Assembly: GCA_016217735.1 (NCBI GenBank)
Contig: JACRGQ010000063.1
Coordinates: 1 to 61,631, forward strand
From: Nitrospinota bacterium
Lineage (GTDB): Bacteria > Nitrospinota_A > UBA7883 > JACRGQ01
Reading direction: 5' to 3'
Length of the DNA: 61,631 nt
A program made the translations under genes and the position numbers. The number at the start of each line of letters is the position of its first letter. Positions within the stretch are counted from its first letter, which is position 1. Of this stretch, positions 1 through 61,631 are shown in pieces. The notes under the pieces were generated by a model. It did no database searches. It worked only from the letters and a program-made list of their open reading frames with translations, and was not told the origin of the DNA.

Positions 1-768
1 ATCGGCATTAACGGCGCGATACTCCCCGGCAACCAAGGGGGCAACATCGGTATCGGCTTCGCCATACCCATCAACATGGCAAAACAGATACTGGCGGACC
101 TCAAGGGAAAGAAGGGCGTCAGCCGCGGCTGGCTGGGCGTCATCATCCAGAGCATCACCCCCGAACTGCAAAAGGCGCTTAAGCTGAAGGGCGCCGTCGG
201 CGCGCTGGTGGGGGGCGTGGCGCCGGGCGGGCCGGCCGAAACGGCGGGCATCAAGCGCGGCGACGTTATCACGAAATTCAGCGGTAAAGAGGTGAAAGAT
301 TCGCGCGACCTTCCCCGCTATGTCGCCGAGCAAAAGCCCGGCACCGCGGTGGAACTGGAACTGGAGCGCAACGGCAAAAAAATGACCTTGAAAATGGCCT
401 TGGGCGATCTGCGGGAAGGGGAAAAAGCCTATCAGGCGGCCGCCAAAGGCGAAGAGACCTACGACGACCTGGGCATCGTGGTGAGCGACATCACCCCCGA
501 GATTGAAAAAGGCTTGAACCTCCCCAAGGGGCTTAAAGGGGTGGCCGTCAGCGGCATCGACCCGCGCGGCGTGGCGGCTCAGGCCGGCATCCAGCGCGGC
601 GACGTGATCGAAGAGGTGAACCGCCAGCCGGCGGCGAACGTGGGGCAATTCAGCGACCTGCTGGCGAAAATACCGGCGGATGAAGCGGTGCTCTTTACCG
701 TGCGGCGCGGCAGCAGTTCCACCTTCATCGTGATAGAGCCGATACCGGAACCGCAAAGCAAGCAATGA
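1..768 (+). CDS. HtrA/Deg serine protease, C-terminal part (start outside window)
   Basis: The reading frame is open from base 1, so the gene begins upstream. The 255 visible residues start with the end of a trypsin-like domain (GIGFAIPINMAKQIL, the usual end of the HtrA protease domain) and continue into two PDZ domains, roughly residues 40-135 and 150-250, each with the carboxylate-binding G-D-V-I region (IKRGDVITKF and IQRGDVIEEV). This is the layout of periplasmic DegP/DegQ-like proteases, which remove misfolded envelope proteins. The catalytic His, Asp and Ser lie outside the window and cannot be checked. The stop codon overlaps the next gene by four bases (ATGA), so the two are probably translated from one mRNA, although their functions have no evident link. 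Confidence 0.9.
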   Translation: MGINGAILPGNQGGNIGIGFAIPINMAKQILADLKGKKGVSRGWLGVIIQSITPELQKALKLKGAVGALVGGVAPGGPAETAGIKRGDVITKFSGKEVKDSRDLPRYVAEQKPGTAVELELERNGKKMTLKMALGDLREGEKAYQAAAKGEETYDDLGIVVSDITPEIEKGLNLPKGLKGVAVSGIDPRGVAAQAGIQRGDVIEEVNRQPAANVGQFSDLLAKIPADEAVLFTVRRGSSSTFIVIEPIPEPQSKQ

Positions 769-1766
769 GACGGGTCGGCATCACCACCACCATCCCCGCC
801 GAGTTCATCTTCGCGGCGGGGGGGGTGCCGGTCGACCTGAATAACATTTTCATCGCCGATGCCGCCCCGATGGGAATGCTGGAGCGGGCCGAGCGCGGCG
901 GCCTGCCGCGCGCGGTTTGCGGCTGGATCAAGGGAATGTACGGCGCGGCGCTTGCCGCCAACGTCGAGAGCGTCATCGCCGTGAGCGACGGCGACTGCTC
1001 GCACACCCGCTCGCTGGCCGAGATACTCGGGACGGAAGGGGTGAAATCGATTCCCTTCGCCTATCCGTACGACCGCGATTACGGCCTGCTGAAACGGCAG
1101 ATGGATAAGCTGGCCGCCTTTTTCGGGATCACGTTCGCCGATGCCGAAGCGATGATGCGCCGGATGGACCGCATCCGCAAAAAACTGCACCGCATAGACG
1201 AAATGACGTGGCGCGAAAACACCGTAACCGGATTTGAAAACCACCTCTTCCTCGTCAGCGCCAGCGACATGGACGGCGACATGGAGCGCTTCGAGCAAAA
1301 GGTGGATGCCTTCATGGCGGAGGCCGCCGCGCGTGAACCGCTTCCGCAAACGATCCGCCTCGCCTACATCGGCGTGCCGCCGATCTTCACCGACATCTAC
1401 CAGTTCCTCGAAACACGCGGGGCGCGCGTGATCTTCAATGAGGTGCAGCGGCAGTTCACCTTCCCGTTCGAAACCGGCGACCTGGTGGAGCGCTACCGGC
1501 GTTACACCTACCCCTACGATGTTTTCAGCCGCGTACGCGACATCGAGGCGGAAATTTCCCGGCGTGGCGTCCACGGGGTGGTTCACTATGTGCAGTCGTT
1601 CTGCCATCACCAGATGGAAGATGTGGTTTTCCGCAAGCACCTCGCCGGGCTGCCGCTGCTGACGGTGGAAGGGGACGCCCCCGGCCCGCTGGACGCGCGC
1701 ACCCGCCTCCGCATCGAGGGCTTTTGCGAGATGCTGGGGAGCAAGCGGCGGAAGGCGGCGTCGTGA
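765..1766 (+). CDS. 2-hydroxyacyl-CoA dehydratase family protein (single D-component subunit)
   Basis: This 333-residue protein belongs to the HgdB/FldB/BcrB family of iron-sulfur proteins that accept low-potential electrons from an ATP-driven activator. Four Cys are present: near residues 52 (AVCGW), 77 (DGDCSHT), 280 (QSFCHHQ) and 321 (GFCEM). The first three sit where family members bind a [4Fe-4S] cluster. Classical dehydratases have two different subunits of about 400 residues; here there is only one, somewhat short, followed directly by its activator (GTGA overlap). One-subunit relatives include uncharacterised archaeal proteins and the double-cubane cluster proteins. The latter, as I recall, use six Cys, so this one more likely has a single cubane. 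The substrate cannot be inferred; a CoA ester is possible but not shown. Confidence 0.85.
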   Translation: MRRVGITTTIPAEFIFAAGGVPVDLNNIFIADAAPMGMLERAERGGLPRAVCGWIKGMYGAALAANVESVIAVSDGDCSHTRSLAEILGTEGVKSIPFAYPYDRDYGLLKRQMDKLAAFFGITFADAEAMMRRMDRIRKKLHRIDEMTWRENTVTGFENHLFLVSASDMDGDMERFEQKVDAFMAEAAAREPLPQTIRLAYIGVPPIFTDIYQFLETRGARVIFNEVQRQFTFPFETGDLVERYRRYTYPYDVFSRVRDIEAEISRRGVHGVVHYVQSFCHHQMEDVVFRKHLAGLPLLTVEGDAPGPLDARTRLRIEGFCEMLGSKRRKAAS

Positions 1767-2533
1767 AAACGCTCGGCGTCGATGTCGGCAGCCGCTACGT
1801 CAAGCTGGCCGCGTTCGATGGCGAAGAGCTGCTCTTCGCCGAGAAACTGGATACGATCAAGTTCTACACCCTGTGCCGCCACGCGGGAAAAGTGGATATC
1901 TCCCGCCTGCCGGTTTTTTTGGAAAAGGGTTTTGCCTATGAGCGGGTGGTGAGCACCGGTTATGGCCGCTACAACGTCCGGATAGAAGGCTCCGCCGTCA
2001 TCAGCGAGATCAAGGCGCACACCCTCGGCGCGGCGTACCAGAGCGGACTTTCCGATTTCACCCTCCTCGACCTCGGCGGGCAGGACACCAAGGTGGTCCG
2101 GGTGCGCGGCGGCGAGGTGGATGATTTCGTGATGAACGATAAATGCGCCGCCGGTAGCGGCCGGTATCTGGAAAACATCGCCACGATTTTGGGCATCACG
2201 CCGGAGGAATTGGCCGGACACACGGACAAGCCGGTACCGCTCTCCGCCACCTGCGCCATCTTCGGCGAATCCGAAGTGGTCGGCGCGCTGGCGGAAGGGG
2301 CCGATATCGGGCATATCTGCGCCGGGGCCAACCTCTCGGTGGCGCAACGGCTGGCGCCGCTGGCGCGGCGGTACGGATCGGATAAATATGTCATTACCGG
2401 CGGCGTCGCCTGCAACGGCGGCGTGCTGGAATTTTTGGGCGAAAAACTTGGCGCGGAACTCATTGTCCCGCGCCACCCCCTCTTCAATGGCGCCATCGGC
2501 TGCGCCCTCGAAGCCGCGGCCGTCAACGCCTGA
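1763..2533 (+). CDS. 2-hydroxyacyl-CoA dehydratase activator (ASKHA ATPase, A-component)
   Basis: This is a 256-residue ATPase of the HgdC/BcrA/BadF activase family. It uses ATP hydrolysis to push an electron at very low potential into the partner dehydratase. Visible motifs are the first phosphate loop GVDVGSRYVKLAAF at the N terminus, the second phosphate loop LLDLGGQDTKVV, the cluster Cys in DKCAAGSGRYL (about residue 127) and in SATCAIFGESE (about residue 163), and the adenosine motif TGGVACNGGV. The two Cys would bind one [4Fe-4S] cluster shared across a homodimer. I chose GTG 1763 because it overlaps the upstream stop and places the first strand of the fold at the N terminus. A longer ATG start at 1724 would add residues from inside the upstream gene. 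Confidence 0.92.
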   Translation: MKTLGVDVGSRYVKLAAFDGEELLFAEKLDTIKFYTLCRHAGKVDISRLPVFLEKGFAYERVVSTGYGRYNVRIEGSAVISEIKAHTLGAAYQSGLSDFTLLDLGGQDTKVVRVRGGEVDDFVMNDKCAAGSGRYLENIATILGITPEELAGHTDKPVPLSATCAIFGESEVVGALAEGADIGHICAGANLSVAQRLAPLARRYGSDKYVITGGVACNGGVLEFLGEKLGAELIVPRHPLFNGAIGCALEAAAVNA

Positions 2534-3028
2534 TCAGAGCGCTTTCAGGGCCGCTTCGTAGTTCGGCTCCTGGGTGATTTCCGGCACCTGCTCGACGTAT
2601 TTCACCTTGTCATGTTCGTCCAGCACTATCACCGCGCGGGAGCAAACCCCCGCCAGCGGGCCGTCCACGATTTTCACTTTGTAGTCATCCGCGAAGCCGC
2701 TCCGGAAGGTGGAGAGGTTCTCCACATTGTTGATTCCCTCGGCGGCGCAAAAGCGTTTGTGGGCAAACGGCAGGTCGGCGGAAATATTCAGCACCACCGT
2801 ATTCGGCATCTTGGCGGCATCCTGATTGAAGCGGCGCACCGACGTGGCGCAGACCGGCGTATCAAGGCTTGGGAAAATGTTGAGCACCTTCTTTTTCCCC
2901 GCGTAGCTGGCAAGCGTGACTTCGGAGAGGTCAGTTTTCACCAGCTTGAAGCCGGGCGCGGCGGCCCCGATGGACGGCAGGTTCCCGGCGGTGTTTATCG
3001 GATTTCCCTTGAGAGTGATTTTAGCCAT
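2534..3028 (-). CDS. tpx: Thiol peroxidase (Tpx-type peroxiredoxin)
   Basis: This 164-residue peroxiredoxin reduces hydroperoxides. The peroxidatic Cys lies in [15 protein letters not shown] and the resolving Cys in [13 protein letters not shown], the spacing of atypical two-Cys Tpx enzymes. The N terminus [15 protein letters not shown] is typical of the family. The start at 3028 has a clear ribosome binding site (AAGGAG) and is preferred over an upstream in-frame TTG/ATG extension. A plausible promoter lies at 3096-3123. The gene converges on the activator gene and the two stop codons abut as TGATCA, with no terminator between them. It stands alone, so it is probably a general peroxide-defence gene. 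Confidence 0.95.
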
Positions 3029-3095
3029 CGCTGTCTCCTTGTAACGTGGTTGCGTGTGATTACTTAGCCAAACCCAATGTGAACTTCTCCCGGTC

Positions 3096-3123
3096 ATTAT
3101 ACGCGACAACAACGGATGTCGAA
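3096..3123 (-). promoter_or_regulatory. Probable sigma70 promoter of tpx
   Basis: Read on the minus strand, the region holds TTCGAC (3123-3118), a 16-base spacer and a perfect TATAAT (3101-3096), about 70 bases upstream of the tpx start codon. The -10 box is perfect; the -35 box matches the consensus only partly. Confidence 0.5.
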
Positions 3124-3211
3124 GGGGAGATACGGGGCGATTGCCGGAGTTCCCTTTTTCACGGCCTCCATCTTTGGTATACTTTCATCCTTAACATAAG
3201 GAGTACCCCCA

Positions 3212-3628
3212 ATGGCCCACCGCCGTCATGAACCGGCCGCCCCGAAGGATACGATGGAGCGCTTTTTTGAAAATGGCGGGCGTTCCGTTTCCGCCAGCGC
3301 GCAGGCGTGGGTGCCGCCGGTGGATATGTATGAGACCGCCGACGATGTGGTGATCCGCGCCGAGCTTCCCGGCGTTGAGGAAAAAGACGTCCGCATCGAG
3401 ATGAGCGAGAACTACATCACCATCCAGGGGAAACGCCCCTTGAAGACCGGCCACGGACGGTACGTCTGCCTGGAGCGGAACTACGGCTCGTTCCAGCGCA
3501 CCTTCCGCCTGCCGGTCATCGTGGAAAAAGACGAGGTTCACGCCGAATACCGTTTCGGCGTGCTGATGATTGTGGTAAAAAAACAGAAGGGGCAAAGCCC
3601 CGAATACGTCCGCGTGGAAATAGAATAA
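3212..3628 (+). CDS. Small heat shock protein, Hsp20 / alpha-crystallin family
   Basis: This 138-residue chaperone has an alpha-crystallin domain from about residue 35 to the C terminus. It shows the family signatures ETADDVVIRAELPGVEEKDV near the start of the domain and YRFGVLMIVVKK near its end, corresponding to the usual A-x-x-x-n-G-v-L motif. Such proteins hold unfolding proteins in a refoldable state in the cytoplasm. The start has an AAGGAG site six bases upstream, and TATACT at 3178-3183 could be a -10 box. The stop codon shares one base with the bioB start (TAATG), so bioB is probably co-transcribed, an unexpected pairing of stress chaperone and biotin synthesis. Confidence 0.93.
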   Translation: MAHRRHEPAAPKDTMERFFENGGRSVSASAQAWVPPVDMYETADDVVIRAELPGVEEKDVRIEMSENYITIQGKRPLKTGHGRYVCLERNYGSFQRTFRLPVIVEKDEVHAEYRFGVLMIVVKKQKGQSPEYVRVEIE

Positions 3629-4620
3629 TGAACCAGCCATACGCCCTGATAAACAACTGCATGGAAAAGGCGCTCCGCAACGAGCCGCTGGCGCGCGGCG
3701 AAGCGCTGGAGATCGTCAATCTCCACGCCGATTATGTGATGCCGCTTATGGCCGCGGCCGACCGTGTGCGGCGCTTTTACAAGGGAAACCGGGTCTCGCT
3801 CTGCTCCGTCATCAATGCCCGGTCGGGGCGCTGTCCCGAAGATTGCGCCTTCTGTCCGCAATCAGTTCACGCGTCCAGCGAAGTTCCGGCCTATGAGCTG
3901 GTGGATGGCGGAACCATAACGCGGGCCGCCGCGACGGCGCTTGCAAGCGGCGCGCACAAGTTCGGCATCGTCACCAGCGGCAAGGGAGCCGTCACCCGCG
4001 CGGGGGAGTTCGACGAACTGCTGGGCCGGATCAGGGAGATGAAGGAGACCGTCGGCATCCACCGCTGCGCGTCGCTTGGCGTTATCGACGAGGATGAGGC
4101 CCGCGCGCTGAAGGAGGCCGGCTTGCAGGAATTCCACCACAACCTGGAGACGGCCCGCGGCTTCTACCCCAATATCTGCTCCACCCGCTCGTACGATGAG
4201 AACGTGGATTCCATCCGCGCAGCGAAGGCGGCGGGATTGCGCGTCTGCTGCGGCGGCATTCTCGGCATGGGAGAGACCCCCGAACAGCGCGTGGAATTCG
4301 CCGAAGAACTGCGCCAGCTCGGCGTCGACTCCATACCGCTCAATTTCCTCAATCCGATAAAGGGAACCGCGCTGGAAAACCAGCCGCCGCTCAGGCCGCT
4401 GGAGATACTCAAGATCATCGCCTTTTTCCGGCTCTACCTGCCGGACAGGGACATCAAGGTGGCCGGCGGCCGCGAGGTGAATCTGCGCGGCCTGCAATCG
4501 TTCATGTTTTTTGCCGGCGCCAACAGCGCGATGGTGGGTAATTACCTCACCACCAAAGGCCGCGCCGCCGCGGACGACCTGGAAATGATCGCCGACCTGG
4601 AGCTGGAGGTCGTTGACTGA
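3628..4620 (+). CDS. bioB: Biotin synthase (radical SAM)
   Basis: This 330-residue radical SAM enzyme inserts sulfur into dethiobiotin, the last step of biotin synthesis. The CX3CX2C motif GRCPEDCAFCPQS (Cys near 69, 73 and 76) binds the [4Fe-4S] cluster that cleaves S-adenosylmethionine. Other family blocks are HHNLETARGFYPNICSTRSY, where Cys and Tyr lie near substrate, and GEVTPEQR-like GETPEQRVEFA. The conserved Arg expected near the auxiliary [2Fe-2S] cluster is in GGREVNLRG. The length is normal. The coding sequence overlaps hsp20 by one base and bioF by eight, consistent with one operon. No bioA, bioD, bioC or bioH is in the window. Confidence 0.97.
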   Translation: MNQPYALINNCMEKALRNEPLARGEALEIVNLHADYVMPLMAAADRVRRFYKGNRVSLCSVINARSGRCPEDCAFCPQSVHASSEVPAYELVDGGTITRAAATALASGAHKFGIVTSGKGAVTRAGEFDELLGRIREMKETVGIHRCASLGVIDEDEARALKEAGLQEFHHNLETARGFYPNICSTRSYDENVDSIRAAKAAGLRVCCGGILGMGETPEQRVEFAEELRQLGVDSIPLNFLNPIKGTALENQPPLRPLEILKIIAFFRLYLPDRDIKVAGGREVNLRGLQSFMFFAGANSAMVGNYLTTKGRAAADDLEMIADLELEVVD

Positions 4621-5791
4621 CGATATTTTCTCCGCCGGGCTGGAAGACCTGGCCGCCCGCGGGCTGCTGCGCGCCGCCACGGCGTTCGATGGCGGCTCCG
4701 CGCGCACCGTCACGATAGACGGGCGCACACTTCTTCTCTTTTGCTCCAACGACTACTTCGGCCTTTCGCACGACCCGCGCATTGTGGCGGCGGTGAAGGA
4801 CGGGCTGGACCGGTACGGCTTCGGCTCCGGCGGTTCGCGCCTCATCTCCGGTACGCGGACTCCCCACGCGGAGCTTGAAAAAAACATCGCCTCGTTTCTT
4901 GGCATGGAGGCGGCGTTGCTCTTCGGCAGCGGCTTTTCGGCCAACAGCGGCGTGATCCCGGCCATCGCGGGCAAAGGGGATTTCATCATCGCCGACAAGC
5001 TCAACCACGCCTCGCTGGTGGATGGCTGCCGCCTCTCCCGCGCCGATTTCGCGCGCTACCCGCATCGCGACATGGCGGCCCTCGAAAAGCTTTTAAAGAA
5101 AGGACAATCCGCCCGCGCCCGCTGGATCATTACCGACGGCCTTTTCAGCATGGACGGCGACATGGCCCCGCTCGATGCCATCTGCGCGTTGGCGAAAAAA
5201 TACGGGGCATACGTTTATGTGGACGATGCCCACGCATTCGGCGTGTTGGGAAAAAACGGGCGCGGCACACCGGAACTGTTTGGCGTGGAGCATGACATCG
5301 ACATTCTCATGGGAACGCTGGGCAAGGCGGCCGGCGGCATGGGGGCGTTCGCGGCGGGAAAAAAAAGCACCGTTGATTGGCTGCTGAACAGGGCACGCAG
5401 CTTCATATTTTCCACCGCCATGCCGGCCGCGGTGGCGGCGGGAAGCCTGAAAGCGGTGGAGATACTGGGAAATTTTGAAACGGAACGTAACGCATTTTTT
5501 CGCGCCACCGAAGGCTGCCACCAGCGGCTAAAAACCGCTGGTTTTGCTATTCCGTCTAAAAGCTATATAATACCGCTCGTTATCGGGGAAGCGGGCGATG
5601 CCTTGGCAGCCGCGAAACGGCTGTGGGACGATGGGATATTTCTTCAGGCTGTACGGCCTCCCGCCGTCCAAGAAGGGACTTCCCGGCTCCGTTTAACGCT
5701 TTCCCTGGCGCATACGGAGCAAGACAGGGACGCAATGATCCGGGGATTGATAACGCACATTGGCGGCGGACATAAGGGGACAGCGCAATAG
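4613..5791 (+). CDS. bioF: 8-amino-7-oxononanoate synthase
   Basis: This 392-residue PLP enzyme of the alpha-oxoamine synthase family joins pimeloyl thioester to alanine, the first step in building the biotin rings. The PLP Lys is in GTLGKAAGGMGAF (about residue 237). The cofactor-stacking His and ring-nitrogen Asp are in YVDDAHAFGVLG, and the glycine-rich GSGGSRLISGT loop is near residue 70. Translation is taken from TTG 4613, which overlaps the bioB stop and has GGAGG three bases upstream, a rather close spacing. The next ATG in frame is too far into the fold. The stop TAG overlaps the possible ATA start of the next gene. Confidence 0.96.
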   Translation: MTDDIFSAGLEDLAARGLLRAATAFDGGSARTVTIDGRTLLLFCSNDYFGLSHDPRIVAAVKDGLDRYGFGSGGSRLISGTRTPHAELEKNIASFLGMEAALLFGSGFSANSGVIPAIAGKGDFIIADKLNHASLVDGCRLSRADFARYPHRDMAALEKLLKKGQSARARWIITDGLFSMDGDMAPLDAICALAKKYGAYVYVDDAHAFGVLGKNGRGTPELFGVEHDIDILMGTLGKAAGGMGAFAAGKKSTVDWLLNRARSFIFSTAMPAAVAAGSLKAVEILGNFETERNAFFRATEGCHQRLKTAGFAIPSKSYIIPLVIGEAGDALAAAKRLWDDGIFLQAVRPPAVQEGTSRLRLTLSLAHTEQDRDAMIRGLITHIGGGHKGTAQ

Positions 5792-6783
5792 AAACGAAAA
5801 AGATCATCCTGTTTGAAAAAGACGTCAAAGCGCGTCACATCATCGACATCATGATCCGCAAGATCGGATGCCCGAATGTGCTTGATGTGGAATCGCAGGA
5901 GGACTTCGACCAGGCAATCGCCTCGTCGATTGATCCCTATTCCGGCATGGCGGGTCTTCTGGGAAAGGCGGCCCTGCCAAAAATCCTTATCGACCTCATC
6001 ATCGTCGATTGGGATACCCCCGCGGGCGGCGCCATAAAACTTATTAAGACGATGAAGGCCAAATTTTCGGGACACTATCGCTTCCTGCTGGTGGCCGACA
6101 AGCGTCACTTTAACGAAATGAGCACGGCGCTCAAGGCGGGCGCCACCGATTTCATTCTGAAACCGTTCACCATGTCCGACTTCAACGAGAAAATGGAGAA
6201 CGTCCTTTCCGACAAACCGCTCACCGTGCAATCGTTCAGCATGGGGGCGGCATCCGAAAAATCAAAAAAAGTGGGGTACGGCGTGAACCCTTTCGCGGTG
6301 GATAAAAGCGCTCCCGCCGCGCCCAAGGTGGAAACGCCGCCCGTGGCGGCAAAGCCGGAAGCGCCCCCCGCGGCGCCACGCATCGCCCCCCGGGTAAAAC
6401 CGAAATTCGCGCCTCCCGCCGCCGGCACGGGCGGAGGCGGCACCTCCTTCTACACCTCCTCGACGGGGAAAAAGCGCCCCGAAAACGCCGAGCCGACCGC
6501 CACCCTCATCGACGGCAAAATCGACGGTCATTACCACGAGAAGGTGGACGTTATCGGCGGCGGCGAGAATTGCTACTGGGCCCAAGAGACGGAGACCGGC
6601 AAAGTGCGCCTGGAATATCTGAGCGCCAAAGGAACACCCACCGGCATGCAAGCGAAAATAATCGACCGCGACGACTTCATGTTCAGTTTCTACCTCTGCG
6701 AAGAATACGGCTGCAACCTGTTGCGCCGCCTTGGTCAGTGGCCCCCGCCCGGTTACGAAGAAAAAGCGGACAACATCACCTGA
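5788..6783 (+). CDS. Receiver-domain protein with Pro/Ala linker and unknown C-terminal domain
   Basis: Residues 1-140 look like a degenerate CheY-type receiver. A first strand KKIILFEKD is followed by LIIVDWDTP (phospho-acceptor Asp about residue 74), the Ala-rich switch region LKAGATDF and the conserved Lys in FILKPF. A Pro/Ala-rich linker (about 165-225) leads to a 100-residue domain with Cys in GGGENCYWAQE and LCEEYGCNLL that I do not recognise. The first ATG in frame is at 5851, but that start would delete strand one. ATA 5788 gives METKKIILFEKD, has GGGGA seven bases upstream and overlaps the bioF stop as ATAG. A rare ATA start, or an ATG-to-ATA change, is therefore suggested. No DNA-binding output domain is seen, so a signalling adaptor role is inferred. 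Confidence 0.7.
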   Translation: METKKIILFEKDVKARHIIDIMIRKIGCPNVLDVESQEDFDQAIASSIDPYSGMAGLLGKAALPKILIDLIIVDWDTPAGGAIKLIKTMKAKFSGHYRFLLVADKRHFNEMSTALKAGATDFILKPFTMSDFNEKMENVLSDKPLTVQSFSMGAASEKSKKVGYGVNPFAVDKSAPAAPKVETPPVAAKPEAPPAAPRIAPRVKPKFAPPAAGTGGGGTSFYTSSTGKKRPENAEPTATLIDGKIDGHYHEKVDVIGGGENCYWAQETETGKVRLEYLSAKGTPTGMQAKIIDRDDFMFSFYLCEEYGCNLLRRLGQWPPPGYEEKADNIT

Positions 6784-6887
6784 TTTCCCCGCCGCGCCGC
6801 CCGCCGCGCGCGTTCCCCCCATAACCGCCGCGTGAATTGCGCCCCAAGTCGCGGAAACGGGGTAGAATACCGTACATGGGGGAACGG

Positions 6888-7268
6888 ATGAAGAAGAAGC
6901 CGCTGGAATGGCTGCGGCAGGCGGATTTCGATATGGATACCGCCGACCTCGTTCTGGGGGTGGGACGCTTCTTCTACGCCGTTTTCATGTGCCACCTCGC
7001 GTTGGAGAAGGCGTTGAAGGGCGTTTACACGGCCAAGCTGCGGCGCGTTCCCCCAAAAACCCACAGTCTGGTCTATTTGGTGGAACGGATGAAGCTGCAT
7101 GTGCCGGATCCGATATTCGACTACCTCTACACGCTCAACCGCGTGAGCGCGCAGATACGCTATCCGGATGACCTGCACAAGATGCTCGATACGTTCAGCG
7201 AGGGAATGACCCGTGATCTCCTCATGGAGGGGAGGAAAGCGTTGGAATGGATAAAGGGAAGGTTATAA
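6888..7268 (+). CDS. HEPN domain protein, putative HepT-like toxin
   Basis: This 126-residue all-alpha protein fits the HEPN family (COG2250 type). It starts MKKKPLEWLRQADFD, contains the core CHLALEKALKGVY, and ends with a helix including SAQIRYPDDLHKML. The R-x5-H in RYPDDLH may be the catalytic RNase signature R-x4-6-H. It is followed, with a 22-base overlap, by a minimal nucleotidyltransferase. In known HEPN/MNT pairs the HEPN partner is the toxic RNase and the nucleotidyltransferase silences it by adding AMP. ATG 6888 has a GGGGGA site just upstream; ATG 6876 is an alternative. Function is inferred from family and pairing. Confidence 0.85.
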   Translation: MKKKPLEWLRQADFDMDTADLVLGVGRFFYAVFMCHLALEKALKGVYTAKLRRVPPKTHSLVYLVERMKLHVPDPIFDYLYTLNRVSAQIRYPDDLHKMLDTFSEGMTRDLLMEGRKALEWIKGRL

Positions 7269-7585
7269 CCGCTATCGGCCGCCTGAAGGACATCCTTCTC
7301 GCGGAAGGGCTGCATCTCGACCGGATCATCCTCTTCGGCAGCCGCATACGCGGCGACGAACAGGAGGAGAGCGACATCGACCTGCTGGTTATCTCGGAGG
7401 ATTTTGCGGGGAAGAGCATCTTCGAGCGCGCGGCGCTGACGAAGAACGCCGAGATCACCGCCATGAAGCAGTTTCAGGTGCCGTTCGATATTATCACCCT
7501 CACCGAAGAGGAGTTTGAAAGCGGCGGTTCGCTCTTTGCGCAGTTCGCCGAAGACGGGGAAACGGTTTACCGCAAGCCGGAATGA
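7247..7585 (+). CDS. MNT-domain nucleotidyltransferase, putative MntA-like antitoxin
   Basis: This 112-residue protein has the minimal nucleotidyltransferase signature: GSRIRGDEQEESDIDLLV gives the G-S-x10-D-x-D pattern that binds the nucleotide and metal, preceded by the strand LDRIILFG. In characterised HEPN/MNT modules this partner adenylylates a Tyr of the HEPN RNase and blocks it. The gene begins 22 bases inside the HEPN gene, as usual for such pairs, so expression is tightly coupled. Only one acidic cluster (DID) plus a later possible third Asp (FDIITL) is seen, which is enough for the family. Confidence 0.9.
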   Translation: MDKGKVITAIGRLKDILLAEGLHLDRIILFGSRIRGDEQEESDIDLLVISEDFAGKSIFERAALTKNAEITAMKQFQVPFDIITLTEEEFESGGSLFAQFAEDGETVYRKPE

Positions 7586-7603
7586 TACCTTCCGGGCGGA
7601 TGC

Positions 7604-8893
7604 CTAGAACCGGTAGTCGAGGTTCAGGAATACCGAGGTGGTTTTGTAGCTGGAGGGGTACTTCACGGCGTTGAGCGTGGGGATATTCTGGTCGCTGTAC
7701 TCCAGCATGCCGTAAAAGAAGAGCTGCCTGGTGACGCTGTAGTTCACCGATGCGCCGTAAATCATCTGGGTCAGATCGCCGTCGGCGTTGTCCTGTTTGC
7801 TGGACATGTAGGTGGCGCTCACTTCGCCGCCGATATCTTCGCGCGGGTTCGCCCCCACCGCGAAAAAGCCCTGCCATCCCTTGTTGGTGTAATAGTTCAC
7901 CGCCCGGTAGGCGAGGTTGCAATACATCGTGCCCGGCATCTCGTTTTGCCGGTAACCGACGCCCATGATGTTGCCGTCTTTGCCGTCATTGCCGCGGGTG
8001 GCATAGGACAGGTCGGTGTATATCTTGCCGCCGCTGGTGATGCTGTAATCGGCATAAACGCCGTAGTTCCGGTTGATATTGTGGTCGATGCCGTATTTCA
8101 TGGTGTCTTGCAGCCAGATGGCGCGGTATTGGTTATAGGTTAAATTCAGCCGTGCCGTCCAGCCCCACCGGTAGTTCATGTTCACGAACAGGGTGGTGAT
8201 GTCGGGGCCGTCTTTGTTGCCGCTGGCGTCGCCGGAAACCTTGTTGTCCACCCGCAACGAGCTGTATAGGCTCATGGCGTCGTCCGGCGACCAGGCGAGC
8301 GAACCGTAGAGGTACATTTCGTCCTCATTGCCCTTGTGCTGGCTGGCGGCCAAACCGATCGAAGTGGAAAATCCCTTTGTGCGCAGGTAGGTGTAGAGTC
8401 CGTAGGTGGTGTAGTCGCTGGTGAAGTAGTCTTGCAACGGGTCGGCCTTGGTTCCCCCAAAAAGCCCCGCCCCGGCCGTCTCGCCCAAGGCGAAATCCGC
8501 GTTGAGGCCGTCCACCTTCGCGCCGGGCATCGGGTCGATGTACTGCCGGCCGAGGGTCAGCCTGGTTCCGGTGCCGGCCACATGTTGCATATCGACATTC
8601 ACCTGGTCGATGCGGGTGTTGTCGATATGGCTGTTGTAGTCCTTGCCGCCCACGGTGCGGTATTGCCCGTCGAAGTGGAAGTCGGTTTTATCGGCCAGAC
8701 CGAGCGCATTGAGGTAGAGGCGGGTGCGGGTGAAATTGTAGGTCTGGTTGGCCGCGTCGTCGTTTTGCATAAAGAGCGATTCTGAAACGCGTCCCTTGAT
8801 TTCCACGGCGGAAGCCGGGGAGGGGAGCGCGGCCGCCATCAGCCCCGCCAGCAACCCGGCGGTAAATATTCCCTTCTTCATGTCCGTCACCAT
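7604..8893 (-). CDS. Outer-membrane beta-barrel protein coupled to the multiheme cytochrome
   Basis: This 429-residue protein has a signal peptide (MKKGIFTAGLLAGLMAAALP, cleavage after ASA). After it come many alternating amphipathic strands rich in Tyr, Asn and Gly and a C-terminal strand ending FLNLDYRF, where the terminal Phe is the mark of BAM-assembled outer-membrane proteins. No named porin family is recognised. The start ATG overlaps the stop of the 36-haem cytochrome (TGATG), so the two are translated together; a second ATG at 8881 begins the signal peptide proper. In porin-cytochrome conduits a barrel threads a multihaem cytochrome through the outer membrane. That role is inferred here from the coupling. 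The barrel itself carries no CxxCH motif. Confidence 0.8.
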   Translation of the reverse strand: MVTDMKKGIFTAGLLAGLMAAALPSPASAVEIKGRVSESLFMQNDDAANQTYNFTRTRLYLNALGLADKTDFHFDGQYRTVGGKDYNSHIDNTRIDQVNVDMQHVAGTGTRLTLGRQYIDPMPGAKVDGLNADFALGETAGAGLFGGTKADPLQDYFTSDYTTYGLYTYLRTKGFSTSIGLAASQHKGNEDEMYLYGSLAWSPDDAMSLYSSLRVDNKVSGDASGNKDGPDITTLFVNMNYRWGWTARLNLTYNQYRAIWLQDTMKYGIDHNINRNYGVYADYSITSGGKIYTDLSYATRGNDGKDGNIMGVGYRQNEMPGTMYCNLAYRAVNYYTNKGWQGFFAVGANPREDIGGEVSATYMSSKQDNADGDLTQMIYGASVNYSVTRQLFFYGMLEYSDQNIPTLNAVKYPSSYKTTSVFLNLDYRF

Positions 8894-11766
8894 CAATTGC
8901 AGGCCGGTCCGTTATAGGCCGGGTTCTTAAAGGTCGATGTCGTGTGGCAGAGGGCGCAGTCCGTCGGGCACGGATTCGCGCCGGTATGCTTGCCCTGATA
9001 GGTCAGGCTTGGCGCCATGGCGGGCGTCGCGCCGGAGGTGTGGCACTTGAAGCAGCCTGATTCCACCGATGTGGCGGGGATCGAGAGTGTGCCGCCGCTG
9101 GCGGCGTGGCACTTGGCGCAGTCGTTCTTCACCGCGATGTGCGCCCCGGTAAAGGTCATGCTCTTGTGGCTGAATGTGGCTCCCGTCCAGGTGAATGCGC
9201 CGCTCTTGTGGCATACCACGCAGTTGGTGTTGCCGCTGGAGTGGAAAGCCGCGGCGGCCGGCTTGGTGAAGTCGGCCACATGGCAGAGGTAGCAGGTTTG
9301 CGGGGTGTTGCGGTAGTTGCGCGCCTGATGGCACTGCTCGCACGTGGCGGCGCGGTGTCCCCCTTCAAGCCGGAAGCCGGTCTCGGTATGCCGGAATTTT
9401 TCCGGGAACCAGTTTTTGGCGGTGTGGCACTGGCCGCAGGCCGCGGGGCCGAACTGGTTGTAGTGCGGATCGGTGTGGCACTTCACGCAGTCGGATCCAA
9501 GTCCGGTGAAGATGCCCTTGGTTTTGTGGCACTCGTTGCAGGCGATCTGCGTGTGGGCGCCTTGCAGGGTGAAGCCGGTCACTTCGTGGAAGAAGCTCTT
9601 AGGCTCCCAGTTCACGGCGGTGTGGCACTGTTCGCACTTCGGTCCCATCTTGCCCTGGTGCGCTTTGTCGTCCTGTTTCCGGTGGCAGTCGAGGCACTCG
9701 GATTTGAGCGGCTTCCAGACCTTGCCTTCGTGGCACTTTTCGCAGGTGACGCCGGTGTGTTTGCCTTCCAGCGGGAAGCGCGCCTGGGTGCCGTGGTTGA
9801 AGGTCAGCTGTTTCCAGTCTTTCGGGGTGTGGCACTGCTCGCATGCCTTGTCGCGGAACTGGCCGGCATGCGGGTCTTTGTGGCAATACGCGCCGGCGCA
9901 GCTCTTCGCGTCGATGCCGCGGAATGTCGGGATGCCGCCGCCGTTTGTTTTGTGGCACTTGTCGCATTTCGTTTCGGCGTGCTTGCCTTCCAGTTTATAG
10001 CCTTTGTATGCGGCGGCGTTGTGGTCGAACAGGCTCGGCTTCCACTCTTTCGGGGTGTGGCACTGCTCGCATTTTGCATCCTTGAATTGCGGGCCGTGGA
10101 TGTTGCCCCGCTCCTTGATGTCGTGGCACCCGGCGTTATCGCAGCGGTCGGCGGCTATCGGCTTGAAGAGCGCCACCTGGGTGAGCGGGTCGGGCCGGTG
10201 GCATTTGTCGCACTTCATGGCGGCGTGTTTGCCTTCCAGCTTATAGCCTTTGTATGCGGCGGCGTTGTGGTCGAACAGGCTCGGCTTCCAGTTTTCCTCG
10301 TTATGGCAGCCGGCGCACAGCTGGCCCTTGAACTGCGGGCCGTGGATGTTGCCGCGGCTCTTGATGTCGTGGCATCCGGCGCCGTCGCAGCGGTCGCTGG
10401 CTATCGGCTTGAAGAGCGCCACTTTGGTGACCACGTCGGGGGCGTGGCACTTGTCGCATTTCAGGGCGGTATGCCTGCCCTTCAGCTTGTAGCCTTTGTA
10501 CGCGGCGGCCGCGTGGTCGAACAGGCTCGGCTTCCAGTTCTCCTCGTTGTGGCATCCGGCGCACATCTGGCCCTTGAACTGCGGGCCGTGGATGTTGCCC
10601 CGCTCCTTGATGTCGTGGCATCCCGCGTTGTCGCAGCGGTCGCTGGGTATCGGCTTGAAGAGCGCCACTTTGGTGACCGCGTCGGGGCGGTGGCACTTTT
10701 CGCATTCCAGCTTGGCGTGTTTGCCTTTCAGCTTGTAGCCCGGATAGGCCGGGTCTTCATGTTTGAAGGTGGCCGGCTTGAAGCCCTGCACGGCATGGCA
10801 CTCTTCGCATTTTTTCCCGGCGAACTGCTTGTCATGCACGTTGCCGAACTTTCCTTTGTCGTGGCAGCCGGGGGCGTCGCAGGCGTCGTACTTCGCAATC
10901 TTGAAGACCCCCTTGGCCCTTTCCACATGGCATTTCTCGCACGGCGTTTGCGCGTGCTTTCCCAGCAGCGGGTATTTGGTTGTCTTGTGGTCGAACTGTA
11001 TCTGTTTCCAGTTGGCCGGCACGTGGCAGCTTTCGCATTTCGGCCCCAGGCCCCCTTTGTGCTTGTCGTCTTTCTTGTGGCAGGTGATGCACTGTTCCTT
11101 GTTCTCCACCTGGAACAATCCCTTCACGGTGTGGCACTTGGCGCATTCCACTTTGGCGTGTTTGCCTTCCAGCTTGTAGGGCTTGTCGTGGTCGAAGGTG
11201 ACGTTTTTGCCTTTCCAGCCGTTTGTGTTGTGGCAGTTTTCGCACTTCTCCTTGAGCGTGCCTTTGTGGATATCGTCTTTTTTGTGGCAACTGAAACAGG
11301 CGGTTTCAAGGCCGGCGTAGCTGACGATCCCTTTTTTGGTTTTGGCGGTGTGGCACTTGATGCATTCGACGGGTGAATGCTTGCCCACCAGCTTGTAGCC
11401 GGTGGTGGCGTGGTCGAATTTCTTGATGTCCCCTTCGGTGCCGCGGTAACCGCGTCCTTTATGGTCCTTGTGGCACTTCACGCATTGCTGGTCCGCCACG
11501 CCGCCGTGCAACCCCTTTTTAATGGCTTGGGCCGCCGCCACGCCGGCGTGACAGCCCACCGACGTGCAGTTGGCGTTCGGAAGCCCTTCGCCCTTGGTGT
11601 GGCACTTGGTGCAGTTTGAAAGCCCTTCGAGATCGGCGTGGAACGATCCGAGTTCGCCGGGGCTGATCAGGCTGCCAAAATCGGCCGCATAAGAAGAGTG
11701 GGGGTGGCCGAATAGAATCAGGGCGAATAGAGAGAGTGCTAGCAAAAGACGTTTGTTCAAAGGCAC
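8893..11766 (-). CDS. Giant multiheme cytochrome c, 36 haem-binding motifs
   Basis: This 957-residue exported protein has a signal peptide of about 28 residues (KRLLLALSLFALILFG, cleavage near SSYAA). I count 36 haem attachment motifs: 30 of CX2CH type and six of CX4CH type (CTSVGCH, CDAPGCH, CDNAGCH twice, CDGAGCH, CAGAYCH), about one haem per 26 residues. Modules of the pattern F-D-H ... Y-K-L-x-G-K-H ... C-x-K-C-H recur throughout, giving many potential distal His ligands. Three near-identical 82-residue units lie at 355-600. No membrane anchor or lipobox Cys is seen. The likely role is periplasmic or cell-surface electron transfer, perhaps to extracellular minerals, inferred from haem density and the coupled barrel gene. 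The start is GTG 11766 or TTG 11760. Confidence 0.93.
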   Translation of the reverse strand: MPLNKRLLLALSLFALILFGHPHSSYAADFGSLISPGELGSFHADLEGLSNCTKCHTKGEGLPNANCTSVGCHAGVAAAQAIKKGLHGGVADQQCVKCHKDHKGRGYRGTEGDIKKFDHATTGYKLVGKHSPVECIKCHTAKTKKGIVSYAGLETACFSCHKKDDIHKGTLKEKCENCHNTNGWKGKNVTFDHDKPYKLEGKHAKVECAKCHTVKGLFQVENKEQCITCHKKDDKHKGGLGPKCESCHVPANWKQIQFDHKTTKYPLLGKHAQTPCEKCHVERAKGVFKIAKYDACDAPGCHDKGKFGNVHDKQFAGKKCEECHAVQGFKPATFKHEDPAYPGYKLKGKHAKLECEKCHRPDAVTKVALFKPIPSDRCDNAGCHDIKERGNIHGPQFKGQMCAGCHNEENWKPSLFDHAAAAYKGYKLKGRHTALKCDKCHAPDVVTKVALFKPIASDRCDGAGCHDIKSRGNIHGPQFKGQLCAGCHNEENWKPSLFDHNAAAYKGYKLEGKHAAMKCDKCHRPDPLTQVALFKPIAADRCDNAGCHDIKERGNIHGPQFKDAKCEQCHTPKEWKPSLFDHNAAAYKGYKLEGKHAETKCDKCHKTNGGGIPTFRGIDAKSCAGAYCHKDPHAGQFRDKACEQCHTPKDWKQLTFNHGTQARFPLEGKHTGVTCEKCHEGKVWKPLKSECLDCHRKQDDKAHQGKMGPKCEQCHTAVNWEPKSFFHEVTGFTLQGAHTQIACNECHKTKGIFTGLGSDCVKCHTDPHYNQFGPAACGQCHTAKNWFPEKFRHTETGFRLEGGHRAATCEQCHQARNYRNTPQTCYLCHVADFTKPAAAAFHSSGNTNCVVCHKSGAFTWTGATFSHKSMTFTGAHIAVKNDCAKCHAASGGTLSIPATSVESGCFKCHTSGATPAMAPSLTYQGKHTGANPCPTDCALCHTTSTFKNPAYNGPACN
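9967..10704 (-). repeat. Three tandem 246-bp repeats inside the cytochrome gene
   Basis: Each unit encodes 82 residues with three haem motifs (CX2CH, CX4CH, CX2CH). Shared blocks include VALFKPI, DRCD-x-AGCHDIK, RGNIHGPQFK, WKPSLFDH and AAYKGYKL. Unit starts are at residues 355, 437 and 519. The preceding unit (from about residue 277) is a diverged copy. DNA identity between the three is high, which points to recent duplication and potential copy-number change. Confidence 0.9.
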
Positions 11767-12014
11767 CCTGGTTTTCCCCTAAAAATGCAAATTATGTATG
11801 CTTCTTGAAAGGTATCAGTCCGGCATTATCCCGTCAAGGGACAAAGTTCCTCGGGACTTCATAGAGCAATCCACATGCCATCGTTATACGGCTGTTTTTC
11901 CGGCCTTTTATACAGGAGCCGTCCGCTATACGGACAGCCGTGGAGGGCAAAACCGGACAAACTGTCCCGCTTTCCGAGGTTGTCCGCTCCCGCGGCGCGG
12001 AGTACAATCGGCGC

Positions 12015-12314
12015 ATGGGATTGCTACGCTTCGCGCTCTGGGTGCTCGTGTTCCTCTTGGTGATACGGCTCATCGGCCGGATATTCCGCGCAAGCTTCCA
12101 TATTGAGGTCATCACGCCGCACGGCCGCGGCAATCAGCGGCAGCCGCCGGGTGGCGGGGCGCCGGGAACCGGTGCCGCCGATATGGCGCAGGATCCGTCG
12201 TGCGGCGCGTGGATAGCCACCGATCAGGCGGTCAAGGTAAACACCGGGGCCACCACGCAGTATTTCTGCTCGCAGCAGTGTCTGGATGACTATCGGAAAA
12301 AACTCAATGGTTAG
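12015..12314 (+). CDS. Small membrane-anchored protein with YHS/TRASH-like metal site
   Basis: This 99-residue protein has one N-terminal membrane helix (LLRFALWVLVFLLVIRLIG), a polar linker rich in Gly, Pro and Gln, and a C-terminal motif DPSCGAWI ... YFCSQQCLDDYRKKL. The Cys spacing resembles the YHS/TRASH metal-binding fold, in which a Cys and a later C-x3-C coordinate a metal ion. The function is unknown; metal sensing or storage at the membrane is a guess from the motif. The last eight bases overlap mog. ATG 12015 is the first start that begins the helix directly. Confidence 0.65.
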   Translation: MGLLRFALWVLVFLLVIRLIGRIFRASFHIEVITPHGRGNQRQPPGGGAPGTGAADMAQDPSCGAWIATDQAVKVNTGATTQYFCSQQCLDDYRKKLNG

Positions 12315-12801
12315 GGTGGGGATAGTGGTTGCGTCCGATTCGCGTTCCGCGGGGGGCGGCAAAGAGGATAAATGCATCCCGGCGTTGCGTGGATTTTTGG
12401 AGAAGAACGGCTATACGGTGGTGCATGCCGCCATCGTGCCGGACGAGGTGGAGCCATTGCGGGCGGAGATCATGCGGATGGCCAAGAGCGGCGCGGTTGA
12501 TCTGGTGTTGACCAGCGGCGGCACCGGCGTCTCCCCGCGCGACGTTACGCCCGAAGCCACAAAGCCGCTGCTGGAACGGGAGCTTCCCGGCATCCCGGAG
12601 GCGATGCGCGCCACTTCGCTGGAAAAAACGGTAAACGCCGTCGTTTCGCGGGGACTGGCGGGGATGATCGGGGCTGTGTTGGTGATCAACCTTCCAGGCG
12701 CCCCCAAAGCGGCGGTGGAAAACCTTGAGGCGGTTCACCGCGCCATCCCGCATATTGTGAAGAAGGCCAAGGGGGATACCGCCGAGTGCGCCCAACCATA
12801 G
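12307..12801 (+). CDS. mog: Molybdopterin adenylyltransferase (MogA/MoaB family)
   Basis: This 164-residue protein of the MogA/MoaB fold activates molybdopterin with ATP before molybdate insertion. Visible blocks are VGIVVASDSRSAG at the N terminus, LVLTSGGTGVSPRDVTPEAT (the binding loop, with the catalytic Asp in the S-P-R-D region) and VLVINLPGAPKAAVENL. Both MogA and MoaB share these features and the sequence does not separate them. The start overlaps the preceding gene. It implies a molybdenum or tungsten enzyme elsewhere in the genome; no other cofactor gene is in the window. Confidence 0.9.
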   Translation: MVRVGIVVASDSRSAGGGKEDKCIPALRGFLEKNGYTVVHAAIVPDEVEPLRAEIMRMAKSGAVDLVLTSGGTGVSPRDVTPEATKPLLERELPGIPEAMRATSLEKTVNAVVSRGLAGMIGAVLVINLPGAPKAAVENLEAVHRAIPHIVKKAKGDTAECAQP

Positions 12802-12803
12802 AA

Positions 12804-12822
12804 CGTTGCCAAGGAAGCAACG
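12804..12822. other. Short inverted repeat between convergent genes
   Basis: CGTTGC (12804-12809) and GCAACG (12817-12822) form a six-base-pair stem with a seven-base loop in the 24-base gap between the convergent mog gene and the GspE-N-like gene. No T-run follows on either strand, so it is at best a weak terminator. Confidence 0.35.
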
Positions 12823-12825
12823 GGA

Positions 12826-13389
12826 TCAGCCGGCGAGTTTTTCCTTGATCTTGTCCACCACTTCGGGGTTCACGATGCTGTGGAACTTCAAATAGTCGTC
12901 GAATGTATTGATGCTCTGCGCCTTCACCGCGTGGTCGAGCTGTTTTTGGGTTATTTTCTTTTTTTCCAGAACCAGCCACTCCCCCAGCCGGAGGGTGGAG
13001 GCCCGGTTGTTAAAAATGCGGATGTAATTTTCGCGCGTCATGATGTTCAGGTCGTTGATGACCGTAATCACGTCGCTTCCGGTTTCCTTCACTTTTTGCA
13101 GCACGAGAGCCCCTTGTTCGGGGGTCAGGTACCCTTCATCCGCCATTTTGCTGAGGAACGTGGTATGCGCCTCCTGGTTTTCCTTTACATACGCGTCGAT
13201 GTCGGCCTGCGTGATGTAGCCGAGGTCGATCAGCACTCCGCCGATGAATTTTTTTCCGGCGGCGTGGCGGTTGACGCGGTAAGCGAGGAAGCGGTTCATA
13301 TCCTCTTCCTTCAGCAGGTTGTGCTTGAGCAGCACCTGTGCCAGCGCGGCTTCTTCCTGCTCCAGAACGCTTAAATCACCCAATGCCAT
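12826..13389 (-). CDS. Uncharacterised protein with GspE-N / MshEN-like repeats
   Basis: This 187-residue soluble protein has no signal peptide. Several segments resemble the helical units found at the N terminus of type II secretion and pilus ATPases, for example FIGGVLIDLGYITQADIDAY, MADEGYLTPEQGALVL and RLGEWLVLEKKKITQKQLDH. There is no ATPase domain, so this is a free-standing set of such units. In MshE-type proteins related units bind cyclic di-GMP, but the key R-x-G-x-x-L pattern is only partly present here. Start ATG 13389 is chosen because the upstream extension (MARRRVLC) has no homology-like character. Function unknown. Confidence 0.75.
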   Translation of the reverse strand: MALGDLSVLEQEEAALAQVLLKHNLLKEEDMNRFLAYRVNRHAAGKKFIGGVLIDLGYITQADIDAYVKENQEAHTTFLSKMADEGYLTPEQGALVLQKVKETGSDVITVINDLNIMTRENYIRIFNNRASTLRLGEWLVLEKKKITQKQLDHAVKAQSINTFDDYLKFHSIVNPEVVDKIKEKLAG

Positions 13390-13509
13390 AATATCCGGAT
13401 CATAGCAGAGAACGCGCCGCCGGGCCAATCACGTTTGGCGGGGAAGGCGCAAAAAGGGGCAGTGGATCAGTTTAAATTCCCCAATAAAGGCCGCGCCGCG
13501 GTTTGGGAT

Positions 13510-13538
13510 TTGACCGCAAGGACGGTATCATATATTGT
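13510..13538 (+). promoter_or_regulatory. Probable sigma70 promoter of aroF
   Basis: TTGACC (13510-13515) and TATTGT (13533-13538) are separated by 17 bases, 31 bases upstream of the DAHP synthase start codon. An overlapping TATATT (13531) would have a short 15-base spacer. Confidence 0.5.
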
Positions 13539-13568
13539 TTACCGGATTAACAAAGGGAGCAGACACAG

Positions 13569-14585
13569 ATGATTATCGTGATGAAAGCGGGCGCTCCGCA
13601 AGAGGCCATAGAAGAAGTTGAGCGGCTGATCCGCGAGACCGGATACACCCCCCACAAGCTGGCGGGGGAAATGAAAACCGTCATCGCCGCCGTCGGCGAC
13701 GGCCGCGACAAATCGCGCCTCGAATCGATGGAATCGCTGGCCTACGTCGAAAGCGTGGTGCCGATCCTGAAGCCGTTCAAGCTCTGTTCGCGCGAAGTGA
13801 AGAAAGAAGACACCATCATCGACGTGGATGGGGTGAAGATCGGCGGCAAACACATTGTGGTGATGGCCGGCCCCTGCTCGGTGGAAGGGGAAGACCAGAT
13901 CATCGGCATAGCCAAAGATGTGAAGGCCGCCGGCGCGCAGATACTCCGCGGCGGGGCGTTCAAGCCGCGTACCTCCCCCTACTCGTTCCAGGGGATGGAG
14001 GAAGAGGGGCTGAAGCTGCTGCAGAAAGCGAAAAATGAAACCGGTCTCCCCATCGTCACCGAGGTGATGAACCCGCGCGACCTCGACCTGATCTATAAGT
14101 ACACCGACATCCTCCAGATCGGCGCGCGCAACATGCAGAATTTCTCGCTGCTCAAGCTGATCGGGCAGACCCGCAAGCCGGTGCTGCTCAAACGCGGCCT
14201 CGCCAACACCATCCAGGAATGGCTGATGAGCGCCGAATACATCCTCGCCGAAGGGAACCGCGACGTGATCATGTGCGAACGCGGCATCCGCACCTTCGAA
14301 ACGGCCACCCGCAACACGCTCGACCTCTCGGCGGTGCCGGTGCTGAAAGAGCTTACCCATCTGCCGGTCATCGTCGATCCGTCGCACGGCACCGGCTACT
14401 GGCAGTATGTCGCCTCCATGTCGAAGGCGTCGGTTGCCTGCGGCACCGACGGCCTGATGATCGAGGTGCATAACCGTCCCGAAGCCGCCTACTCGGACGG
14501 CGCGCAGTCGCTCAAGCCGAAAAAGTTCAGCCGGTTGATGGAAGAGCTCCGCCCGGTCGCTTTGGCGGTCGGCCGCACCATCTAA
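13569..14585 (+). CDS. aroF: 3-deoxy-7-phosphoheptulonate (DAHP) synthase
   Basis: This 338-residue enzyme condenses phosphoenolpyruvate and erythrose 4-phosphate, the first step to aromatic amino acids. It is of the type with an N-terminal ferredoxin-like regulatory domain (about residues 1-70, [20 protein letters not shown]) followed by the KDO8P-synthase-like barrel. Active-site segments include [12 protein letters not shown] (metal-binding Cys), [46 protein letters not shown] and DPSHGTGYW. The N-terminal domain is where related enzymes bind Tyr or Phe for feedback inhibition. A site AAAGGGAG precedes the start. The gene stands alone with its own promoter. Confidence 0.96.
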
Positions 14586-14595
14586 GGGGGGGGGG
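14586..14595 (+). repeat. Run of ten G bases before the dinG start
   Basis: The 20-base gap between aroF and the helicase gene is almost all G, including ten consecutive G. It also supplies the only ribosome-binding-like sequence for GTG 14606. Such a tract is prone to slippage in replication and to sequencing error. Confidence 0.8.
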
Positions 14596-14605
14596 CGGGA
14601 AGCCG

Positions 14606-16504
14606 GTGCCCGCCATCGACGAAGTCTTTTCCCCAAATGGGGGATTGCTGGCGCGGCACTTGGCCGATTACGAACACCGCCCCGAACAGCTCGCCATGGC
14701 GCACGCCGTGGCGAAAACCCTCGCCCACGGCGGCCAACTGGTGGTGGAGGCCGGCACCGGCACCGGCAAAACGCTGGCCTACCTCGTCCCCGCCATCCTC
14801 TCCGGCCTGCAGGTGGTGGTCAGCACCGGCGTCAAAAACCTGCAAGAGCAGATATTTTTTAAGGACATCCCCTTCCTGCGCCAATACATAGGGCGCGAGT
14901 TCACCGCCGTGATGATGAAAGGCCGCGGCAACTACCTCTGTCCGCTCCGGCTCAAGCGGTTTTCCCAGATGCCGTTGCTGGAGCGCAAGGGGGAGGCCAA
15001 GCTGTTTGATGCCATTCTCGGATGGGCTCAAACCACCAAGACCGGCGATAAGGCGGAACTGTCCGCCGTGCCCGAAGAGCACCCGCTTTGGGCGCAGGTT
15101 TGCGGCAACACCGATTTCTGCATCGCCCAAAAATGCCCACGCGGCACCGACTGCTTCGTCGGGGCGTTGCGCAAGGAGGCGGAAGCCGCGCAGGTGGTGG
15201 TGGTGAACCACCATCTTTTTTTCGCCGACTTGGCGTTGCGCGGCAAAGGGGCGGGGAATGTGCTGCCCGATTATCAGGCGGTGGTTTTCGACGAGGCGCA
15301 TGAAGTGGAGGAGATCGCGGCGCAGTATTTCGGCTTTGCCGTCAGCAACCACCGGCTGGAAGAACTGGTGCGCGATACCCTGCGCGAACTGGACGAGGCC
15401 AAGCCCCCCAACCGGCCGGAGTTGATACGCGACCTCGACAACCTCGACACCCGTGCCAAAAATTTCTTTTCCCGTTTTCAGCGCCACGGGAAGGAAGAGA
15501 GACGCTTCAGCCTGAAAGAGACGCCCCCGGATGCGGAGGCGGCGGAGGCGCTGTTGACGTCGTTGGCGTATTTGGAGGAAAAGATAGGGAAAATAGACCC
15601 GCTTCCCGATTCCACCCGCGCCATGGCGCACCGCCATTTCGCCATCGCCGCGGATCTGCGGGCGATACTCAAGGCCGAGAGCGACGAGTACATTTTCTGG
15701 GGCGAGACGCGCGGCGGCGGGGTCTACCTTAACGCCTCCAGCATCGACGTGGCGCCATTGCTGCGCGCCAACCTCTACGCCGGCCACACCACCATCTTTA
15801 CCTCCGCCACGCTCGCCGCCGCGGGGGATTTCTCCTACTTCCGCAAAAGCCTCGGGCTGGACGCCGCCGAAACGATGGCGCTGCCCAGCCCGTTCGATTT
15901 CGCCACACAGGCGCAGATATACCTCCCCCGCCTGCCGGATCCCGCGTCGCCGCAATTCACCGACGCGCTGGCCGAAGAGGCGGTCAAGCTCATTACGCTG
16001 GTGAAGGGGCGGACGCTCTTTCTTTTCACCTCGTTCCGGGGCATGTATGAAATCCGCAAGCGGCTGACCGGCCGCCTGCCGTACACCCTGCTGATGCAGG
16101 GAGAAGCGTCCCGCACCGCGCTGCTTGAGCGGTTCCGTTCGGAGGTGGAGAGCGTGCTGCTGGCCACCAGCAGTTTTTGGCAGGGAGTCGACGTGAAAGG
16201 GGAATCGCTCTCCTGCGTCATCATAGACAAGCTGCCGTTCTCTTCCCCCGGCGACCCCGTGCTGGCGGCCCGTATCGACCGGATAAAAAAGAACGGCGGC
16301 CAACCGTTCACCGAGTACCAGCTTCCCGAAGCGGTGCTGGCCCTGCGGCAGGGAATCGGGCGCCTTATCCGCCACCGCACCGACCGCGGCATCATGATGA
16401 TCGCCGACAGCCGCATCCGGAGCAAAGGGTACGGCAAGACGTTTTTGAAATCGCTTCCCCCCGCGCCGGTGGCGGATCGATTCGACGCGCTCCGCTGGGA
16501 GTAA
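14606..16504 (+). CDS. dinG: DinG/XPD-family ATP-dependent DNA helicase
   Basis: This 632-residue superfamily 2 helicase has Walker A EAGTGTGKTLAY (about residue 50), the DEAH box VVFDEAHEVEE (about residue 230) and, between them, Cys residues in NYLCPLR and CGNTDFCIAQKCPRGTDCF that match the Fe-S cluster site of DinG/XPD helicases. The C-terminal half shows the motor motifs TLFLFTSFRGM, FWQGVDVKGE and LRQGIGRLIRHRTDRG. Such enzymes unwind DNA 5' to 3' and resolve R-loops and quadruplexes. The length equals that of typical non-exonuclease members. The start is GTG 14606, where no better codon exists. Confidence 0.93.
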   Translation: MPAIDEVFSPNGGLLARHLADYEHRPEQLAMAHAVAKTLAHGGQLVVEAGTGTGKTLAYLVPAILSGLQVVVSTGVKNLQEQIFFKDIPFLRQYIGREFTAVMMKGRGNYLCPLRLKRFSQMPLLERKGEAKLFDAILGWAQTTKTGDKAELSAVPEEHPLWAQVCGNTDFCIAQKCPRGTDCFVGALRKEAEAAQVVVVNHHLFFADLALRGKGAGNVLPDYQAVVFDEAHEVEEIAAQYFGFAVSNHRLEELVRDTLRELDEAKPPNRPELIRDLDNLDTRAKNFFSRFQRHGKEERRFSLKETPPDAEAAEALLTSLAYLEEKIGKIDPLPDSTRAMAHRHFAIAADLRAILKAESDEYIFWGETRGGGVYLNASSIDVAPLLRANLYAGHTTIFTSATLAAAGDFSYFRKSLGLDAAETMALPSPFDFATQAQIYLPRLPDPASPQFTDALAEEAVKLITLVKGRTLFLFTSFRGMYEIRKRLTGRLPYTLLMQGEASRTALLERFRSEVESVLLATSSFWQGVDVKGESLSCVIIDKLPFSSPGDPVLAARIDRIKKNGGQPFTEYQLPEAVLALRQGIGRLIRHRTDRGIMMIADSRIRSKGYGKTFLKSLPPAPVADRFDALRWE

Positions 16505-16517
16505 GATAAAAACTGTT

Positions 16518-16545
16518 TTGACGCAAGGTGTGAAACCGTTATGAT
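16518..16545 (+). promoter_or_regulatory. Probable sigma70 promoter of the HDOD gene
   Basis: TTGACG (16518-16523) and TATGAT (16540-16545) with a 16-base spacer lie 28 bases upstream of the HDOD start codon, in the AT-rich 68-base gap after dinG. Confidence 0.5.
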
Positions 16546-16572
16546 AATGGGTGAAACAGATAAATTATCAAT

Positions 16573-17421
16573 ATGGTAAAAGAGGAAATAACAAAACACA
16601 TCGACCGTCTTCCCGGTTTTTCCATGACTGTGGCGAAGGTGATGCACCTGTCAAATGACCTGCGTGCTTCGCCCAAAGATCTCATTCACGCAATCAGCCT
16701 CGACCCGGTGCTTACCGCGGAAGTGTTACGCCTTATCAACAGCGCCTACTTCGGCATGAAACAGGAGGTGGTTTCGCTCAACCGCGCGGTGATCCTGCTG
16801 GGGGTGAACACGATCAAAAACGTGGCCCTCGGCAGCGCGGTGATCGGCAGCATGAAAATGCGCAACAACTTCAGGTTTTTTACGAGCGATCAATTCTGGG
16901 AACATTCGCTGGGCGTGGCGGTGGGGAGCAAAACCGTGGCGGCGCGCCTCGGTGTGCCGGCGCAGGAGCGCGACGAATATTTCATCGCCGGGCTGCTGCA
17001 CGATATCGGCAAGGTTATTTTTGTGCAGCATCTGCCGGACGAATATGCCCGTCTCTCCGATCCCGCATACCGGCCCGGCGTGGCGAAATCCGAGGTGGAG
17101 GAGAAATTCATGGGGGTGAGCCATACGGAATTGGGCATGCTTATCGCGAAAAAGTGGGAACTGCCGGAGCAACTGCGCGAAACCATCGCCGAGCATCACT
17201 CCCCGAAGTTCGGCCGCCCAAACGACCAAGTGAAGGCGGCCGTTCACCTGACCGACTGGTATTGCAACCGGGCTGAAATCGGGATCAAGGGGCGCGCCGG
17301 AATGGAAATGCTTTCACCCGAAGTTTGGGATATACTTAAAATCTCTGAAAATGGGGTAGACGATGTTTTTAAAGACTTGGGGAAATCAGTTGAAGACGCG
17401 AAAGTTTTTCTTAAGAATTAG
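16573..17421 (+). CDS. HDOD domain signalling protein
   Basis: This 282-residue protein consists of one HDOD domain. Segments such as LPGFSMTVAKVMHL, ISLDPVLTAEVLRLINSAYF and RAVILLGVNTIKNVALG form the family core. An HD-like LLHDIGKVIFVQHLP and a later AEHHSP keep several metal-ligand residues. HDOD proteins act in signalling and regulation, often near chemotaxis and cyclic di-GMP genes, but their activity is mostly unknown. No receiver or GGDEF domain is attached. The gene is followed six bases later by the MBL-fold gene, so the two are likely co-transcribed. Confidence 0.92.
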   Translation: MVKEEITKHIDRLPGFSMTVAKVMHLSNDLRASPKDLIHAISLDPVLTAEVLRLINSAYFGMKQEVVSLNRAVILLGVNTIKNVALGSAVIGSMKMRNNFRFFTSDQFWEHSLGVAVGSKTVAARLGVPAQERDEYFIAGLLHDIGKVIFVQHLPDEYARLSDPAYRPGVAKSEVEEKFMGVSHTELGMLIAKKWELPEQLRETIAEHHSPKFGRPNDQVKAAVHLTDWYCNRAEIGIKGRAGMEMLSPEVWDILKISENGVDDVFKDLGKSVEDAKVFLKN

Positions 17422-17427
17422 CAAAAT

Positions 17428-18309
17428 ATGAATTTGAGCTTTTGGGGGGTGCGGGGTTCAATACCGGCGCCGGGGCCGGATACCGCCCATTTCGGCGGCA
17501 ATACCTCCTGCCTGCAACTGATGGATAGCGGCAGCCCGGTGATTGTGCTCGACGCCGGCACCGGCATCCGCAAGCTCGGCATCGATTTGGCCCGCAACCA
17601 CAAAGACAAAAAAGAGATACACCTCTTCTTCTCCCACACGCATTGGGATCACATACAGGGACTGCCGTTCTTCGCCCCGTTGCTGATTCCCGGTTACACC
17701 GTGCATATCTACGGCCCGGTGCATTACGAAAAATCGCTGGAGGAAATTCTCGACCGGCAGATGGAATACACCTACTTCCCGGTGCGCGTGGCCGAGCTTC
17801 AGGCGAAAATCCACTACCATGAACTGAAAGAGGAAAATATCAACATCGGCGGCTACAACATCCGCACGAAGTACCTCAATCACCCGGTACTTTGCCTCGG
17901 CTACCGGTTTGAAAAAGAAGGTAAGGCGGTGGTTTACTGCACCGACCATGAGCCATACTACAATTTCCTCGGGGAAGAGGAGAGCGAAGAAGAGATGAAC
18001 CAGATCATTGCCGAGCAAAACGGGCGGCTGGTGGACTTCATACGCGGGGCCGATCTGCTGGTGATGGATACCCAATACACCGAGGCGGAATATCCCTCGC
18101 ATGTGGGATGGGGACACAGTTCCACCGCCCACAATTTCGGATTGGTCGCCAAGTCGGGCATAAAACGCTATGCCCTGTTTCACCACGACCCCGACCGTAA
18201 AGACGACGACGAGAAAAAGATCGTGGAGGATATGCGAAACCGTATCGCCGCCGCGGGTCTCACCATCGACGTTTTCGGCGCGCGGGAAGGCATGACGGTG
18301 GACTTCTGA
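17428..18309 (+). CDS. Metallo-beta-lactamase-fold hydrolase
   Basis: This 293-residue protein has the metal-binding signature FFSHTHWDHIQGLPFF (H-x-H-x-D-H), an N-terminal strand MNLSFWGVRGSIPAPG and a glycine-rich FGGNTSCLQL segment. Later ligands are probably the His in LNHPVLCLGY, the Asp in DLLVMDTQYT and the His in YALFHHDPDR. This form is related to class II cyclic nucleotide phosphodiesterases and RNase Z-like hydrolases and often accompanies HDOD or receiver domains. The substrate is unknown. A rho-independent terminator follows at 18312. Confidence 0.9.
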   Translation: MNLSFWGVRGSIPAPGPDTAHFGGNTSCLQLMDSGSPVIVLDAGTGIRKLGIDLARNHKDKKEIHLFFSHTHWDHIQGLPFFAPLLIPGYTVHIYGPVHYEKSLEEILDRQMEYTYFPVRVAELQAKIHYHELKEENINIGGYNIRTKYLNHPVLCLGYRFEKEGKAVVYCTDHEPYYNFLGEEESEEEMNQIIAEQNGRLVDFIRGADLLVMDTQYTEAEYPSHVGWGHSSTAHNFGLVAKSGIKRYALFHHDPDRKDDDEKKIVEDMRNRIAAAGLTIDVFGAREGMTVDF

Positions 18310-18311
18310 CG

Positions 18312-18343
18312 CGCCGGCAACCAGCGCTGGCCGGCGTTTTTTT
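18312..18343 (+). terminator. Rho-independent terminator after the MBL-fold gene
   Basis: CGCCGGC (18312-18318) pairs with GCCGGCG (18330-18336) around an 11-base loop, followed by seven T. It lies three bases past the stop codon. Confidence 0.88.
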
Positions 18344-18388
18344 GAAGATAATGGAAAAAATAGGGCCGGTTACCGCGCGGGACTGCCA

Positions 18389-19048
18389 ATGCTGAAAAAA
18401 GCCAAGCACGCGCTGCGCAACACGTTCCTCACCGGCCTCTTTATCACGTTGCCGCTCGCCGTCACCATAGTCGTCATCCGGTTCGTCTTCACCGGCGTGG
18501 ATGGGATATTCAGTCCGCTCATCACCCAGCTTCTCATCCTTTTCGGGGCGCATCTTGATCCCGAATACCGCATCCCCGGCATCGGGGTGGTTGTCACCAT
18601 TTCGCTGATTTTCGCGGTCGGCCTCATCACGAAACACTACGTGGGACGCAAGTTCATCGCGATGGGCGAATCGTTAATCGTGAAGATACCCGGCCTCAAA
18701 GGGATATACTCCGCCTCCAAACAGATGATCGAAACCTTTTCCAGCGGCGGCATGGCGTTCAAGAAGGTGGCCATGATCGAATACCCGCGCAAGGGGATAT
18801 ACACCATCGTCTTCATCACCAATACCGGCCAGAGCGAAATAAGCGCCCGCGCCGGAAGGGATGTGGTAAACGTCTTTATCCCCACCACTCCGAACCCCAC
18901 CTCCGGTTTCTTTCTCGCGCTGCCGAAGGAAGATGTGACCGAACTCGATATGTCGGTGGAGGATGGTTTCAAGCTCATCATTTCCGGCGGGATGTTCGTG
19001 CCGCCCCACGGCGCGGGCGGGCAGCCGGACCAAGCAGAGGGCATTTGA
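18389..19048 (+). CDS. DUF502 family membrane protein
   Basis: This 219-residue protein has two predicted membrane helices near the N terminus (TGLFITLPLAVTIVVIRFVF and GIGVVVTISLIFAVGLI) and a soluble C-terminal part with IPGLKGIYSASKQMIETFS and FIPTTPNPTSGFFLALPKED. These blocks define the DUF502 family, of unknown function but widespread in bacteria and plants (the COV family). The gene overlaps the next by one base (TGATG). Confidence 0.92.
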   Translation: MLKKAKHALRNTFLTGLFITLPLAVTIVVIRFVFTGVDGIFSPLITQLLILFGAHLDPEYRIPGIGVVVTISLIFAVGLITKHYVGRKFIAMGESLIVKIPGLKGIYSASKQMIETFSSGGMAFKKVAMIEYPRKGIYTIVFITNTGQSEISARAGRDVVNVFIPTTPNPTSGFFLALPKEDVTELDMSVEDGFKLIISGGMFVPPHGAGGQPDQAEGI

Positions 19049-19413
19049 TGGGCGGCGGCCCATTCAAGAACATCGTTCTCGATGGGCCGGTTTCGCCCGC
19101 GCTGTTGGGTGAACTGGCCGCCGGTCATCGCGGCACCGTAAAGGTTGTGGCGGATATCAAAAATGGGGCGATGGCCGCCGGCGGCGAATGGCATTCCGAC
19201 TGTTTGACGTTGCTCAAGGCGCGGGGATCAAATCCCGCCGACTGCTGGGGGGCCAAGCTGAATGTTGAAACCGGCGCTATCGTTTATAAATCGCAGATCA
19301 ACCAGAACCGCCCGGATAACCGGTTGGACGAAATCGCCGATGAAAATACCCGTGTGGCGGTGAAAGGGCTGATAGACCGGTATTTCATGGACGCGTTGAA
19401 CGGCTTGCCCTGA
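19048..19413 (+). CDS. DUF5674 family protein
   Basis: This 121-residue soluble protein has the pattern VKVVADIKNGAMAAGGEWHS, then a CWGAKL block and the segment IVYKSQINQNRPDNR. It matches my memory of DUF5674, a small family of unknown function. The start ATG overlaps the stop of the DUF502 gene, so the pair is probably one transcript. No catalytic motif is recognisable. Confidence 0.7.
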   Translation: MGGGPFKNIVLDGPVSPALLGELAAGHRGTVKVVADIKNGAMAAGGEWHSDCLTLLKARGSNPADCWGAKLNVETGAIVYKSQINQNRPDNRLDEIADENTRVAVKGLIDRYFMDALNGLP

Positions 19414-19518
19414 GCGCGCCTAATGCCGTGGCGCACCGGTCCGGCCGCCGCAAAAGGGTTATAGGGTTCATCGGGGGGCATGGTACAATTTTTCCTTGAT
19501 GGAACGAGCGGGGGAATC

Positions 19519-22242
19519 ATGCGGGGAAAAATAAGGGAACAGTTCGCCGGGCTGCGGCTGCGCGTTAAAATAGTTCTCGTGCTGCTGATGTTCGGCTTGG
19601 GAGGGATACTCTTTTCCGGTATCGTCACCTACCGCGCCGGCGCGGAGGCGGTAAAGTTGACCGCCGAGCGGCTGCTGGTTGCCGTGCGCGACAACAAGCG
19701 GGCGGAGGTTGAGGCTTGGTACGCCGGCATTTTGTCGAGCGTGCGGAGTTTTGCCGCCGGCCACCGGGTGGCTGAGGGGTTTGCCGATGTTGCCGCGGCG
19801 CCGCGCGGCGGCTCCGCGCGCGCCATGGGCGAAATGCAGCAGCAGTACGCGGAGTTCCTCCGCGAGTACGGATTCGGCGATCTTTATTTCATCAGCGTTG
19901 CCGGCGAGGTGATTTATTCCGCTCAGCGGAAGGAAGAGCTTGGCGCGAATCTGCTTGCCGCCGGCCCGGGCCGCGGGGGTTTGCAGGATGTTTGCCGCAA
20001 GGCGTCCGGGGCCGAGCGCGGCGCGGTATTCATTTCCGAGTTTGCCCCCTACACGCCGGATATGGGGATGCCCGCCGCTTTCGCCGCCGCCCCCATTTTT
20101 GCCAAAAACGGCTCACGGCTTGGCGTAATGGCGGTGAAGATTCCCAAAGACCGCCTCAATGCCATCATGCGTGCCGAAGCGGGGTTGGGCAGAACCGGCG
20201 AATCGTATCTGGTGGGGGAGAACGGGGCAATTTTGACCGAGAGCCGTTTCGCCGCCACGTCCGCCGTCCTGGAAAAAAATGTTGATAGTTCCGCCATGCG
20301 TGACGCATTGCAGGGGAAAAGCGGCGTAAAGGAGACGCGCGGCCTACGGGGGCGCACGGCGCTCAGCGCCTACGGCCCGCTTACGGCGGGGGATGCGGCC
20401 AACGCCATCATAGTGGATATCGACTTGGCGGAAGCGATGGAACCGCTGGCCGCCGTTACATGGAGCATCACCGGCTTTATGCTGCTGGCGGTGGTGGTCA
20501 TCGTGGTGGCATCCTATTGGTTTGCCGCGATGCTGGCGCGTCCCATCATGCTGTTGGTGGCGGCCAATCGCAAGATGGCGGAAGGCGACCTTACCCCGCG
20601 GATCGAGATAATGTCCGATAAGGACGAGGTGGGGCTGCTGATGCGCACCACCAACTCGATGGCGGAGCGGCTTGAAGACGTAATGATCAACATCCGCGTC
20701 CACGCGCTGAAGGTGGCGGGCGACAGCGGCTCAATCGCCGCGAAGATGCGCCAGCTAAAAGCGAATTCCGAGGCACAGGGCCGGGCGGTGGACGAGACGT
20801 CTTCCTCCATCGAGGAGATAGGGGTTTCCATCCGCGAAGTGACCCGGAACAGCGAGAACCTTTCCCGCTCGGCGGTCGGTATTTCCGCCGCAACCGAACA
20901 GGTGAGCCGTTCCATCAAGGAAGTCGAAACCCGGTCGGCGGGCGTGGCGCAATCGGTCGACGCCGCTTCGTCGGCCGTCGAGCAGATTGTGGTTTCCATC
21001 CGCGAGGTAACCAAAAATATCAATTCAATCCTTGGGGCGGTTTCGGCGTCGCACGGTTCGGTGGGACATGTGAACAGCATGATCGGATCGGTGGCGGGGA
21101 ACGCCGACACCATCGGCCGCGCCGTGGAGGAGATGGGCGGCGCCATCGAGGAACTGGCGGCCAACATGAAGGAAGTGGGCGCCAGGGCCGAAAACGCGGC
21201 CGCCATCGCCGATGATAACGGGCGGAACGCCGCCAAGGGGCGCAAAGCGCTGGACGAGGCGATAAGCGCCATGCGGAACATCCAGGATATCGTGACGGAG
21301 AGCGCCGGCGTGGTGGAGGGGCTTTCGCGCGGCGCGGAAGACATCGGCGCCATTGTGGATGTGATCGATGACATCGCCGAGCAGACCAATCTGTTGGCGC
21401 TCAACGCGGCCATCGAGGCGGCCCGCGCCGGCGAGCACGGCAAAGGGTTCGCCGTGGTGGCGGAAGAGGTGCGCAAGCTGGCCGAACGGAGCCAGGCCGC
21501 AACCAAAACGATTTCAGAGCTGATAGGCGGTATTCAGCGCAAAAGCGCGGATGCCGTGGCGTCGATGGAAAAAGGGACGTTGCGCGTGACCGAGGGGGTG
21601 GAGCTTGCCCGCAATTCCGGCGTGGCGCTGGAAACGATTGTCCACGGGGTGGAAACGAACCTTGTGGTCATCAACGGTATCGCCGCCGCCAGCGCCGAGC
21701 AGTACAAAGTATCGGGAGACGTCGTCAAGGCGGTGGCCCGCGTGTCGGATGAGGTGGACTCAATCCGCCGCGCCATCGGCACGCTGGCAAAAGCGGGGGA
21801 GGACATCGCCTCGAAAAACTCCGAAATTCTCGGCATGGCGCGCCACATCAACGCCAGCGCCGCTGAGGAGGAAAAGGCCACAACGCAAATTTTCGGCATG
21901 GTTGGCGCCATTCAGGAAGGGGCGCACCGGATGAGCATGTCGCTCAAGGAACAGGCCGCGGCGGTGCGCGGCGTGGCGGACGAAGTGAACCGCATCACGA
22001 AGGAAATACAGATGGTCAACCGCGCGCTCGAGGAGCAGGAAACGGGAATCACGCGGATGGTCACGGCGGTGGAAACGGTGAGCCGGATGGCCGTGGACAA
22101 CAACCGGCAGGTGGATGCCACCGGCTTGGAGACCGAGCGGATCGATGGCTCTGCACGCCGCTTGGGCGAAATGATGGCGCAGTTCAACGTCTCGGAGGAA
22201 AAAGCCGCCCGCTTACTGGGGGGCGGCGCGCCGCGCGCCTAA
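19519..22242 (+). CDS. Methyl-accepting chemotaxis protein with dCache-like sensor
   Basis: This 907-residue chemoreceptor has a first membrane helix (about 16-37, KIVLVLLMFGLGGILFSG), a periplasmic region of about 275 residues resembling a double Cache domain, a second helix (about 314-340), a HAMP domain with RKMAEGDLTPRIEI, and a long cytoplasmic signalling coiled coil. The hairpin tip reads EQTNLLALNAAIEAARAGEH (about residue 620), the site that contacts CheA and CheW. No CheR-tethering pentapeptide is seen at the C terminus. ATG 19519 has a GGGGGA site; the earlier ATG at 19480 lacks one. No che genes are nearby, so this is an orphan receptor with an unknown ligand. Confidence 0.95.
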   Translation: MRGKIREQFAGLRLRVKIVLVLLMFGLGGILFSGIVTYRAGAEAVKLTAERLLVAVRDNKRAEVEAWYAGILSSVRSFAAGHRVAEGFADVAAAPRGGSARAMGEMQQQYAEFLREYGFGDLYFISVAGEVIYSAQRKEELGANLLAAGPGRGGLQDVCRKASGAERGAVFISEFAPYTPDMGMPAAFAAAPIFAKNGSRLGVMAVKIPKDRLNAIMRAEAGLGRTGESYLVGENGAILTESRFAATSAVLEKNVDSSAMRDALQGKSGVKETRGLRGRTALSAYGPLTAGDAANAIIVDIDLAEAMEPLAAVTWSITGFMLLAVVVIVVASYWFAAMLARPIMLLVAANRKMAEGDLTPRIEIMSDKDEVGLLMRTTNSMAERLEDVMINIRVHALKVAGDSGSIAAKMRQLKANSEAQGRAVDETSSSIEEIGVSIREVTRNSENLSRSAVGISAATEQVSRSIKEVETRSAGVAQSVDAASSAVEQIVVSIREVTKNINSILGAVSASHGSVGHVNSMIGSVAGNADTIGRAVEEMGGAIEELAANMKEVGARAENAAAIADDNGRNAAKGRKALDEAISAMRNIQDIVTESAGVVEGLSRGAEDIGAIVDVIDDIAEQTNLLALNAAIEAARAGEHGKGFAVVAEEVRKLAERSQAATKTISELIGGIQRKSADAVASMEKGTLRVTEGVELARNSGVALETIVHGVETNLVVINGIAAASAEQYKVSGDVVKAVARVSDEVDSIRRAIGTLAKAGEDIASKNSEILGMARHINASAAEEEKATTQIFGMVGAIQEGAHRMSMSLKEQAAAVRGVADEVNRITKEIQMVNRALEEQETGITRMVTAVETVSRMAVDNNRQVDATGLETERIDGSARRLGEMMAQFNVSEEKAARLLGGGAPRA

Positions 22243-22261
22243 CCCGCGCCGCCCGGGGCGG

Positions 22262-23056
22262 CTATCGTGTTTCCACCAATTGCCGCAGCCATGCGGCCAT
22301 CCGCGGTTCGTCCCATTCAATGCCTCCCACTTGGCAGAAGAGCACGCGCCCGTCGCGATTCAGTATGTAGGTGGTGGGGATGCTCGACGCGCCGAAACGT
22401 GTCGATGATTGTTTTGCTCCCGCCAGCGCCACGGGAAAGCGGTATTGCTGTTGCCCCCAAAAAGCTTTTACCTTGTCAGCCGCTTCTTCGGAAACCGCCA
22501 GCATGGAGAAATCCCTTTTGCCGCCCAGTTCGGCGAAGAGCCGTTGCATCGACGGCATTTCATTACGGCAGGGGCCGCACCATGTGGCCCAGAAGTTAAG
22601 CAAGACGATTTTTCCCCTCAAGCTCCGCACGCTGTGGCGTACGCCATCAAGGCCGGTGAAATCGGCATCGGGAAGTATCTCGCCATCAGCTATGAGGTTG
22701 GGATACTTTGGCCCCTTGGTGGACTGGTAAGGGGGCGGGATTGAACCGTTTTTTCCTCCCGCGGAGAGCGGGGGATCGGCTTGGGTTTCCCTTTCGGTAC
22801 CGGCATTGGAAGATTGAGCGGCGGGAGGGCTATCTTTGGTGGTGATGGTTTTGGTCTTTTTCCTTTTTTCCGCGGGGATGCGGCCGGGATCGTCCGTGTA
22901 GTGGGTTTGACCCGCATCGTCAACCCACTTGTAAAGGTCGGCGGCCGCGATAGTTGCCGTTAGCAGAACCGCCAGCGGGAAAAGCGGCAAAAATGAAAAT
23001 TTCCCGCCGGAATGCGGTTCACCCTTTAAGTTTTCTGAGCGCCGCCAGTACATCAT
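22262..23056 (-). CDS. TlpA-like thioredoxin with N-terminal DUF4124
   Basis: This protein of about 264 residues has a hydrophobic N-terminal segment (FLPLFPLAVLLTATIAAA), then DLYKWVDDAGQTHYTDDPGR, typical of DUF4124. A low-complexity linker leads to a thioredoxin-fold domain with the redox motif LLNFWATWCGPCRNEMPSM and the cis-Pro loop SSIPTTYILN. It is probably a periplasmic thiol-disulfide protein of the TlpA/ResA type. The start is uncertain: ATG 23056 has GAAAGGA seven bases upstream but overlaps the peroxiredoxin gene by 38 bases, while TTG 22990 would begin the signal peptide directly. It is the last gene of a long minus-strand unit. Confidence 0.85.
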   Translation of the reverse strand: MMYWRRSENLKGEPHSGGKFSFLPLFPLAVLLTATIAAADLYKWVDDAGQTHYTDDPGRIPAEKRKKTKTITTKDSPPAAQSSNAGTERETQADPPLSAGGKNGSIPPPYQSTKGPKYPNLIADGEILPDADFTGLDGVRHSVRSLRGKIVLLNFWATWCGPCRNEMPSMQRLFAELGGKRDFSMLAVSEEAADKVKAFWGQQQYRFPVALAGAKQSSTRFGASSIPTTYILNRDGRVLFCQVGGIEWDEPRMAAWLRQLVETR

Positions 23057-23489
23057 CCACATGTCCTTTCACCTTCACTTTGGGCCAGACTTTTGCCAGT
23101 TTGCCGTCCGGCGCTATCAGGCAGGTGGTTCGAACGATTCCCATATATTCCCGCCCGGCCATTTTCTTTTTCCGCCAAACGCCGTAGGCTTGAAGCATTT
23201 TCCTGTCCGTGTCGCTTAAAAGGCGCAGATCGAGCTTCTGTTTTTCAATAAAAGCGCGGTGGCTTTTTGGACTGTCGGCGCTGACCCCCAGAATTGCCGC
23301 CCCCAGCTTTTCAAAATCTTTCAACCGCGCGGTGAATTCCACCGCTTCGGTGGTACAGCCGGGGGTGTTGTCTTTCGGGTAAAAATAGAGGACTACCCAT
23401 TTTCCCGCAAAATCCTTCAGGGCCGTTTCTTTTTCGTTGTGGTCGAGCAGACAAAACGACGGTGCTTTTGCGCCTGTTTCAAGTTCCAT
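23019..23489 (-). CDS. bcp: Peroxiredoxin, Bcp/PrxQ type (first copy)
   Basis: This 156-residue peroxiredoxin has the signature YFYPKDNTPGCTTEAVEF, with the peroxidatic Cys in GCTTE. The Cys five residues later that serves as resolving residue in many Bcp proteins is absent (Val-Glu-Phe instead), so it is probably a one-Cys form. It reduces peroxides using thioredoxin-like partners, possibly the TlpA-like protein encoded next to it. The start ATG 23489 has GGAGG seven bases upstream. A second related peroxiredoxin gene lies immediately upstream in the same unit. Confidence 0.93.
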   Translation of the reverse strand: MELETGAKAPSFCLLDHNEKETALKDFAGKWVVLYFYPKDNTPGCTTEAVEFTARLKDFEKLGAAILGVSADSPKSHRAFIEKQKLDLRLLSDTDRKMLQAYGVWRKKKMAGREYMGIVRTTCLIAPDGKLAKVWPKVKVKGHVDDVLAALRKLKG

Positions 23490-23505
23490 GAAATCCTCCA
23501 GGATA

Positions 23506-23961
23506 TTACGTGATCTTCCTGAGCGCCGCCAGGGCTTCTTCGGCGTGCTTGGTTCCACGCAGCATGGCGCTGTACACATGACGGATCACGCCGTCCTTGC
23601 CGATAACAAATGTCACCCGCTCCGGCATGAATCCGAGTATCGTTTTGACGCCGTAGAGCGCGAGGACATCTTTTTTTTCGTCGCTCAGGATGCGATAGGG
23701 CAGCGCGTGTTTGCTGGAGAAAAGATTGTGGCTTTCCATGCCATCCATGCTTATCCCCAGCACTTCGGCCCCGGCGGCGGCAAACCCGGCATGTGCATCA
23801 CGAAAGGCGCAGACCTCGCGCGTACAGATGGGGGAGTCGTCTTTCGGGTAAAAGAAGAGCACCACCGGCTTTTGACCAAGTAGGGTGGAGAGGCGCACCG
23901 ACGCGCCGTGTTGGTCGCGCAGTTCAAAGTCGGGAGCCTTGTCGCCCACACGCAACGTCAT
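23506..23961 (-). CDS. Peroxiredoxin, Bcp/AhpC-TSA type (second copy)
   Basis: This 151-residue peroxiredoxin has the active-site block FFYPKDDSPICTREVCAFRD. The peroxidatic Cys in PICT is followed five residues later by a second Cys (REVC), so this copy, unlike its neighbour, keeps the usual two-Cys pattern of PrxQ. The N terminus is LRVGDKAPDFELRDQHG. ATG 23961 starts two bases after the stop of the CoA-transferase gene, whose last codons supply its AAGGAG site, so translation is coupled. The paired Bcp genes probably arose by duplication and then diverged. Confidence 0.92.
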   Translation of the reverse strand: MTLRVGDKAPDFELRDQHGASVRLSTLLGQKPVVLFFYPKDDSPICTREVCAFRDAHAGFAAAGAEVLGISMDGMESHNLFSSKHALPYRILSDEKKDVLALYGVKTILGFMPERVTFVIGKDGVIRHVYSAMLRGTKHAEEALAALRKIT

Positions 23962-23963
23962 GG

Positions 23964-25829
23964 TCACTCCTTCAGCGGCTTGTCGAAGGTGAAGGTCACG
24001 CGGTACTCGCCGTCGAGGTCTTCTATTTTCACTTCGTAGCCGGATTTCAAAAAGACTTTCACCATCGCCTTGTTTTGCAGCAGCACGGAGGCGAAGAACC
24101 CTTTCACGCCATGTTCGCGGGCGATCTGTATCAGGTATTTCAGCAAAAAGCTGGCGATGTGCCGGTTGTGGTATTCGTCCGCCACCATGAAGGCGACCTC
24201 GGCCATGCCGCTGCGGGGGCTGAGCATATAGTGTCCGGCGGCGATGATTTCCTCCGCGCCTTCGCGTTCGACGATGGCGACGATGGCCATATCGCCCTCG
24301 TAATCCACCGCCGTCAGCTCCTGCGCTTTGCGGTGCGGGAACCGGCTCATCCGCTCGAAAAAGCGAAGGAAGCGCGATTCCGCCGACATGCCATAGATGA
24401 GCCGTTGCAGCCCTTTTTCGTCGGTCGCCTTCACCGGGCGGAAAAAGACCATGAGGCCGCCCCCCATCTCCTGCCGCAGTTCATATTGCGCCGGGTAAAC
24501 CGCGTCGCTTTTCAGCGCCTGATCTTGATATACAAGCTGCCGTTTCTTCGCCTCCTGCATCAGCCAGTCGCGGAATTTCGGATGGGCGACCTGTATGAGG
24601 CTCAAGGTTCGTTCCCGGATCGACTTGCCGTGCAGGAAGGCGGTGCCGTATTCGGTCACCACATAGTGCACATCGCCGCGGGTTGTAACGACCCCCGTTC
24701 CTTCCTCAATGAATGGGACGATGGTGCTTTTTTCCCCGTCTTCGGAGGTGGAGGGGAGGGCGATGATTGGCTTACCGTCCCGGCTGAGCGCCGCCCCGCG
24801 CGAGAAATCCACCTGTCCCCCCATGCCGCCGTATATTTCATAGCCGATGCTGTAGTTGCTCACCTGCCCGGTGAGGTCAATAAGCAGCGCGCTGTTGATG
24901 GAGACCATTTTGTCGTTGGCGGCAATCACCCGCCGGTTGTTGGTGTAATCGATGGGGTGGAACTCGAACATCGGGTTGTCGTTGACGAAGGCGTAGAGCT
25001 CCGGGCTTCCCATGCAAAACGCGGCGATGACTTTTCCCTTGTGCATCGATTTGCGCGCATTGGTGATGACGCCGCTTTTAACCAGTTCCATCAGCGCGTC
25101 GGAAAAGGTTTCCGTGTGGACGCCCAGGTCGCGGTGGTTCCCCAGTTGCAACAGCACGCTTTCGGCGATGGCCCCCATCCCTATTTGCAGGGTGGAGCCG
25201 TCCTCTATCAGGCGGCTGATGTTCTGGCCGATGGCCCGGCATGCCGGGCCGCAATGCCCCACGGCGTATGAAATAAGCTCCTCCTCCTGTTCCACCAGCG
25301 CGTGAAAGCTTTTCAGCGGCACAAAGGTATCGCCGTGGGTGCGCGGCATGTTGCGGTTAACCTGCGCGATCACGTAATCGGCGCTTTCGATGGCCGCCAT
25401 CGCGACATCGACGCCGATGCCGAGCGAGCAGTGGCCGTTCTTGTCGGGCGGCGATACCTGTACCAGCGCCGCGTCGAGGCGCATTCTGCCGCCGCGGAAG
25501 AGGGCGGGTACTTCTGAAAGGAGTATCGGCGTGTAATCCGCCAGACCCTTCCAGACCGATTCGCGCAGCGTTTGGGTAATATAGAAGGCATTGAGACGGA
25601 AACTGTCGGCGTATTTTTCATCGGTGTAGGGGGGCTTGCCCGCCGTGAGCATGGTGACGATCTCGCAATCGGGAAGCTTCGCGGCGCGGGCGGTGAGGGC
25701 GCTCACCAGGGCGCGCGGCTCGGCGCAACCGCCGGAGATGAAGATGCGCGATGCCGGTTTTATGGCCGCGACGGCGTCATCGGCGGATTTGAGCCGCTGG
25801 CGGTAGAGTTCTTCCCAGCCAGGTTGCAT
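23964..25829 (-). CDS. Acetyl-CoA hydrolase/transferase fused to GNAT acetyltransferase
   Basis: This is a 621-residue fusion. Residues 1 to about 440 form a class I CoA-transferase of the Cat1/4-hydroxybutyrate type, with the GIGVDVAMAAIESADY block, IGMGAIAESVLLQLG, and a Glu in HTETFSDALME (about 239) at the position of the catalytic Glu that forms the CoA thioester. Residues from about 460 are a GNAT domain (MSAESRFLRFFERMSRFPHR ... AEVAFMVADEYHNRHIASFL) that would transfer an acetyl group to an amine, perhaps a protein lysine. It lies ten bases downstream of an ADP-forming acyl-CoA synthetase. Together they suggest acyl-CoA to acid interconversion, with acetylation as possible control; that link is inference. 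Confidence 0.9.
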   Translation of the reverse strand: MQPGWEELYRQRLKSADDAVAAIKPASRIFISGGCAEPRALVSALTARAAKLPDCEIVTMLTAGKPPYTDEKYADSFRLNAFYITQTLRESVWKGLADYTPILLSEVPALFRGGRMRLDAALVQVSPPDKNGHCSLGIGVDVAMAAIESADYVIAQVNRNMPRTHGDTFVPLKSFHALVEQEEELISYAVGHCGPACRAIGQNISRLIEDGSTLQIGMGAIAESVLLQLGNHRDLGVHTETFSDALMELVKSGVITNARKSMHKGKVIAAFCMGSPELYAFVNDNPMFEFHPIDYTNNRRVIAANDKMVSINSALLIDLTGQVSNYSIGYEIYGGMGGQVDFSRGAALSRDGKPIIALPSTSEDGEKSTIVPFIEEGTGVVTTRGDVHYVVTEYGTAFLHGKSIRERTLSLIQVAHPKFRDWLMQEAKKRQLVYQDQALKSDAVYPAQYELRQEMGGGLMVFFRPVKATDEKGLQRLIYGMSAESRFLRFFERMSRFPHRKAQELTAVDYEGDMAIVAIVEREGAEEIIAAGHYMLSPRSGMAEVAFMVADEYHNRHIASFLLKYLIQIAREHGVKGFFASVLLQNKAMVKVFLKSGYEVKIEDLDGEYRVTFTFDKPLKE

Positions 25830-25838
25830 GGCGGGGGG

Positions 25839-27944
25839 CTACGGTTTCGGTTCCAGCGATATGCGGGCGTCGAGCGCCACGCATCCATCGCCCGCCCCGA
25901 ATACCATCACCGGGTTGAGGTCAAGTTCCCGTATCATCGGGAAGTCGGTCATCAGGGCCGATACCCGCAGCATCACATGGACGATGGAGTCGATATCGCT
26001 CGGCAGCTCGCCGCGCATCCCTTTCAGCAGCGCCACCGATTTGACCTCGGCGATCATGCTTTTCGCATCGAACAGGCTCAGCGGCGCGAGGCGGAACGAG
26101 ACGTCTTTAATCGCTTCCACATAGATACCGCCGAGGCCGAACATCACCATCGGGCCGAACTGCGGGTCGGTGGTGGCTCCCACGATGACTTCGCGTCCCC
26201 CCTTCACCATTGGCTGCACGGCGATGCCGTCAAGTACCGCGTCGGGGTACTTCGCTTTCACGCTTGCCATGATGTTGTCGTACGCCTGAAACACCTCGCC
26301 CGCGTTGTGCAACCCCACCTTCACGCCGCCCGCGTCGCTTTTATGCGTCACGTCGCGGCTGACGATCTTCATCACCACCGGATAGCCCAGGTTGTCGGCG
26401 ATCATCACGGCATCGCGCGCTTTTTGGGCCATGATGCTTTTGAAAAAGTAAATGCCATAGGCCGAAAGGATGCCGCGCGCCTCCTGCTCCGGCAGCTCCA
26501 TCGTGCCGCGCGCCAGCGCTTCGTCGATGAGGCGCTTGGCTTTTGCTTTATTCGGCAGGTTGGGGCGCGACTCGGTGCGGTCTTCCGCCAGCCAGAGCCG
26601 TTTGCGGTTGAGGCTGTCCAGCGCCGCCACGCCCCGTTCGGGGGTCGGGATGACGCAGATGCGGTGGGCGGCGGCGATCTCCATCGCCCTTTCCACCGAT
26701 TTGCCGCCGAGGAATACGCCCAGTACCGGCTTGTTGTGCATGTTCATGAAATCGATCATGTACTGCGCCAGCTTTTCGGGGTTCAGCGGATCGGTGGGGC
26801 TCATCATCACGATGAAGGCGTCCATGTTCGGCTCGTCTTTCAGCACGGCGAATGCGTCGCGGTACCGCTCGGCCGTGGCGTCGCCGATGATGTCCACCGG
26901 GTTTTTGTAGTTGGCGGTGTCGGGAAGGAACGCCTTGAGCTTTTGCTGCATCGGTTCGCTCACGGTGGACATCTTGAGGGTGCTGCGTTCAATGCTGTCG
27001 GTGGCCACCACGGAGGGGCCGCCGGAATTGGTGATGATGCCGATGCGGTTGTCCGTCATCTGCCGCCCGGAGGAGAATGCGAGCGCGAAATCGAAGAGCT
27101 GCTCCATGATGTTCGCCCGCAGCACGCCGGATTGCTTGCAGGCGGCGTCGAACGCGGCGTCGGAGCCGGCCAATGCGCCGGTGTGGCTGCTGGCGGCCTT
27201 TTGCCCCGCGGCGGTGGTGCCGGATTTGAAGAGGACGATGGGTTTTTTCACGGAAGCTTTTTTGGCTATATCGAAAAAACGGCGTCCGTCCTTCACGCTT
27301 TCAAGGTAGCCGACGATCACGTCGGTCTCCGGGTCGTCCGCCAAAAACTCGATGAGGCTTGCCTCGTCCATGTCCATCTTGTTGCCGATGGAGATGAACT
27401 TGGAGAACCCGACGCCGTTCTTCAGCGACCAGTCGATGATGGCGATGCAGACGGCCCCCGATTGCGAGAGGAAGGCGATCCGCCCCGGGGCGGGAACCTT
27501 TTCGGTGAAGGTGGCGTTAAGGCGATTCACCGCGTCTATGATGCCGACGCAGTTGGGGCCGACCACGCTGATGCCGTACTGTTTGCAGGCCAGGGCCAAC
27601 TCGCTTTCAAGGGTTTTTCCTTCAAGCCCGACTTCGCTGAAACCGGCGGTGATGATGAGGGCGTTTTTAATGCCCTTTTTTCCGATGGCGTGGATTTCGG
27701 GATTCACCGCCTTCGGCGGCACGGTGAACACGGCCAGTTCCACCCCGTCGGGAAGCTCCGCCACGCTGTGATAGACCTTTTTCCCCAGAATCTCGTCCGC
27801 TTTCGGATTGACCGGGTAGACGTTTCCCGCATACCCGCCGCGGATAATGTTGCTCAGCACCACATAGCCGATTTTTCCCGGCGTACCGGACGCGCCGATG
27901 ACGGCGATGGCCTTTGGCGTAAAGAATCGCTGCATGTCGCCCAT
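25839..27944 (-). CDS. Acyl-CoA synthetase (ADP-forming), fused alpha-beta
   Basis: This 701-residue enzyme interconverts acyl-CoA plus ADP and acid plus ATP. The first part has a CoA-binding Rossmann domain (FFTPKAIAVIGASGTPGKIG) and a succinyl-CoA ligase-like domain whose phospho-His is probably in SSHTGALAGSD (about residue 251). The C-terminal part, from about 480, is an ATP-grasp domain with YPVVMKIVSRDVTHKSDAGG and the acidic ELDLNPVMVF. This is the fused layout also seen in the Pat/AcsP-type proteins. No GNAT domain is attached here, but one is fused to the next gene's product. ATG 27944 is chosen from its GGGAGA site and the family start. Confidence 0.93.
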   Translation of the reverse strand: MGDMQRFFTPKAIAVIGASGTPGKIGYVVLSNIIRGGYAGNVYPVNPKADEILGKKVYHSVAELPDGVELAVFTVPPKAVNPEIHAIGKKGIKNALIITAGFSEVGLEGKTLESELALACKQYGISVVGPNCVGIIDAVNRLNATFTEKVPAPGRIAFLSQSGAVCIAIIDWSLKNGVGFSKFISIGNKMDMDEASLIEFLADDPETDVIVGYLESVKDGRRFFDIAKKASVKKPIVLFKSGTTAAGQKAASSHTGALAGSDAAFDAACKQSGVLRANIMEQLFDFALAFSSGRQMTDNRIGIITNSGGPSVVATDSIERSTLKMSTVSEPMQQKLKAFLPDTANYKNPVDIIGDATAERYRDAFAVLKDEPNMDAFIVMMSPTDPLNPEKLAQYMIDFMNMHNKPVLGVFLGGKSVERAMEIAAAHRICVIPTPERGVAALDSLNRKRLWLAEDRTESRPNLPNKAKAKRLIDEALARGTMELPEQEARGILSAYGIYFFKSIMAQKARDAVMIADNLGYPVVMKIVSRDVTHKSDAGGVKVGLHNAGEVFQAYDNIMASVKAKYPDAVLDGIAVQPMVKGGREVIVGATTDPQFGPMVMFGLGGIYVEAIKDVSFRLAPLSLFDAKSMIAEVKSVALLKGMRGELPSDIDSIVHVMLRVSALMTDFPMIRELDLNPVMVFGAGDGCVALDARISLEPKP

Positions 27945-27949
27945 AGGAT

Positions 27950-28243
27950 TTATTCTCCCGCGTTCCCGGCGTCGGGCCGTTTTGCCATCTCGTCGATAAT
28001 GACCAAGTTGTCTATCGGCAGGGCGGGGGCCACATTGGCCACTTCCAGGCCCTCGAAGTGATTGAGATACTTGTAGAGGCTGGTGGCGTCTTTGCTGTCG
28101 TAAATGCCGGTGAAACGCCTGTCCCCCGGCGTCATCAGCTCGATGATGATTTTCACCTCCGCCTTTTTCTTGCGGTTTTTTATCTGCCCCTTGGCGGCGT
28201 TCCACGATTCCCTGGTAAAGCTGCCGGTCACCACGAAGAGCAT
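27950..28243 (-). CDS. Small conserved-looking protein between two acyl-CoA synthetase genes
   Basis: This 97-residue soluble protein begins MLFVVTGSFTRESWNAAKGQ and continues with a ferredoxin-like alternation of strands and helices (VKIIIELMTPGDRRFTGIYD, then SLYKYLNHFEGLEVANVAP). It recalls the small DUF3303-type or dimeric alpha-beta barrel proteins, but I cannot assign it firmly. It has a strong GGAGGA site, begins four bases after the AMP-forming synthetase and ends five bases before the ADP-forming synthetase. It therefore belongs to that operon and may serve acyl-CoA metabolism; no catalytic residues are evident. Confidence 0.75.
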   Translation of the reverse strand: MLFVVTGSFTRESWNAAKGQIKNRKKKAEVKIIIELMTPGDRRFTGIYDSKDATSLYKYLNHFEGLEVANVAPALPIDNLVIIDEMAKRPDAGNAGE

Positions 28244-28247
28244 CGCC

Positions 28248-29891
28248 TCATTCCTCCGGTAAATTCTGTTCTTTGGCTTTCAGGTTTCGCCGCAGCACCT
28301 TGCCGGTGCGGGTTTTGGGGAGTTCGTCCATGAACTCGATTTCATCCGGCACGGCGTAGGCTCCCATGTTGTCGCGCACGTGGTCTTTCATCGATTCCAT
28401 GATCTCCGGCCCCGCCTCGAATCCGGCGGCGAGCACGGCGAAAACCTTCATCCGTTCCCGCCCGTCTTTGACGAACTGGATGGCGGCCACTTCCCCGACG
28501 GCGGGGTGGGTGAGGAGCACATCTTCCAGTTCGAAAGGGCTGATCCGCTCCGAGCCGCGCTTGATGAATTCCTCGCCGCGCCCCAGCACCCAGAAGTAGC
28601 CGTCGTCGTCGCGGTATGCGTAATCGGTGGTGACGAAGTGTTTCGAGGAAAAGGCGTCGTCGATGCCGCGGCCGTCGCCATAAATGCCGTACATCATGGA
28701 AGGCCAGTTCCGCTCGAAAGCGAGGATGCCCAGCGTGTTCGGCGGCAGTTCCACATCGTTTTCATTGATGACCATTGCCCGCAGGCCGGGGACGGCCATT
28801 CCCACCGATTCGCCTTTCAGCGGTGCGAAGGGGAAGTTGGAGATCATGATCATGCCGGTTTCGGTCATGCAAAAAGTGCCCAGGATATCGATGCCGGTAC
28901 GTTCCTTCACCTGTGCCGCGAGGGTGGGGCTGAGGCGTTCGCCAGTGGCGGCCAGCACCTCGATGCTGGAAAAATCGGTTGCCGCCGCGCCGCCGGCCAC
29001 GGCTTGCGCGATGACGGAAGGGATGGTGTAAACGGCGGTCGGCTTCAAGTCGCCCAGCAGGTGCGTCTCGATTTTTCCCGAGTGCAGAATCGACGTGGCT
29101 CCGCAAAAGAGCGCGCCGAATATGCCGTAGACCGACGCCGGAAGCCAGCCGGGATGGCCGGTGACCCAGATGCGCTTGCCGGGGCGCAGGTTGAAGGTCC
29201 ATTCTGCCGTGCGGAACGCCCCCGCCGCGCCGCCGTGTGAATGCACTATCCCCTTCGGCGTCCCGTAGGTGCCGGACGTGTAATGTACGATGTACGGCGT
29301 GCCCGGTTCAACCATCAGCGGCTCGGCGGGCGCGCTTTTGAGAAGTTCGCTGAATCCGCCCTCCACCATAACCACGGTTTTTACGAACTCGGATGCTTCC
29401 AGCCCTATCGCTTCCAGCATCCCCTTGGCGGTGATAAGGATGCGCGGCTTGAGGTTGCCCAAGCGGTTTCGGACCGGCTCGGCCTTGTAAGTGTCTATTA
29501 TTGGGGCCGCCACCGCGCCGACGTACGCCAGCGCCAGTATCGAAAGCGCCATCTCGCGCCCGGTCGGCAGAAAGATGGCCACCGCCTCCCCCTGCTTGAC
29601 ACCGTGCCGCTCCTTAAGCCCTCCCGCCAGGCGGCGCACCGAATCTTCGAGTTCAAGCCGCGAAATGGTTGAAACGCCCGAGGGGGAGGAAACGATGAAG
29701 GCTTGGTGCGTGGTGGAAATGCCATCCGCCAGCCCCTTGAGCGCGAGCGCGGCGATGTTCATCTTGCCGTTGGCATCGAGCAGATGGCGGAGTTCCGCGT
29801 CCCACGATACGCCTTGGCATAGGCGGTTGTATTGTTCCAGGCCTGCTTCGCTGGATGAGACTTCTATAAGGTCCAGAACAGATTTTTTCAT
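28248..29891 (-). CDS. Acyl-CoA synthetase (AMP-forming)
   Basis: This 547-residue enzyme of the ANL superfamily makes acyl-CoA through an acyl-AMP intermediate. Motifs are the phosphate loop HYTSGTYGTPKGIVHSH (about residue 203), the adenine block GTFCMTETGMI, the hinge VLGRGEEFIKRGSERISPFE and the catalytic Lys in LPKTRTGKVLRR (about residue 528). The active site and N-terminal region resemble acetyl- or benzoyl-type synthetases, but the substrate is not decided by sequence. It leads an apparent seven-gene minus-strand unit. The start ATG 29891 has GGTGGGAC upstream, which is weak. Confidence 0.92.
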   Translation of the reverse strand: MKKSVLDLIEVSSSEAGLEQYNRLCQGVSWDAELRHLLDANGKMNIAALALKGLADGISTTHQAFIVSSPSGVSTISRLELEDSVRRLAGGLKERHGVKQGEAVAIFLPTGREMALSILALAYVGAVAAPIIDTYKAEPVRNRLGNLKPRILITAKGMLEAIGLEASEFVKTVVMVEGGFSELLKSAPAEPLMVEPGTPYIVHYTSGTYGTPKGIVHSHGGAAGAFRTAEWTFNLRPGKRIWVTGHPGWLPASVYGIFGALFCGATSILHSGKIETHLLGDLKPTAVYTIPSVIAQAVAGGAAATDFSSIEVLAATGERLSPTLAAQVKERTGIDILGTFCMTETGMIMISNFPFAPLKGESVGMAVPGLRAMVINENDVELPPNTLGILAFERNWPSMMYGIYGDGRGIDDAFSSKHFVTTDYAYRDDDGYFWVLGRGEEFIKRGSERISPFELEDVLLTHPAVGEVAAIQFVKDGRERMKVFAVLAAGFEAGPEIMESMKDHVRDNMGAYAVPDEIEFMDELPKTRTGKVLRRNLKAKEQNLPEE

Positions 29892-29957
29892 TGTCCCACC
29901 GTCCTTTGCATACGCGGTTTTTCCACCCCGGTTGCCACGTCTTCTCCGCTACCTAAT

Positions 29958-29985
29958 ATTATCCCGTTTCCGGTCTCTTTGCTAA
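29958..29985 (-). promoter_or_regulatory. Possible promoter of the acyl-CoA operon
   Basis: On the minus strand TTAGCA (29985-29980) and GATAAT (29963-29958) are 16 bases apart, about 65 bases upstream of the AMP-forming synthetase. The rest of the 271-base divergent gap to the antiporter gene is AT-richer than its surroundings and holds no convincing gene. Confidence 0.35.
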
Positions 29986-30162
29986 TGCCGAATCTGTAAC
30001 GTTATTTTCCTCCTTCATCTCCCAAGTGATAGTGTGGAAATTGGCAAGAAGAAGAAAAAACAAGGCGGCCGTGTATCGTGCAACTTTGTTTTTATGTAAA
30101 ATGGCTCTCTGTATGGCCGGGTCTTTTAGCTGCGGGTTTCGCCAATCCAAATAAGGGATGAC

Positions 30163-31353
30163 ATGGACATAGTTCATTTTTTTATCAGCCTTGTTATCAT
30201 TCTGCTATCGGCCAAACTGATGGGGGAGCTGTTTGCGTGGATGAAACTTCCCTCCGTGCTGGGCGAGGTCGCCGCCGGTGTTGTTGTGGGGCCGAGCCTT
30301 TTGGGATGGGTGCATATTGATAGTGTGTTGCTGGTGCTGGCGGAGATCGGGATTTTACTGTTGCTGTTCGAGGTGGGGCTGGAGACCGACGTTGCCCAGT
30401 TGATAAAGGTGGGACCACGGAGTGTTCTTGTGGCGGTTACCGGGATTGTTGCCCCCGCGCTGCTTGCCTACGGCGTCAGCGTTTGGATCCTCGGGTTGCC
30501 GCTTATCGTGACGATGTTTATCTGCGGCACACTGGTGGCCACCAGTATTGGCATTTCATTGCGGGTACTGCGGGAGATTGGTCAGCATGATACCCCCCTT
30601 GCCCGAACCGTCCTCGGCGCGGCGGTGTTGGATGACATCGCGGGGGTTCTCATTCTTGCCGTCCTCTTCGATTTCGCCGTGAATCATGAGGTGAATGTCG
30701 GGCATACGGCGGCGGTTTTTGGCTACATTATCGCGTTCCTCCTCATCGCCCCGGTGATGGCAAAGCTATTGGTTCCCGCGATGACCCGCCTAAACAATAT
30801 CAGCCGGACCGAAGGGATGATTCCCACGCTGGCGGTCGCCCTTATGCTTGCGTTTGCGGTAATCGCCCATAAGCTTGATGCGCCCGCCATCTTGGGGGCG
30901 TTTGCGGCCGGCATCGCCCTTTCCCGCCATTTCTTTCTCCCGGTTGGCCCGATGCGGAATAAACACGAGTCATTTGCCGAAAAAGTGGAACACCAACTCA
31001 AGCCGATCAGCGGGTTGTTTGTGCCGGTATTCTTTTTTGTTGTCGGCGCGTCCATAAACCTTCGGGTGATTGATTTCAGCTCGGCAGGCTTTTGGTGGAT
31101 GGCGGGCTTGTTAACAGCGGCGGCGGTGCTGGGAAAAGTGGCGAGCGGCATGTGGGCCGAAGGAGCCTTTCAGGAAAAACTGTTTTGCGGCATGGCGATG
31201 GTGCCTCGGGGTGAGGTGGGGCTGATCTTCGCCGAAGTGGGAAAAAGGAATAATGTGTTGGACGAAACCGATTACGCGGTCGCCGTTTTTGTGGTGGTGC
31301 TTACCACCTTCATCGCGCCGATCATGTTGCGGCGGATGGCGAAGGCAAGCTGA
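30163..31353 (+). CDS. Cation:proton antiporter, CPA2 (KefB/GerN-like) membrane domain
   Basis: This 396-residue membrane protein has about 12 hydrophobic segments. Family blocks are LPSVLGEVAAGVVVGPSLLG at the N terminus, LFEVGLETD, the ion-site region GAAVLDDIAGVLILAVLFD with the paired Asp-Asp, and FAAGIALSRHF. It ends shortly after the membrane part (VPRGEVGLIFAEVG, then IMLRRMAKAS), so there is no cytoplasmic TrkA-N or TrkA-C regulatory domain as in KefB/KefC. It probably exchanges Na+ or K+ for protons. An AAGGGA site precedes the start. A second ion transporter follows. Confidence 0.92.
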   Translation: MDIVHFFISLVIILLSAKLMGELFAWMKLPSVLGEVAAGVVVGPSLLGWVHIDSVLLVLAEIGILLLLFEVGLETDVAQLIKVGPRSVLVAVTGIVAPALLAYGVSVWILGLPLIVTMFICGTLVATSIGISLRVLREIGQHDTPLARTVLGAAVLDDIAGVLILAVLFDFAVNHEVNVGHTAAVFGYIIAFLLIAPVMAKLLVPAMTRLNNISRTEGMIPTLAVALMLAFAVIAHKLDAPAILGAFAAGIALSRHFFLPVGPMRNKHESFAEKVEHQLKPISGLFVPVFFFVVGASINLRVIDFSSAGFWWMAGLLTAAAVLGKVASGMWAEGAFQEKLFCGMAMVPRGEVGLIFAEVGKRNNVLDETDYAVAVFVVVLTTFIAPIMLRRMAKAS

Positions 31354-31419
31354 ATACCGTTTCAACGCACCATAGTCCGGTTTGCGTCCCCGCCGCTTCG
31401 TGGCGTATTCTGTGGCGCA

Positions 31420-33105
31420 ATGAGACGCGGCGGCTTTTTTGTTTTTTGGGCCTTTCTTGTTTTATTTTTCCCTATTACCGCTTTTGCTGGCGGCGCGCTT
31501 TTTGGCGTGGTGCAGGATGAACACGGCCAGCCGGTGGACAAGGCGAAAATCACCCTTCGCGTGGGGGATAAGGAATATGTTGGCGTCGGGCGGGCGGGGG
31601 CCGCTTACAGCACTTCGGAAAACGGTTCCTTCTATATAGAAATGCCGGCCGATGCGCCTGCGGGTGGCGCCATCATGATATTGGCCGCCAAAAGCGGCTT
31701 TAAACCGCAGTCGGTGAAAGTGAATGCGGCTTCCCCTTCGGACGGCGCACCGCTGTTCGCGGGCAAGCTGGCGCTCAAGCGCGCGGCGGGTCCCGCTTTT
31801 TACATCGCAACGGCGATATTGATGTTTGTCTATGCGCTGATTATTTTTGAATGGGTGCATCGCACGCTGGCCGCGCTGTTGGGGGCGGTCGCGATGCTGC
31901 TGGTCAGCTACACGGCGGGGACGTTCAATCCCGATTACTTTATTTTATCGTTTGAGGACGCCATCCACGCCGTCGATTTCAACGTCGTCTTTCTGCTGCT
32001 CGGCATGATGATCATCGTCGGCATTATGCGGGAGACCGGCGTTTTCGAGTGGCTGGCCTACCAGAGTTTCCGGATTTCCAAAGGGAGCGTCTTCAGGCTT
32101 GCCGCCATTTTAATCGTGGTGACGGCGGTTGCTTCGGCATTTCTGGACAACGTCACCACCATGCTGTTGATGACGCCGGTCACCATCGATATCGCGCTGG
32201 TGCTTGGCATCAGCCCGGTGGCGTTGCTGATGCCCGAAATTCTGGCCAGCAACATCGGCGGCACCGCCACGCTCATCGGCGATCCGCCCAACATAATGAT
32301 AGGCTCCTACGCGGGGTTGACCTTCAACGATTTTCTGATTGACCTCACCCCGCCCATCGTGGTGATGACCGCGCTTCTTATATTCATGATGCAGCGCGCC
32401 TACCGCCACGAATACCTCGCCGCGAAGGTGGCCGATTTCACCGCGCTGGAGCAGCGGCTGAAAAAGGAGTGCGCCATCCGCGATTCGCGCCTTTTGGTGA
32501 TGTCGCTGCTGGTGTTGGCGGTGGTGATTTTTCTCTTCTTTATGCACGGCAAGCTTCACATGGAACCTTCCATCGCGGCGCTGGGGGGGGCGGCCTTCCT
32601 GCTTCTGGCCGCGAAAGAGAACGTGGTGAAGTATCTGGAAAAAGACGTGGAGTGGAGTACCCTTGTTTTTTTCATCATGCTCTTCATCATTATCGGCGGC
32701 TGCGAACGGGCCGGGCTGATACAGCTTGTCGCCGATTGGGTGCTGGGGATTGCCGCGGGGAACGCGCTTGCCGCAATCATGCTGGTGCTGGTGGTTTCCG
32801 CCGTCACCAGCGCGGTCATCGACAACATTCCCTACACCGCCACCATGCTGCCGGTGGTTGCTTACCTGACGGGGAACCTGCCGGAACTGCACGGCTCGCC
32901 CATTCTTTGGTGGGCGCTGGCCTTGGGGGCCTGCCTCGGCGGAAACGCCACCATCGTGGGGGCTTCGGCGAACGTTGTCACGACCGGCCTTTCCGAAAAG
33001 GCGGGCTACCCCATAAGCTTTATGTATTTCCTCAAAATCGGCCTTCCCGTGACGGTCATGTCCATCGCGGTGTCCGCCGTTTGGCTGCTGATATTGCGGG
33101 GATAA
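31420..33105 (+). CDS. ArsB/NhaD-type ion transporter with extra N-terminal beta domain
   Basis: This 561-residue protein has a signal-peptide-like start (FVFWAFLVLFFPITAFAGG) followed by about 95 residues resembling a carboxypeptidase regulatory-like beta-sandwich (GVVQDEHGQPVDKAKITLRV ... ENGSFYIEMPA). After a membrane anchor (FYIATAILMFVYALIIF) comes an ion transporter (IT) superfamily membrane domain with two inverted-repeat signatures: DNVTTMLLMTPVTI with NIGGTATLIGDPPNIMIG, and DNIPYTATMLPVV. Family members move Na+/H+, arsenite or dicarboxylates. The extracytoplasmic domain is unusual and may bind substrate or cell wall material. Substrate unknown. Confidence 0.88.
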   Translation: MRRGGFFVFWAFLVLFFPITAFAGGALFGVVQDEHGQPVDKAKITLRVGDKEYVGVGRAGAAYSTSENGSFYIEMPADAPAGGAIMILAAKSGFKPQSVKVNAASPSDGAPLFAGKLALKRAAGPAFYIATAILMFVYALIIFEWVHRTLAALLGAVAMLLVSYTAGTFNPDYFILSFEDAIHAVDFNVVFLLLGMMIIVGIMRETGVFEWLAYQSFRISKGSVFRLAAILIVVTAVASAFLDNVTTMLLMTPVTIDIALVLGISPVALLMPEILASNIGGTATLIGDPPNIMIGSYAGLTFNDFLIDLTPPIVVMTALLIFMMQRAYRHEYLAAKVADFTALEQRLKKECAIRDSRLLVMSLLVLAVVIFLFFMHGKLHMEPSIAALGGAAFLLLAAKENVVKYLEKDVEWSTLVFFIMLFIIIGGCERAGLIQLVADWVLGIAAGNALAAIMLVLVVSAVTSAVIDNIPYTATMLPVVAYLTGNLPELHGSPILWWALALGACLGGNATIVGASANVVTTGLSEKAGYPISFMYFLKIGLPVTVMSIAVSAVWLLILRG

Positions 33106-33329
33106 TAGCTGGAAAACCGGGCGGCCCCCGCCGCCGAAAAAAACTTTCATTTTCCGAAAAAATCTTTGTTTAAAGATTGCGGTTTTCTTGGTAGTATTAC
33201 GGCCTTGAAACGGTCGGGGGGACTGTTAAGAGATTCCCCTTAGTCCAAACAGTTTACGGGGAGAGCCATACCGTTGTTTACCGCGGCCCGTGTGTGCCGC
33301 GCGCAAAAGCATAAGGTGTCAGTAAGCCA

Positions 33330-33758
33330 ATGATAGAACTGAATGAATCATTCCTGATCCAACTGATCAATTTTTTTGCCATGATTTTGTTTCTCAACTA
33401 TTTCCTTTTTAAGCCGGTCATGGAGATAGTGGAACGGCGGAACAAGGCGCTCAAGGGCCTTCACACCGACGCCGCCAAGGCCGCCAATGACGCCGACAAG
33501 GCGGTGAAAGAGTACGATGACCGGTCGGCCGAAGCCAAACGCGCCACGTCCGCCACCCTGATCGCCGCGCGCCAGTCCGCCGCCGCGGAGCAGGAAAAGA
33601 TATTGAAAGACGCCCGCCAGCGCTACGCCGAAACGGTTGACGCCGCCCTGGTTAAAATCAAGGCCGACATCAAGGGGGCCGAGGCCAACCTCAAAGGTGA
33701 GGCCGAAAAGCTCTCGCGCGATATGGCCACCCGTCTCCTCGGCCGGGAGGCGCGCTGA
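33330..33758 (+). CDS. atpF': ATP synthase Fo subunit b'
   Basis: This 142-residue protein has one N-terminal membrane helix (FLIQLINFFAMILFLNYFLF) and a long charged coiled coil (EIVERRNKALKGLHTDAAKA onward), the form of the second b subunit. Together with subunit b it forms the peripheral stalk that holds F1 still. It opens the operon b', b, delta, alpha, gamma, beta, epsilon. A 224-base non-coding region precedes it. The stop overlaps the next start (TGATG). Confidence 0.93.
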   Translation: MIELNESFLIQLINFFAMILFLNYFLFKPVMEIVERRNKALKGLHTDAAKAANDADKAVKEYDDRSAEAKRATSATLIAARQSAAAEQEKILKDARQRYAETVDAALVKIKADIKGAEANLKGEAEKLSRDMATRLLGREAR

Positions 33759-34321
33759 TGAAAAAGGCATTTGCCCTGTTCTGTTGGGCCATGCTGGCCG
33801 CCACCCCGGCGTTCGCCGGAGGACTTGCGCACGCCGACCACTTTGAAATGCGCCGCGACGGCGCGTGGATCGTTAATTTCACCCTGCTCTTGGCGGGGCT
33901 GCTTTGGATCATCTTCCGCTTTGTCGTTCCCGCCCTCAAGCAGCGCTCCGAACTGCTCCAGAAGGAGATGGACGACAGCGAGCGCGCCCGCAAGGAATCG
34001 CTTGGCCGCCTCGCCGAACTGGAGGGCAAGCTCAAGGCGTTCGAGTCTGAAGCCGCCCGTATCCGCCAGGACGCGGTGGACGAAGGGGAAAAACTGAAAA
34101 AACAAATCATTGCCGAAGCTGAAGCCGCATCCCGCCGTTTGCTGGACAAAGCGCAGGCGGAAGTGACAAGCGAAACCATCAAGGCCCGCGGCCGCCTCAA
34201 GAAGGAAGCGGTGGAAATGGCCGTGGCGATGGCCGCCGATATGCTGAAAAAGAATGTGAATGAAAAAGATCACCAGGCCGCGGTGAAACAGTACGCTCAA
34301 AGCGTGGGAGGCCGCCAGTGA
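33758..34321 (+). CDS. atpF: ATP synthase Fo subunit b
   Basis: This 187-residue protein starts with a signal-peptide-like stretch (MKKAFALFCWAMLAATPAFA) and then has the usual membrane helix (NFTLLLAGLLWIIFRFVVPA) and a long coiled coil. The extra N-terminal hydrophobic segment is not part of the Escherichia coli type of b subunit and would put the residue after cleavage in the periplasm. The stop overlaps the delta start as GTGA. Confidence 0.93.
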   Translation: MKKAFALFCWAMLAATPAFAGGLAHADHFEMRRDGAWIVNFTLLLAGLLWIIFRFVVPALKQRSELLQKEMDDSERARKESLGRLAELEGKLKAFESEAARIRQDAVDEGEKLKKQIIAEAEAASRRLLDKAQAEVTSETIKARGRLKKEAVEMAVAMAADMLKKNVNEKDHQAAVKQYAQSVGGRQ

Positions 34322-34863
34322 GGGACAAAAAGATCGCCGTTCCGTACGCCGACGCCATTCTTGGCGCCGTGAAGGATGCCAAGCAGATGGAAACCGTGGG
34401 GGCCGACCTCCGGCAGTTTGCCCAAACGTATGCCGAAAGCGGCGACCTGCGGAAAATGCTCAATCACCCCGGACTTCCCAATGAAAACAAACAGCGGATA
34501 CTCAAGGGGGTAATGGACAAGATGGGGCTTTCCGCCCCCGCCCGCCGCTCGCTTGAGGTTGTGCAGCGGCGCGGCCGTATCGGCTTCACCGCGGACATCG
34601 CCGATGTCTACGACGCGATGCTGGATGAAAAACTTGGCCGTCAAAGCGTACGTGTGCAAAGCGCCTTTCCGCTCTCCGCCGATGAAGTGAACGGTCTTGA
34701 AACCGTATTTTCCAAGCTGACTGGTAAAAAAGCAAAGGTCGAAGCGGTTGTTGACAAAGCCCTTATCGGAGGCTTGGTCGCGCGCGTCGGCAGCAAGGTT
34801 TATGACGGGAGCATGAGCAACCAACTGAAGGCACTGAAAGTAAAATTGGAACAGGAGGCTTGA
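34318..34863 (+). CDS. atpH: ATP synthase F1 subunit delta
   Basis: This 181-residue protein links the peripheral stalk to the top of F1. It has the N-terminal helical domain ([20 protein letters not shown] ... [19 protein letters not shown]) and the C-terminal family motif [20 protein letters not shown]. Translation starts at GTG 34318, overlapping the stop of subunit b. Confidence 0.94.
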
Positions 34864-34868
34864 AAAAA

Positions 34869-36371
34869 GTGGCTATCCGGGCTGAAGAGATAAGCGCGTT
34901 AATTAAGAAGGAAATCGAAGGGTTCGAGAAAGGCGTCGAACTCAAGGAAGTGGGGACGATTGTTTCCGTCGGTGACGGTATCGCCCGTATCTACGGCCTT
35001 GAAAATGCCATGGCTGGCGAGTTGCTGGAATTTCCCGGCGGCATCATCGGTATGGCGCTGAACCTTGAAAAGGACAACGTCGGCGCCGTTCTGTTCGGCG
35101 AAGACACCCTCATTAAAGAGGGGGACGAGGTAAAGCGGACCGGGCGCATCGCGCAGGTGCCGGTCGGCGAAGCGCTTATCGGGCGCGTGGTAGACGGTCT
35201 TGGCCAGCCGATTGACGGCAAGGGTCCAATCAAGACCACCCATTTCGGCCTCATCGAACGCATCGCCCCCGGCGTTATTCAGCGCAAGTCGGTGCATGAA
35301 CCGTTGCAGACCGGCATCAAGGCGATTGACTCCATGATTCCGATCGGCCGCGGCCAGTGCGAACTGATCATCGGTGACCGCCAGACCGGCAAGACCGCCG
35401 TCGCCATCGACGCCATCATCAACCAGAAGGGGCTGGGGGTGAAGTGCATTTACGTGGCTATCGGCCAGAAGCGCTCCACTGTGGCCCAGGTGTACAAAAA
35501 GCTGGAAGAAGCCGGCGCGATGGAATTCACCACCATCGTCGCCGCCACCGCCAGCGAACCGGCGCCGATGCTCTACCTCGCGCCCTATGCCGGGTGCGCC
35601 ATCGGCGAATATTTCCGCGATAACGGCGGCCACTCGTTGGTGGTTTACGACGACCTTACGAAACACGCGGCGGCTTACCGCCAGCTTTCGTTGTTGCTCC
35701 GCCGTCCGCCGGGCCGCGAAGCGTACCCCGGCGACGTGTTCTATCTCCACAGCCGCTTACTGGAGCGCTCCGCGAAAGTAAGTGACGATCTGGGCGCCGG
35801 TTCGCTGACCGCGCTGCCGATCATTGAAACGCAGGCGGGCGACGTATCGGCCTACATCCCGACCAACGTGATTTCGATAACCGACGGCCAGATATTCCTT
35901 GAAAGCGACCTCTTTTACGCCGGCGTCCGCCCGGCCATCAACGTCGGCATCTCCGTTTCCCGCGTCGGCGGCGCGGCGCAGATCAAGGCGATGAAGCAGG
36001 TCGCCGGCACCCTGCGCCTCAACTTGGCGCAGTACCGTGAATTGGCTGCCTTCGCCATGTTCGGTTCCGACCTCGATGCGGCCACTATGGCGCAGCTTAA
36101 CCGCGGCGCGCGGCTTGTTGAACTGCTCAAACAGGCGCAGTACCGGCCATTGCCGGTTGAAAAGCAGGTTGCGGGCATCTATCTCGCCACCAGCGGCTTC
36201 ATGGACAGCATTGCCGTCGAGCGCATCGCCGAATTTGAGACCGGTTATTTGCAATACCTTGAAAGCAAGCACCCCCAGGTGCTGGCTTCCATCCGCGACA
36301 AGAAGGCTCTCGATGACGATATCAAGAAGGGCCTCAACCAGGCCTGCGAAGAATTCAAGGCCCGGTTCTAA
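34869..36371 (+). CDS. atpA: ATP synthase F1 subunit alpha
   Basis: This 500-residue non-catalytic nucleotide-binding subunit has the Walker [14 protein letters not shown] (about residue 170) and the alpha signature [23 protein letters not shown] 34869 is preferred: AGGAGG lies ten bases upstream and the protein then begins [20 protein letters not shown], the family start. TTG 34860 is also in frame and overlaps the delta stop, but its site would be one base away. Confidence 0.97.
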
Positions 36372-36373
36372 TT

Positions 36374-37237
36374 ATGGCGGGCTTAAGGGATATCAAGCGC
36401 CGGATCGTCTCGGTAAAGAGCACCCGGCAGATCACCAAGGCGATGAAGATGGTCGCCGCGGCGAAGCTGCGCAAGGCGCAGGAAGCCGTTGCCGCGTCCC
36501 GTCCGTACGCCTCCAAAATGGCGGAAGTCATCGGCGCGTTGGGGGCGGTCTCGCAGGAAGCGGCGCATCCGCTGCTGGCGAAGCGGGAGGAGAAAAACGT
36601 CCTGATTCTCGTGTTCTCCTCCGATAAGGGATTGTGCGGCGCGTTCAACGCGAACGTCTTCAAGGCGGTGCATAATCTCATCCGCGAGAACGAGGGGAAG
36701 GGCATCTACGTTGCCGCCGTGGGGAAGAAAGGGCGTGATTTCTGGAAGCGCCGCAATGTGATGATGGAAAAAGCGTACGTGGATTATACGCGCGACATCA
36801 ATTACCAGTTTGCGCAGAAGGTTGCCAAAGACGTCATCGAATACTTCATTCACGAGAAGGTGGACAAGATATACATGGTCTACAACAAGTTCCGCAGCGC
36901 GGCAGTTCAGGATCCGACGGCGGTTCAATTGCTGCCGATGGAGTCCGCGGGCGGCAGGAAGGAAGACGCTGCGGGCGGCGACATCCTGTTTGAGCCGTCG
37001 GCGCAGGCGGTGCTTTCGGCCATTGTTGAAAAATACGTCGAAGTGCAGATCTTCCAGGCGCTGATTGAATCGTGGGCCAGTGAAAACGGCTCAAAACTGG
37101 TCGCGATGGATAATGCCACCCGCAATGCGGGCGACATGATCAATGCCCTCACATTGCAGTACAATCGCGCTCGCCAGGCGGCGATAACGAAGGAATTAAT
37201 AGAAATCGTCTCGGGAGCGGACGCTCTCAAAAGCTGA
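36374..37237 (+). CDS. atpG: ATP synthase F1 subunit gamma
   Basis: This 287-residue rotor shaft subunit shows GLRDIKRRIVSVKSTRQITK and AMKMVAAAKLRKAQEA at the N terminus, the central SSDKGLCGAFNANVFK, and the C-terminal DNATRNAGDMINALTLQYNR and RQAAITKELIEIVSGA. The length is normal. It starts two bases after the alpha stop with no obvious ribosome binding site other than the end of atpA. Confidence 0.97.
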   Translation: MAGLRDIKRRIVSVKSTRQITKAMKMVAAAKLRKAQEAVAASRPYASKMAEVIGALGAVSQEAAHPLLAKREEKNVLILVFSSDKGLCGAFNANVFKAVHNLIRENEGKGIYVAAVGKKGRDFWKRRNVMMEKAYVDYTRDINYQFAQKVAKDVIEYFIHEKVDKIYMVYNKFRSAAVQDPTAVQLLPMESAGGRKEDAAGGDILFEPSAQAVLSAIVEKYVEVQIFQALIESWASENGSKLVAMDNATRNAGDMINALTLQYNRARQAAITKELIEIVSGADALKS

Positions 37238-38658
<1,421 letters not shown>

Positions 38659-38659
<1 letters not shown>

Positions 38660-39078
38660 TGGAAAAGCAGACCCTGCAACTCGACATCCTTACCCCTGAA
38701 AAGCGGGTGGTGTCGGCGGCGGTTAAGTTCGTCGCCGCCCCTGGCGCCGAAGGCGAGTTCGGTGTCCTGCCGGGGCATACTGATTTCTTCGCGCTTCTCA
38801 AGAGCGGCGAAGTGGTTTTTGAAGATGCCGGGGGGAGCCATCATGTGGCCGTCAGCTGGGGGTACGCCCATGTGCGGGCCGAAGCCGTATCCATCTTGGT
38901 GGAAAATGCCGAAAAGGCCGAGGAGATAGACCTTGATCGCGCCAAGAAAGATATGGAGCACTGGGAACAGGCGTTTGCCGGCGTAACTTCGGAAGACCCG
39001 AATTTTGAAACTTTCAGGGCTAAAATTGAACGCGCCAAGGCACGCATTGAGACCGCCCAGCGCGTGGCTCGGCGCTGA
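38659..39078 (+). CDS. atpC: ATP synthase F1 subunit epsilon
   Basis: This 139-residue subunit regulates rotation. The N-terminal beta domain includes LDILTPEKRVVSAAVKFVAA and GEFGVLPGHTDFFALLKSGE, followed by the helical hairpin. The start overlaps the beta stop as TGATG. It ends the operon; a strong terminator follows 28 bases on. Confidence 0.96.
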
Positions 39079-39091
39079 ACCGGCGCCCTTT

Positions 39092-40690
39092 TTGTCCGGC
39101 ACTATAGGCCGCGCGGCAGTCTGCGCGGCCTTTTTTTTGTTCACGGCCTTCGTTTCGGGAGCCGTGGCGGAGCAAGAACCGTCCGTGCCATTGCAACCCT
39201 CTGTTCCCGGGAATGCCTTCGCGCCGGTACGCACCGGCGTCATACGCAGCATTACAATTGACGCACAGAATGTTTTTAATCCCGAAAATCCTGAAGAAAG
39301 CGGCGTCATCGGAACGTGGGGCAACAATATTCACGTTGTCACCCGTGAGCAGATACTGCGCCGGGAACTGCTTTTCAAGGAAGGGGATCCGTACGATCGG
39401 GGCGTTATCGAGGAATCGGAACGTAACCTCCGCAAACGGTCATACCTGTCGGAAGTCCTCATCGAAAGCCACTTTAACGACGCGGATGACGGGGTGGACG
39501 TCGTAGTGCATACCCGCGATCAGTGGTCGATGATCGTGGGACTCACTTTCGGCGGCACCAACGAAAACAGCAGTGCCGGCCTTGATTTCGGCGACAAAAA
39601 CCTCATGGGGCTGGGTCAGTCGCTCAACTACAGTTTCCGCACCGGCGGCAATGGTTACTCCCATAACTACGGTTACCGAAACGCCAATCTGTTCGGCTCG
39701 CGGTATGACCTCTGGCTGGAGCAGAAATTAAAGCCAAGTGAATATGTCTACAATGGTCATCTGGAGCGTCCCTTTTATTCGCTCTCCACGCCGGAAGCGC
39801 ACGGGGTGGAATATTCCCGGACGGTGCATGCCGAGCCGGGATTGGACTGGACCTCATGGCGTTTAAGCGCTTATTACGGCGAAGCGGTCGCTTTGGACGA
39901 CTCCATTCTCCGCGCCTATCTCCGTTTATCGTTTGGCGAGGAAATATCGCGCGCGGGGGGGGAGTCCAACAATGTATTGCGCGACAATAAGGTGCTGATT
40001 TCCGCCGATATCCTGACCCACCCCCATGATTTCGCGGAGGAACGGTATATCGATAAGTTTCGCCGGGTGGAGGACATTCCGTTGGGTCCCACCTATACGC
40101 TTTCAATAGGGCCGCGGCTCATGGCCTTCGGATCCACCAGCACCGAGCTTTCCACTTCGTTAGGTGTGGCCAAATGGCATCAGTTTTTCGAGCGCGACTA
40201 TTTATATGCCACGATAGCGTTGGCGAAGAACGACGATAATTTCAACGACAACTACGCCGACCTCATGCTCCGTTATTATTTCCGCCGGTTAGAATACCAA
40301 ACTTTTGTGGCCCGCTTTCAGGTCAGCTACTCCGAAAGCGTTACCAACCGCTTCAGCCTGGGGGGAACCAACGGCCTCCGGGGCTACAAGGTGGACGAGT
40401 TCACCGGGCGGAACCAGATACTTATCAATGTCGAGGACCGCATTTTCACCTATAAGACTTTTCTATCCGGCATTTTCGAACCCGGATTCGTGATCTTTGC
40501 CGATTTTGGCAACACCTGGTACAACAGCCCAGGAGACGAGTTGAAGCAATTGTATGGCGGTTTCGGAGCGGGGCTGCGCCTGGCGCTGGTGAAAGCGCCT
40601 GGTATCAGCTTGATCAGGGTGGATTACGGCGTTCCCATAGAACTGAATCGCCCGCCGGTGATTACCATCGGGATGGAAGGATTTTTCTAG
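39092..40690 (+). CDS. Omp85/BamA-family outer-membrane protein (one POTRA-like domain)
   Basis: This protein of about 532 residues has a signal peptide (GRAAVCAAFFLFTAFVSGAV, cleavage near AVA), one POTRA-like domain (about 45-140, REQILRRELLFKEGDPYDRG ... LIESHF) and a C-terminal barrel with the family LRGY motif in GGTNGLRGYKVDEF. It ends in GMEGFF, with a terminal Phe. BamA itself has five POTRA domains, so this is a smaller Omp85 relative of unknown cargo. The start is doubtful: TTG 39092 begins the signal peptide, but it has no clear ribosome binding site and the atp terminator hairpin lies within the first codons. An earlier ATG at 39005 lies inside atpC. Confidence 0.82.
   Translation: MSGTIGRAAVCAAFFLFTAFVSGAVAEQEPSVPLQPSVPGNAFAPVRTGVIRSITIDAQNVFNPENPEESGVIGTWGNNIHVVTREQILRRELLFKEGDPYDRGVIEESERNLRKRSYLSEVLIESHFNDADDGVDVVVHTRDQWSMIVGLTFGGTNENSSAGLDFGDKNLMGLGQSLNYSFRTGGNGYSHNYGYRNANLFGSRYDLWLEQKLKPSEYVYNGHLERPFYSLSTPEAHGVEYSRTVHAEPGLDWTSWRLSAYYGEAVALDDSILRAYLRLSFGEEISRAGGESNNVLRDNKVLISADILTHPHDFAEERYIDKFRRVEDIPLGPTYTLSIGPRLMAFGSTSTELSTSLGVAKWHQFFERDYLYATIALAKNDDNFNDNYADLMLRYYFRRLEYQTFVARFQVSYSESVTNRFSLGGTNGLRGYKVDEFTGRNQILINVEDRIFTYKTFLSGIFEPGFVIFADFGNTWYNSPGDELKQLYGGFGAGLRLALVKAPGISLIRVDYGVPIELNRPPVITIGMEGFF
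39106..39138 (+). terminator. Rho-independent terminator of the atp operon
   Basis: GGCCGCGC (39107-39114) pairs perfectly with GCGCGGCC (39123-39130) around GGCAGTCT, followed by eight T. It lies 28 bases after atpC and within the signal-peptide codons of the Omp85 gene. Confidence 0.9.
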
Positions 40691-40703
40691 ATCCGCACCG
40701 CTT

Positions 40704-43349
40704 TCAGCGCGCGGGACCGCGTCCCCGCTTTTCATACCACGCCTTGGCAAAGCGGAGTTCGTCCTCCTTGGCCGGGAGCAGGCCTTTAATATTCTCCCGC
40801 ACGATGATCCCCATGACTTTGCCCAGCAGCGGCCCCGGTTCGATCCCCGCCGCGATCAGGTCGCGCCCGCTTACTTTCGCCGTGATGTGGCGCAGCCGGG
40901 TCATATACTCCACCACGGCCCGTTTTTTATCGTGCTCTTTCACCCGCGCCATCACGCAGAGCAGTTCATCTTCGTCCAGCCCGTCGAACATCTCGTAGAT
41001 ATCCACGGGACTCCAGCCGCCGCCCCGCTCCAGCCGCGCCACCACTCCCGCCACGCGGCCGCGGGAAGCGATGAAACGTTCTATCGGGTTTTTCATCAGG
41101 CCCAGACGGCGGAGCAGTTCTTCCGTCTGCTCGTCGGCAAGCCCTTCGGCGAGGCAGTTCAGAAAGACGAACCAATAATGGATATTCCGTCCTTCGCCTC
41201 CCAGCCGGTGCCAGGAGATGGCGTCTTCCGCCTGCTTGCATAGAGCCGCCACCCTGTCGTTAAAATCAATGGCTGGATGGATATAGCGCCAGAGTCCGTA
41301 TTCGGCCATGCGCGCCAACGGGCGGGCGGGCTGCTCCTCCCGGAATATGAGATTGAGCTCGCCGAAAATGCGGGCGCCGGAAAGCCGGGCGGGCATCCCG
41401 TCATGCACCGCCAGTTTCATAAGTTTTTCCGTTTGTCCCCCCAGATTCATTTTGAACCGCTGCTCAAAACGGATGGCGCGGAAAATGCGGGTGGGATCTT
41501 CCACGAAACTCAGGTTATGCAATACGCGGATGACCCCGTCCTTGAGATCCTGCTGTCCGCCGAAGAAGTCAATGAGGTGGTTGGCATTTTTCCCGTTGAG
41601 CTTGAGGGCGAGCGCGTTCATGGTGAAATCGCGCCGGTAGAGGTCGTTTTTGATCGAGCTCAGTTCCACGATCGGCAAGGCGGCCGGCTCGGTGTAATAT
41701 TCGGTGCGGGCGGTTGCCACATCGATTTTGCGGTGGCCCCCCAGCACGATGATGGCGGTCTGGAACTTGTGGTGCGCCCGCACTTTTCCGCCGTGGCGTT
41801 CGGTGAAGCGGCGGGCGAAGTCGATGCCATCCCCTTCGATGACCACGTCGACATCGAGGTTCTTCCGCCGCATCAGCAGGTCGCGTACGAACCCTCCCAC
41901 CGCATACGCGGTGAAGCCGCTTTCATCGGCGGCGGCGGCGATTTCCCCCAGCAGCGTGAGGATTTCCCCTGGCAGCCGTTCACGCATCATCCGTGTGAGG
42001 TCGCGCGCCACGGGGCGCGCGATATGGCGTTCAAGCCCGCCGGGGGTTCGGCTTTTAAGCATGTCGTTGTAAATGGCGTGCAACACGTCGGTGCGGCCGA
42101 TTATGCCGATCAACAACCCCTGACGGTCCACCACCGGCACCACTTTCTGTTTTTGCCGGACGATGATCTCTTTAACCGTGTCGTAGGGGGTATCGGCCAT
42201 CACTTGGGCCGTTTCGGCGCTCATGTAATCCGACACCTTCTCCCGGCCCATTCCGTGGTAGATCGCTTTTTCCACCGTTTGGCGGGTGATGATTCCCAGT
42301 ACGCGCCCTTCGTGCAGCACCGGCAGCGCGTTGAAGTTATAGCGGGTCAGCATCCCCTCCACCATCGCCAGGGTTTCGTCTTTCCCCACGCTGATCACCG
42401 GCGAAGCCATAAGGTCGCCCGCGGTGGGGGCGGGGAGGATGGATTTCTCCAGGGTTTCCAGCAGCATCCGCCGCATATCCTCAATCAGCCGGTTTTTGAT
42501 GACGGCGGATGCCGCCGTGGGGTGGCCGCCGCCGCCGAACGAGGCGGCGATGGCGCCGGCGTCAACGGCCGCGGTTCGGCTGCGCGCGATGAGGTGCAAC
42601 CGTCCGTCCATTTCCACCACCACGAAAAGCGCCGTGAGGTTTTCCATATCCTTGAGCGACGCCACCACCACCGAAAGGTCGCTAACATATTCCTTTGACC
42701 GGGCGAACGCCAGCGCCACTTCCACGCCGTTGATGAAATGGAGTTCAAGCCGCTCCAGCAGTTCGTGCAGGATCTCCACCTGCTGCGTATTCAGGGTGCG
42801 CCGCATGAAGCTCCCCACCACGTTGAGATTCGCTCCCTGCGTCAGGAGCCATGCGGCGGCCTGATAGTCCGCGGGTTGGGTGTTGAGGAAGGTGAGCGAG
42901 CCGGTATCTTCGTAGATGCCGAGCATGAAAAGGGTCGCCTCTTCGGCGGAAACGGCTATATCCTTTTCGCGCAGCAACTCCACCATCATGGTGGCGCAGG
43001 CGCCCCGTTCGCGGATGTGGGCTTCGGCCCCGCCCAGCCCGGTGCCGGGAAGCGGGTGGTGATCGTAAAAAATATTCTTCACCCCCGGCTTGCCGATAAG
43101 GGAGGCGAACGGCCCGAGCCGCTCACTGCTGGTGGTATCCACCGCCACGAGGGTGGTTACGGCGTCGAGGTCAAAATTTTTCAGGCGGCTGAATTCCATC
43201 GGGAATCCCGTGTTGGCCAAAAAATCCCGCACATTTTTTTCCTGTGAGCCGGAAAAGATGACTTCGGCTTCGGGGTACAGCTTTTTCGCCGCCGCCATGG
43301 AGGCCAGGCAGTCGAAGTCGGCATTGATATGGGTGGTTATGGCAATCAT
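40704..43349 (-). CDS. DHH-CBS-tRNA nucleotidyltransferase/poly(A) polymerase fusion
   Basis: This is an 881-residue three-part protein. Residues 1 to about 300 form a DHH/DHHA1 phosphoesterase domain (THINADFDCLASM, VDTTSSERLG, FYDHHPLPGTG). Residues 310-430 are a CBS pair, which often binds adenine nucleotides. The rest is a class II nucleotidyltransferase: AVGGFVRDLLMRRKNLDVDV (about 480), with the metal Asp pair in DVDV, and RDFTMNALALKLNGKNANHL. Such fusions occur in several anaerobic phyla and are taken as A-adding or CCA-adding enzymes with an added phosphodiesterase. Which activity this one has is not decided by sequence. ATG 43349 matches the DHH start; GTG 43370 is an alternative. 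It converges on the Omp85 gene 13 bases away. Confidence 0.93.
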   Translation of the reverse strand: MIAITTHINADFDCLASMAAAKKLYPEAEVIFSGSQEKNVRDFLANTGFPMEFSRLKNFDLDAVTTLVAVDTTSSERLGPFASLIGKPGVKNIFYDHHPLPGTGLGGAEAHIRERGACATMMVELLREKDIAVSAEEATLFMLGIYEDTGSLTFLNTQPADYQAAAWLLTQGANLNVVGSFMRRTLNTQQVEILHELLERLELHFINGVEVALAFARSKEYVSDLSVVVASLKDMENLTALFVVVEMDGRLHLIARSRTAAVDAGAIAASFGGGGHPTAASAVIKNRLIEDMRRMLLETLEKSILPAPTAGDLMASPVISVGKDETLAMVEGMLTRYNFNALPVLHEGRVLGIITRQTVEKAIYHGMGREKVSDYMSAETAQVMADTPYDTVKEIIVRQKQKVVPVVDRQGLLIGIIGRTDVLHAIYNDMLKSRTPGGLERHIARPVARDLTRMMRERLPGEILTLLGEIAAAADESGFTAYAVGGFVRDLLMRRKNLDVDVVIEGDGIDFARRFTERHGGKVRAHHKFQTAIIVLGGHRKIDVATARTEYYTEPAALPIVELSSIKNDLYRRDFTMNALALKLNGKNANHLIDFFGGQQDLKDGVIRVLHNLSFVEDPTRIFRAIRFEQRFKMNLGGQTEKLMKLAVHDGMPARLSGARIFGELNLIFREEQPARPLARMAEYGLWRYIHPAIDFNDRVAALCKQAEDAISWHRLGGEGRNIHYWFVFLNCLAEGLADEQTEELLRRLGLMKNPIERFIASRGRVAGVVARLERGGGWSPVDIYEMFDGLDEDELLCVMARVKEHDKKRAVVEYMTRLRHITAKVSGRDLIAAGIEPGPLLGKVMGIIVRENIKGLLPAKEDELRFAKAWYEKRGRGPAR

Positions 43350-43507
43350 GCGATTTGCTAAATCTACCACGGATCGCGGTTCTTACCCATAAGCGGGGGA
43401 AAATCTTGTTCCCCCGGATACGGGTTGTGCCGCCATCCCCGCTTTTTTGGAGACGTTTGAGGGGGCGAAAAAAAGAGCGGCTTCACCGCACGGGATGAAA
43501 AAAAATA

Positions 43508-43536
43508 TTGACAATAAAGTTCCATCTCATTAGAAT
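43508..43536 (+). promoter_or_regulatory. Consensus sigma70 promoter of the ribosomal protein operon
   Basis: A perfect -35 TTGACA (43508-43513), a 17-base spacer and TAGAAT (43531-43536) lie 67 bases upstream of rplV. The leader of about 60 bases contains no recognised RNA element. It is the best promoter in the window. Confidence 0.88.
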
Positions 43537-43603
43537 CACGTTTTCCTTTAAAAACGGCACGGGAACCCGCAAGTAAACGCATTGTAAATGTAAGGGATGA
43601 TTA

Positions 43604-44104
43604 ATGGAATCGAAAGCGGTTTTGAGATACGTACGGATGTCGGCCCAGAAGGCCCGTCTGGTGGCGGATCTCGTGCGCGGCAGGAAAGTGGGCGATGCGC
43701 TCAATATCCTCCGCTTTACAAAAAAGAAAATGGCGCGTGTGATCGAAAAAGTTATAGCCAGCGCAAAGGCCAACGCCGAGAATAACCACAACGTCGCCGA
43801 CGGCAATGACATGAAAGTGGCCCGGATTTTTGTGGACGCGGGTCCGCAGATGAGACGGCAACTTTCCCGCGCGCGCGGCCGGGTAGATCAGCTTCGGAAG
43901 CCGATGTCACATGTGACGGTGGTTCTGGAAGATACGGTCGAAGGCCGCCGGAAAGCGGCGCCTGGCAAGGCCGCCGCCACGAAGGTTGCCGCGCCGGCGA
44001 AAGCCGCCGCCGTGGCCAAAAAGCCGAAAAAAGAAACCGCGGTCAAGAAAACCGCGGCCAAGAAGACCGCAGTTAAAAAGACGAAGAAAGATAAGGAGTC
44101 GTAA
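43604..44104 (+). CDS. rplV: Ribosomal protein uL22 with long basic C-terminal tail
   Basis: This 166-residue protein has an L22 core of about 110 residues ([20 protein letters not shown], then the exit-tunnel loop around [12 protein letters not shown], ending [11 protein letters not shown]) and then about 55 extra residues made almost only of Lys, Ala, Thr and Val ([17 protein letters not shown]). The tail is longer than usual for bacterial L22 and is probably disordered and RNA-binding. It is the first gene of the operon here; rpsS, its normal upstream neighbour, is absent. AAGGGA precedes the start. Confidence 0.96.
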
Positions 44105-44106
44105 CC

Positions 44107-44802
44107 TTGGGACAGAAGACTCATCCTACAGGATTCCGCCTCGGCGTCATCAAGCCGTGGCTCTCCAATTGGTATGCGGACAAGAGAAAATACCAGTCCC
44201 AGCTTCACGAGGACTTGGGTCTCCGCAAATTTATAAAGAAGGAGTTGTACCACGCGGGCATCTCCAAGGTTGAGATCGAGCGCCGCGCCAAGCAGATCCG
44301 CGTGAACATCCACGCGGCGCGTCCCGGCATCATTATCGGCAAGCGGGGCGCCGAAATCGACCAGATCAAGGCCCGCTTGGCGAAGCTGATCGGGGACAAG
44401 ATTGAGCTTTCCCTTAACATAATGGAAGTGCGCCGTCCGGAACTGGATTCCGTGCTGATAGCCGAAAACATCGCCACCCAGCTGGAAAAGCGCATCGCGT
44501 TCCGCCGCGCCATGAAGAAGGCGGTCCAGAGCGCGTTGCGGTTTGGAGCCAAGGGTATCCGGGTTAACTGTTCGGGCCGCCTCGCCGGTTCCGAAATCGC
44601 CCGCATGGAATGGTACCGCGAAGGGCGCGTTCCGTTGCATACCCTCCGGGCTGATATTGACTATGGCACCGCGGAAGCGCTTACCACCTTCGGCATCATC
44701 GGTGTCAAGGTGTGGGTGTTCCACGGTGAAATCATCCGGCGCCGCGGCGCGGCGGCCGAACCGGCCGCGGTTGCGGCTCCGGCGGCGAAGAAATCGAAGT
44801 GA
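44107..44802 (+). CDS. rpsC: Ribosomal protein uS3
   Basis: This 231-residue protein begins [17 protein letters not shown] and has the KH domain ([20 protein letters not shown]) and the C-terminal [20 protein letters not shown] that lines the mRNA entry channel. It starts at TTG 44107 with AAGGAG eight bases upstream. The C terminus carries a short Ala/Lys extension, like rplV. Confidence 0.97.
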
Positions 44803-44814
44803 GGCCCTGAAATC

Positions 44815-45240
44815 ATGTTAGCCCCCAAAAAAGTAAAGTACCGAAATAAGCACAAAGGCCGCATGGAAGGGATCGCCTGGCGCGGTTCGAAGATCAGCTT
44901 CGGCACATTCGCCTTGCAGGCGCTGGCTCCCGGCCTTATCACCGACCGCCAGATCGAAGCGAGCCGCATTGCCATCGCCCGCCACATCAAGCGCGGCGGC
45001 AAAATATGGATACGCATTTTCCCGGACAAGCCGGTGACTAAAAAGCCGCTGGAAGTCCGCATGGGTAAAGGTAAGGGCGGCATGGAAGGCTGGGTCGCCC
45101 GCGTGAAGCAGGGGCGCATCCTGTTTGAAATGGATGGCGTGACGCCTGAAGTGGCGAAGGAAGCCCTCATGCTGGCGCAGCAGAAGCTGGGGATACCGAC
45201 CCGGATATTGGACAAGAACGAGCGGGGGGCGTTGGCATGA
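44815..45240 (+). CDS. rplP: Ribosomal protein uL16
   Basis: This 141-residue protein begins [19 protein letters not shown] and includes [20 protein letters not shown] and [20 protein letters not shown]. It contacts tRNA near the peptidyl transferase and A site of the large subunit. The stop overlaps rpmC as ATGA. Confidence 0.98.
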
Positions 45241-45428
45241 AAGCCGCGGAGATAAAGCAGATGACCGGCGCGGAGATGAAGGCGAAGCTGGACGAGTTGC
45301 AAAAGGATTTTCTGAACCTCCGGTTCGGGCTCGCCACGCAGCAGCTTGAAAGTCCGGCGAAGATAAAGCTGGCGCGCCGCGATATCGCCCGCATCAAAAC
45401 CATTATGAATCAAGGGAAGAGGGCTTAA
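45237..45428 (+). CDS. rpmC: Ribosomal protein uL29
   Basis: This 63-residue two-helix protein has the L29 pattern [20 protein letters not shown] followed by [13 protein letters not shown]. It sits by the peptide exit tunnel. The start overlaps the rplP stop. Confidence 0.95.
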
Positions 45429-45431
45429 GTC

Positions 45432-45698
45432 ATGGCCGGCACACTGAACAGGAAGCTGAGAGTCGGCGAAGTGGTGTCCAACAAGATGGACAAGACTGTC
45501 GTCGTGAAGGTGGAGCGCAAAATGCTCCATCCCGTATTCAAAAAATTCGTGAAACGCACCAAAAAATTCGTCGCGCACGACGAAGGCGACAAGTGCCAGA
45601 TCGGCGATACGGTGGAAATCATGGAGACCAAGCCGCTTAGCAAAACCAAGAGGTGGAAAGTCGTTTCCGTCCTCTCTTCCGCCGGGAGCAAGGAATGA
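45432..45698 (+). CDS. rpsQ: Ribosomal protein uS17
   Basis: This 88-residue OB-fold protein has [20 protein letters not shown] and [20 protein letters not shown], ending in [11 protein letters not shown], the standard S17 signature. The stop overlaps rplN as ATGA. Confidence 0.97.
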
Positions 45699-46063
45699 TA
45701 CAGCTTCGGACTATTCTTGAGGTCGCCGATAATTCCGGCGCCAAGACGGTTCAGTGCATCAAGGTGCTGGGTGGTTCCACCCGCCGCTATGCCACTGTGG
45801 GAGACCTGATCAAGGTGGCGGTCAAGAGCGCCGTGCCGCACTCAAACGTGAAAAAAGGCGAGGTGAAAACCGCCGTGGTCGTCCGCACCCGCAAGGAGCT
45901 TGGCCGCGAAAACGGAACCTATATCAAGTTCGACACCAACGCCGCCGTGCTGGTGAACCCCGAAGGCGAGCCGGTCGGCACCCGCATATTCGGACCGGTT
46001 GCCCGCGAGCTGCGCGCCAAGAAATACATGAAAATAGTTTCGCTTGCGCCGGAGATTTTATGA
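45695..46063 (+). CDS. rplN: Ribosomal protein uL14
   Basis: This 122-residue protein begins [20 protein letters not shown] and ends with [23 protein letters not shown] 45695 gives the family start; a longer frame from 45653 lies inside rpsQ. The stop overlaps rplX as ATGA. Confidence 0.98.
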
Positions 46064-46410
46064 GCAGGGTAAATCTGGAAGCTGAAAAAGCGGTTAAACC
46101 GAAAGTTAAAAAAGACGATGTCGTTGAAGTGCGCGCCGGCAAGGACAAGGGCCGCCGCGGCAAGATTCTCCGTGTGATGCCGGGAGCCGGCCATGTACTG
46201 GTTGAAAAAGTGAACATGGTGAAAAAGCACCAGCGCCCCAACATGAAGAACCGCCAGGGCGGTATCGTCGAGCGCGAAAACAAGATCGCCATCTCGAACG
46301 TGATGGTGGTTTGCGCCAAGTGCGACAAGCCGGTGCGTGTGGCCAAAAAGAAACTTGAAGACGGAAAAAACGTCCGTGTCTGCCGCAAGTGCGGCGAGCT
46401 CCTGGACTGA
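46060..46410 (+). CDS. rplX: Ribosomal protein uL24 with zinc-ribbon C terminus
   Basis: This 116-residue protein has a KOW motif ([19 protein letters not shown]), then [11 protein letters not shown] and a C-terminal pair of CXXC motifs (VVCAKCDKP ... [11 protein letters not shown]) that probably binds zinc. It assists early assembly of 23S rRNA. The start ATG 46060 overlaps the rplN stop. Confidence 0.96.
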
Positions 46411-46431
46411 TAACCTTAAATACGGTGGTAT

Positions 46432-46974
46432 ATGGCTTCGCAGTTACAAGAAAAGTATAAAAAAGATATAGTTCCGCTGCTTATAAAAGAGCTGGGGTTA
46501 AAAAACCAGCATCAGGTGCCGAAACTCGACAAAATCGTCCTCAACATGGGCCTTGGCGAGGCGGTGACCGATGCCAAAATCCTTGAAGGCGGCATCTATA
46601 CGCTGCAGCGGATTACCGGCCAGAAGCCGGTGGTGCGCAACGCGAAAAAGGCGATTTCGAACTTCAAGCTGAAGGAAAACGCGCCGGTCGGCGTGACGGT
46701 GACGTTGCGGCGCGACCGGATGTACGATTTCTTGCAACGCCTCATTCATGCGGTGCTTCCCCGCGTACGTGACTTCCGCGGCGTGTCGGGAAAGGCGTTC
46801 GATGGACGCGGCAACTACACATTGGGGTTGAAGGAACAGCTCATTTTCCCGGAAGTTGAATATGAGAAAATTTACAAGCCCAAGGGCATGAACGTGTGCA
46901 TAGTAACCACGGCCAACACGGACGCCACCGCCAAAGCGCTGCTGAAAGCGCTGGGCATGCCGTTCCGGAACTAG
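46432..46974 (+). CDS. rplE: Ribosomal protein uL5
   Basis: This 180-residue protein has [40 protein letters not shown] and [20 protein letters not shown]. It binds 5S rRNA and the P-site tRNA region. Confidence 0.98.
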
Positions 46975-46986
46975 AAGGAGCAGGAA

Positions 46987-47172
46987 ATGGCAAAAACGTC
47001 GAGCATGGTAAAGGCCAGGCGCAAGCCGAAGTTCAGCGTGCAGCAACACAACCGTTGCCCGCTTTGCGGCCGTTCACGGGCTTATCTCAGGAAGTTCAAT
47101 ATGTGCAGAATCTGCTTTAGAAAATTAGCGCTTCAGGGGATGATCCCGGGCGTGACCAAGTCTAGCTGGTAA
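46987..47172 (+). CDS. rpsN: Ribosomal protein uS14, zinc-binding type
   Basis: This 61-residue short form has two CXXC pairs ([20 protein letters not shown]) that bind zinc and ends [19 protein letters not shown] lies upstream of ATG 46987. The zinc-free long form of other bacteria is about 100 residues. Confidence 0.98.
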
Positions 47173-47181
47173 GGGGGAATA

Positions 47182-47577
47182 ATGGTAACCGATCCGATTT
47201 CCGATATGCTGACGCGGATACGCAATGCGATCCTCGCCGGGCAGGACAAGGTGAACCTCCCCGCCTCCAAGATGCTGACCCGTATCGCGGAAATACTCCG
47301 CGACACCGGCTACATCAATGATTTCCGGCTCGTGAAGGACAGCAAGCAGGGCATGCTGAAGCTTTACCTGAAGACCTTCGGGCCGCGCCAGAGCGCCATC
47401 GTCGGCCTGCGCCGCGTGAGCAAGCCGGGTCGCCGCGTTTATGTCGGCACCACGGAGATCCCGCGTGTTCTCCGGGGGATGGGGATCGCCATCATCTCGA
47501 CGAACCGCGGAATATTAACCGATGCGGACGCCCGCAAGCAGAAGTGCGGCGGCGAGCTGCTCTGCTACATCTGGTGA
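47182..47577 (+). CDS. rpsH: Ribosomal protein uS8
   Basis: This 131-residue protein begins with DPISDMLTRIRNAILAGQDK and ends with GIAIISTNRGILTDADARKQ and GGELLCYIW. It organises the central domain of 16S rRNA and in some bacteria represses its own operon. AAGGGGG precedes the start. Confidence 0.98.
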   Translation: MVTDPISDMLTRIRNAILAGQDKVNLPASKMLTRIAEILRDTGYINDFRLVKDSKQGMLKLYLKTFGPRQSAIVGLRRVSKPGRRVYVGTTEIPRVLRGMGIAIISTNRGILTDADARKQKCGGELLCYIW

Positions 47578-47581
47578 TGCC

Positions 47582-48130
47582 ATGTCAAGAGTAGGAAGAA
47601 AACCGATCGAGATTCCGAGTGGCGTTACCGTGTCGGTAAATGCCAATAAGGTGGACGTGAAGGGGCCGAAAGGCGCCCTCTCCCTGGTGGTGCGCGAGCC
47701 GATCACCGTGAAGGTGGCGGGAAGCGTGATACAGGTGGAGCGTCCGAACGACGAACGGATGAATCGCGCGTTGCACGGTCTTACCCGCGCGCTGATTGCG
47801 AGCCAGGTGGCGGGGGTTTCCCGCGGCTTTGAAAAGAAGCTGCTGATCACCGGCGTCGGCTATCGCGCGTCGCTGGAGGGGAAGAAGCTTTCCATGGCGC
47901 TGGGATTTTCCCATCCGGTGCATATTGAACCGCCGGCCGGCATCACCTTTGAGGTGAGCAAGACCCAGACCGAAATAATCGTGAAGGGGATCGACAAGGC
48001 GGTGGTGGGGCAGGTGGCCGCGAACATCCGCGATCTTAAACGGACGGAGCCGTACAAGGGCAAGGGCATTCGTTACGAGAACGAAGTGGTCCGCCGCAAA
48101 GCCGGCAAATCCGTCTCCGGTGGTAAATAA
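47582..48130 (+). CDS. rplF: Ribosomal protein uL6
   Basis: This 182-residue protein begins MSRVGRKPIEIPSGVTVSVN and carries two related domains, with GVGYRASLEGKKLSMALGFS and the C-terminal EPYKGKGIRYENEVVRRKAG. ATG 47582 follows the rpsH stop by four bases; an upstream start at 47522 lies inside rpsH. Confidence 0.98.
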   Translation: MSRVGRKPIEIPSGVTVSVNANKVDVKGPKGALSLVVREPITVKVAGSVIQVERPNDERMNRALHGLTRALIASQVAGVSRGFEKKLLITGVGYRASLEGKKLSMALGFSHPVHIEPPAGITFEVSKTQTEIIVKGIDKAVVGQVAANIRDLKRTEPYKGKGIRYENEVVRRKAGKSVSGGK

Positions 48131-48138
48131 GGTTTGAT

Positions 48139-48501
48139 ATGAATACCCAAGAAAAAAGCAGGCTTAGAGAACGCAGAAAATTCCGGATCCGCAAAAACGT
48201 GTTGGGGACGGCTGAACGGCCGCGCCTGAGCGTCACCCGCAGCAACAAGCATTTCTCGCTGCAGGTCATTGATGACGCCATCGGCCAAACGCTGGTGTCG
48301 GCTTTCACCGTGGAAAAGGAACTGAAGGCCAAGTTCAAGAACAATAACGTGGAAGCGGCCAAGCAGTTAGCCGCCATCTTGGCCGAACGGGCCAAGGCTA
48401 AAGGGATCACCAAGATGGTGTTTGACCGCAACGGTTACCGCTATCATGGCAGGGTAAAACAAATAGCTGAGAGTCTGAGGGAACATGGTATTCAAATCTA
48501 A
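48139..48501 (+). CDS. rplR: Ribosomal protein uL18
   Basis: This 120-residue protein has [40 protein letters not shown] and the C-terminal [20 protein letters not shown]. It binds 5S rRNA together with L5. Its last 17 bases overlap rpsE. Confidence 0.98.
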
Positions 48502-49024
48502 ATCGGACAAGCCCAATTTCAATCGGCAGGAGGCGGATGTCTCCGAACTTCTGGAAAAGGTGATCTTCATCAACCGCGTCGCGAAGGTTGTGAAGGGCGG
48601 CCGCCGGTTCTCTTTCAGCGCGCTCGTCGTTGTCGGCAACCGTGCCGGCACGGTCGGTATCGGCTACGGCAAGGCCAAGGAAGTTCCGGAAGCGATAAAA
48701 AAAGCGGTTGCCGCGGCAAAAAAGGAAATGCGCGACATTCTGCTGATGGACGGCACCATCCCGCACGAAGTGACCGGCCATGCCGGCGCGGGCCGTGTGT
48801 TCATGAAGCCCGCATCCAAGGGCACCGGCGTGATCGCGGGTGGCCCGGTGCGCGCTATCATGGAAGCGGCCGGTATACACGACATTCTGACAAAGTCGCT
48901 CGGCAGCGGCAACCCGTTCAACGTGGTGCATGCCACGATGGACGCGCTTGGCAGTCTGCGTAGCCCGGCAATGATCAGGAAAATCCGCGAAACTAAATTC
49001 GAAGTGGTGGAGGTTGAAGGATAA
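48485..49024 (+). CDS. rpsE: Ribosomal protein uS5
   Basis: This 179-residue protein has [40 protein letters not shown] and [20 protein letters not shown]. It helps decoding accuracy. It starts 17 bases before the rplR stop. The next gene is directly rplO: rpmD (L30), which usually separates them, is missing. Its stop overlaps rplO as TAATG. Confidence 0.98.
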
Positions 49025-49464
49025 TGAGACTGCACACACTCAAGCCGGCCGCCGGTTCCACCAAAAAACGCAAAATTATCGGGCGTGGCGCCGGGTCGGG
49101 CCATGGCGGCACATCCACCCGCGGTAACAAAGGCCAGCGCGCGCGCACCGGCGGCACCCGCGGCCTCGTCCATTACGAGGGCGGGCAGCAGCCGCTTTAC
49201 CGCCGTCTCCCGAAACGCGGTTTCACCAATATCCACCGTGAAGATTACACACCGGTCAACGTCAGAAAGCTGGATCAGCTTGCCGGCGTGACCGAGTTTA
49301 CCCCCGCCGTTTACGCCAAGCTGGGACTTGCCGGAAAACGGGACAAAATCAAGATTTTGGGTACCGGTGAAATCACCCGCGCCGTCACCGTGACGGCCCA
49401 CTGCTTCAGCGCCACCGCCGTGAAGAAGATCGAAACGGCCGGCGGCAAAGTCGTGAGGATATAA
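49024..49464 (+). CDS. rplO: Ribosomal protein uL15
   Basis: This 146-residue protein begins [20 protein letters not shown], with the glycine-rich GRGAGSGHGGTSTRGNKGQR and YEGGQQPLYRRLPKRGFTN. It is a standard bacterial L15. SecY follows five bases later. Confidence 0.98.
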   Translation: MRLHTLKPAAGSTKKRKIIGRGAGSGHGGTSTRGNKGQRARTGGTRGLVHYEGGQQPLYRRLPKRGFTNIHREDYTPVNVRKLDQLAGVTEFTPAVYAKLGLAGKRDKIKILGTGEITRAVTVTAHCFSATAVKKIETAGGKVVRI

Positions 49465-49468
49465 GTCC

Positions 49469-50782
49469 TTGGCCGTTGAAAGTTTCGGTAATATTTTCCG
49501 GCAACCGGAGCTTAAAAAGCGATTGGTGTTCACCATCGCGATTTTAGCCGTTTACCGGATTGGGGCGCATATCCCCGTGCCGGGGATAGACGCCAGCTCG
49601 CTTGCGGACTTTTTCGCGCAGATGCGCGGGTCGGTTTTGCAGTTTTTCGACATGTTTTCGGGCGGTGCGTTGAGCCGCCTCACCATCTTCGCGCTTGGCA
49701 TCATGCCCTACGTCAGTTCCTCCATTATCATTCAGTTGCTCACCGTTGCGGTGCCACACCTTGAACGGTTGAAAAAGGAAGGGGAGGCCGGTCAGCGCAA
49801 AATCAACCAGTACACCCGCTATGGCACCATCCTGCTCGCTTCGGTGCAGGGACTGGGTATAGCGTTTGGCCTCGAAGCAATGCGGTCGCCTTCCGGCGCG
49901 CCGGTCGTGCCTGATCCGGGTTGGGACTTCCGCCTCCTGACGGTACTTACGCTCGCCGCCGGAACCGCGTTCATCATGTGGCTTGGCGAGCAGATCACCG
50001 AGCGTGGCGTGGGGAACGGCATTTCGCTCATCATTTTCTCCGGTATCGTCGCGGAAATCCCGTCGGCGATCATCAATTCATTCCGCCTTATGCAGACCGG
50101 GGAACTTTCCCCCATCGCCGCGTTGGTCACCCTCGTCCTCATGGTGGCGGTCATTGGGGTCATCGTTTTCATGGAAAGCGGGCAGCGCCGCATCCCGGTG
50201 CAGTACGCACGCCGCATGGTGGGGCGAAAAATGTACCAGGGGCAGAGCAGCCACTTGCCGCTCAAAATAAACATGTCGGGGGTTATACCGCCGATTTTCG
50301 CGTCGGCTCTCATCATGTTTCCGGCCACTATCGCCGGCTTTATCCAGCATCCCATGATGCAGAAGGCGGCCGGCATGCTGGCGCCCGGCACAGTGGTGCA
50401 TATCAGCCTGTACATGGCGATGATAATTTTCTTCTGCTATTTCTACACCGCCGTCGTTTTCAATCCCGACGAAGTGGCGGACAACATGAAGAAGAACGGC
50501 GGCTTTGTCCCGGGTATCCGCCCCGGCAAACCGACCGGCGAGTATATTGACCGGATACTCACCCGCATCACGGCCGGGGGCGCGATCTATCTGGCGCTCA
50601 TCTGCGTATTGCCTGATTTTATGATCAAGTTATTCAACGTGCCGTTTTACTTTGGCGGCACGGGGCTTCTCATAGTGGTTGGCGTGGCGATGGATACCGT
50701 GGCCCAGATCGAATCGCACCTCGTCATGCGCCAGTACGGCAGCTTCATAAAAGGAACCCGCATGAAAGGCCGGCAGGGTTGA
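49469..50782 (+). CDS. secY: Protein translocase channel subunit SecY
   Basis: This 437-residue protein has ten membrane segments and the signatures FALGIMPYVSSSIIIQLLTV, GVGNGISLIIFSGIVAEIPS and GFVPGIRPGKPTGEYIDRIL. It forms the Sec channel for export across and insertion into the inner membrane. It starts at TTG 49469, five bases after rplO, giving MAVESFGNIFRQPELKKRL. Confidence 0.98.
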   Translation: MAVESFGNIFRQPELKKRLVFTIAILAVYRIGAHIPVPGIDASSLADFFAQMRGSVLQFFDMFSGGALSRLTIFALGIMPYVSSSIIIQLLTVAVPHLERLKKEGEAGQRKINQYTRYGTILLASVQGLGIAFGLEAMRSPSGAPVVPDPGWDFRLLTVLTLAAGTAFIMWLGEQITERGVGNGISLIIFSGIVAEIPSAIINSFRLMQTGELSPIAALVTLVLMVAVIGVIVFMESGQRRIPVQYARRMVGRKMYQGQSSHLPLKINMSGVIPPIFASALIMFPATIAGFIQHPMMQKAAGMLAPGTVVHISLYMAMIIFFCYFYTAVVFNPDEVADNMKKNGGFVPGIRPGKPTGEYIDRILTRITAGGAIYLALICVLPDFMIKLFNVPFYFGGTGLLIVVGVAMDTVAQIESHLVMRQYGSFIKGTRMKGRQG

Positions 50783-50801
50783 TACGGAATAAGGCGTTCG
50801 C

Positions 50802-51446
50802 ATGAACCTGATTTTTCTCGGACCGCCGGGGGCCGGCAAGGGAACCCAGGCAAAGAAGGTCACCGAGAAATACGGCTACCCGCAGATTTCCACCGGCGAT
50901 ATTCTCCGTCAGGCGGTGAAAGACAGAACTCCCATGGGGGCAAAGGCCAAGGAGTTCATGGATGCCGGGAAACTGGTGCCGGACGAGGTGGTCATAGGGA
51001 TCATCAACGACCGGCTGCACGAACCGGATTGCAAAAAGGGATTCATTCTCGACGGTTTCCCGCGGACCGTGCCGCAGGCCGAAGCGCTGAATAAATTGTT
51101 GGAAAAGATGGGATCCCGCATTGACGCGGTGGTCGATTTGGCGGTGGAAGAGCGTATCCTGGTGGAACGGCTTACCGGAAGAAGAACTTGCAAAAATTGT
51201 GGAATGGGGTATCATATTACCTTTTCACCGGCCCGCAAAGCCGGGGTGTGCGACAAATGTGGCGGCGAACTTTACCAGCGTGACGATGATAACGAAGCGA
51301 CGGTAAAAAAACGCTTTAAGGTGTACAAGGAGCAATCGGAACTGCTGGGGGCGCATTACAGCGCCGCCGGCCGATACCGGAAGATTGATGGCACGGCGCC
51401 GATGGAACAGGTCTATAAGAGGATCGAGGAAATCATCGGTGCATGA
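50802..51446 (+). CDS. adk: Adenylate kinase, long zinc-binding form
   Basis: This 214-residue enzyme interconverts ATP plus AMP and two ADP. It has the P-loop [15 protein letters not shown], the AMP-site [15 protein letters not shown] and [13 protein letters not shown]. Its LID contains CXXC pairs ([11 protein letters not shown] and [13 protein letters not shown]) that probably bind zinc, as in many Gram-positive and some thermophilic enzymes. The stop overlaps map as ATGA. Confidence 0.98.
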
Positions 51447-52198
51447 TTATCATTAAGACACCGGAAGAAATTGAAAAAATGCGTGTCGCCAACCAGATCG
51501 TGGCGAAGGCACTGTTGAAATTGAAAGAGATGGTAAAGCCCGGCGTAACGACGGCGGAACTGGATCGCGTGGCGGAAGAATCCATCCGCGGCGCGGGCGC
51601 GCGGCCGTCGTTTAAAGGGTATAAGGGTTTCCCGGCGGCGTTGTGCGCGTCCGTCAACGAGGTGGTGGTGCATGGCATACCGGGAAAACGGAAACTCCAG
51701 GAAGGGGACATTATCGGACTCGACTTGGGGGCTGAATACGAAGGTTATTACGGTGATGCGGCCATAACGCTGCCGGTGGGAAAAATTTCGCCGGAGGCGG
51801 AGCGGCTGCTGCGGGTAACGCGCGAGGCTCTGTATAAGGGCATTGGATGGATGACGGAGGGCAACCGCCTTTCGGACATCTCGCACGCGGTGCAGACTCA
51901 CGCGGAAGCGGCGGGGTTTTCGGTGGTGACCGACTTTGTCGGGCACGGCATTGGAACCGCGCCCCACGAAGACCCACAGGTGCCCAATTACGGGCCGGCG
52001 GGCCAGGGGCCGATACTGAAACGGGGCATGGTGCTGGCGATTGAACCGATGATAAATGCAGGCACCCGGCCGGTGCAGGTGTTGGATGACGAGTGGACGG
52101 TGGTAACCCGCGACAGGAAACTGTCGGCCCATTTTGAGCACAGTATTGCGATAACGGAAGACGGGCCGGACATCCTTAGCGAATTCGCGTGGAGTTGA
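51443..52198 (+). CDS. map: Methionine aminopeptidase, type I
   Basis: This 251-residue metalloenzyme removes the initiator Met from new proteins. The metal ligands lie in [20 protein letters not shown] (two Asp), [20 protein letters not shown] (His), LAIEPMIN (Glu) and [10 protein letters not shown] (Glu). It starts four bases before the adk stop. The infA start follows one base after its stop. Confidence 0.98.
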
Positions 52199-52199
52199 G

Positions 52200-52418
52200 T
52201 TGGCCAAAGAAAACGTAATTGAGATGGAAGGCACGGTGCTTGAGGCCCTGCCGAACGCGATGTTTCGCGTGAACCTGGAAAACAAGCATGTGGTATTGGC
52301 GCATGTGTCCGGCAAGATGCGGATGCATTACATACGAATATTGGCGGGTGACAAGGTGAAAGTGGAGCTTTCGCCGTATGATCTCACCCGTGGAAGAATT
52401 ACATACAGGTACAAATGA
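52200..52418 (+). CDS. infA: Translation initiation factor IF-1
   Basis: This 72-residue OB-fold protein begins [20 protein letters not shown] and includes [20 protein letters not shown] and [15 protein letters not shown]. It blocks the A site during initiation. The start is TTG 52200 with a GGAG site five bases upstream. Confidence 0.98.
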
Positions 52419-52434
52419 TGTGGAGTAACGGCAA

Positions 52435-52548
52435 ATGAAAGTACGGGCATCGGTGAAACCGATTTGTGAAAAATGCAAGGTTATCCGCCGTAACCGCGTG
52501 GTGCGGGTTATTTGCGTAAACCCGAAGCATAAACAGCGGCAGGGTTGA
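52435..52548 (+). CDS. rpmJ: Ribosomal protein bL36
   Basis: This 37-residue zinc ribbon protein begins [19 protein letters not shown] and includes [13 protein letters not shown]. Its C-x2-C, Cys and His (C11, C14, C27, H32) match the zinc-binding L36 form. It lies between infA and rpsM, the usual position. AGTAACGGCAA precedes the start with no strong site. Confidence 0.96.
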
Positions 52549-52570
52549 GCAAGGGAGGAAAGAGGAAAAT

Positions 52571-52954
52571 ATGGCACGCATAGCAGGCATTGATATTCCG
52601 CGCGATAAGCGGGTGGTGGTGGCGCTCACCTATATTTACGGCATCGGCCGCGCCACGAGCGAAAAGATACTCAAACAGGCGAATGTCGACATCACGAAGC
52701 GCGTGAAGACCCTCACCGACCAGGAGGTCAACGTGCTGCGCAATATCATCGAAAAACAATACACCGTCGAAGGCGATCTGCGCCGCAATACGCAGATGGA
52801 CATCAAGCGTCTCATGGAAATCGGCTGCTACCGCGGCATTCGTCACCGCCGCGGCCTGCCGGCCCGCGGTCAACGCACTCGCACCAACGCGCGCACCCGC
52901 AAGGGTCCGCGTAAAACTGTGGCCTCGTCGAAAAAAGTCGCGAACGTAAAATAA
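52571..52954 (+). CDS. rpsM: Ribosomal protein uS13
   Basis: This 127-residue protein begins with [20 protein letters not shown] and includes [20 protein letters not shown] with the basic C-terminal tail that reaches the P site. GGAGGAAAG precedes the start. Confidence 0.98.
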
Positions 52955-52965
52955 CGGGAGCTTAA

Positions 52966-53379
52966 ATGGCTGAAGAAAAGATGATGAAGAAGAAGGACGC
53001 CAAACCGGCGGCCAAAAAGAAGAACGTCAAGGTTCCGGCGAACGGTATCGCGCATGTCTTGGCGTCGTTTAACAACACCGTGGTCACGATTGCCGACCAG
53101 ATTGGCAACGTGATCGCGTGGTCCACCGCGGGTCACATGGGCTTCAAGGGAAGCCGCAAAAGCACCCCTTTCGCCGCCCAGATGACCGCGGAAAACGCCG
53201 CCAAAAAGGCGCGCGATGCGGGCATGATGCGCGTCGAGGTACGGGTGAAGGGGCCGGGTTCGGGCCGCGAAGCCGCCATCCGCGCGCTGCAGGCCGCCGG
53301 TCTTGAGGTTGAAATTATTCGGGACGTTACCCCGGTGCCGCATAACGGCTGTCGGCCCCCGAAACGCAGAAGAGTTTGA
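52966..53379 (+). CDS. rpsK: Ribosomal protein uS11
   Basis: This 137-residue protein has a Lys-rich N-terminal extension ([19 protein letters not shown]) before the core [20 protein letters not shown] and ends [18 protein letters not shown]. It forms part of the mRNA exit platform. Confidence 0.98.
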
Positions 53380-53393
53380 GGAGGCGGGCATAG

Positions 53394-54020
53394 ATGTCAC
53401 GGTATAGAGAAGGACTCTGCAGGCTGTGCAGACGGGAAGGCACCAAACTGTTCCTTAAGGGCGACCGCTGCCTCACCGCGAAGTGCGCCATCGAGCGCCG
53501 CGCATATCCGCCGGGCCAGCACGGCCAGCGCCGCACCAAACTGACGGAGTACGCCATCCAGTTGCGCGAAAAGCAAAAGGCGCGCCGCGTGTACGGTATC
53601 GTCGAGCGCCAGTTCCGCAAGACGTTCCACAACGCCGAACGGAAAACGGGGATCACCGGCGAGATATTTCTCCAGTTGCTTGAACGGCGCCTTGACAGCG
53701 CGCTCTACCGCCTTGGTTTCGCGGTGAACCGCCGCCAAGCCCGCCAGATCGCGGGACACGGGCATATCTTCGTTAATGGCAAAAAGGTGACCATCCCCAG
53801 CTTCGTCGTGAAGAAGGGGGACGTGATCGAAGCGGGCCCGAAGAGTAAAAAACTGAAACATTTCGCCGATGTGCTGGAACGCCGCGCGCAGCTCAAGCTG
53901 CCCAGCTGGCTCTCCATCTCCGAAGGCGAACTCAAGGGAACTGTTCTCGACGATCCGAAACCGGAAGATATCGGTATCCCGGTTCGCGAATCGATGATCG
54001 TCGAGTTTTACTCGAAATAA
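53394..54020 (+). CDS. rpsD: Ribosomal protein uS4, zinc-binding type
   Basis: This 208-residue protein nucleates 16S rRNA folding. The N terminus has CRLCRREGTKLF and DRCLTAKCAIERR, a Cys set that matches the zinc-binding form of S4. The S4 RNA-binding domain follows at RRLDSALYRLGFAVNRRQAR. The stop is 11 bases from rpoA. Confidence 0.98.
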   Translation: MSRYREGLCRLCRREGTKLFLKGDRCLTAKCAIERRAYPPGQHGQRRTKLTEYAIQLREKQKARRVYGIVERQFRKTFHNAERKTGITGEIFLQLLERRLDSALYRLGFAVNRRQARQIAGHGHIFVNGKKVTIPSFVVKKGDVIEAGPKSKKLKHFADVLERRAQLKLPSWLSISEGELKGTVLDDPKPEDIGIPVRESMIVEFYSK

Positions 54021-54031
54021 GGAGGGACTGA

Positions 54032-55024
54032 ATGAATACGGTTTTAAGGGATTTCGTAAAACCCAAAAAATTGGAGCAGGTGGATGTTGCCGCCGACCAG
54101 TCCTACGCCAAATTTGTGGCCGAGCCGCTTGAGCGCGGCTTCGGAGTTACCGTCGGCAATTCGCTTCGCCGGTATCTTCTGTCGTCCATTTCCGGCGCAT
54201 CAATCGTCGCGGTGAAAATCGCGGGGATTCACCACGAATTTTCCACCGTGCCGAACGTGTACGAAGACGTTTCCGATATCATCCTCAACCTCAAAGAGGT
54301 GATCATCGACGTGCCGAGCGACGAGCCGGTGAAACTGACCATTGACGAAACCGGCAAAAAAGAAGTCACCGGCGCGGACATCAAGTGCCCCCCCGGCGTG
54401 ATTATCATCAATCCGGGCGTTCACATCTGCTCGCTGATGGACAAAAAAGCCGTATTCAAGGCGGAGCTTTTCGTCCGCCTCGGCCGCGGCTATGTCACCT
54501 CGGAAGACATCACGGTGGACGATGCCGACATCTCGGTGATCCCGATTGACGCGAACTTCTCGCCCGTCCGCAAGGTGAATTTCACCGTTGAAAAAACCCG
54601 CGTGGGCGGGAGCGCCGATTTCGACAAGCTGGTTCTTGAAGTCTGGACCAACGGCACCATCGACGCCGAGACCGCCGTTTCCAACGCGGCCCGCATCCAG
54701 CGCGACCATATGAACCTTTTCATCGCCGCCGGCGAGGAAGAGGAACTGCCCAAGCAGGAAATAAAGGCTGAGCGCAAGAAGCCGACCATCAACCTCAACC
54801 GCAGCGTCGAGGAATTGGAGCTTTCCGTGCGTTCGTACAACTGTCTGCAGAAGGCTAACATCAAAACCATCCGCGAACTCGTCCAGAAGACGGATTCCGA
54901 GATGCTCAAGACCCGCAACTTCGGCCGGAAATCGCTTAACGAAATTAAGCAGATTCTCTCCGAAATGGGTTTGAGCCTCGGCATGTCCGACGACGAAATC
55001 CGCGCGATTGAGTCCGATCAGTAA
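54032..55024 (+). CDS. rpoA: RNA polymerase alpha subunit
   Basis: This 330-residue protein starts the assembly of RNA polymerase. The N-terminal domain shows EPLERGFGVTVGNSLRRYLL and a C-terminal domain, after a linker, shows VEELELSVRSYNCLQKANIK and ARNFGRKSLNEIK-like TRNFGRKSLNEIKQIL, which binds UP-elements and activators. The length is normal. AAGGAGG precedes the start. Confidence 0.98.
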   Translation: MNTVLRDFVKPKKLEQVDVAADQSYAKFVAEPLERGFGVTVGNSLRRYLLSSISGASIVAVKIAGIHHEFSTVPNVYEDVSDIILNLKEVIIDVPSDEPVKLTIDETGKKEVTGADIKCPPGVIIINPGVHICSLMDKKAVFKAELFVRLGRGYVTSEDITVDDADISVIPIDANFSPVRKVNFTVEKTRVGGSADFDKLVLEVWTNGTIDAETAVSNAARIQRDHMNLFIAAGEEEELPKQEIKAERKKPTINLNRSVEELELSVRSYNCLQKANIKTIRELVQKTDSEMLKTRNFGRKSLNEIKQILSEMGLSLGMSDDEIRAIESDQ

Positions 55025-55033
55025 GGAGCGGCC

Positions 55034-55453
55034 ATGAGGCATTTAAAAGACGGCAGAAAGTTCGACATGAACACCGCGCAGCGCGTGGCGATGTTCCGCA
55101 ACATGGTGACCTCGTTCCTCCAATACGAGAAAATCACCACCACCTTGCAGCGCGCCAAGGAGCTGCGCCGCGTGGCGGAAAAGACCATCACCCTCGGCAA
55201 GAACGGCACGGCCGGATCCCGCCGCAAGGCGCTCGGTTTTGTGCGCAGTGAAGACGTGGTGACCAAGGTTTTCGGGCCGCTGGCGGAACGCTACAAGGCC
55301 CGCAAGGGGGGCTACACCCGTATCTTCAAGGCGGGCTTTCGCAATGGCGATGGCGCGGCAATGGCCATCATCGAGCTGGTGGATCGCGATGCGGCCGCCG
55401 AGCCGAAGCGCCGCACCCGCCACGCTGAAAAGGAAGAAGCCGCAAAGGCATAA
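55034..55453 (+). CDS. rplQ: Ribosomal protein bL17
   Basis: This 139-residue protein begins MRHLKDGRKFDMNTAQRVAM and includes RNMVTSFLQYEKITTTLQRA and YKARKGGYTRIFKAGFRNGD. It has a short acidic/basic tail. It closes the operon; a terminator follows. Confidence 0.98.
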   Translation: MRHLKDGRKFDMNTAQRVAMFRNMVTSFLQYEKITTTLQRAKELRRVAEKTITLGKNGTAGSRRKALGFVRSEDVVTKVFGPLAERYKARKGGYTRIFKAGFRNGDGAAMAIIELVDRDAAAEPKRRTRHAEKEEAAKA

Positions 55454-55476
55454 GTTTCTTCGGTTATCCAGCAGTC

Positions 55477-55512
55477 AAAGCCGGGTTGGGTTTTCCAATC
55501 CGGCTTTTTTTT
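55477..55512 (+). terminator. Rho-independent terminator after rplQ
   Basis: GCCGGGTTGG (55480-55489) pairs with CCAATCCGGC (55495-55504), with one G-U pair and a five-base loop, followed by eight T. It ends the ribosomal protein operon. Confidence 0.92.
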
Positions 55513-55579
55513 GTGCCGGTTTGACGGTGATTGCGCGCGCCGTTACAATGAAGCCTGATTTGGCGGCGGAGAGTGACGC

Positions 55580-56296
55580 ATGGCGCTGTTCGGTGATGGT
55601 TCTTTATCGATGAATGTGTTGGCGGGGGGGACGCTGCTCCAGCTTCTGCCGCTGTCATTCGCCACCGGTGCGGGGGCCTCGCTCGCCTCATGCACCATTT
55701 TGCGGCTGCCGGTGGCGTTTGGCTATTCGGCGGCTTCCGCCGGATCCCAAAAACGCGCATTGATCCACACACTGGCCTTTTCGCTGGGGCTCATCATCAG
55801 CTTTACCCTGCTGGGGATAGCATTCAGCAGCATAAGCGGGTTGGCGCGGAGTGCGGAGCAGGCCAGCCGCCCGATTTACTGGGTATGGGGAATTCTGCTG
55901 ATTGGCGCGGGCGCCCTGTTCGCGGGATTGATTCCTTCCCGCGCTTCCTGGTTGCGGGATCGTTGCGGTGCCATTACCGCGCGGATAAACAACGTTCCAT
56001 CGGCCTTTGTCTTCGGCATGGCTTTCGCCGTGCTGGAGCTTCCTTCGTGTCCCTGTTGCGGCGCGGCGCTGGTCGGCATCGCCGGCCTTTCGTTCCTTAA
56101 CGGCGCGGTATTTCAGTCGGCGCTGCTTTTTGCCAGCTATGCGGCGGGGCAAAGCATGCCGCTCATCGTGGCGGGCTTATCCACCGGGATGCTCCGCCGC
56201 GAGCAGCTTAATATCAGGCGGGCGGAGGCGTATATGAATATTGTGGCGGGCAACCTGCTTATTGTGACGGGTCTTGCGTTTATGCTGCTCGCATGA
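55580..56296 (+). CDS. CcdA/DsbD-like membrane protein
   Basis: This 238-residue protein has about six membrane segments. One Cys near the first segment (LASCTILRLPVAFGY) and a Cys group in LELPSCPCCGAALVGIAG recall the CcdA/DsbD membrane domain, which carries electrons across the membrane from thioredoxin for cytochrome c maturation or disulfide repair. The first motif lacks the usual Pro-Cys. The large cytochrome and TlpA-like protein in this window would be plausible users; that is inference. The stop overlaps the TPR gene as ATGA. Confidence 0.78.
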   Translation: MALFGDGSLSMNVLAGGTLLQLLPLSFATGAGASLASCTILRLPVAFGYSAASAGSQKRALIHTLAFSLGLIISFTLLGIAFSSISGLARSAEQASRPIYWVWGILLIGAGALFAGLIPSRASWLRDRCGAITARINNVPSAFVFGMAFAVLELPSCPCCGAALVGIAGLSFLNGAVFQSALLFASYAAGQSMPLIVAGLSTGMLRREQLNIRRAEAYMNIVAGNLLIVTGLAFMLLA

Positions 56297-56856
56297 GCGG
56301 GGAAGCAAGCGGCCATAACCACGCGCGCCGGGAAGGGCCCGGCTTTGTGGCGCGGCTTGCCATCACGTTGCTGCTTGTGCCGTTGCTGCTGGTATTGCTG
56401 AAACCGGCGCTGATGCGGTTTGTCCAGTCGCGCACCGCTTCGTATGCGGGGATCGGGCATTTTGATGATGCGGTGCGCGTATCAAAAAAATGGCTCATGT
56501 TTGACGGCGGCAATCCCGTGGCGTGGAGCGGTATTGCCGCCTATTACCGCTCCGCCGGCCAGGGGGAGGAAGCGCTGCGCGCCTATGAAAAGGCGCTGGA
56601 GCTTGACCCGGAGAATGCGAAGACGCGCTTTGAGGTGGGGATGTTCCACGCATACCGGAACGAATGGGCCGCCGCGATTCCGCACTTTGAGCGTACGCGC
56701 CAGCTTTCGCAAGAGGGGCCAAAGCTGACCAATGCGGCCCGCTACCGCAGCGCACTGATAATGTTGGAGCGCGGTTACACGCAATTTGCCGATGCCGATA
56801 AGGCCGCCGCCGCGCGGGCGGAACTTGCCGCCCGCTTCCCGGCTGTCAGCCGGTGA
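56293..56856 (+). CDS. Membrane-anchored TPR protein
   Basis: This 187-residue protein has a single N-terminal membrane helix (ITLLLVPLLLVLLKPALMRF) followed by two or three TPR-like units (GQGEEALRAYEKALELDPEN and WAAAIPHFERTRQLS). It is coupled to the CcdA-like gene, and TPR proteins often hold apocytochromes in c-type maturation (as CcmH/NrfG do). That role is a guess. It overlaps the convergent TSUP gene by 11 bases. Confidence 0.85.
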   Translation: MSGEASGHNHARREGPGFVARLAITLLLVPLLLVLLKPALMRFVQSRTASYAGIGHFDDAVRVSKKWLMFDGGNPVAWSGIAAYYRSAGQGEEALRAYEKALELDPENAKTRFEVGMFHAYRNEWAAAIPHFERTRQLSQEGPKLTNAARYRSALIMLERGYTQFADADKAAAARAELAARFPAVSR

Positions 56857-57601
56857 TGCCGCGGTAGAGGAGCTGCGAGCCGATGAAGATGAGCCACGCC
56901 AGCAGCGCGAAGCGCAAGGGGCGCGTGGGGATCATCGAGGCGAAATGAACTCCCGCCAAGGCCCCGAATATTCCTCCCGCCGCCAGTTTCAGCGTCAGCA
57001 TGTGATCGACGCTCCCCATGCCCAAGTGGAGTCCGCCCCCCACCGCTGAAAGAACCAGCCCGAAAAGTATGTCGGTGCCGATAACGGTGCAGGCGAAGAG
57101 GTTGGTGGTATAGAGCAGCAGAAGGGTGCCGAGCGCCCCCGCGCCAGCGGAACTGAAGCCGACTTCCATCCCGATGAAAAAGGTGAAGAGCGGGATAAGC
57201 GGTTTGAGGGTTTTGTGATGGCTGGAAAGATCAACCCGTTTCACCATCAGCGTGATGTTCATGATGGCGGACAGAAGGACGATCGCGCCGACGATGGTGA
57301 GGATGATCGTTTTAAGCTCCTTGTTCTGGGCCAGATGGCCGAGCAGGAAGGTACCCACGATGACCCCCGGCACACCGCCGGCCGCCATCATCAGCAGTGT
57401 GGGAATATCGGCCTTTCTTTTGGCGTAATACGATATCCCGGCGGGGATTTTCACGATAAAGGAGAAGACGAGCGCCGTTCCGACGGCGATGGCGGGTTCC
57501 ACGCCAAGGAAAAGCATCAGCACCGGCGCGGTGATGGTGCCGGCCCCCACGCCGGTGATGGCGATGGCGAAGGCTATAAAGAACCCGAGAACGGCTTCCA
57601 T
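56846..57601 (-). CDS. TSUP family (TauE/SafE) transporter
   Basis: This 251-residue protein has about eight membrane segments, with the two TSUP halves visible as GVGAGTITAPVLMLFLGVEP and VGFSSAGAGALGTLLLLYTT. Members export sulfite, sulfoacetate or other sulfur compounds. Its location downstream of the sulfite reductase cluster on the same strand suggests sulfur-oxyanion transport, but a terminator separates them. Confidence 0.9.
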   Translation of the reverse strand: MEAVLGFFIAFAIAITGVGAGTITAPVLMLFLGVEPAIAVGTALVFSFIVKIPAGISYYAKRKADIPTLLMMAAGGVPGVIVGTFLLGHLAQNKELKTIILTIVGAIVLLSAIMNITLMVKRVDLSSHHKTLKPLIPLFTFFIGMEVGFSSAGAGALGTLLLLYTTNLFACTVIGTDILFGLVLSAVGGGLHLGMGSVDHMLTLKLAAGGIFGALAGVHFASMIPTRPLRFALLAWLIFIGSQLLYRGITG

Positions 57602-57621
57602 TGGCTGTCCATGTCCTTAAT

Positions 57622-57663
57622 AATTAAAAAAATAGATTCCCCCGCCTTGCGAGCGGGGGAATC
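57622..57663 (-). terminator. Rho-independent terminator after cysH (minus strand)
   Basis: GATTCCCCCGC (57635-57645) and GCGGGGGAATC (57653-57663) form an 11-base-pair stem with a seven-base loop; on the minus strand an AT-rich, mostly T run follows (57634-57622). It lies 15 bases past the cysH stop. Confidence 0.88.
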
Positions 57664-57677
57664 CGGTTGGCATTTAG

Positions 57678-58394
57678 TTAAGCTTCGGTACCCGCCACCG
57701 CCTTCAGTGGCCTGGTGTGGATGCCGCATTCGCCGCCGCACTTCGAGGTGCCAATCCAGCGACCGGCCCGCTCGTTATCGTCGGCGGTGATGCTGGTGCA
57801 GGGCGAGCAGCCGAGCGAGCGGAATCCGTGCTTGTATAGCTCGTTCGCCGGCACGGCGTAGACCGCCAGGTACTGCCAGATCTCCCGCTCCTTGAAAAGG
57901 AGTATCGGGTTCAGCTTGATCAGCCCCTTGTCGCGCTCTTCCACTTCCAGATAGTCGGTGCGGGTACGCCCCTCGGTGCAGCGCAGGCCGGTGATCCAGC
58001 ACTTGACCTTCATCTCTTCCACGGCGCGGCGGACCGGCTCGACCTTGTAAACGTCGCAGCACTGGTCGGGATCCGTCTTATAAAGCTCGTCCGGGGCGCG
58101 GTCGGACTGGAACAGCCTTAAATTGTCCGGATGTTTTTTCATCAGGGCGGCCATGTAGTCCTTGGTCTGCTGCGGCTTGAACGGCGTGGTGACGATGAAT
58201 CCCTTGGCGTTCGGGTTCACCCGCAGCGCCATGTCCCACACCACCATGCTGTCCTTGCCCAGCGAGTTGGCCACCACGGCCTGATCGCCGTAGAGGTCAT
58301 AGTAGCTGCGCAGAAGATGTTCCGCGCGCGCCACTTTTTCCCCGAAGTGCAGCGTTTCGACCAGTTCTTTGAGGTTCTCGGTTGCCTTGCTCAT
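57678..58394 (-). CDS. cysH: Adenylylsulfate (APS/PAPS) reductase
   Basis: This 238-residue enzyme reduces activated sulfate to sulfite. It has the nucleotide-binding loop VVANSLGKDSMVVWDMAL, paired Cys in QCCDVYKVEP and in LGCSPCTSI that match the [4Fe-4S]-binding APS-reductase class, and the C-terminal catalytic Cys in KCGGECGIH. Possession of the cluster Cys suggests APS rather than PAPS as substrate. It sits at the 3' end of the cluster with a TusA-like gene and a sulfite reductase. No sulfate adenylyltransferase is present in the window. Confidence 0.93.
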   Translation of the reverse strand: MSKATENLKELVETLHFGEKVARAEHLLRSYYDLYGDQAVVANSLGKDSMVVWDMALRVNPNAKGFIVTTPFKPQQTKDYMAALMKKHPDNLRLFQSDRAPDELYKTDPDQCCDVYKVEPVRRAVEEMKVKCWITGLRCTEGRTRTDYLEVEERDKGLIKLNPILLFKEREIWQYLAVYAVPANELYKHGFRSLGCSPCTSITADDNERAGRWIGTSKCGGECGIHTRPLKAVAGTEA

Positions 58395-58421
58395 TGTCCT
58401 TTTTCCCTTCCTGCGACGTTG

Positions 58422-58670
58422 TTAACCGTTCTTTTTTATTTTCAGGCGGAAGTTCCCATCCGCCTCTTTTTTCACGCTGACGATCAAATGCCCTTCATCC
58501 TTCAGCTGGATGGAGATGTTGCGCACCGGGTCGCCGGCCTGACAGATAAGTTCCAGCACCTGTCCGTCCTCCATTTCATCCAGCGCCAGCTTGGTAAGCA
58601 CGAACGACATCGGGCATACCTCGTTGGCGATATCTATGAATTTGTCCGCCGCAATTTCCGCCATGCTCAT
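58422..58670 (-). CDS. TusA/SirA-like sulfur carrier protein
   Basis: This 82-residue protein has the TusA-like block IANEVCPMSFVLTKLALDEM, with the sulfur-carrying Cys in CPM, and the second half VLELICQAGDPVRNISIQL. In the family it passes persulfide sulfur between enzymes. Most TusA proteins have CPxP; here it is CPMS. It overlaps the sulfite reductase gene by four bases, suggesting it hands sulfur to or from that enzyme. Confidence 0.88.
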   Translation of the reverse strand: MSMAEIAADKFIDIANEVCPMSFVLTKLALDEMEDGQVLELICQAGDPVRNISIQLKDEGHLIVSVKKEADGNFRLKIKKNG

Positions 58671-59710
58671 CTCCTGATGGTTATCTTCTGGGGGCGTTCA
58701 ATGTTCTTCTCCAGCTTTTCCGGGCCGATGGCGGCTTTCAACGCTTCCACGTAGCTTTCCAGCTGGCCTTCCTCCATCAGCAGGTTGCCCAGCCGGATGC
58801 GCCCTTTTCCTTCGCCCGCCTTCTGGTACCAGGCGATGGTGGCGGCGATCGCGGCTTCCGCCTCTTCGTCGGTGAGGAAGCGCGCCGCAATGGTGCTGTT
58901 CACCGGGTGCCGCCCGTGGTGGCCGCCCACCCGCAGGCTGTGGCCGGTCTTGCCGGCCGTCCACGAGTTGGTGGGGCAGGCCCGTACGCAGTCATCGCAG
59001 TACAGGCACTTATCCGCGTAAAATATCGGCTTGCCGGTATCGGGGTGCGATTCTATCGCCCCCTCGGTGCAGGCCGAGGCGCAGATGGTGCAACCGGTGC
59101 AGCTGGCTTCATCCCACACCGGCCACACCCCGCCGATCAGGCCCAGGTCGGCGCTGGCGGCGTGTATGCAGTCGTGCGGGCAGCCCGAGAACGACATCTT
59201 GAACTTGTGGTTCGTCCGCATGCCGAAGAACTTCTCGTTCACCGTTTCGGCCATCTTTTGCGTATCGGTGATGCCGTTGGGATTGTATTCGCAGCCGCCG
59301 CAGGCATTCGGCACGCGCACGCGCGGGCCACAGGATGCCACGTCCTGGCCGGATTCCTTCAGCATTTCCACCAGCGGCCCGAAGTTGTGGTAATCCACAT
59401 GCAGGATCTCCATCGACTGGCGCGTGGAAAGGTGCAACTGGCCTTTGCCGAACTTCTCGACCGCCTCCACGATGGTCTTCAGCCGGTCAAGGGTCATGCT
59501 GCCGCCGGGGCATTTGAGGCGGACCGTGAACTTGTCCTTCTGGCGCTGTTTGATGAAGCCGCCCGCCCGCAGTTCGGCGAAGTTGATTTTGCCCACCGGC
59601 TTTTTGCCGGACACTTCCGCGTTCACCTCGATCCGCTTGATCGTCCGCTCTTCGAGGTTATGGTCGACCGATATTTTCAGTTTTTTCTTTTTGGTCACGA
59701 TGTCACCCAT
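58667..59710 (-). CDS. Siroheme sulfite/nitrite reductase-like protein with ferredoxin domain
   Basis: This 347-residue protein has a sirohaem reductase core with LHLSTRQSMEI, and Cys sets in PNACGGCEYNP and SFSGCPHDCIHA that would ligate the coupled sirohaem and [4Fe-4S] centre. Inserted near the C-terminal half is a two-cluster ferredoxin block (CTGCTICASACTEGAI and CLYCDDCVRACPTN). It is closer to the small AsrC-type enzymes than to the large NADPH-dependent CysI. With cysH it completes sulfate to sulfide reduction, and its small size and linked sulfur carrier suggest an assimilatory role. Nitrite as substrate is not excluded. It has AAGGA upstream. Confidence 0.9.
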   Translation of the reverse strand: MGDIVTKKKKLKISVDHNLEERTIKRIEVNAEVSGKKPVGKINFAELRAGGFIKQRQKDKFTVRLKCPGGSMTLDRLKTIVEAVEKFGKGQLHLSTRQSMEILHVDYHNFGPLVEMLKESGQDVASCGPRVRVPNACGGCEYNPNGITDTQKMAETVNEKFFGMRTNHKFKMSFSGCPHDCIHAASADLGLIGGVWPVWDEASCTGCTICASACTEGAIESHPDTGKPIFYADKCLYCDDCVRACPTNSWTAGKTGHSLRVGGHHGRHPVNSTIAARFLTDEEAEAAIAATIAWYQKAGEGKGRIRLGNLLMEEGQLESYVEALKAAIGPEKLEKNIERPQKITIRR

Positions 59711-59717
59711 AAATTTT

Positions 59718-59735
59718 CCTTATATCAACATAAGG
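59718..59735 (-). promoter_or_regulatory. Inverted repeat over the sulfite reductase ribosome binding site
   Basis: CCTTAT (59718-59723) and ATAAGG (59730-59735) are perfect inverted repeats with a six-base spacer. They lie eight bases before the start codon and include the AAGGA ribosome binding site read on the minus strand. The repeat could be an operator or a small mRNA hairpin that limits translation. Confidence 0.5.
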
Positions 59736-59756
59736 TGCGTTTATTAACTAACCACC

Positions 59757-59786
59757 ATTCTACGTAAACCCTAGTGCCTCTGTCAA
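59757..59786 (-). promoter_or_regulatory. Sigma70 promoter of the sulfite reductase operon
   Basis: On the minus strand TTGACA (59786-59781) and TAGAAT (59762-59757) with an 18-base spacer lie about 50 bases upstream of the sulfite reductase start codon. The -35 box is perfect; the -10 box differs from TATAAT at one position. Confidence 0.8.
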
Positions 59787-60110
59787 CTATTATTGTTGAG
59801 AAAAAACGCGGGGGAATTTCTATTAAAATATCATATAAAACAATTACATGCAAAACATCTTGGCAAGTACGTCAAAATAAATAGGTGGATGATTCACATA
59901 AAGCCTATAAATATACTCAGGTATTATGCGCCGCGTAAAAACGGCGCGGCAACAGAGCATAAACTTTGGCCTTCTGTTTCGATAAGGATGATGTCAAAAT
60001 ACCGTAATATTCGGTAACAAGCGCTTTCATCCGGGGGGGGATTGGATTGACACCTGCCAAGCGGGCAGGTGCGGCGCGGTGTTGTGCGTAAAAGCGGAAA
60101 GGGCTGGGGG

Positions 60111-61526
60111 TTGGAAAAACGGGGCAAGGGTGCAATTTGTTTCCACACCGCGGCGCTCCTCGCGTTTCTTTTTTGGATTCCGGCGATGGCCGTGGAGGCA
60201 TCGCCGGTTGTGCTGGACGGGAAGGCTTCTTCCTATAAACTGGCGCGGCAGGTCGATATTTTTGAAGACCCCGGCGGGGCATTGACTATCGCCGATGTTT
60301 CCTCCCCCGCGTTTCAGTCCCGTTTCCAGCCCGGCGGGATGGACGACCTCTATTTTGGTTTCACCGCTTCCGCCATCTGGTTCAAGGTAACGGTCGATAA
60401 TCCCGCCGCCGCGCCTTTCGATATGATTTTTGGAACGGATTTCACCCACCTTGATCATGTGTCGCTCTATGTTTCCCGGCCGGATGGGGGTTTTGTGGAG
60501 CGGAAGGCGGGCTTGATGGAGGTTCCCGAAAAAAGCGGGATTGTCAGCCAGGGCTTGGTCTTTCCATTCCGTGCCGGGCCGGGCGAAACGGCGCTTTACG
60601 CGCGTGTCAAGACGGATACCACCTTTATGGCGCCCTTCACCCTTTGGGAGGAGAACGATTTTCACGAACGCCAGAAGACCGAATGGCTGTTATACGGCCT
60701 CAATTTCGGCGTCTTGTTCGCCGTGCTTTGCTACAACCTGTTCATGTTTGTTTCCCTGAAGGAAAAAAGCAGCATCGTCTACGTCGTTTATCTTTCCAGT
60801 TGGATATTTGAGAACCTGGTCTTCAACGGTTTTGCCCACACCTATTTCTGGCCGGATTGGCTTTGGTGGTCCAAGCATTCGATTCTTTTCGCCGTGATGT
60901 ATGTCGAATCAAGCGGGATTATTTTTACGCGGGTGTTTCTCAATTCGCGGGTGACGGCCCCCCGCGTCGACCGTCTTATGGTTGGCTACCTCTGGGCGTG
61001 CGGCGTCCTTACCTTTTTGTCGCTGGTGTGGCCGAACTATACGCAACTTCACGTGATTATTGTTTGCACCGCGCTGGTCTACCCGCCGTTGCTGGCGGCG
61101 GCCGGCATCATGGCGTTGAAAGGCGGCTTGCGCGCCGCGCGTTTTTTCCTTCTTGCGTGGGCATCAAGCATTGTTGGTATCGTGGTGTACGGCCTGGTTC
61201 ATCTAGGGGTGTTGCCGTTTTCGGCGCTTACCAGCCACGCGATGGACGCCGGCGTCTGCGCCGAGGCGATTCTCATGTCGATAGCCATTTCGGAAGCCAT
61301 CAAGGACAAAACAAGCGCCATCCGGCGGGAAAAGGAGGAGGCGCAGGCACGCGCCCTGGAAAACGAAATGCGGGTTCACCGGATACTGGTGGAGGCGAAG
61401 GAGCAACTGGAAGTAAAAGTGGAGGAACGGACCGCCGCGCTGCGGATGGAAAAAGAACGCGCCGAGGACGCCACCAAAATCAAAAACAAGTTTACTAATC
61501 TATTCATAAGTAAGGCGACATTGTGA
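60111..61526 (+). pseudogene. 7TMR-DISM membrane sensor, probably truncated sensor kinase
   Basis: This 471-residue frame has a signal sequence (FHTAALLAFLFWIPAMAVEA), a periplasmic DISMED2-like beta domain (about 40-190) and a seven-helix membrane region (about 200-400), ending in a coiled coil (EQLEVKVEERTAALRMEKER). The stretch EDATKIKNKFTNL is the usual lead into a histidine kinase dimerisation domain, where L-V/I-S-H-D/E-L-R should follow. Instead the frame runs into FISKATL and a stop, just before an IS630-like transposase start. I infer an insertion that removed the kinase domain. The start is uncertain: TTG 60111 has AAAGGG seven bases upstream, and GTG 60069 or 60084 are alternatives. 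Confidence 0.75.
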
Positions 61527-61631
61527 TATACTGCCGTTCATGGAAACGAAAGACGGCAGAGGGTTAAGTCATGGGACACTGGAGGAGATTCGGGTACGGG
61601 CTGTGTGGCAGGTAGTAGAGGGTGGCGCGAG
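61501..61631 (+). mobile_element. Left end of an IS630-family insertion (continues outside window)
   Basis: Sensor-gene coding sense ends around 61500-61515 and a transposase start follows at 61540. IS630/Tc1 elements insert at TA, and several TA dinucleotides lie at the junction (61501, 61507, 61511). The exact boundary and the terminal inverted repeat cannot be fixed, because the right end is not in the window. Confidence 0.6.
61540..61631 (+). CDS. IS630-family transposase, N-terminal fragment (runs off window)
   Basis: Thirty codons are visible: METKDGRGLSHGTLEEIRVR followed by AVWQVVEGGA. This is the typical start of IS630-family transposases (K-D-G-R-x-L-S-H-x-x-L-E-E-I-R-x-x-A-V), which leads into a helix-turn-helix and then a DDE catalytic domain, both outside the window. 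The short frame is identified by its pattern only. It has no strong ribosome binding site. Confidence 0.72.
   Translation, partial: METKDGRGLSHGTLEEIRVRAVWQVVEGGA

Follow-up and report, generated by a model that had tools for sequence, protein, structure and literature searches.

Giant cytochromes encoded beside porins are already known from Burkholderiales and from porin-cytochrome complex 3 (PCC3; He et al. 2017, PMC5566968). PCC3, found in Sideroxydans, Leptothrix and others, places cytochromes of 20-85 haems beside porins in a layout of a five-helix inner-membrane protein of about 300 aa with two WX3HX13H motifs, a periplasmic cytochrome of about 20 haems, an extracellular repeat cytochrome and a porin; the median motif counts of its cytochromes are 34 and 21, and the median residue-to-haem ratio is 26 (PMC5566968). 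An envelope-spanning 'molecular wire' was already proposed for this complex in 2017 (PMC5566968). What is known of PCC3-type conduits comes solely from gene clusters and expression data. PCC3 is functionally unverified (PMC12442390), is down-regulated on Fe(II) in Sideroxydans ES-1 (PMC8788666) and has been discussed for Fe(II) oxidation without proof (PMC12442390, PMC8788666). The Burkholderiales porin cluster encodes cytochromes of 24 and 49 haems (PMC7399161). The decahaem MtrA forms a rod of about 104 Angstrom and Pcc porins have 18-22 strands (PMC4245776); MtrB was predicted to have 28 strands (PMC4245776) and has 26 in its structure (PMC12133095). The Geobacter periplasmic nanowire GSU1996 consists of four tri-haem domains and is thought to store charge (PMC10138318), and a Desulfuromonas cytochrome with 86 motifs is not part of a conduit (PMC12133095).

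The stretch of DNA analysed here (61,631 nucleotides, hereafter the window) forms contig 63 in an assembly of 2.53 Mb and 95% completeness. Among named relatives the closest, from the same genus, are the metagenome assemblies nzgw266 and nzgw267, labelled 'Nitrospinales bacterium' and placed in Nitrospinota according to the submitters' label. For comparison we used 24 genomes of the phylum, and the barrel profile was searched against 385 genomes in all. The window encodes a large multihaem cytochrome followed by a predicted outer-membrane barrel (Table 1). The pair is very probably a PCC3-like porin-cytochrome conduit in one-polypeptide form, that is, a compact modular variant and not a new kind of conduit.

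Table 1. Features of the cytochrome-barrel pair, with positions in the window.
Feature	Position	Strand	Basis
Predicted outer-membrane beta-barrel, 429 aa from the overlapping ATG, C-terminal Phe	7604..8893	-	Junction sequence, AlphaFold2, family
Stop/start overlap TGATG	8891..8895	-	Junction sequence
36-haem c-type cytochrome, 957 aa, first gene of the pair	8893..11766	-	ORF and motif count, Pfam match, homologues
N-terminal export signal of the cytochrome MPLNKRLLLALSLFALILFGHPHSSYA, no lipobox	11686..11766	-	Read from sequence; relatives arranged alike
Array of twelve tri-haem units, haems 1-36	8896..11613	-	Motif spacing and unit alignment
Units 5-7, most recent tandem duplicates	9967..10704	-	Pairwise unit comparison, 82-88% DNA identity

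An original prediction made from the DNA had described an exported protein of 957 residues with 36 CX2CH/CX4CH motifs, its stop overlapping the barrel start as TGATG, and on re-reading both the coordinates and counts and the overlap were correct. The cytochrome gene begins with GTG and encodes a type-I signal peptide; neither a lipobox nor a membrane anchor was found in the protein. Its haem motifs (30 CX2CH and 6 CX4CH) are far above chance, as 2000 shuffles with the composition kept averaged 0.86 motifs and never exceeded 6. The tandem repeated units of the original prediction are borne out by spacing and alignment as tri-haem units, each with three CXnCH motifs and three conserved non-motif histidines, the twelfth being degenerate. 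The high identity among units 5-7 points to recent duplication or homogenisation, and the relatives L024 and L025 have one unit fewer. With 74 histidines for 36 haems there is about one non-motif histidine per haem, which fits the need of bis-His ligation, and the protein has 26.6 residues per haem (957/36). Pfam Cytochrome_C7 matched the protein with an E of 1.2e-28, and PF14522 matched seven stretches of it. By profile the best solved relative was 3ov0, the dodecahaem GSU1996 (E 3.3e-6), and there was weak similarity to MtrA (6r2q_A, E 5.6e-4). The DmsE model TIGR03508 fell far short of its cut-off (36.5 against 192.2 bits), and TIGR04257 (NCBI nanowire_3heme) was not among the matches at E<=1. 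The AlphaFold2 model of the cytochrome was of low quality (pLDDT 42, pTM 0.23, 13-row alignment) and was set aside.

At the junction AATTGATGGTG the barrel ATG shares one base with the cytochrome stop, an overlap that likely leads to translational coupling of both genes. An inner ATG at 8881 is the more likely barrel start, giving 425 aa with a signal peptide MKKG...ASA. The AlphaFold2 model built from 18 sequences (pLDDT 83.8, pTM 0.74) predicts a barrel of 22 strands that lacks a plug domain. The MtrB/PioB model PF11854, representing one of the families against which the original prediction had proposed to search the barrel, matched none of 18 barrel relatives at E<=10 and nothing in the organism's own genome. 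Pfam and NCBIfam give the barrel no name, distant relatives showing only weak, scattered matches. Foldseek searches against PDB and viral structures returned only generic barrels, led by the FimD usher and generic porins with TM of about 0.3-0.5, and MtrB was absent from the top 50 listed; the barrel profile had no match among PDB sequences, and no homologue was found in plasmid records. Convergent with the barrel gene, at 6837-7585 (+) of the window, lies a HEPN-domain protein and nucleotidyltransferase pair (Pfam HEPN, NTP_transf_2), an arrangement typical of toxin-antitoxin systems. By eye only, the barrel in L130 also has nearby (5607-6300) a nucleotidyltransferase-like gene with a HEPN-sized one after it.

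Homologues of the barrel were found in 20 of the 24 phylum genomes, and the cytochrome is present in exactly these 20, the remaining four being without either. The conserved adjacency in related genomes that had been proposed as a check on the original prediction is complete where contigs allow it, with the cytochrome directly upstream of the barrel on the same strand in 19/19 genomes with a long enough contig; in the twentieth (G022) the two genes lie on separate short contigs. Twelve of 13 complete aligned cytochromes contain 30, 33, 36, 39 or 42 motifs, and the thirteenth (L038) has 32 plus one CX5CH (CAEEAACH, read from the alignment). A shorter cytochrome, L035, has 18 (16 CX2CH and 2 CX4CH). 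Complete relatives thus carry 18, 30, 33, 36, 39 or 42 haems, always whole tri-haem units when the CX5CH of L038 is counted, and random differences in haem number were therefore rejected; these genomes are related, so that these multiples of three are not independent events. Length differences among the aligned cytochromes are largely whole modules. In one genome (G005, L026:1785-4521) the cytochrome reading frame is split over two overlapping frames, either through an error of assembly or because the gene is truly broken. G018, of the same class, is without the cytochrome and barrel yet has three matches to the lipoprotein cytochromes described below, so that another conduit may exist there.

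Outside the phylum, the barrel profile found homologues in 24 genomes, and these loci were found without any cytochrome information. A cytochrome of at least 5 haems stands directly beside the barrel on the same strand in 22/24 outside loci with a confirmed barrel ORF; the exceptions, without such an adjoining cytochrome, are L077 and L072, the barrel ORF of the latter being cut off by the end of the contig. Five loci (L057, L058, L059, L064 and L080) show the PCC3 order of inner-membrane protein, 20-haem cytochrome, tri-haem-repeat cytochrome and barrel, the assignment to PCC3 being by the published layout and not by name. The inner-membrane protein of these loci has about 300 residues, five helices and two copies of WX3HX13H, one of which is a plain HX13H in L059. 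A further locus, L074, has the first three PCC3 genes, and its barrel ORF was below threshold in a local re-search. The original prediction could not place the barrel in the MtrB/PioB or PCC families, but its profile reaches the PCC3-layout loci with E values from 1e-24 to 2e-5. It also matches L068, which has the Pcc layout of barrel, 8-haem and 9-haem cytochromes, and hhalign aligned the barrel with that of a classical Pcc-layout locus (97%, E 5.6e-11), that locus being assigned to Pcc by its layout and not through a named Geobacter sequence. The profile of the window-type cytochrome matches the 20-haem protein with the profile's N-terminal part (positions ~30-377), where both share an ISPGxLSxxH...NCTxCH start, and the repeat protein with the profile's C-terminal part (positions ~547-846). 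The window cytochrome therefore looks like both PCC3 cytochromes in one chain. L063 and L065 also encode a single large cytochrome, of 27 haems, that matches both parts. In other phyla, repeat cytochromes beside a homologous barrel reach 76 CX2CH in 1954 residues (L079:6845-12709) and at least 49 motifs in a near-perfect 31-16-25 spacing (L069:7487-11044, running off the contig).

In the window the pair stands alone, with no second cytochrome gene found adjoining it, and the inner-membrane protein and lipoprotein cytochromes are encoded on other contigs of the own genome. A PCC3-type inner-membrane protein is encoded on contig 41 (46452-47285, E 5.9e-90). The gene after it codes for a protein of about 440-460 residues, both here (L129:6399-8649, from contig 41) and in five family members (L027, L028 and L130-L132); the own-genome copy of this follower, the sole copy domain-tested, resembles a ferredoxin and pyridine-nucleotide-disulphide oxidoreductase. 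Such a ferredoxin-flavin oxidoreductase, which the published PCC3 definition does not include, might perhaps connect cytoplasmic NAD(P)H or ferredoxin with the conduit. In those five family members the inner-membrane protein module lies 1.5-5 kb from the barrel, and four genera with the pair (G011, G012, G019, G021) gave no strong match to the inner-membrane protein. A weaker homologue of it with one in-frame TGA occurs in two genomes of the genus (G000:C42:37995-38699 and G003:C102:9919-10620). In G008, G010, G013, G016 and G017, the neighbourhood of the pair, within a few kb, includes lipoprotein cytochromes of 7-12 haems. The own genome encodes two homologues of these, 8-haem lipoproteins in tandem on contig 3 (E 9e-85). 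Contig 40 (L099) carries a dense multihaem cluster of a 13-haem lipoprotein, a tri-haem periplasmic cytochrome matching TIGR04257, a cytochrome with 19 haems and a cytochrome-b domain, and a 17-haem protein of NapC/NirT type. Taken together, the genes on contigs 41, 3 and 40 indicate that parts for a full chain from the inner membrane to the surface are encoded.

Compared with described systems, the pair resembles PCC3 in its homologous barrel, in the homologous N-terminal and tri-haem-repeat parts of the cytochrome, in about 26 residues per haem and in the presence of an inner-membrane protein with WX3HX13H motifs in the genome. It differs in having one 36-haem polypeptide instead of separate proteins of about 21 and 34 haems, a two-gene locus with the inner-membrane protein and surface cytochromes encoded elsewhere, and a barrel of 425-429 aa and 22 strands, whereas PCC3 barrels are mostly larger. 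The original prediction took known conduits to have about 8-12 haems, which is too narrow in view of the PCC3 medians (PMC5566968). The Burkholderiales cluster shares giant cytochromes beside a porin, there found with the OmbB model, and a haem number that varies among relatives, but it has two cytochromes and belongs to another lineage (PMC7399161). Like the Geobacter Pcc (OmbB-OmaB-OmcB) and Ext conduits, which work in reduction, the system here has a small barrel (18-22 strands), an exported cytochrome and lipoprotein cytochromes in the genome, but with 36 haems, some bound by CX4CH, where the periplasmic cytochromes of those conduits have 5-15 (PMC4245776, PMC6148476). An exported cytochrome with an outer-membrane barrel and the weak MtrA similarity recall MtrAB, MtoAB and PioAB, from which the pair is set apart by 22 instead of 26-28 strands, 36 instead of 10 haems and the lack of an MtrB/PioB match. 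OetABI of syntrophic sulphate reducers, compared by description, likewise joins a porin with large cytochromes, but as a separate periplasmic cytochrome and a surface lipoprotein (PMC10553843); it was our first choice as nearest precedent and was dropped, since PCC3 fits better. With GSU1996 the cytochrome shares a chain of tri-haem c7-like units, but GSU1996 has one His-Met haem per domain, whereas about three non-motif histidines per unit make bis-His ligation likely here; GSU1996 and GSU2210 further differ from it by the linked barrel and the lack of a TIGR04257 match.

We consider it likely that the pair is the central part of a PCC3-homologous conduit carrying electrons across the envelope. 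Of the original proposal of a candidate new electron conduit, the conserved linkage, the conduit-type barrel and the role in electron conduction are supported, and the claim to a new kind gives way to PCC3, published in 2017. It is improbable that the cytochrome is instead a free periplasmic 'nanowire' or capacitor storing electrons, like Geobacter GSU1996 or GSU2210, with the barrel merely co-transcribed. Its best solved relative is indeed a presumed charge store (PMC10138318) and it is without lipobox or anchor, but throughout the phylum it is strictly linked to the barrel and occurs together with it, its distant homologues show the linkage as well, and TIGR04257 fails to match it, all of which argues against a free protein.

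An ordinary role of the barrel in substrate passage or export, with only incidental linkage, is very unlikely: the Foldseek matches to the usher and generic porins and the weak Pfam porin-model scores of a few distant members would agree with it, but the barrel has 22 strands and no plug domain, adjacency is invariable in the phylum, and the whole family tracks multihaem cytochromes, as in 22/24 outside loci, so that the unrelated porin named as a possible refutation of the original prediction is not supported. Less likely still is passage of the cytochrome through the barrel to form or feed an extracellular filament. A long repeat cytochrome with a barrel gene and the surface lipoprotein cytochromes of the own genome, including the 13-haem lipoprotein, could be read in this way, but the closest sequence relatives are MtrA/c7-type and PCC3 cytochromes and not OmcS, OmcE or OmcZ, and relatives differ in length by whole modules, where a polymer subunit would be expected to have a fixed size. 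Where the original prediction offered a long molecular wire or a filament, the wire is the same idea as the PCC3 hypothesis of 2017 and nothing favours the filament.

As a PCC3-like conduit, the exported 36-haem protein would fold as twelve tri-haem modules in a row and so stack its haems closely into a chain. One part of the protein would sit in or against the 22-strand barrel in the outer membrane, and the remainder would reach across the periplasm. At the pitch of MtrA, about 104 Angstrom per ten haems, 36 haems would extend about 37 nm, a rough yardstick that bending or stacking could change. Such a length would cover the periplasm and outer membrane at their usual widths. The cytochrome's partners in electron exchange would be, on the inner side, the five-helix, probably b-haem inner-membrane protein of contig 41, small tri-haem cytochromes of the periplasm or both; at the outer face they would be the surface lipoprotein cytochromes of contig 3. 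The flow could be out of or into the cell. More tentatively, and with some doubt, a single twelve-module polypeptide might serve as the whole wire from the inner-membrane donor across the periplasm, into and through the barrel, replacing the two giant PCC3 cytochromes, with its reach determined by how many whole modules have been gained or lost (18 to 42 haems among relatives).

In open-licence papers we found no description of the single-chain form with a small barrel, of its near universality in this lineage or of haem numbers in steps of three. The lineage carries the simplest PCC3-like version found here, with two overlapping genes, one cytochrome and one small barrel, a simplicity that makes reconstitution and structure determination tractable. 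The variation in haem number by whole modules provides a natural series for testing length against periplasm width. The pair is almost universal in an uncultured phylum-level group, and extracellular electron exchange would by implication be a trait of most of this lineage.
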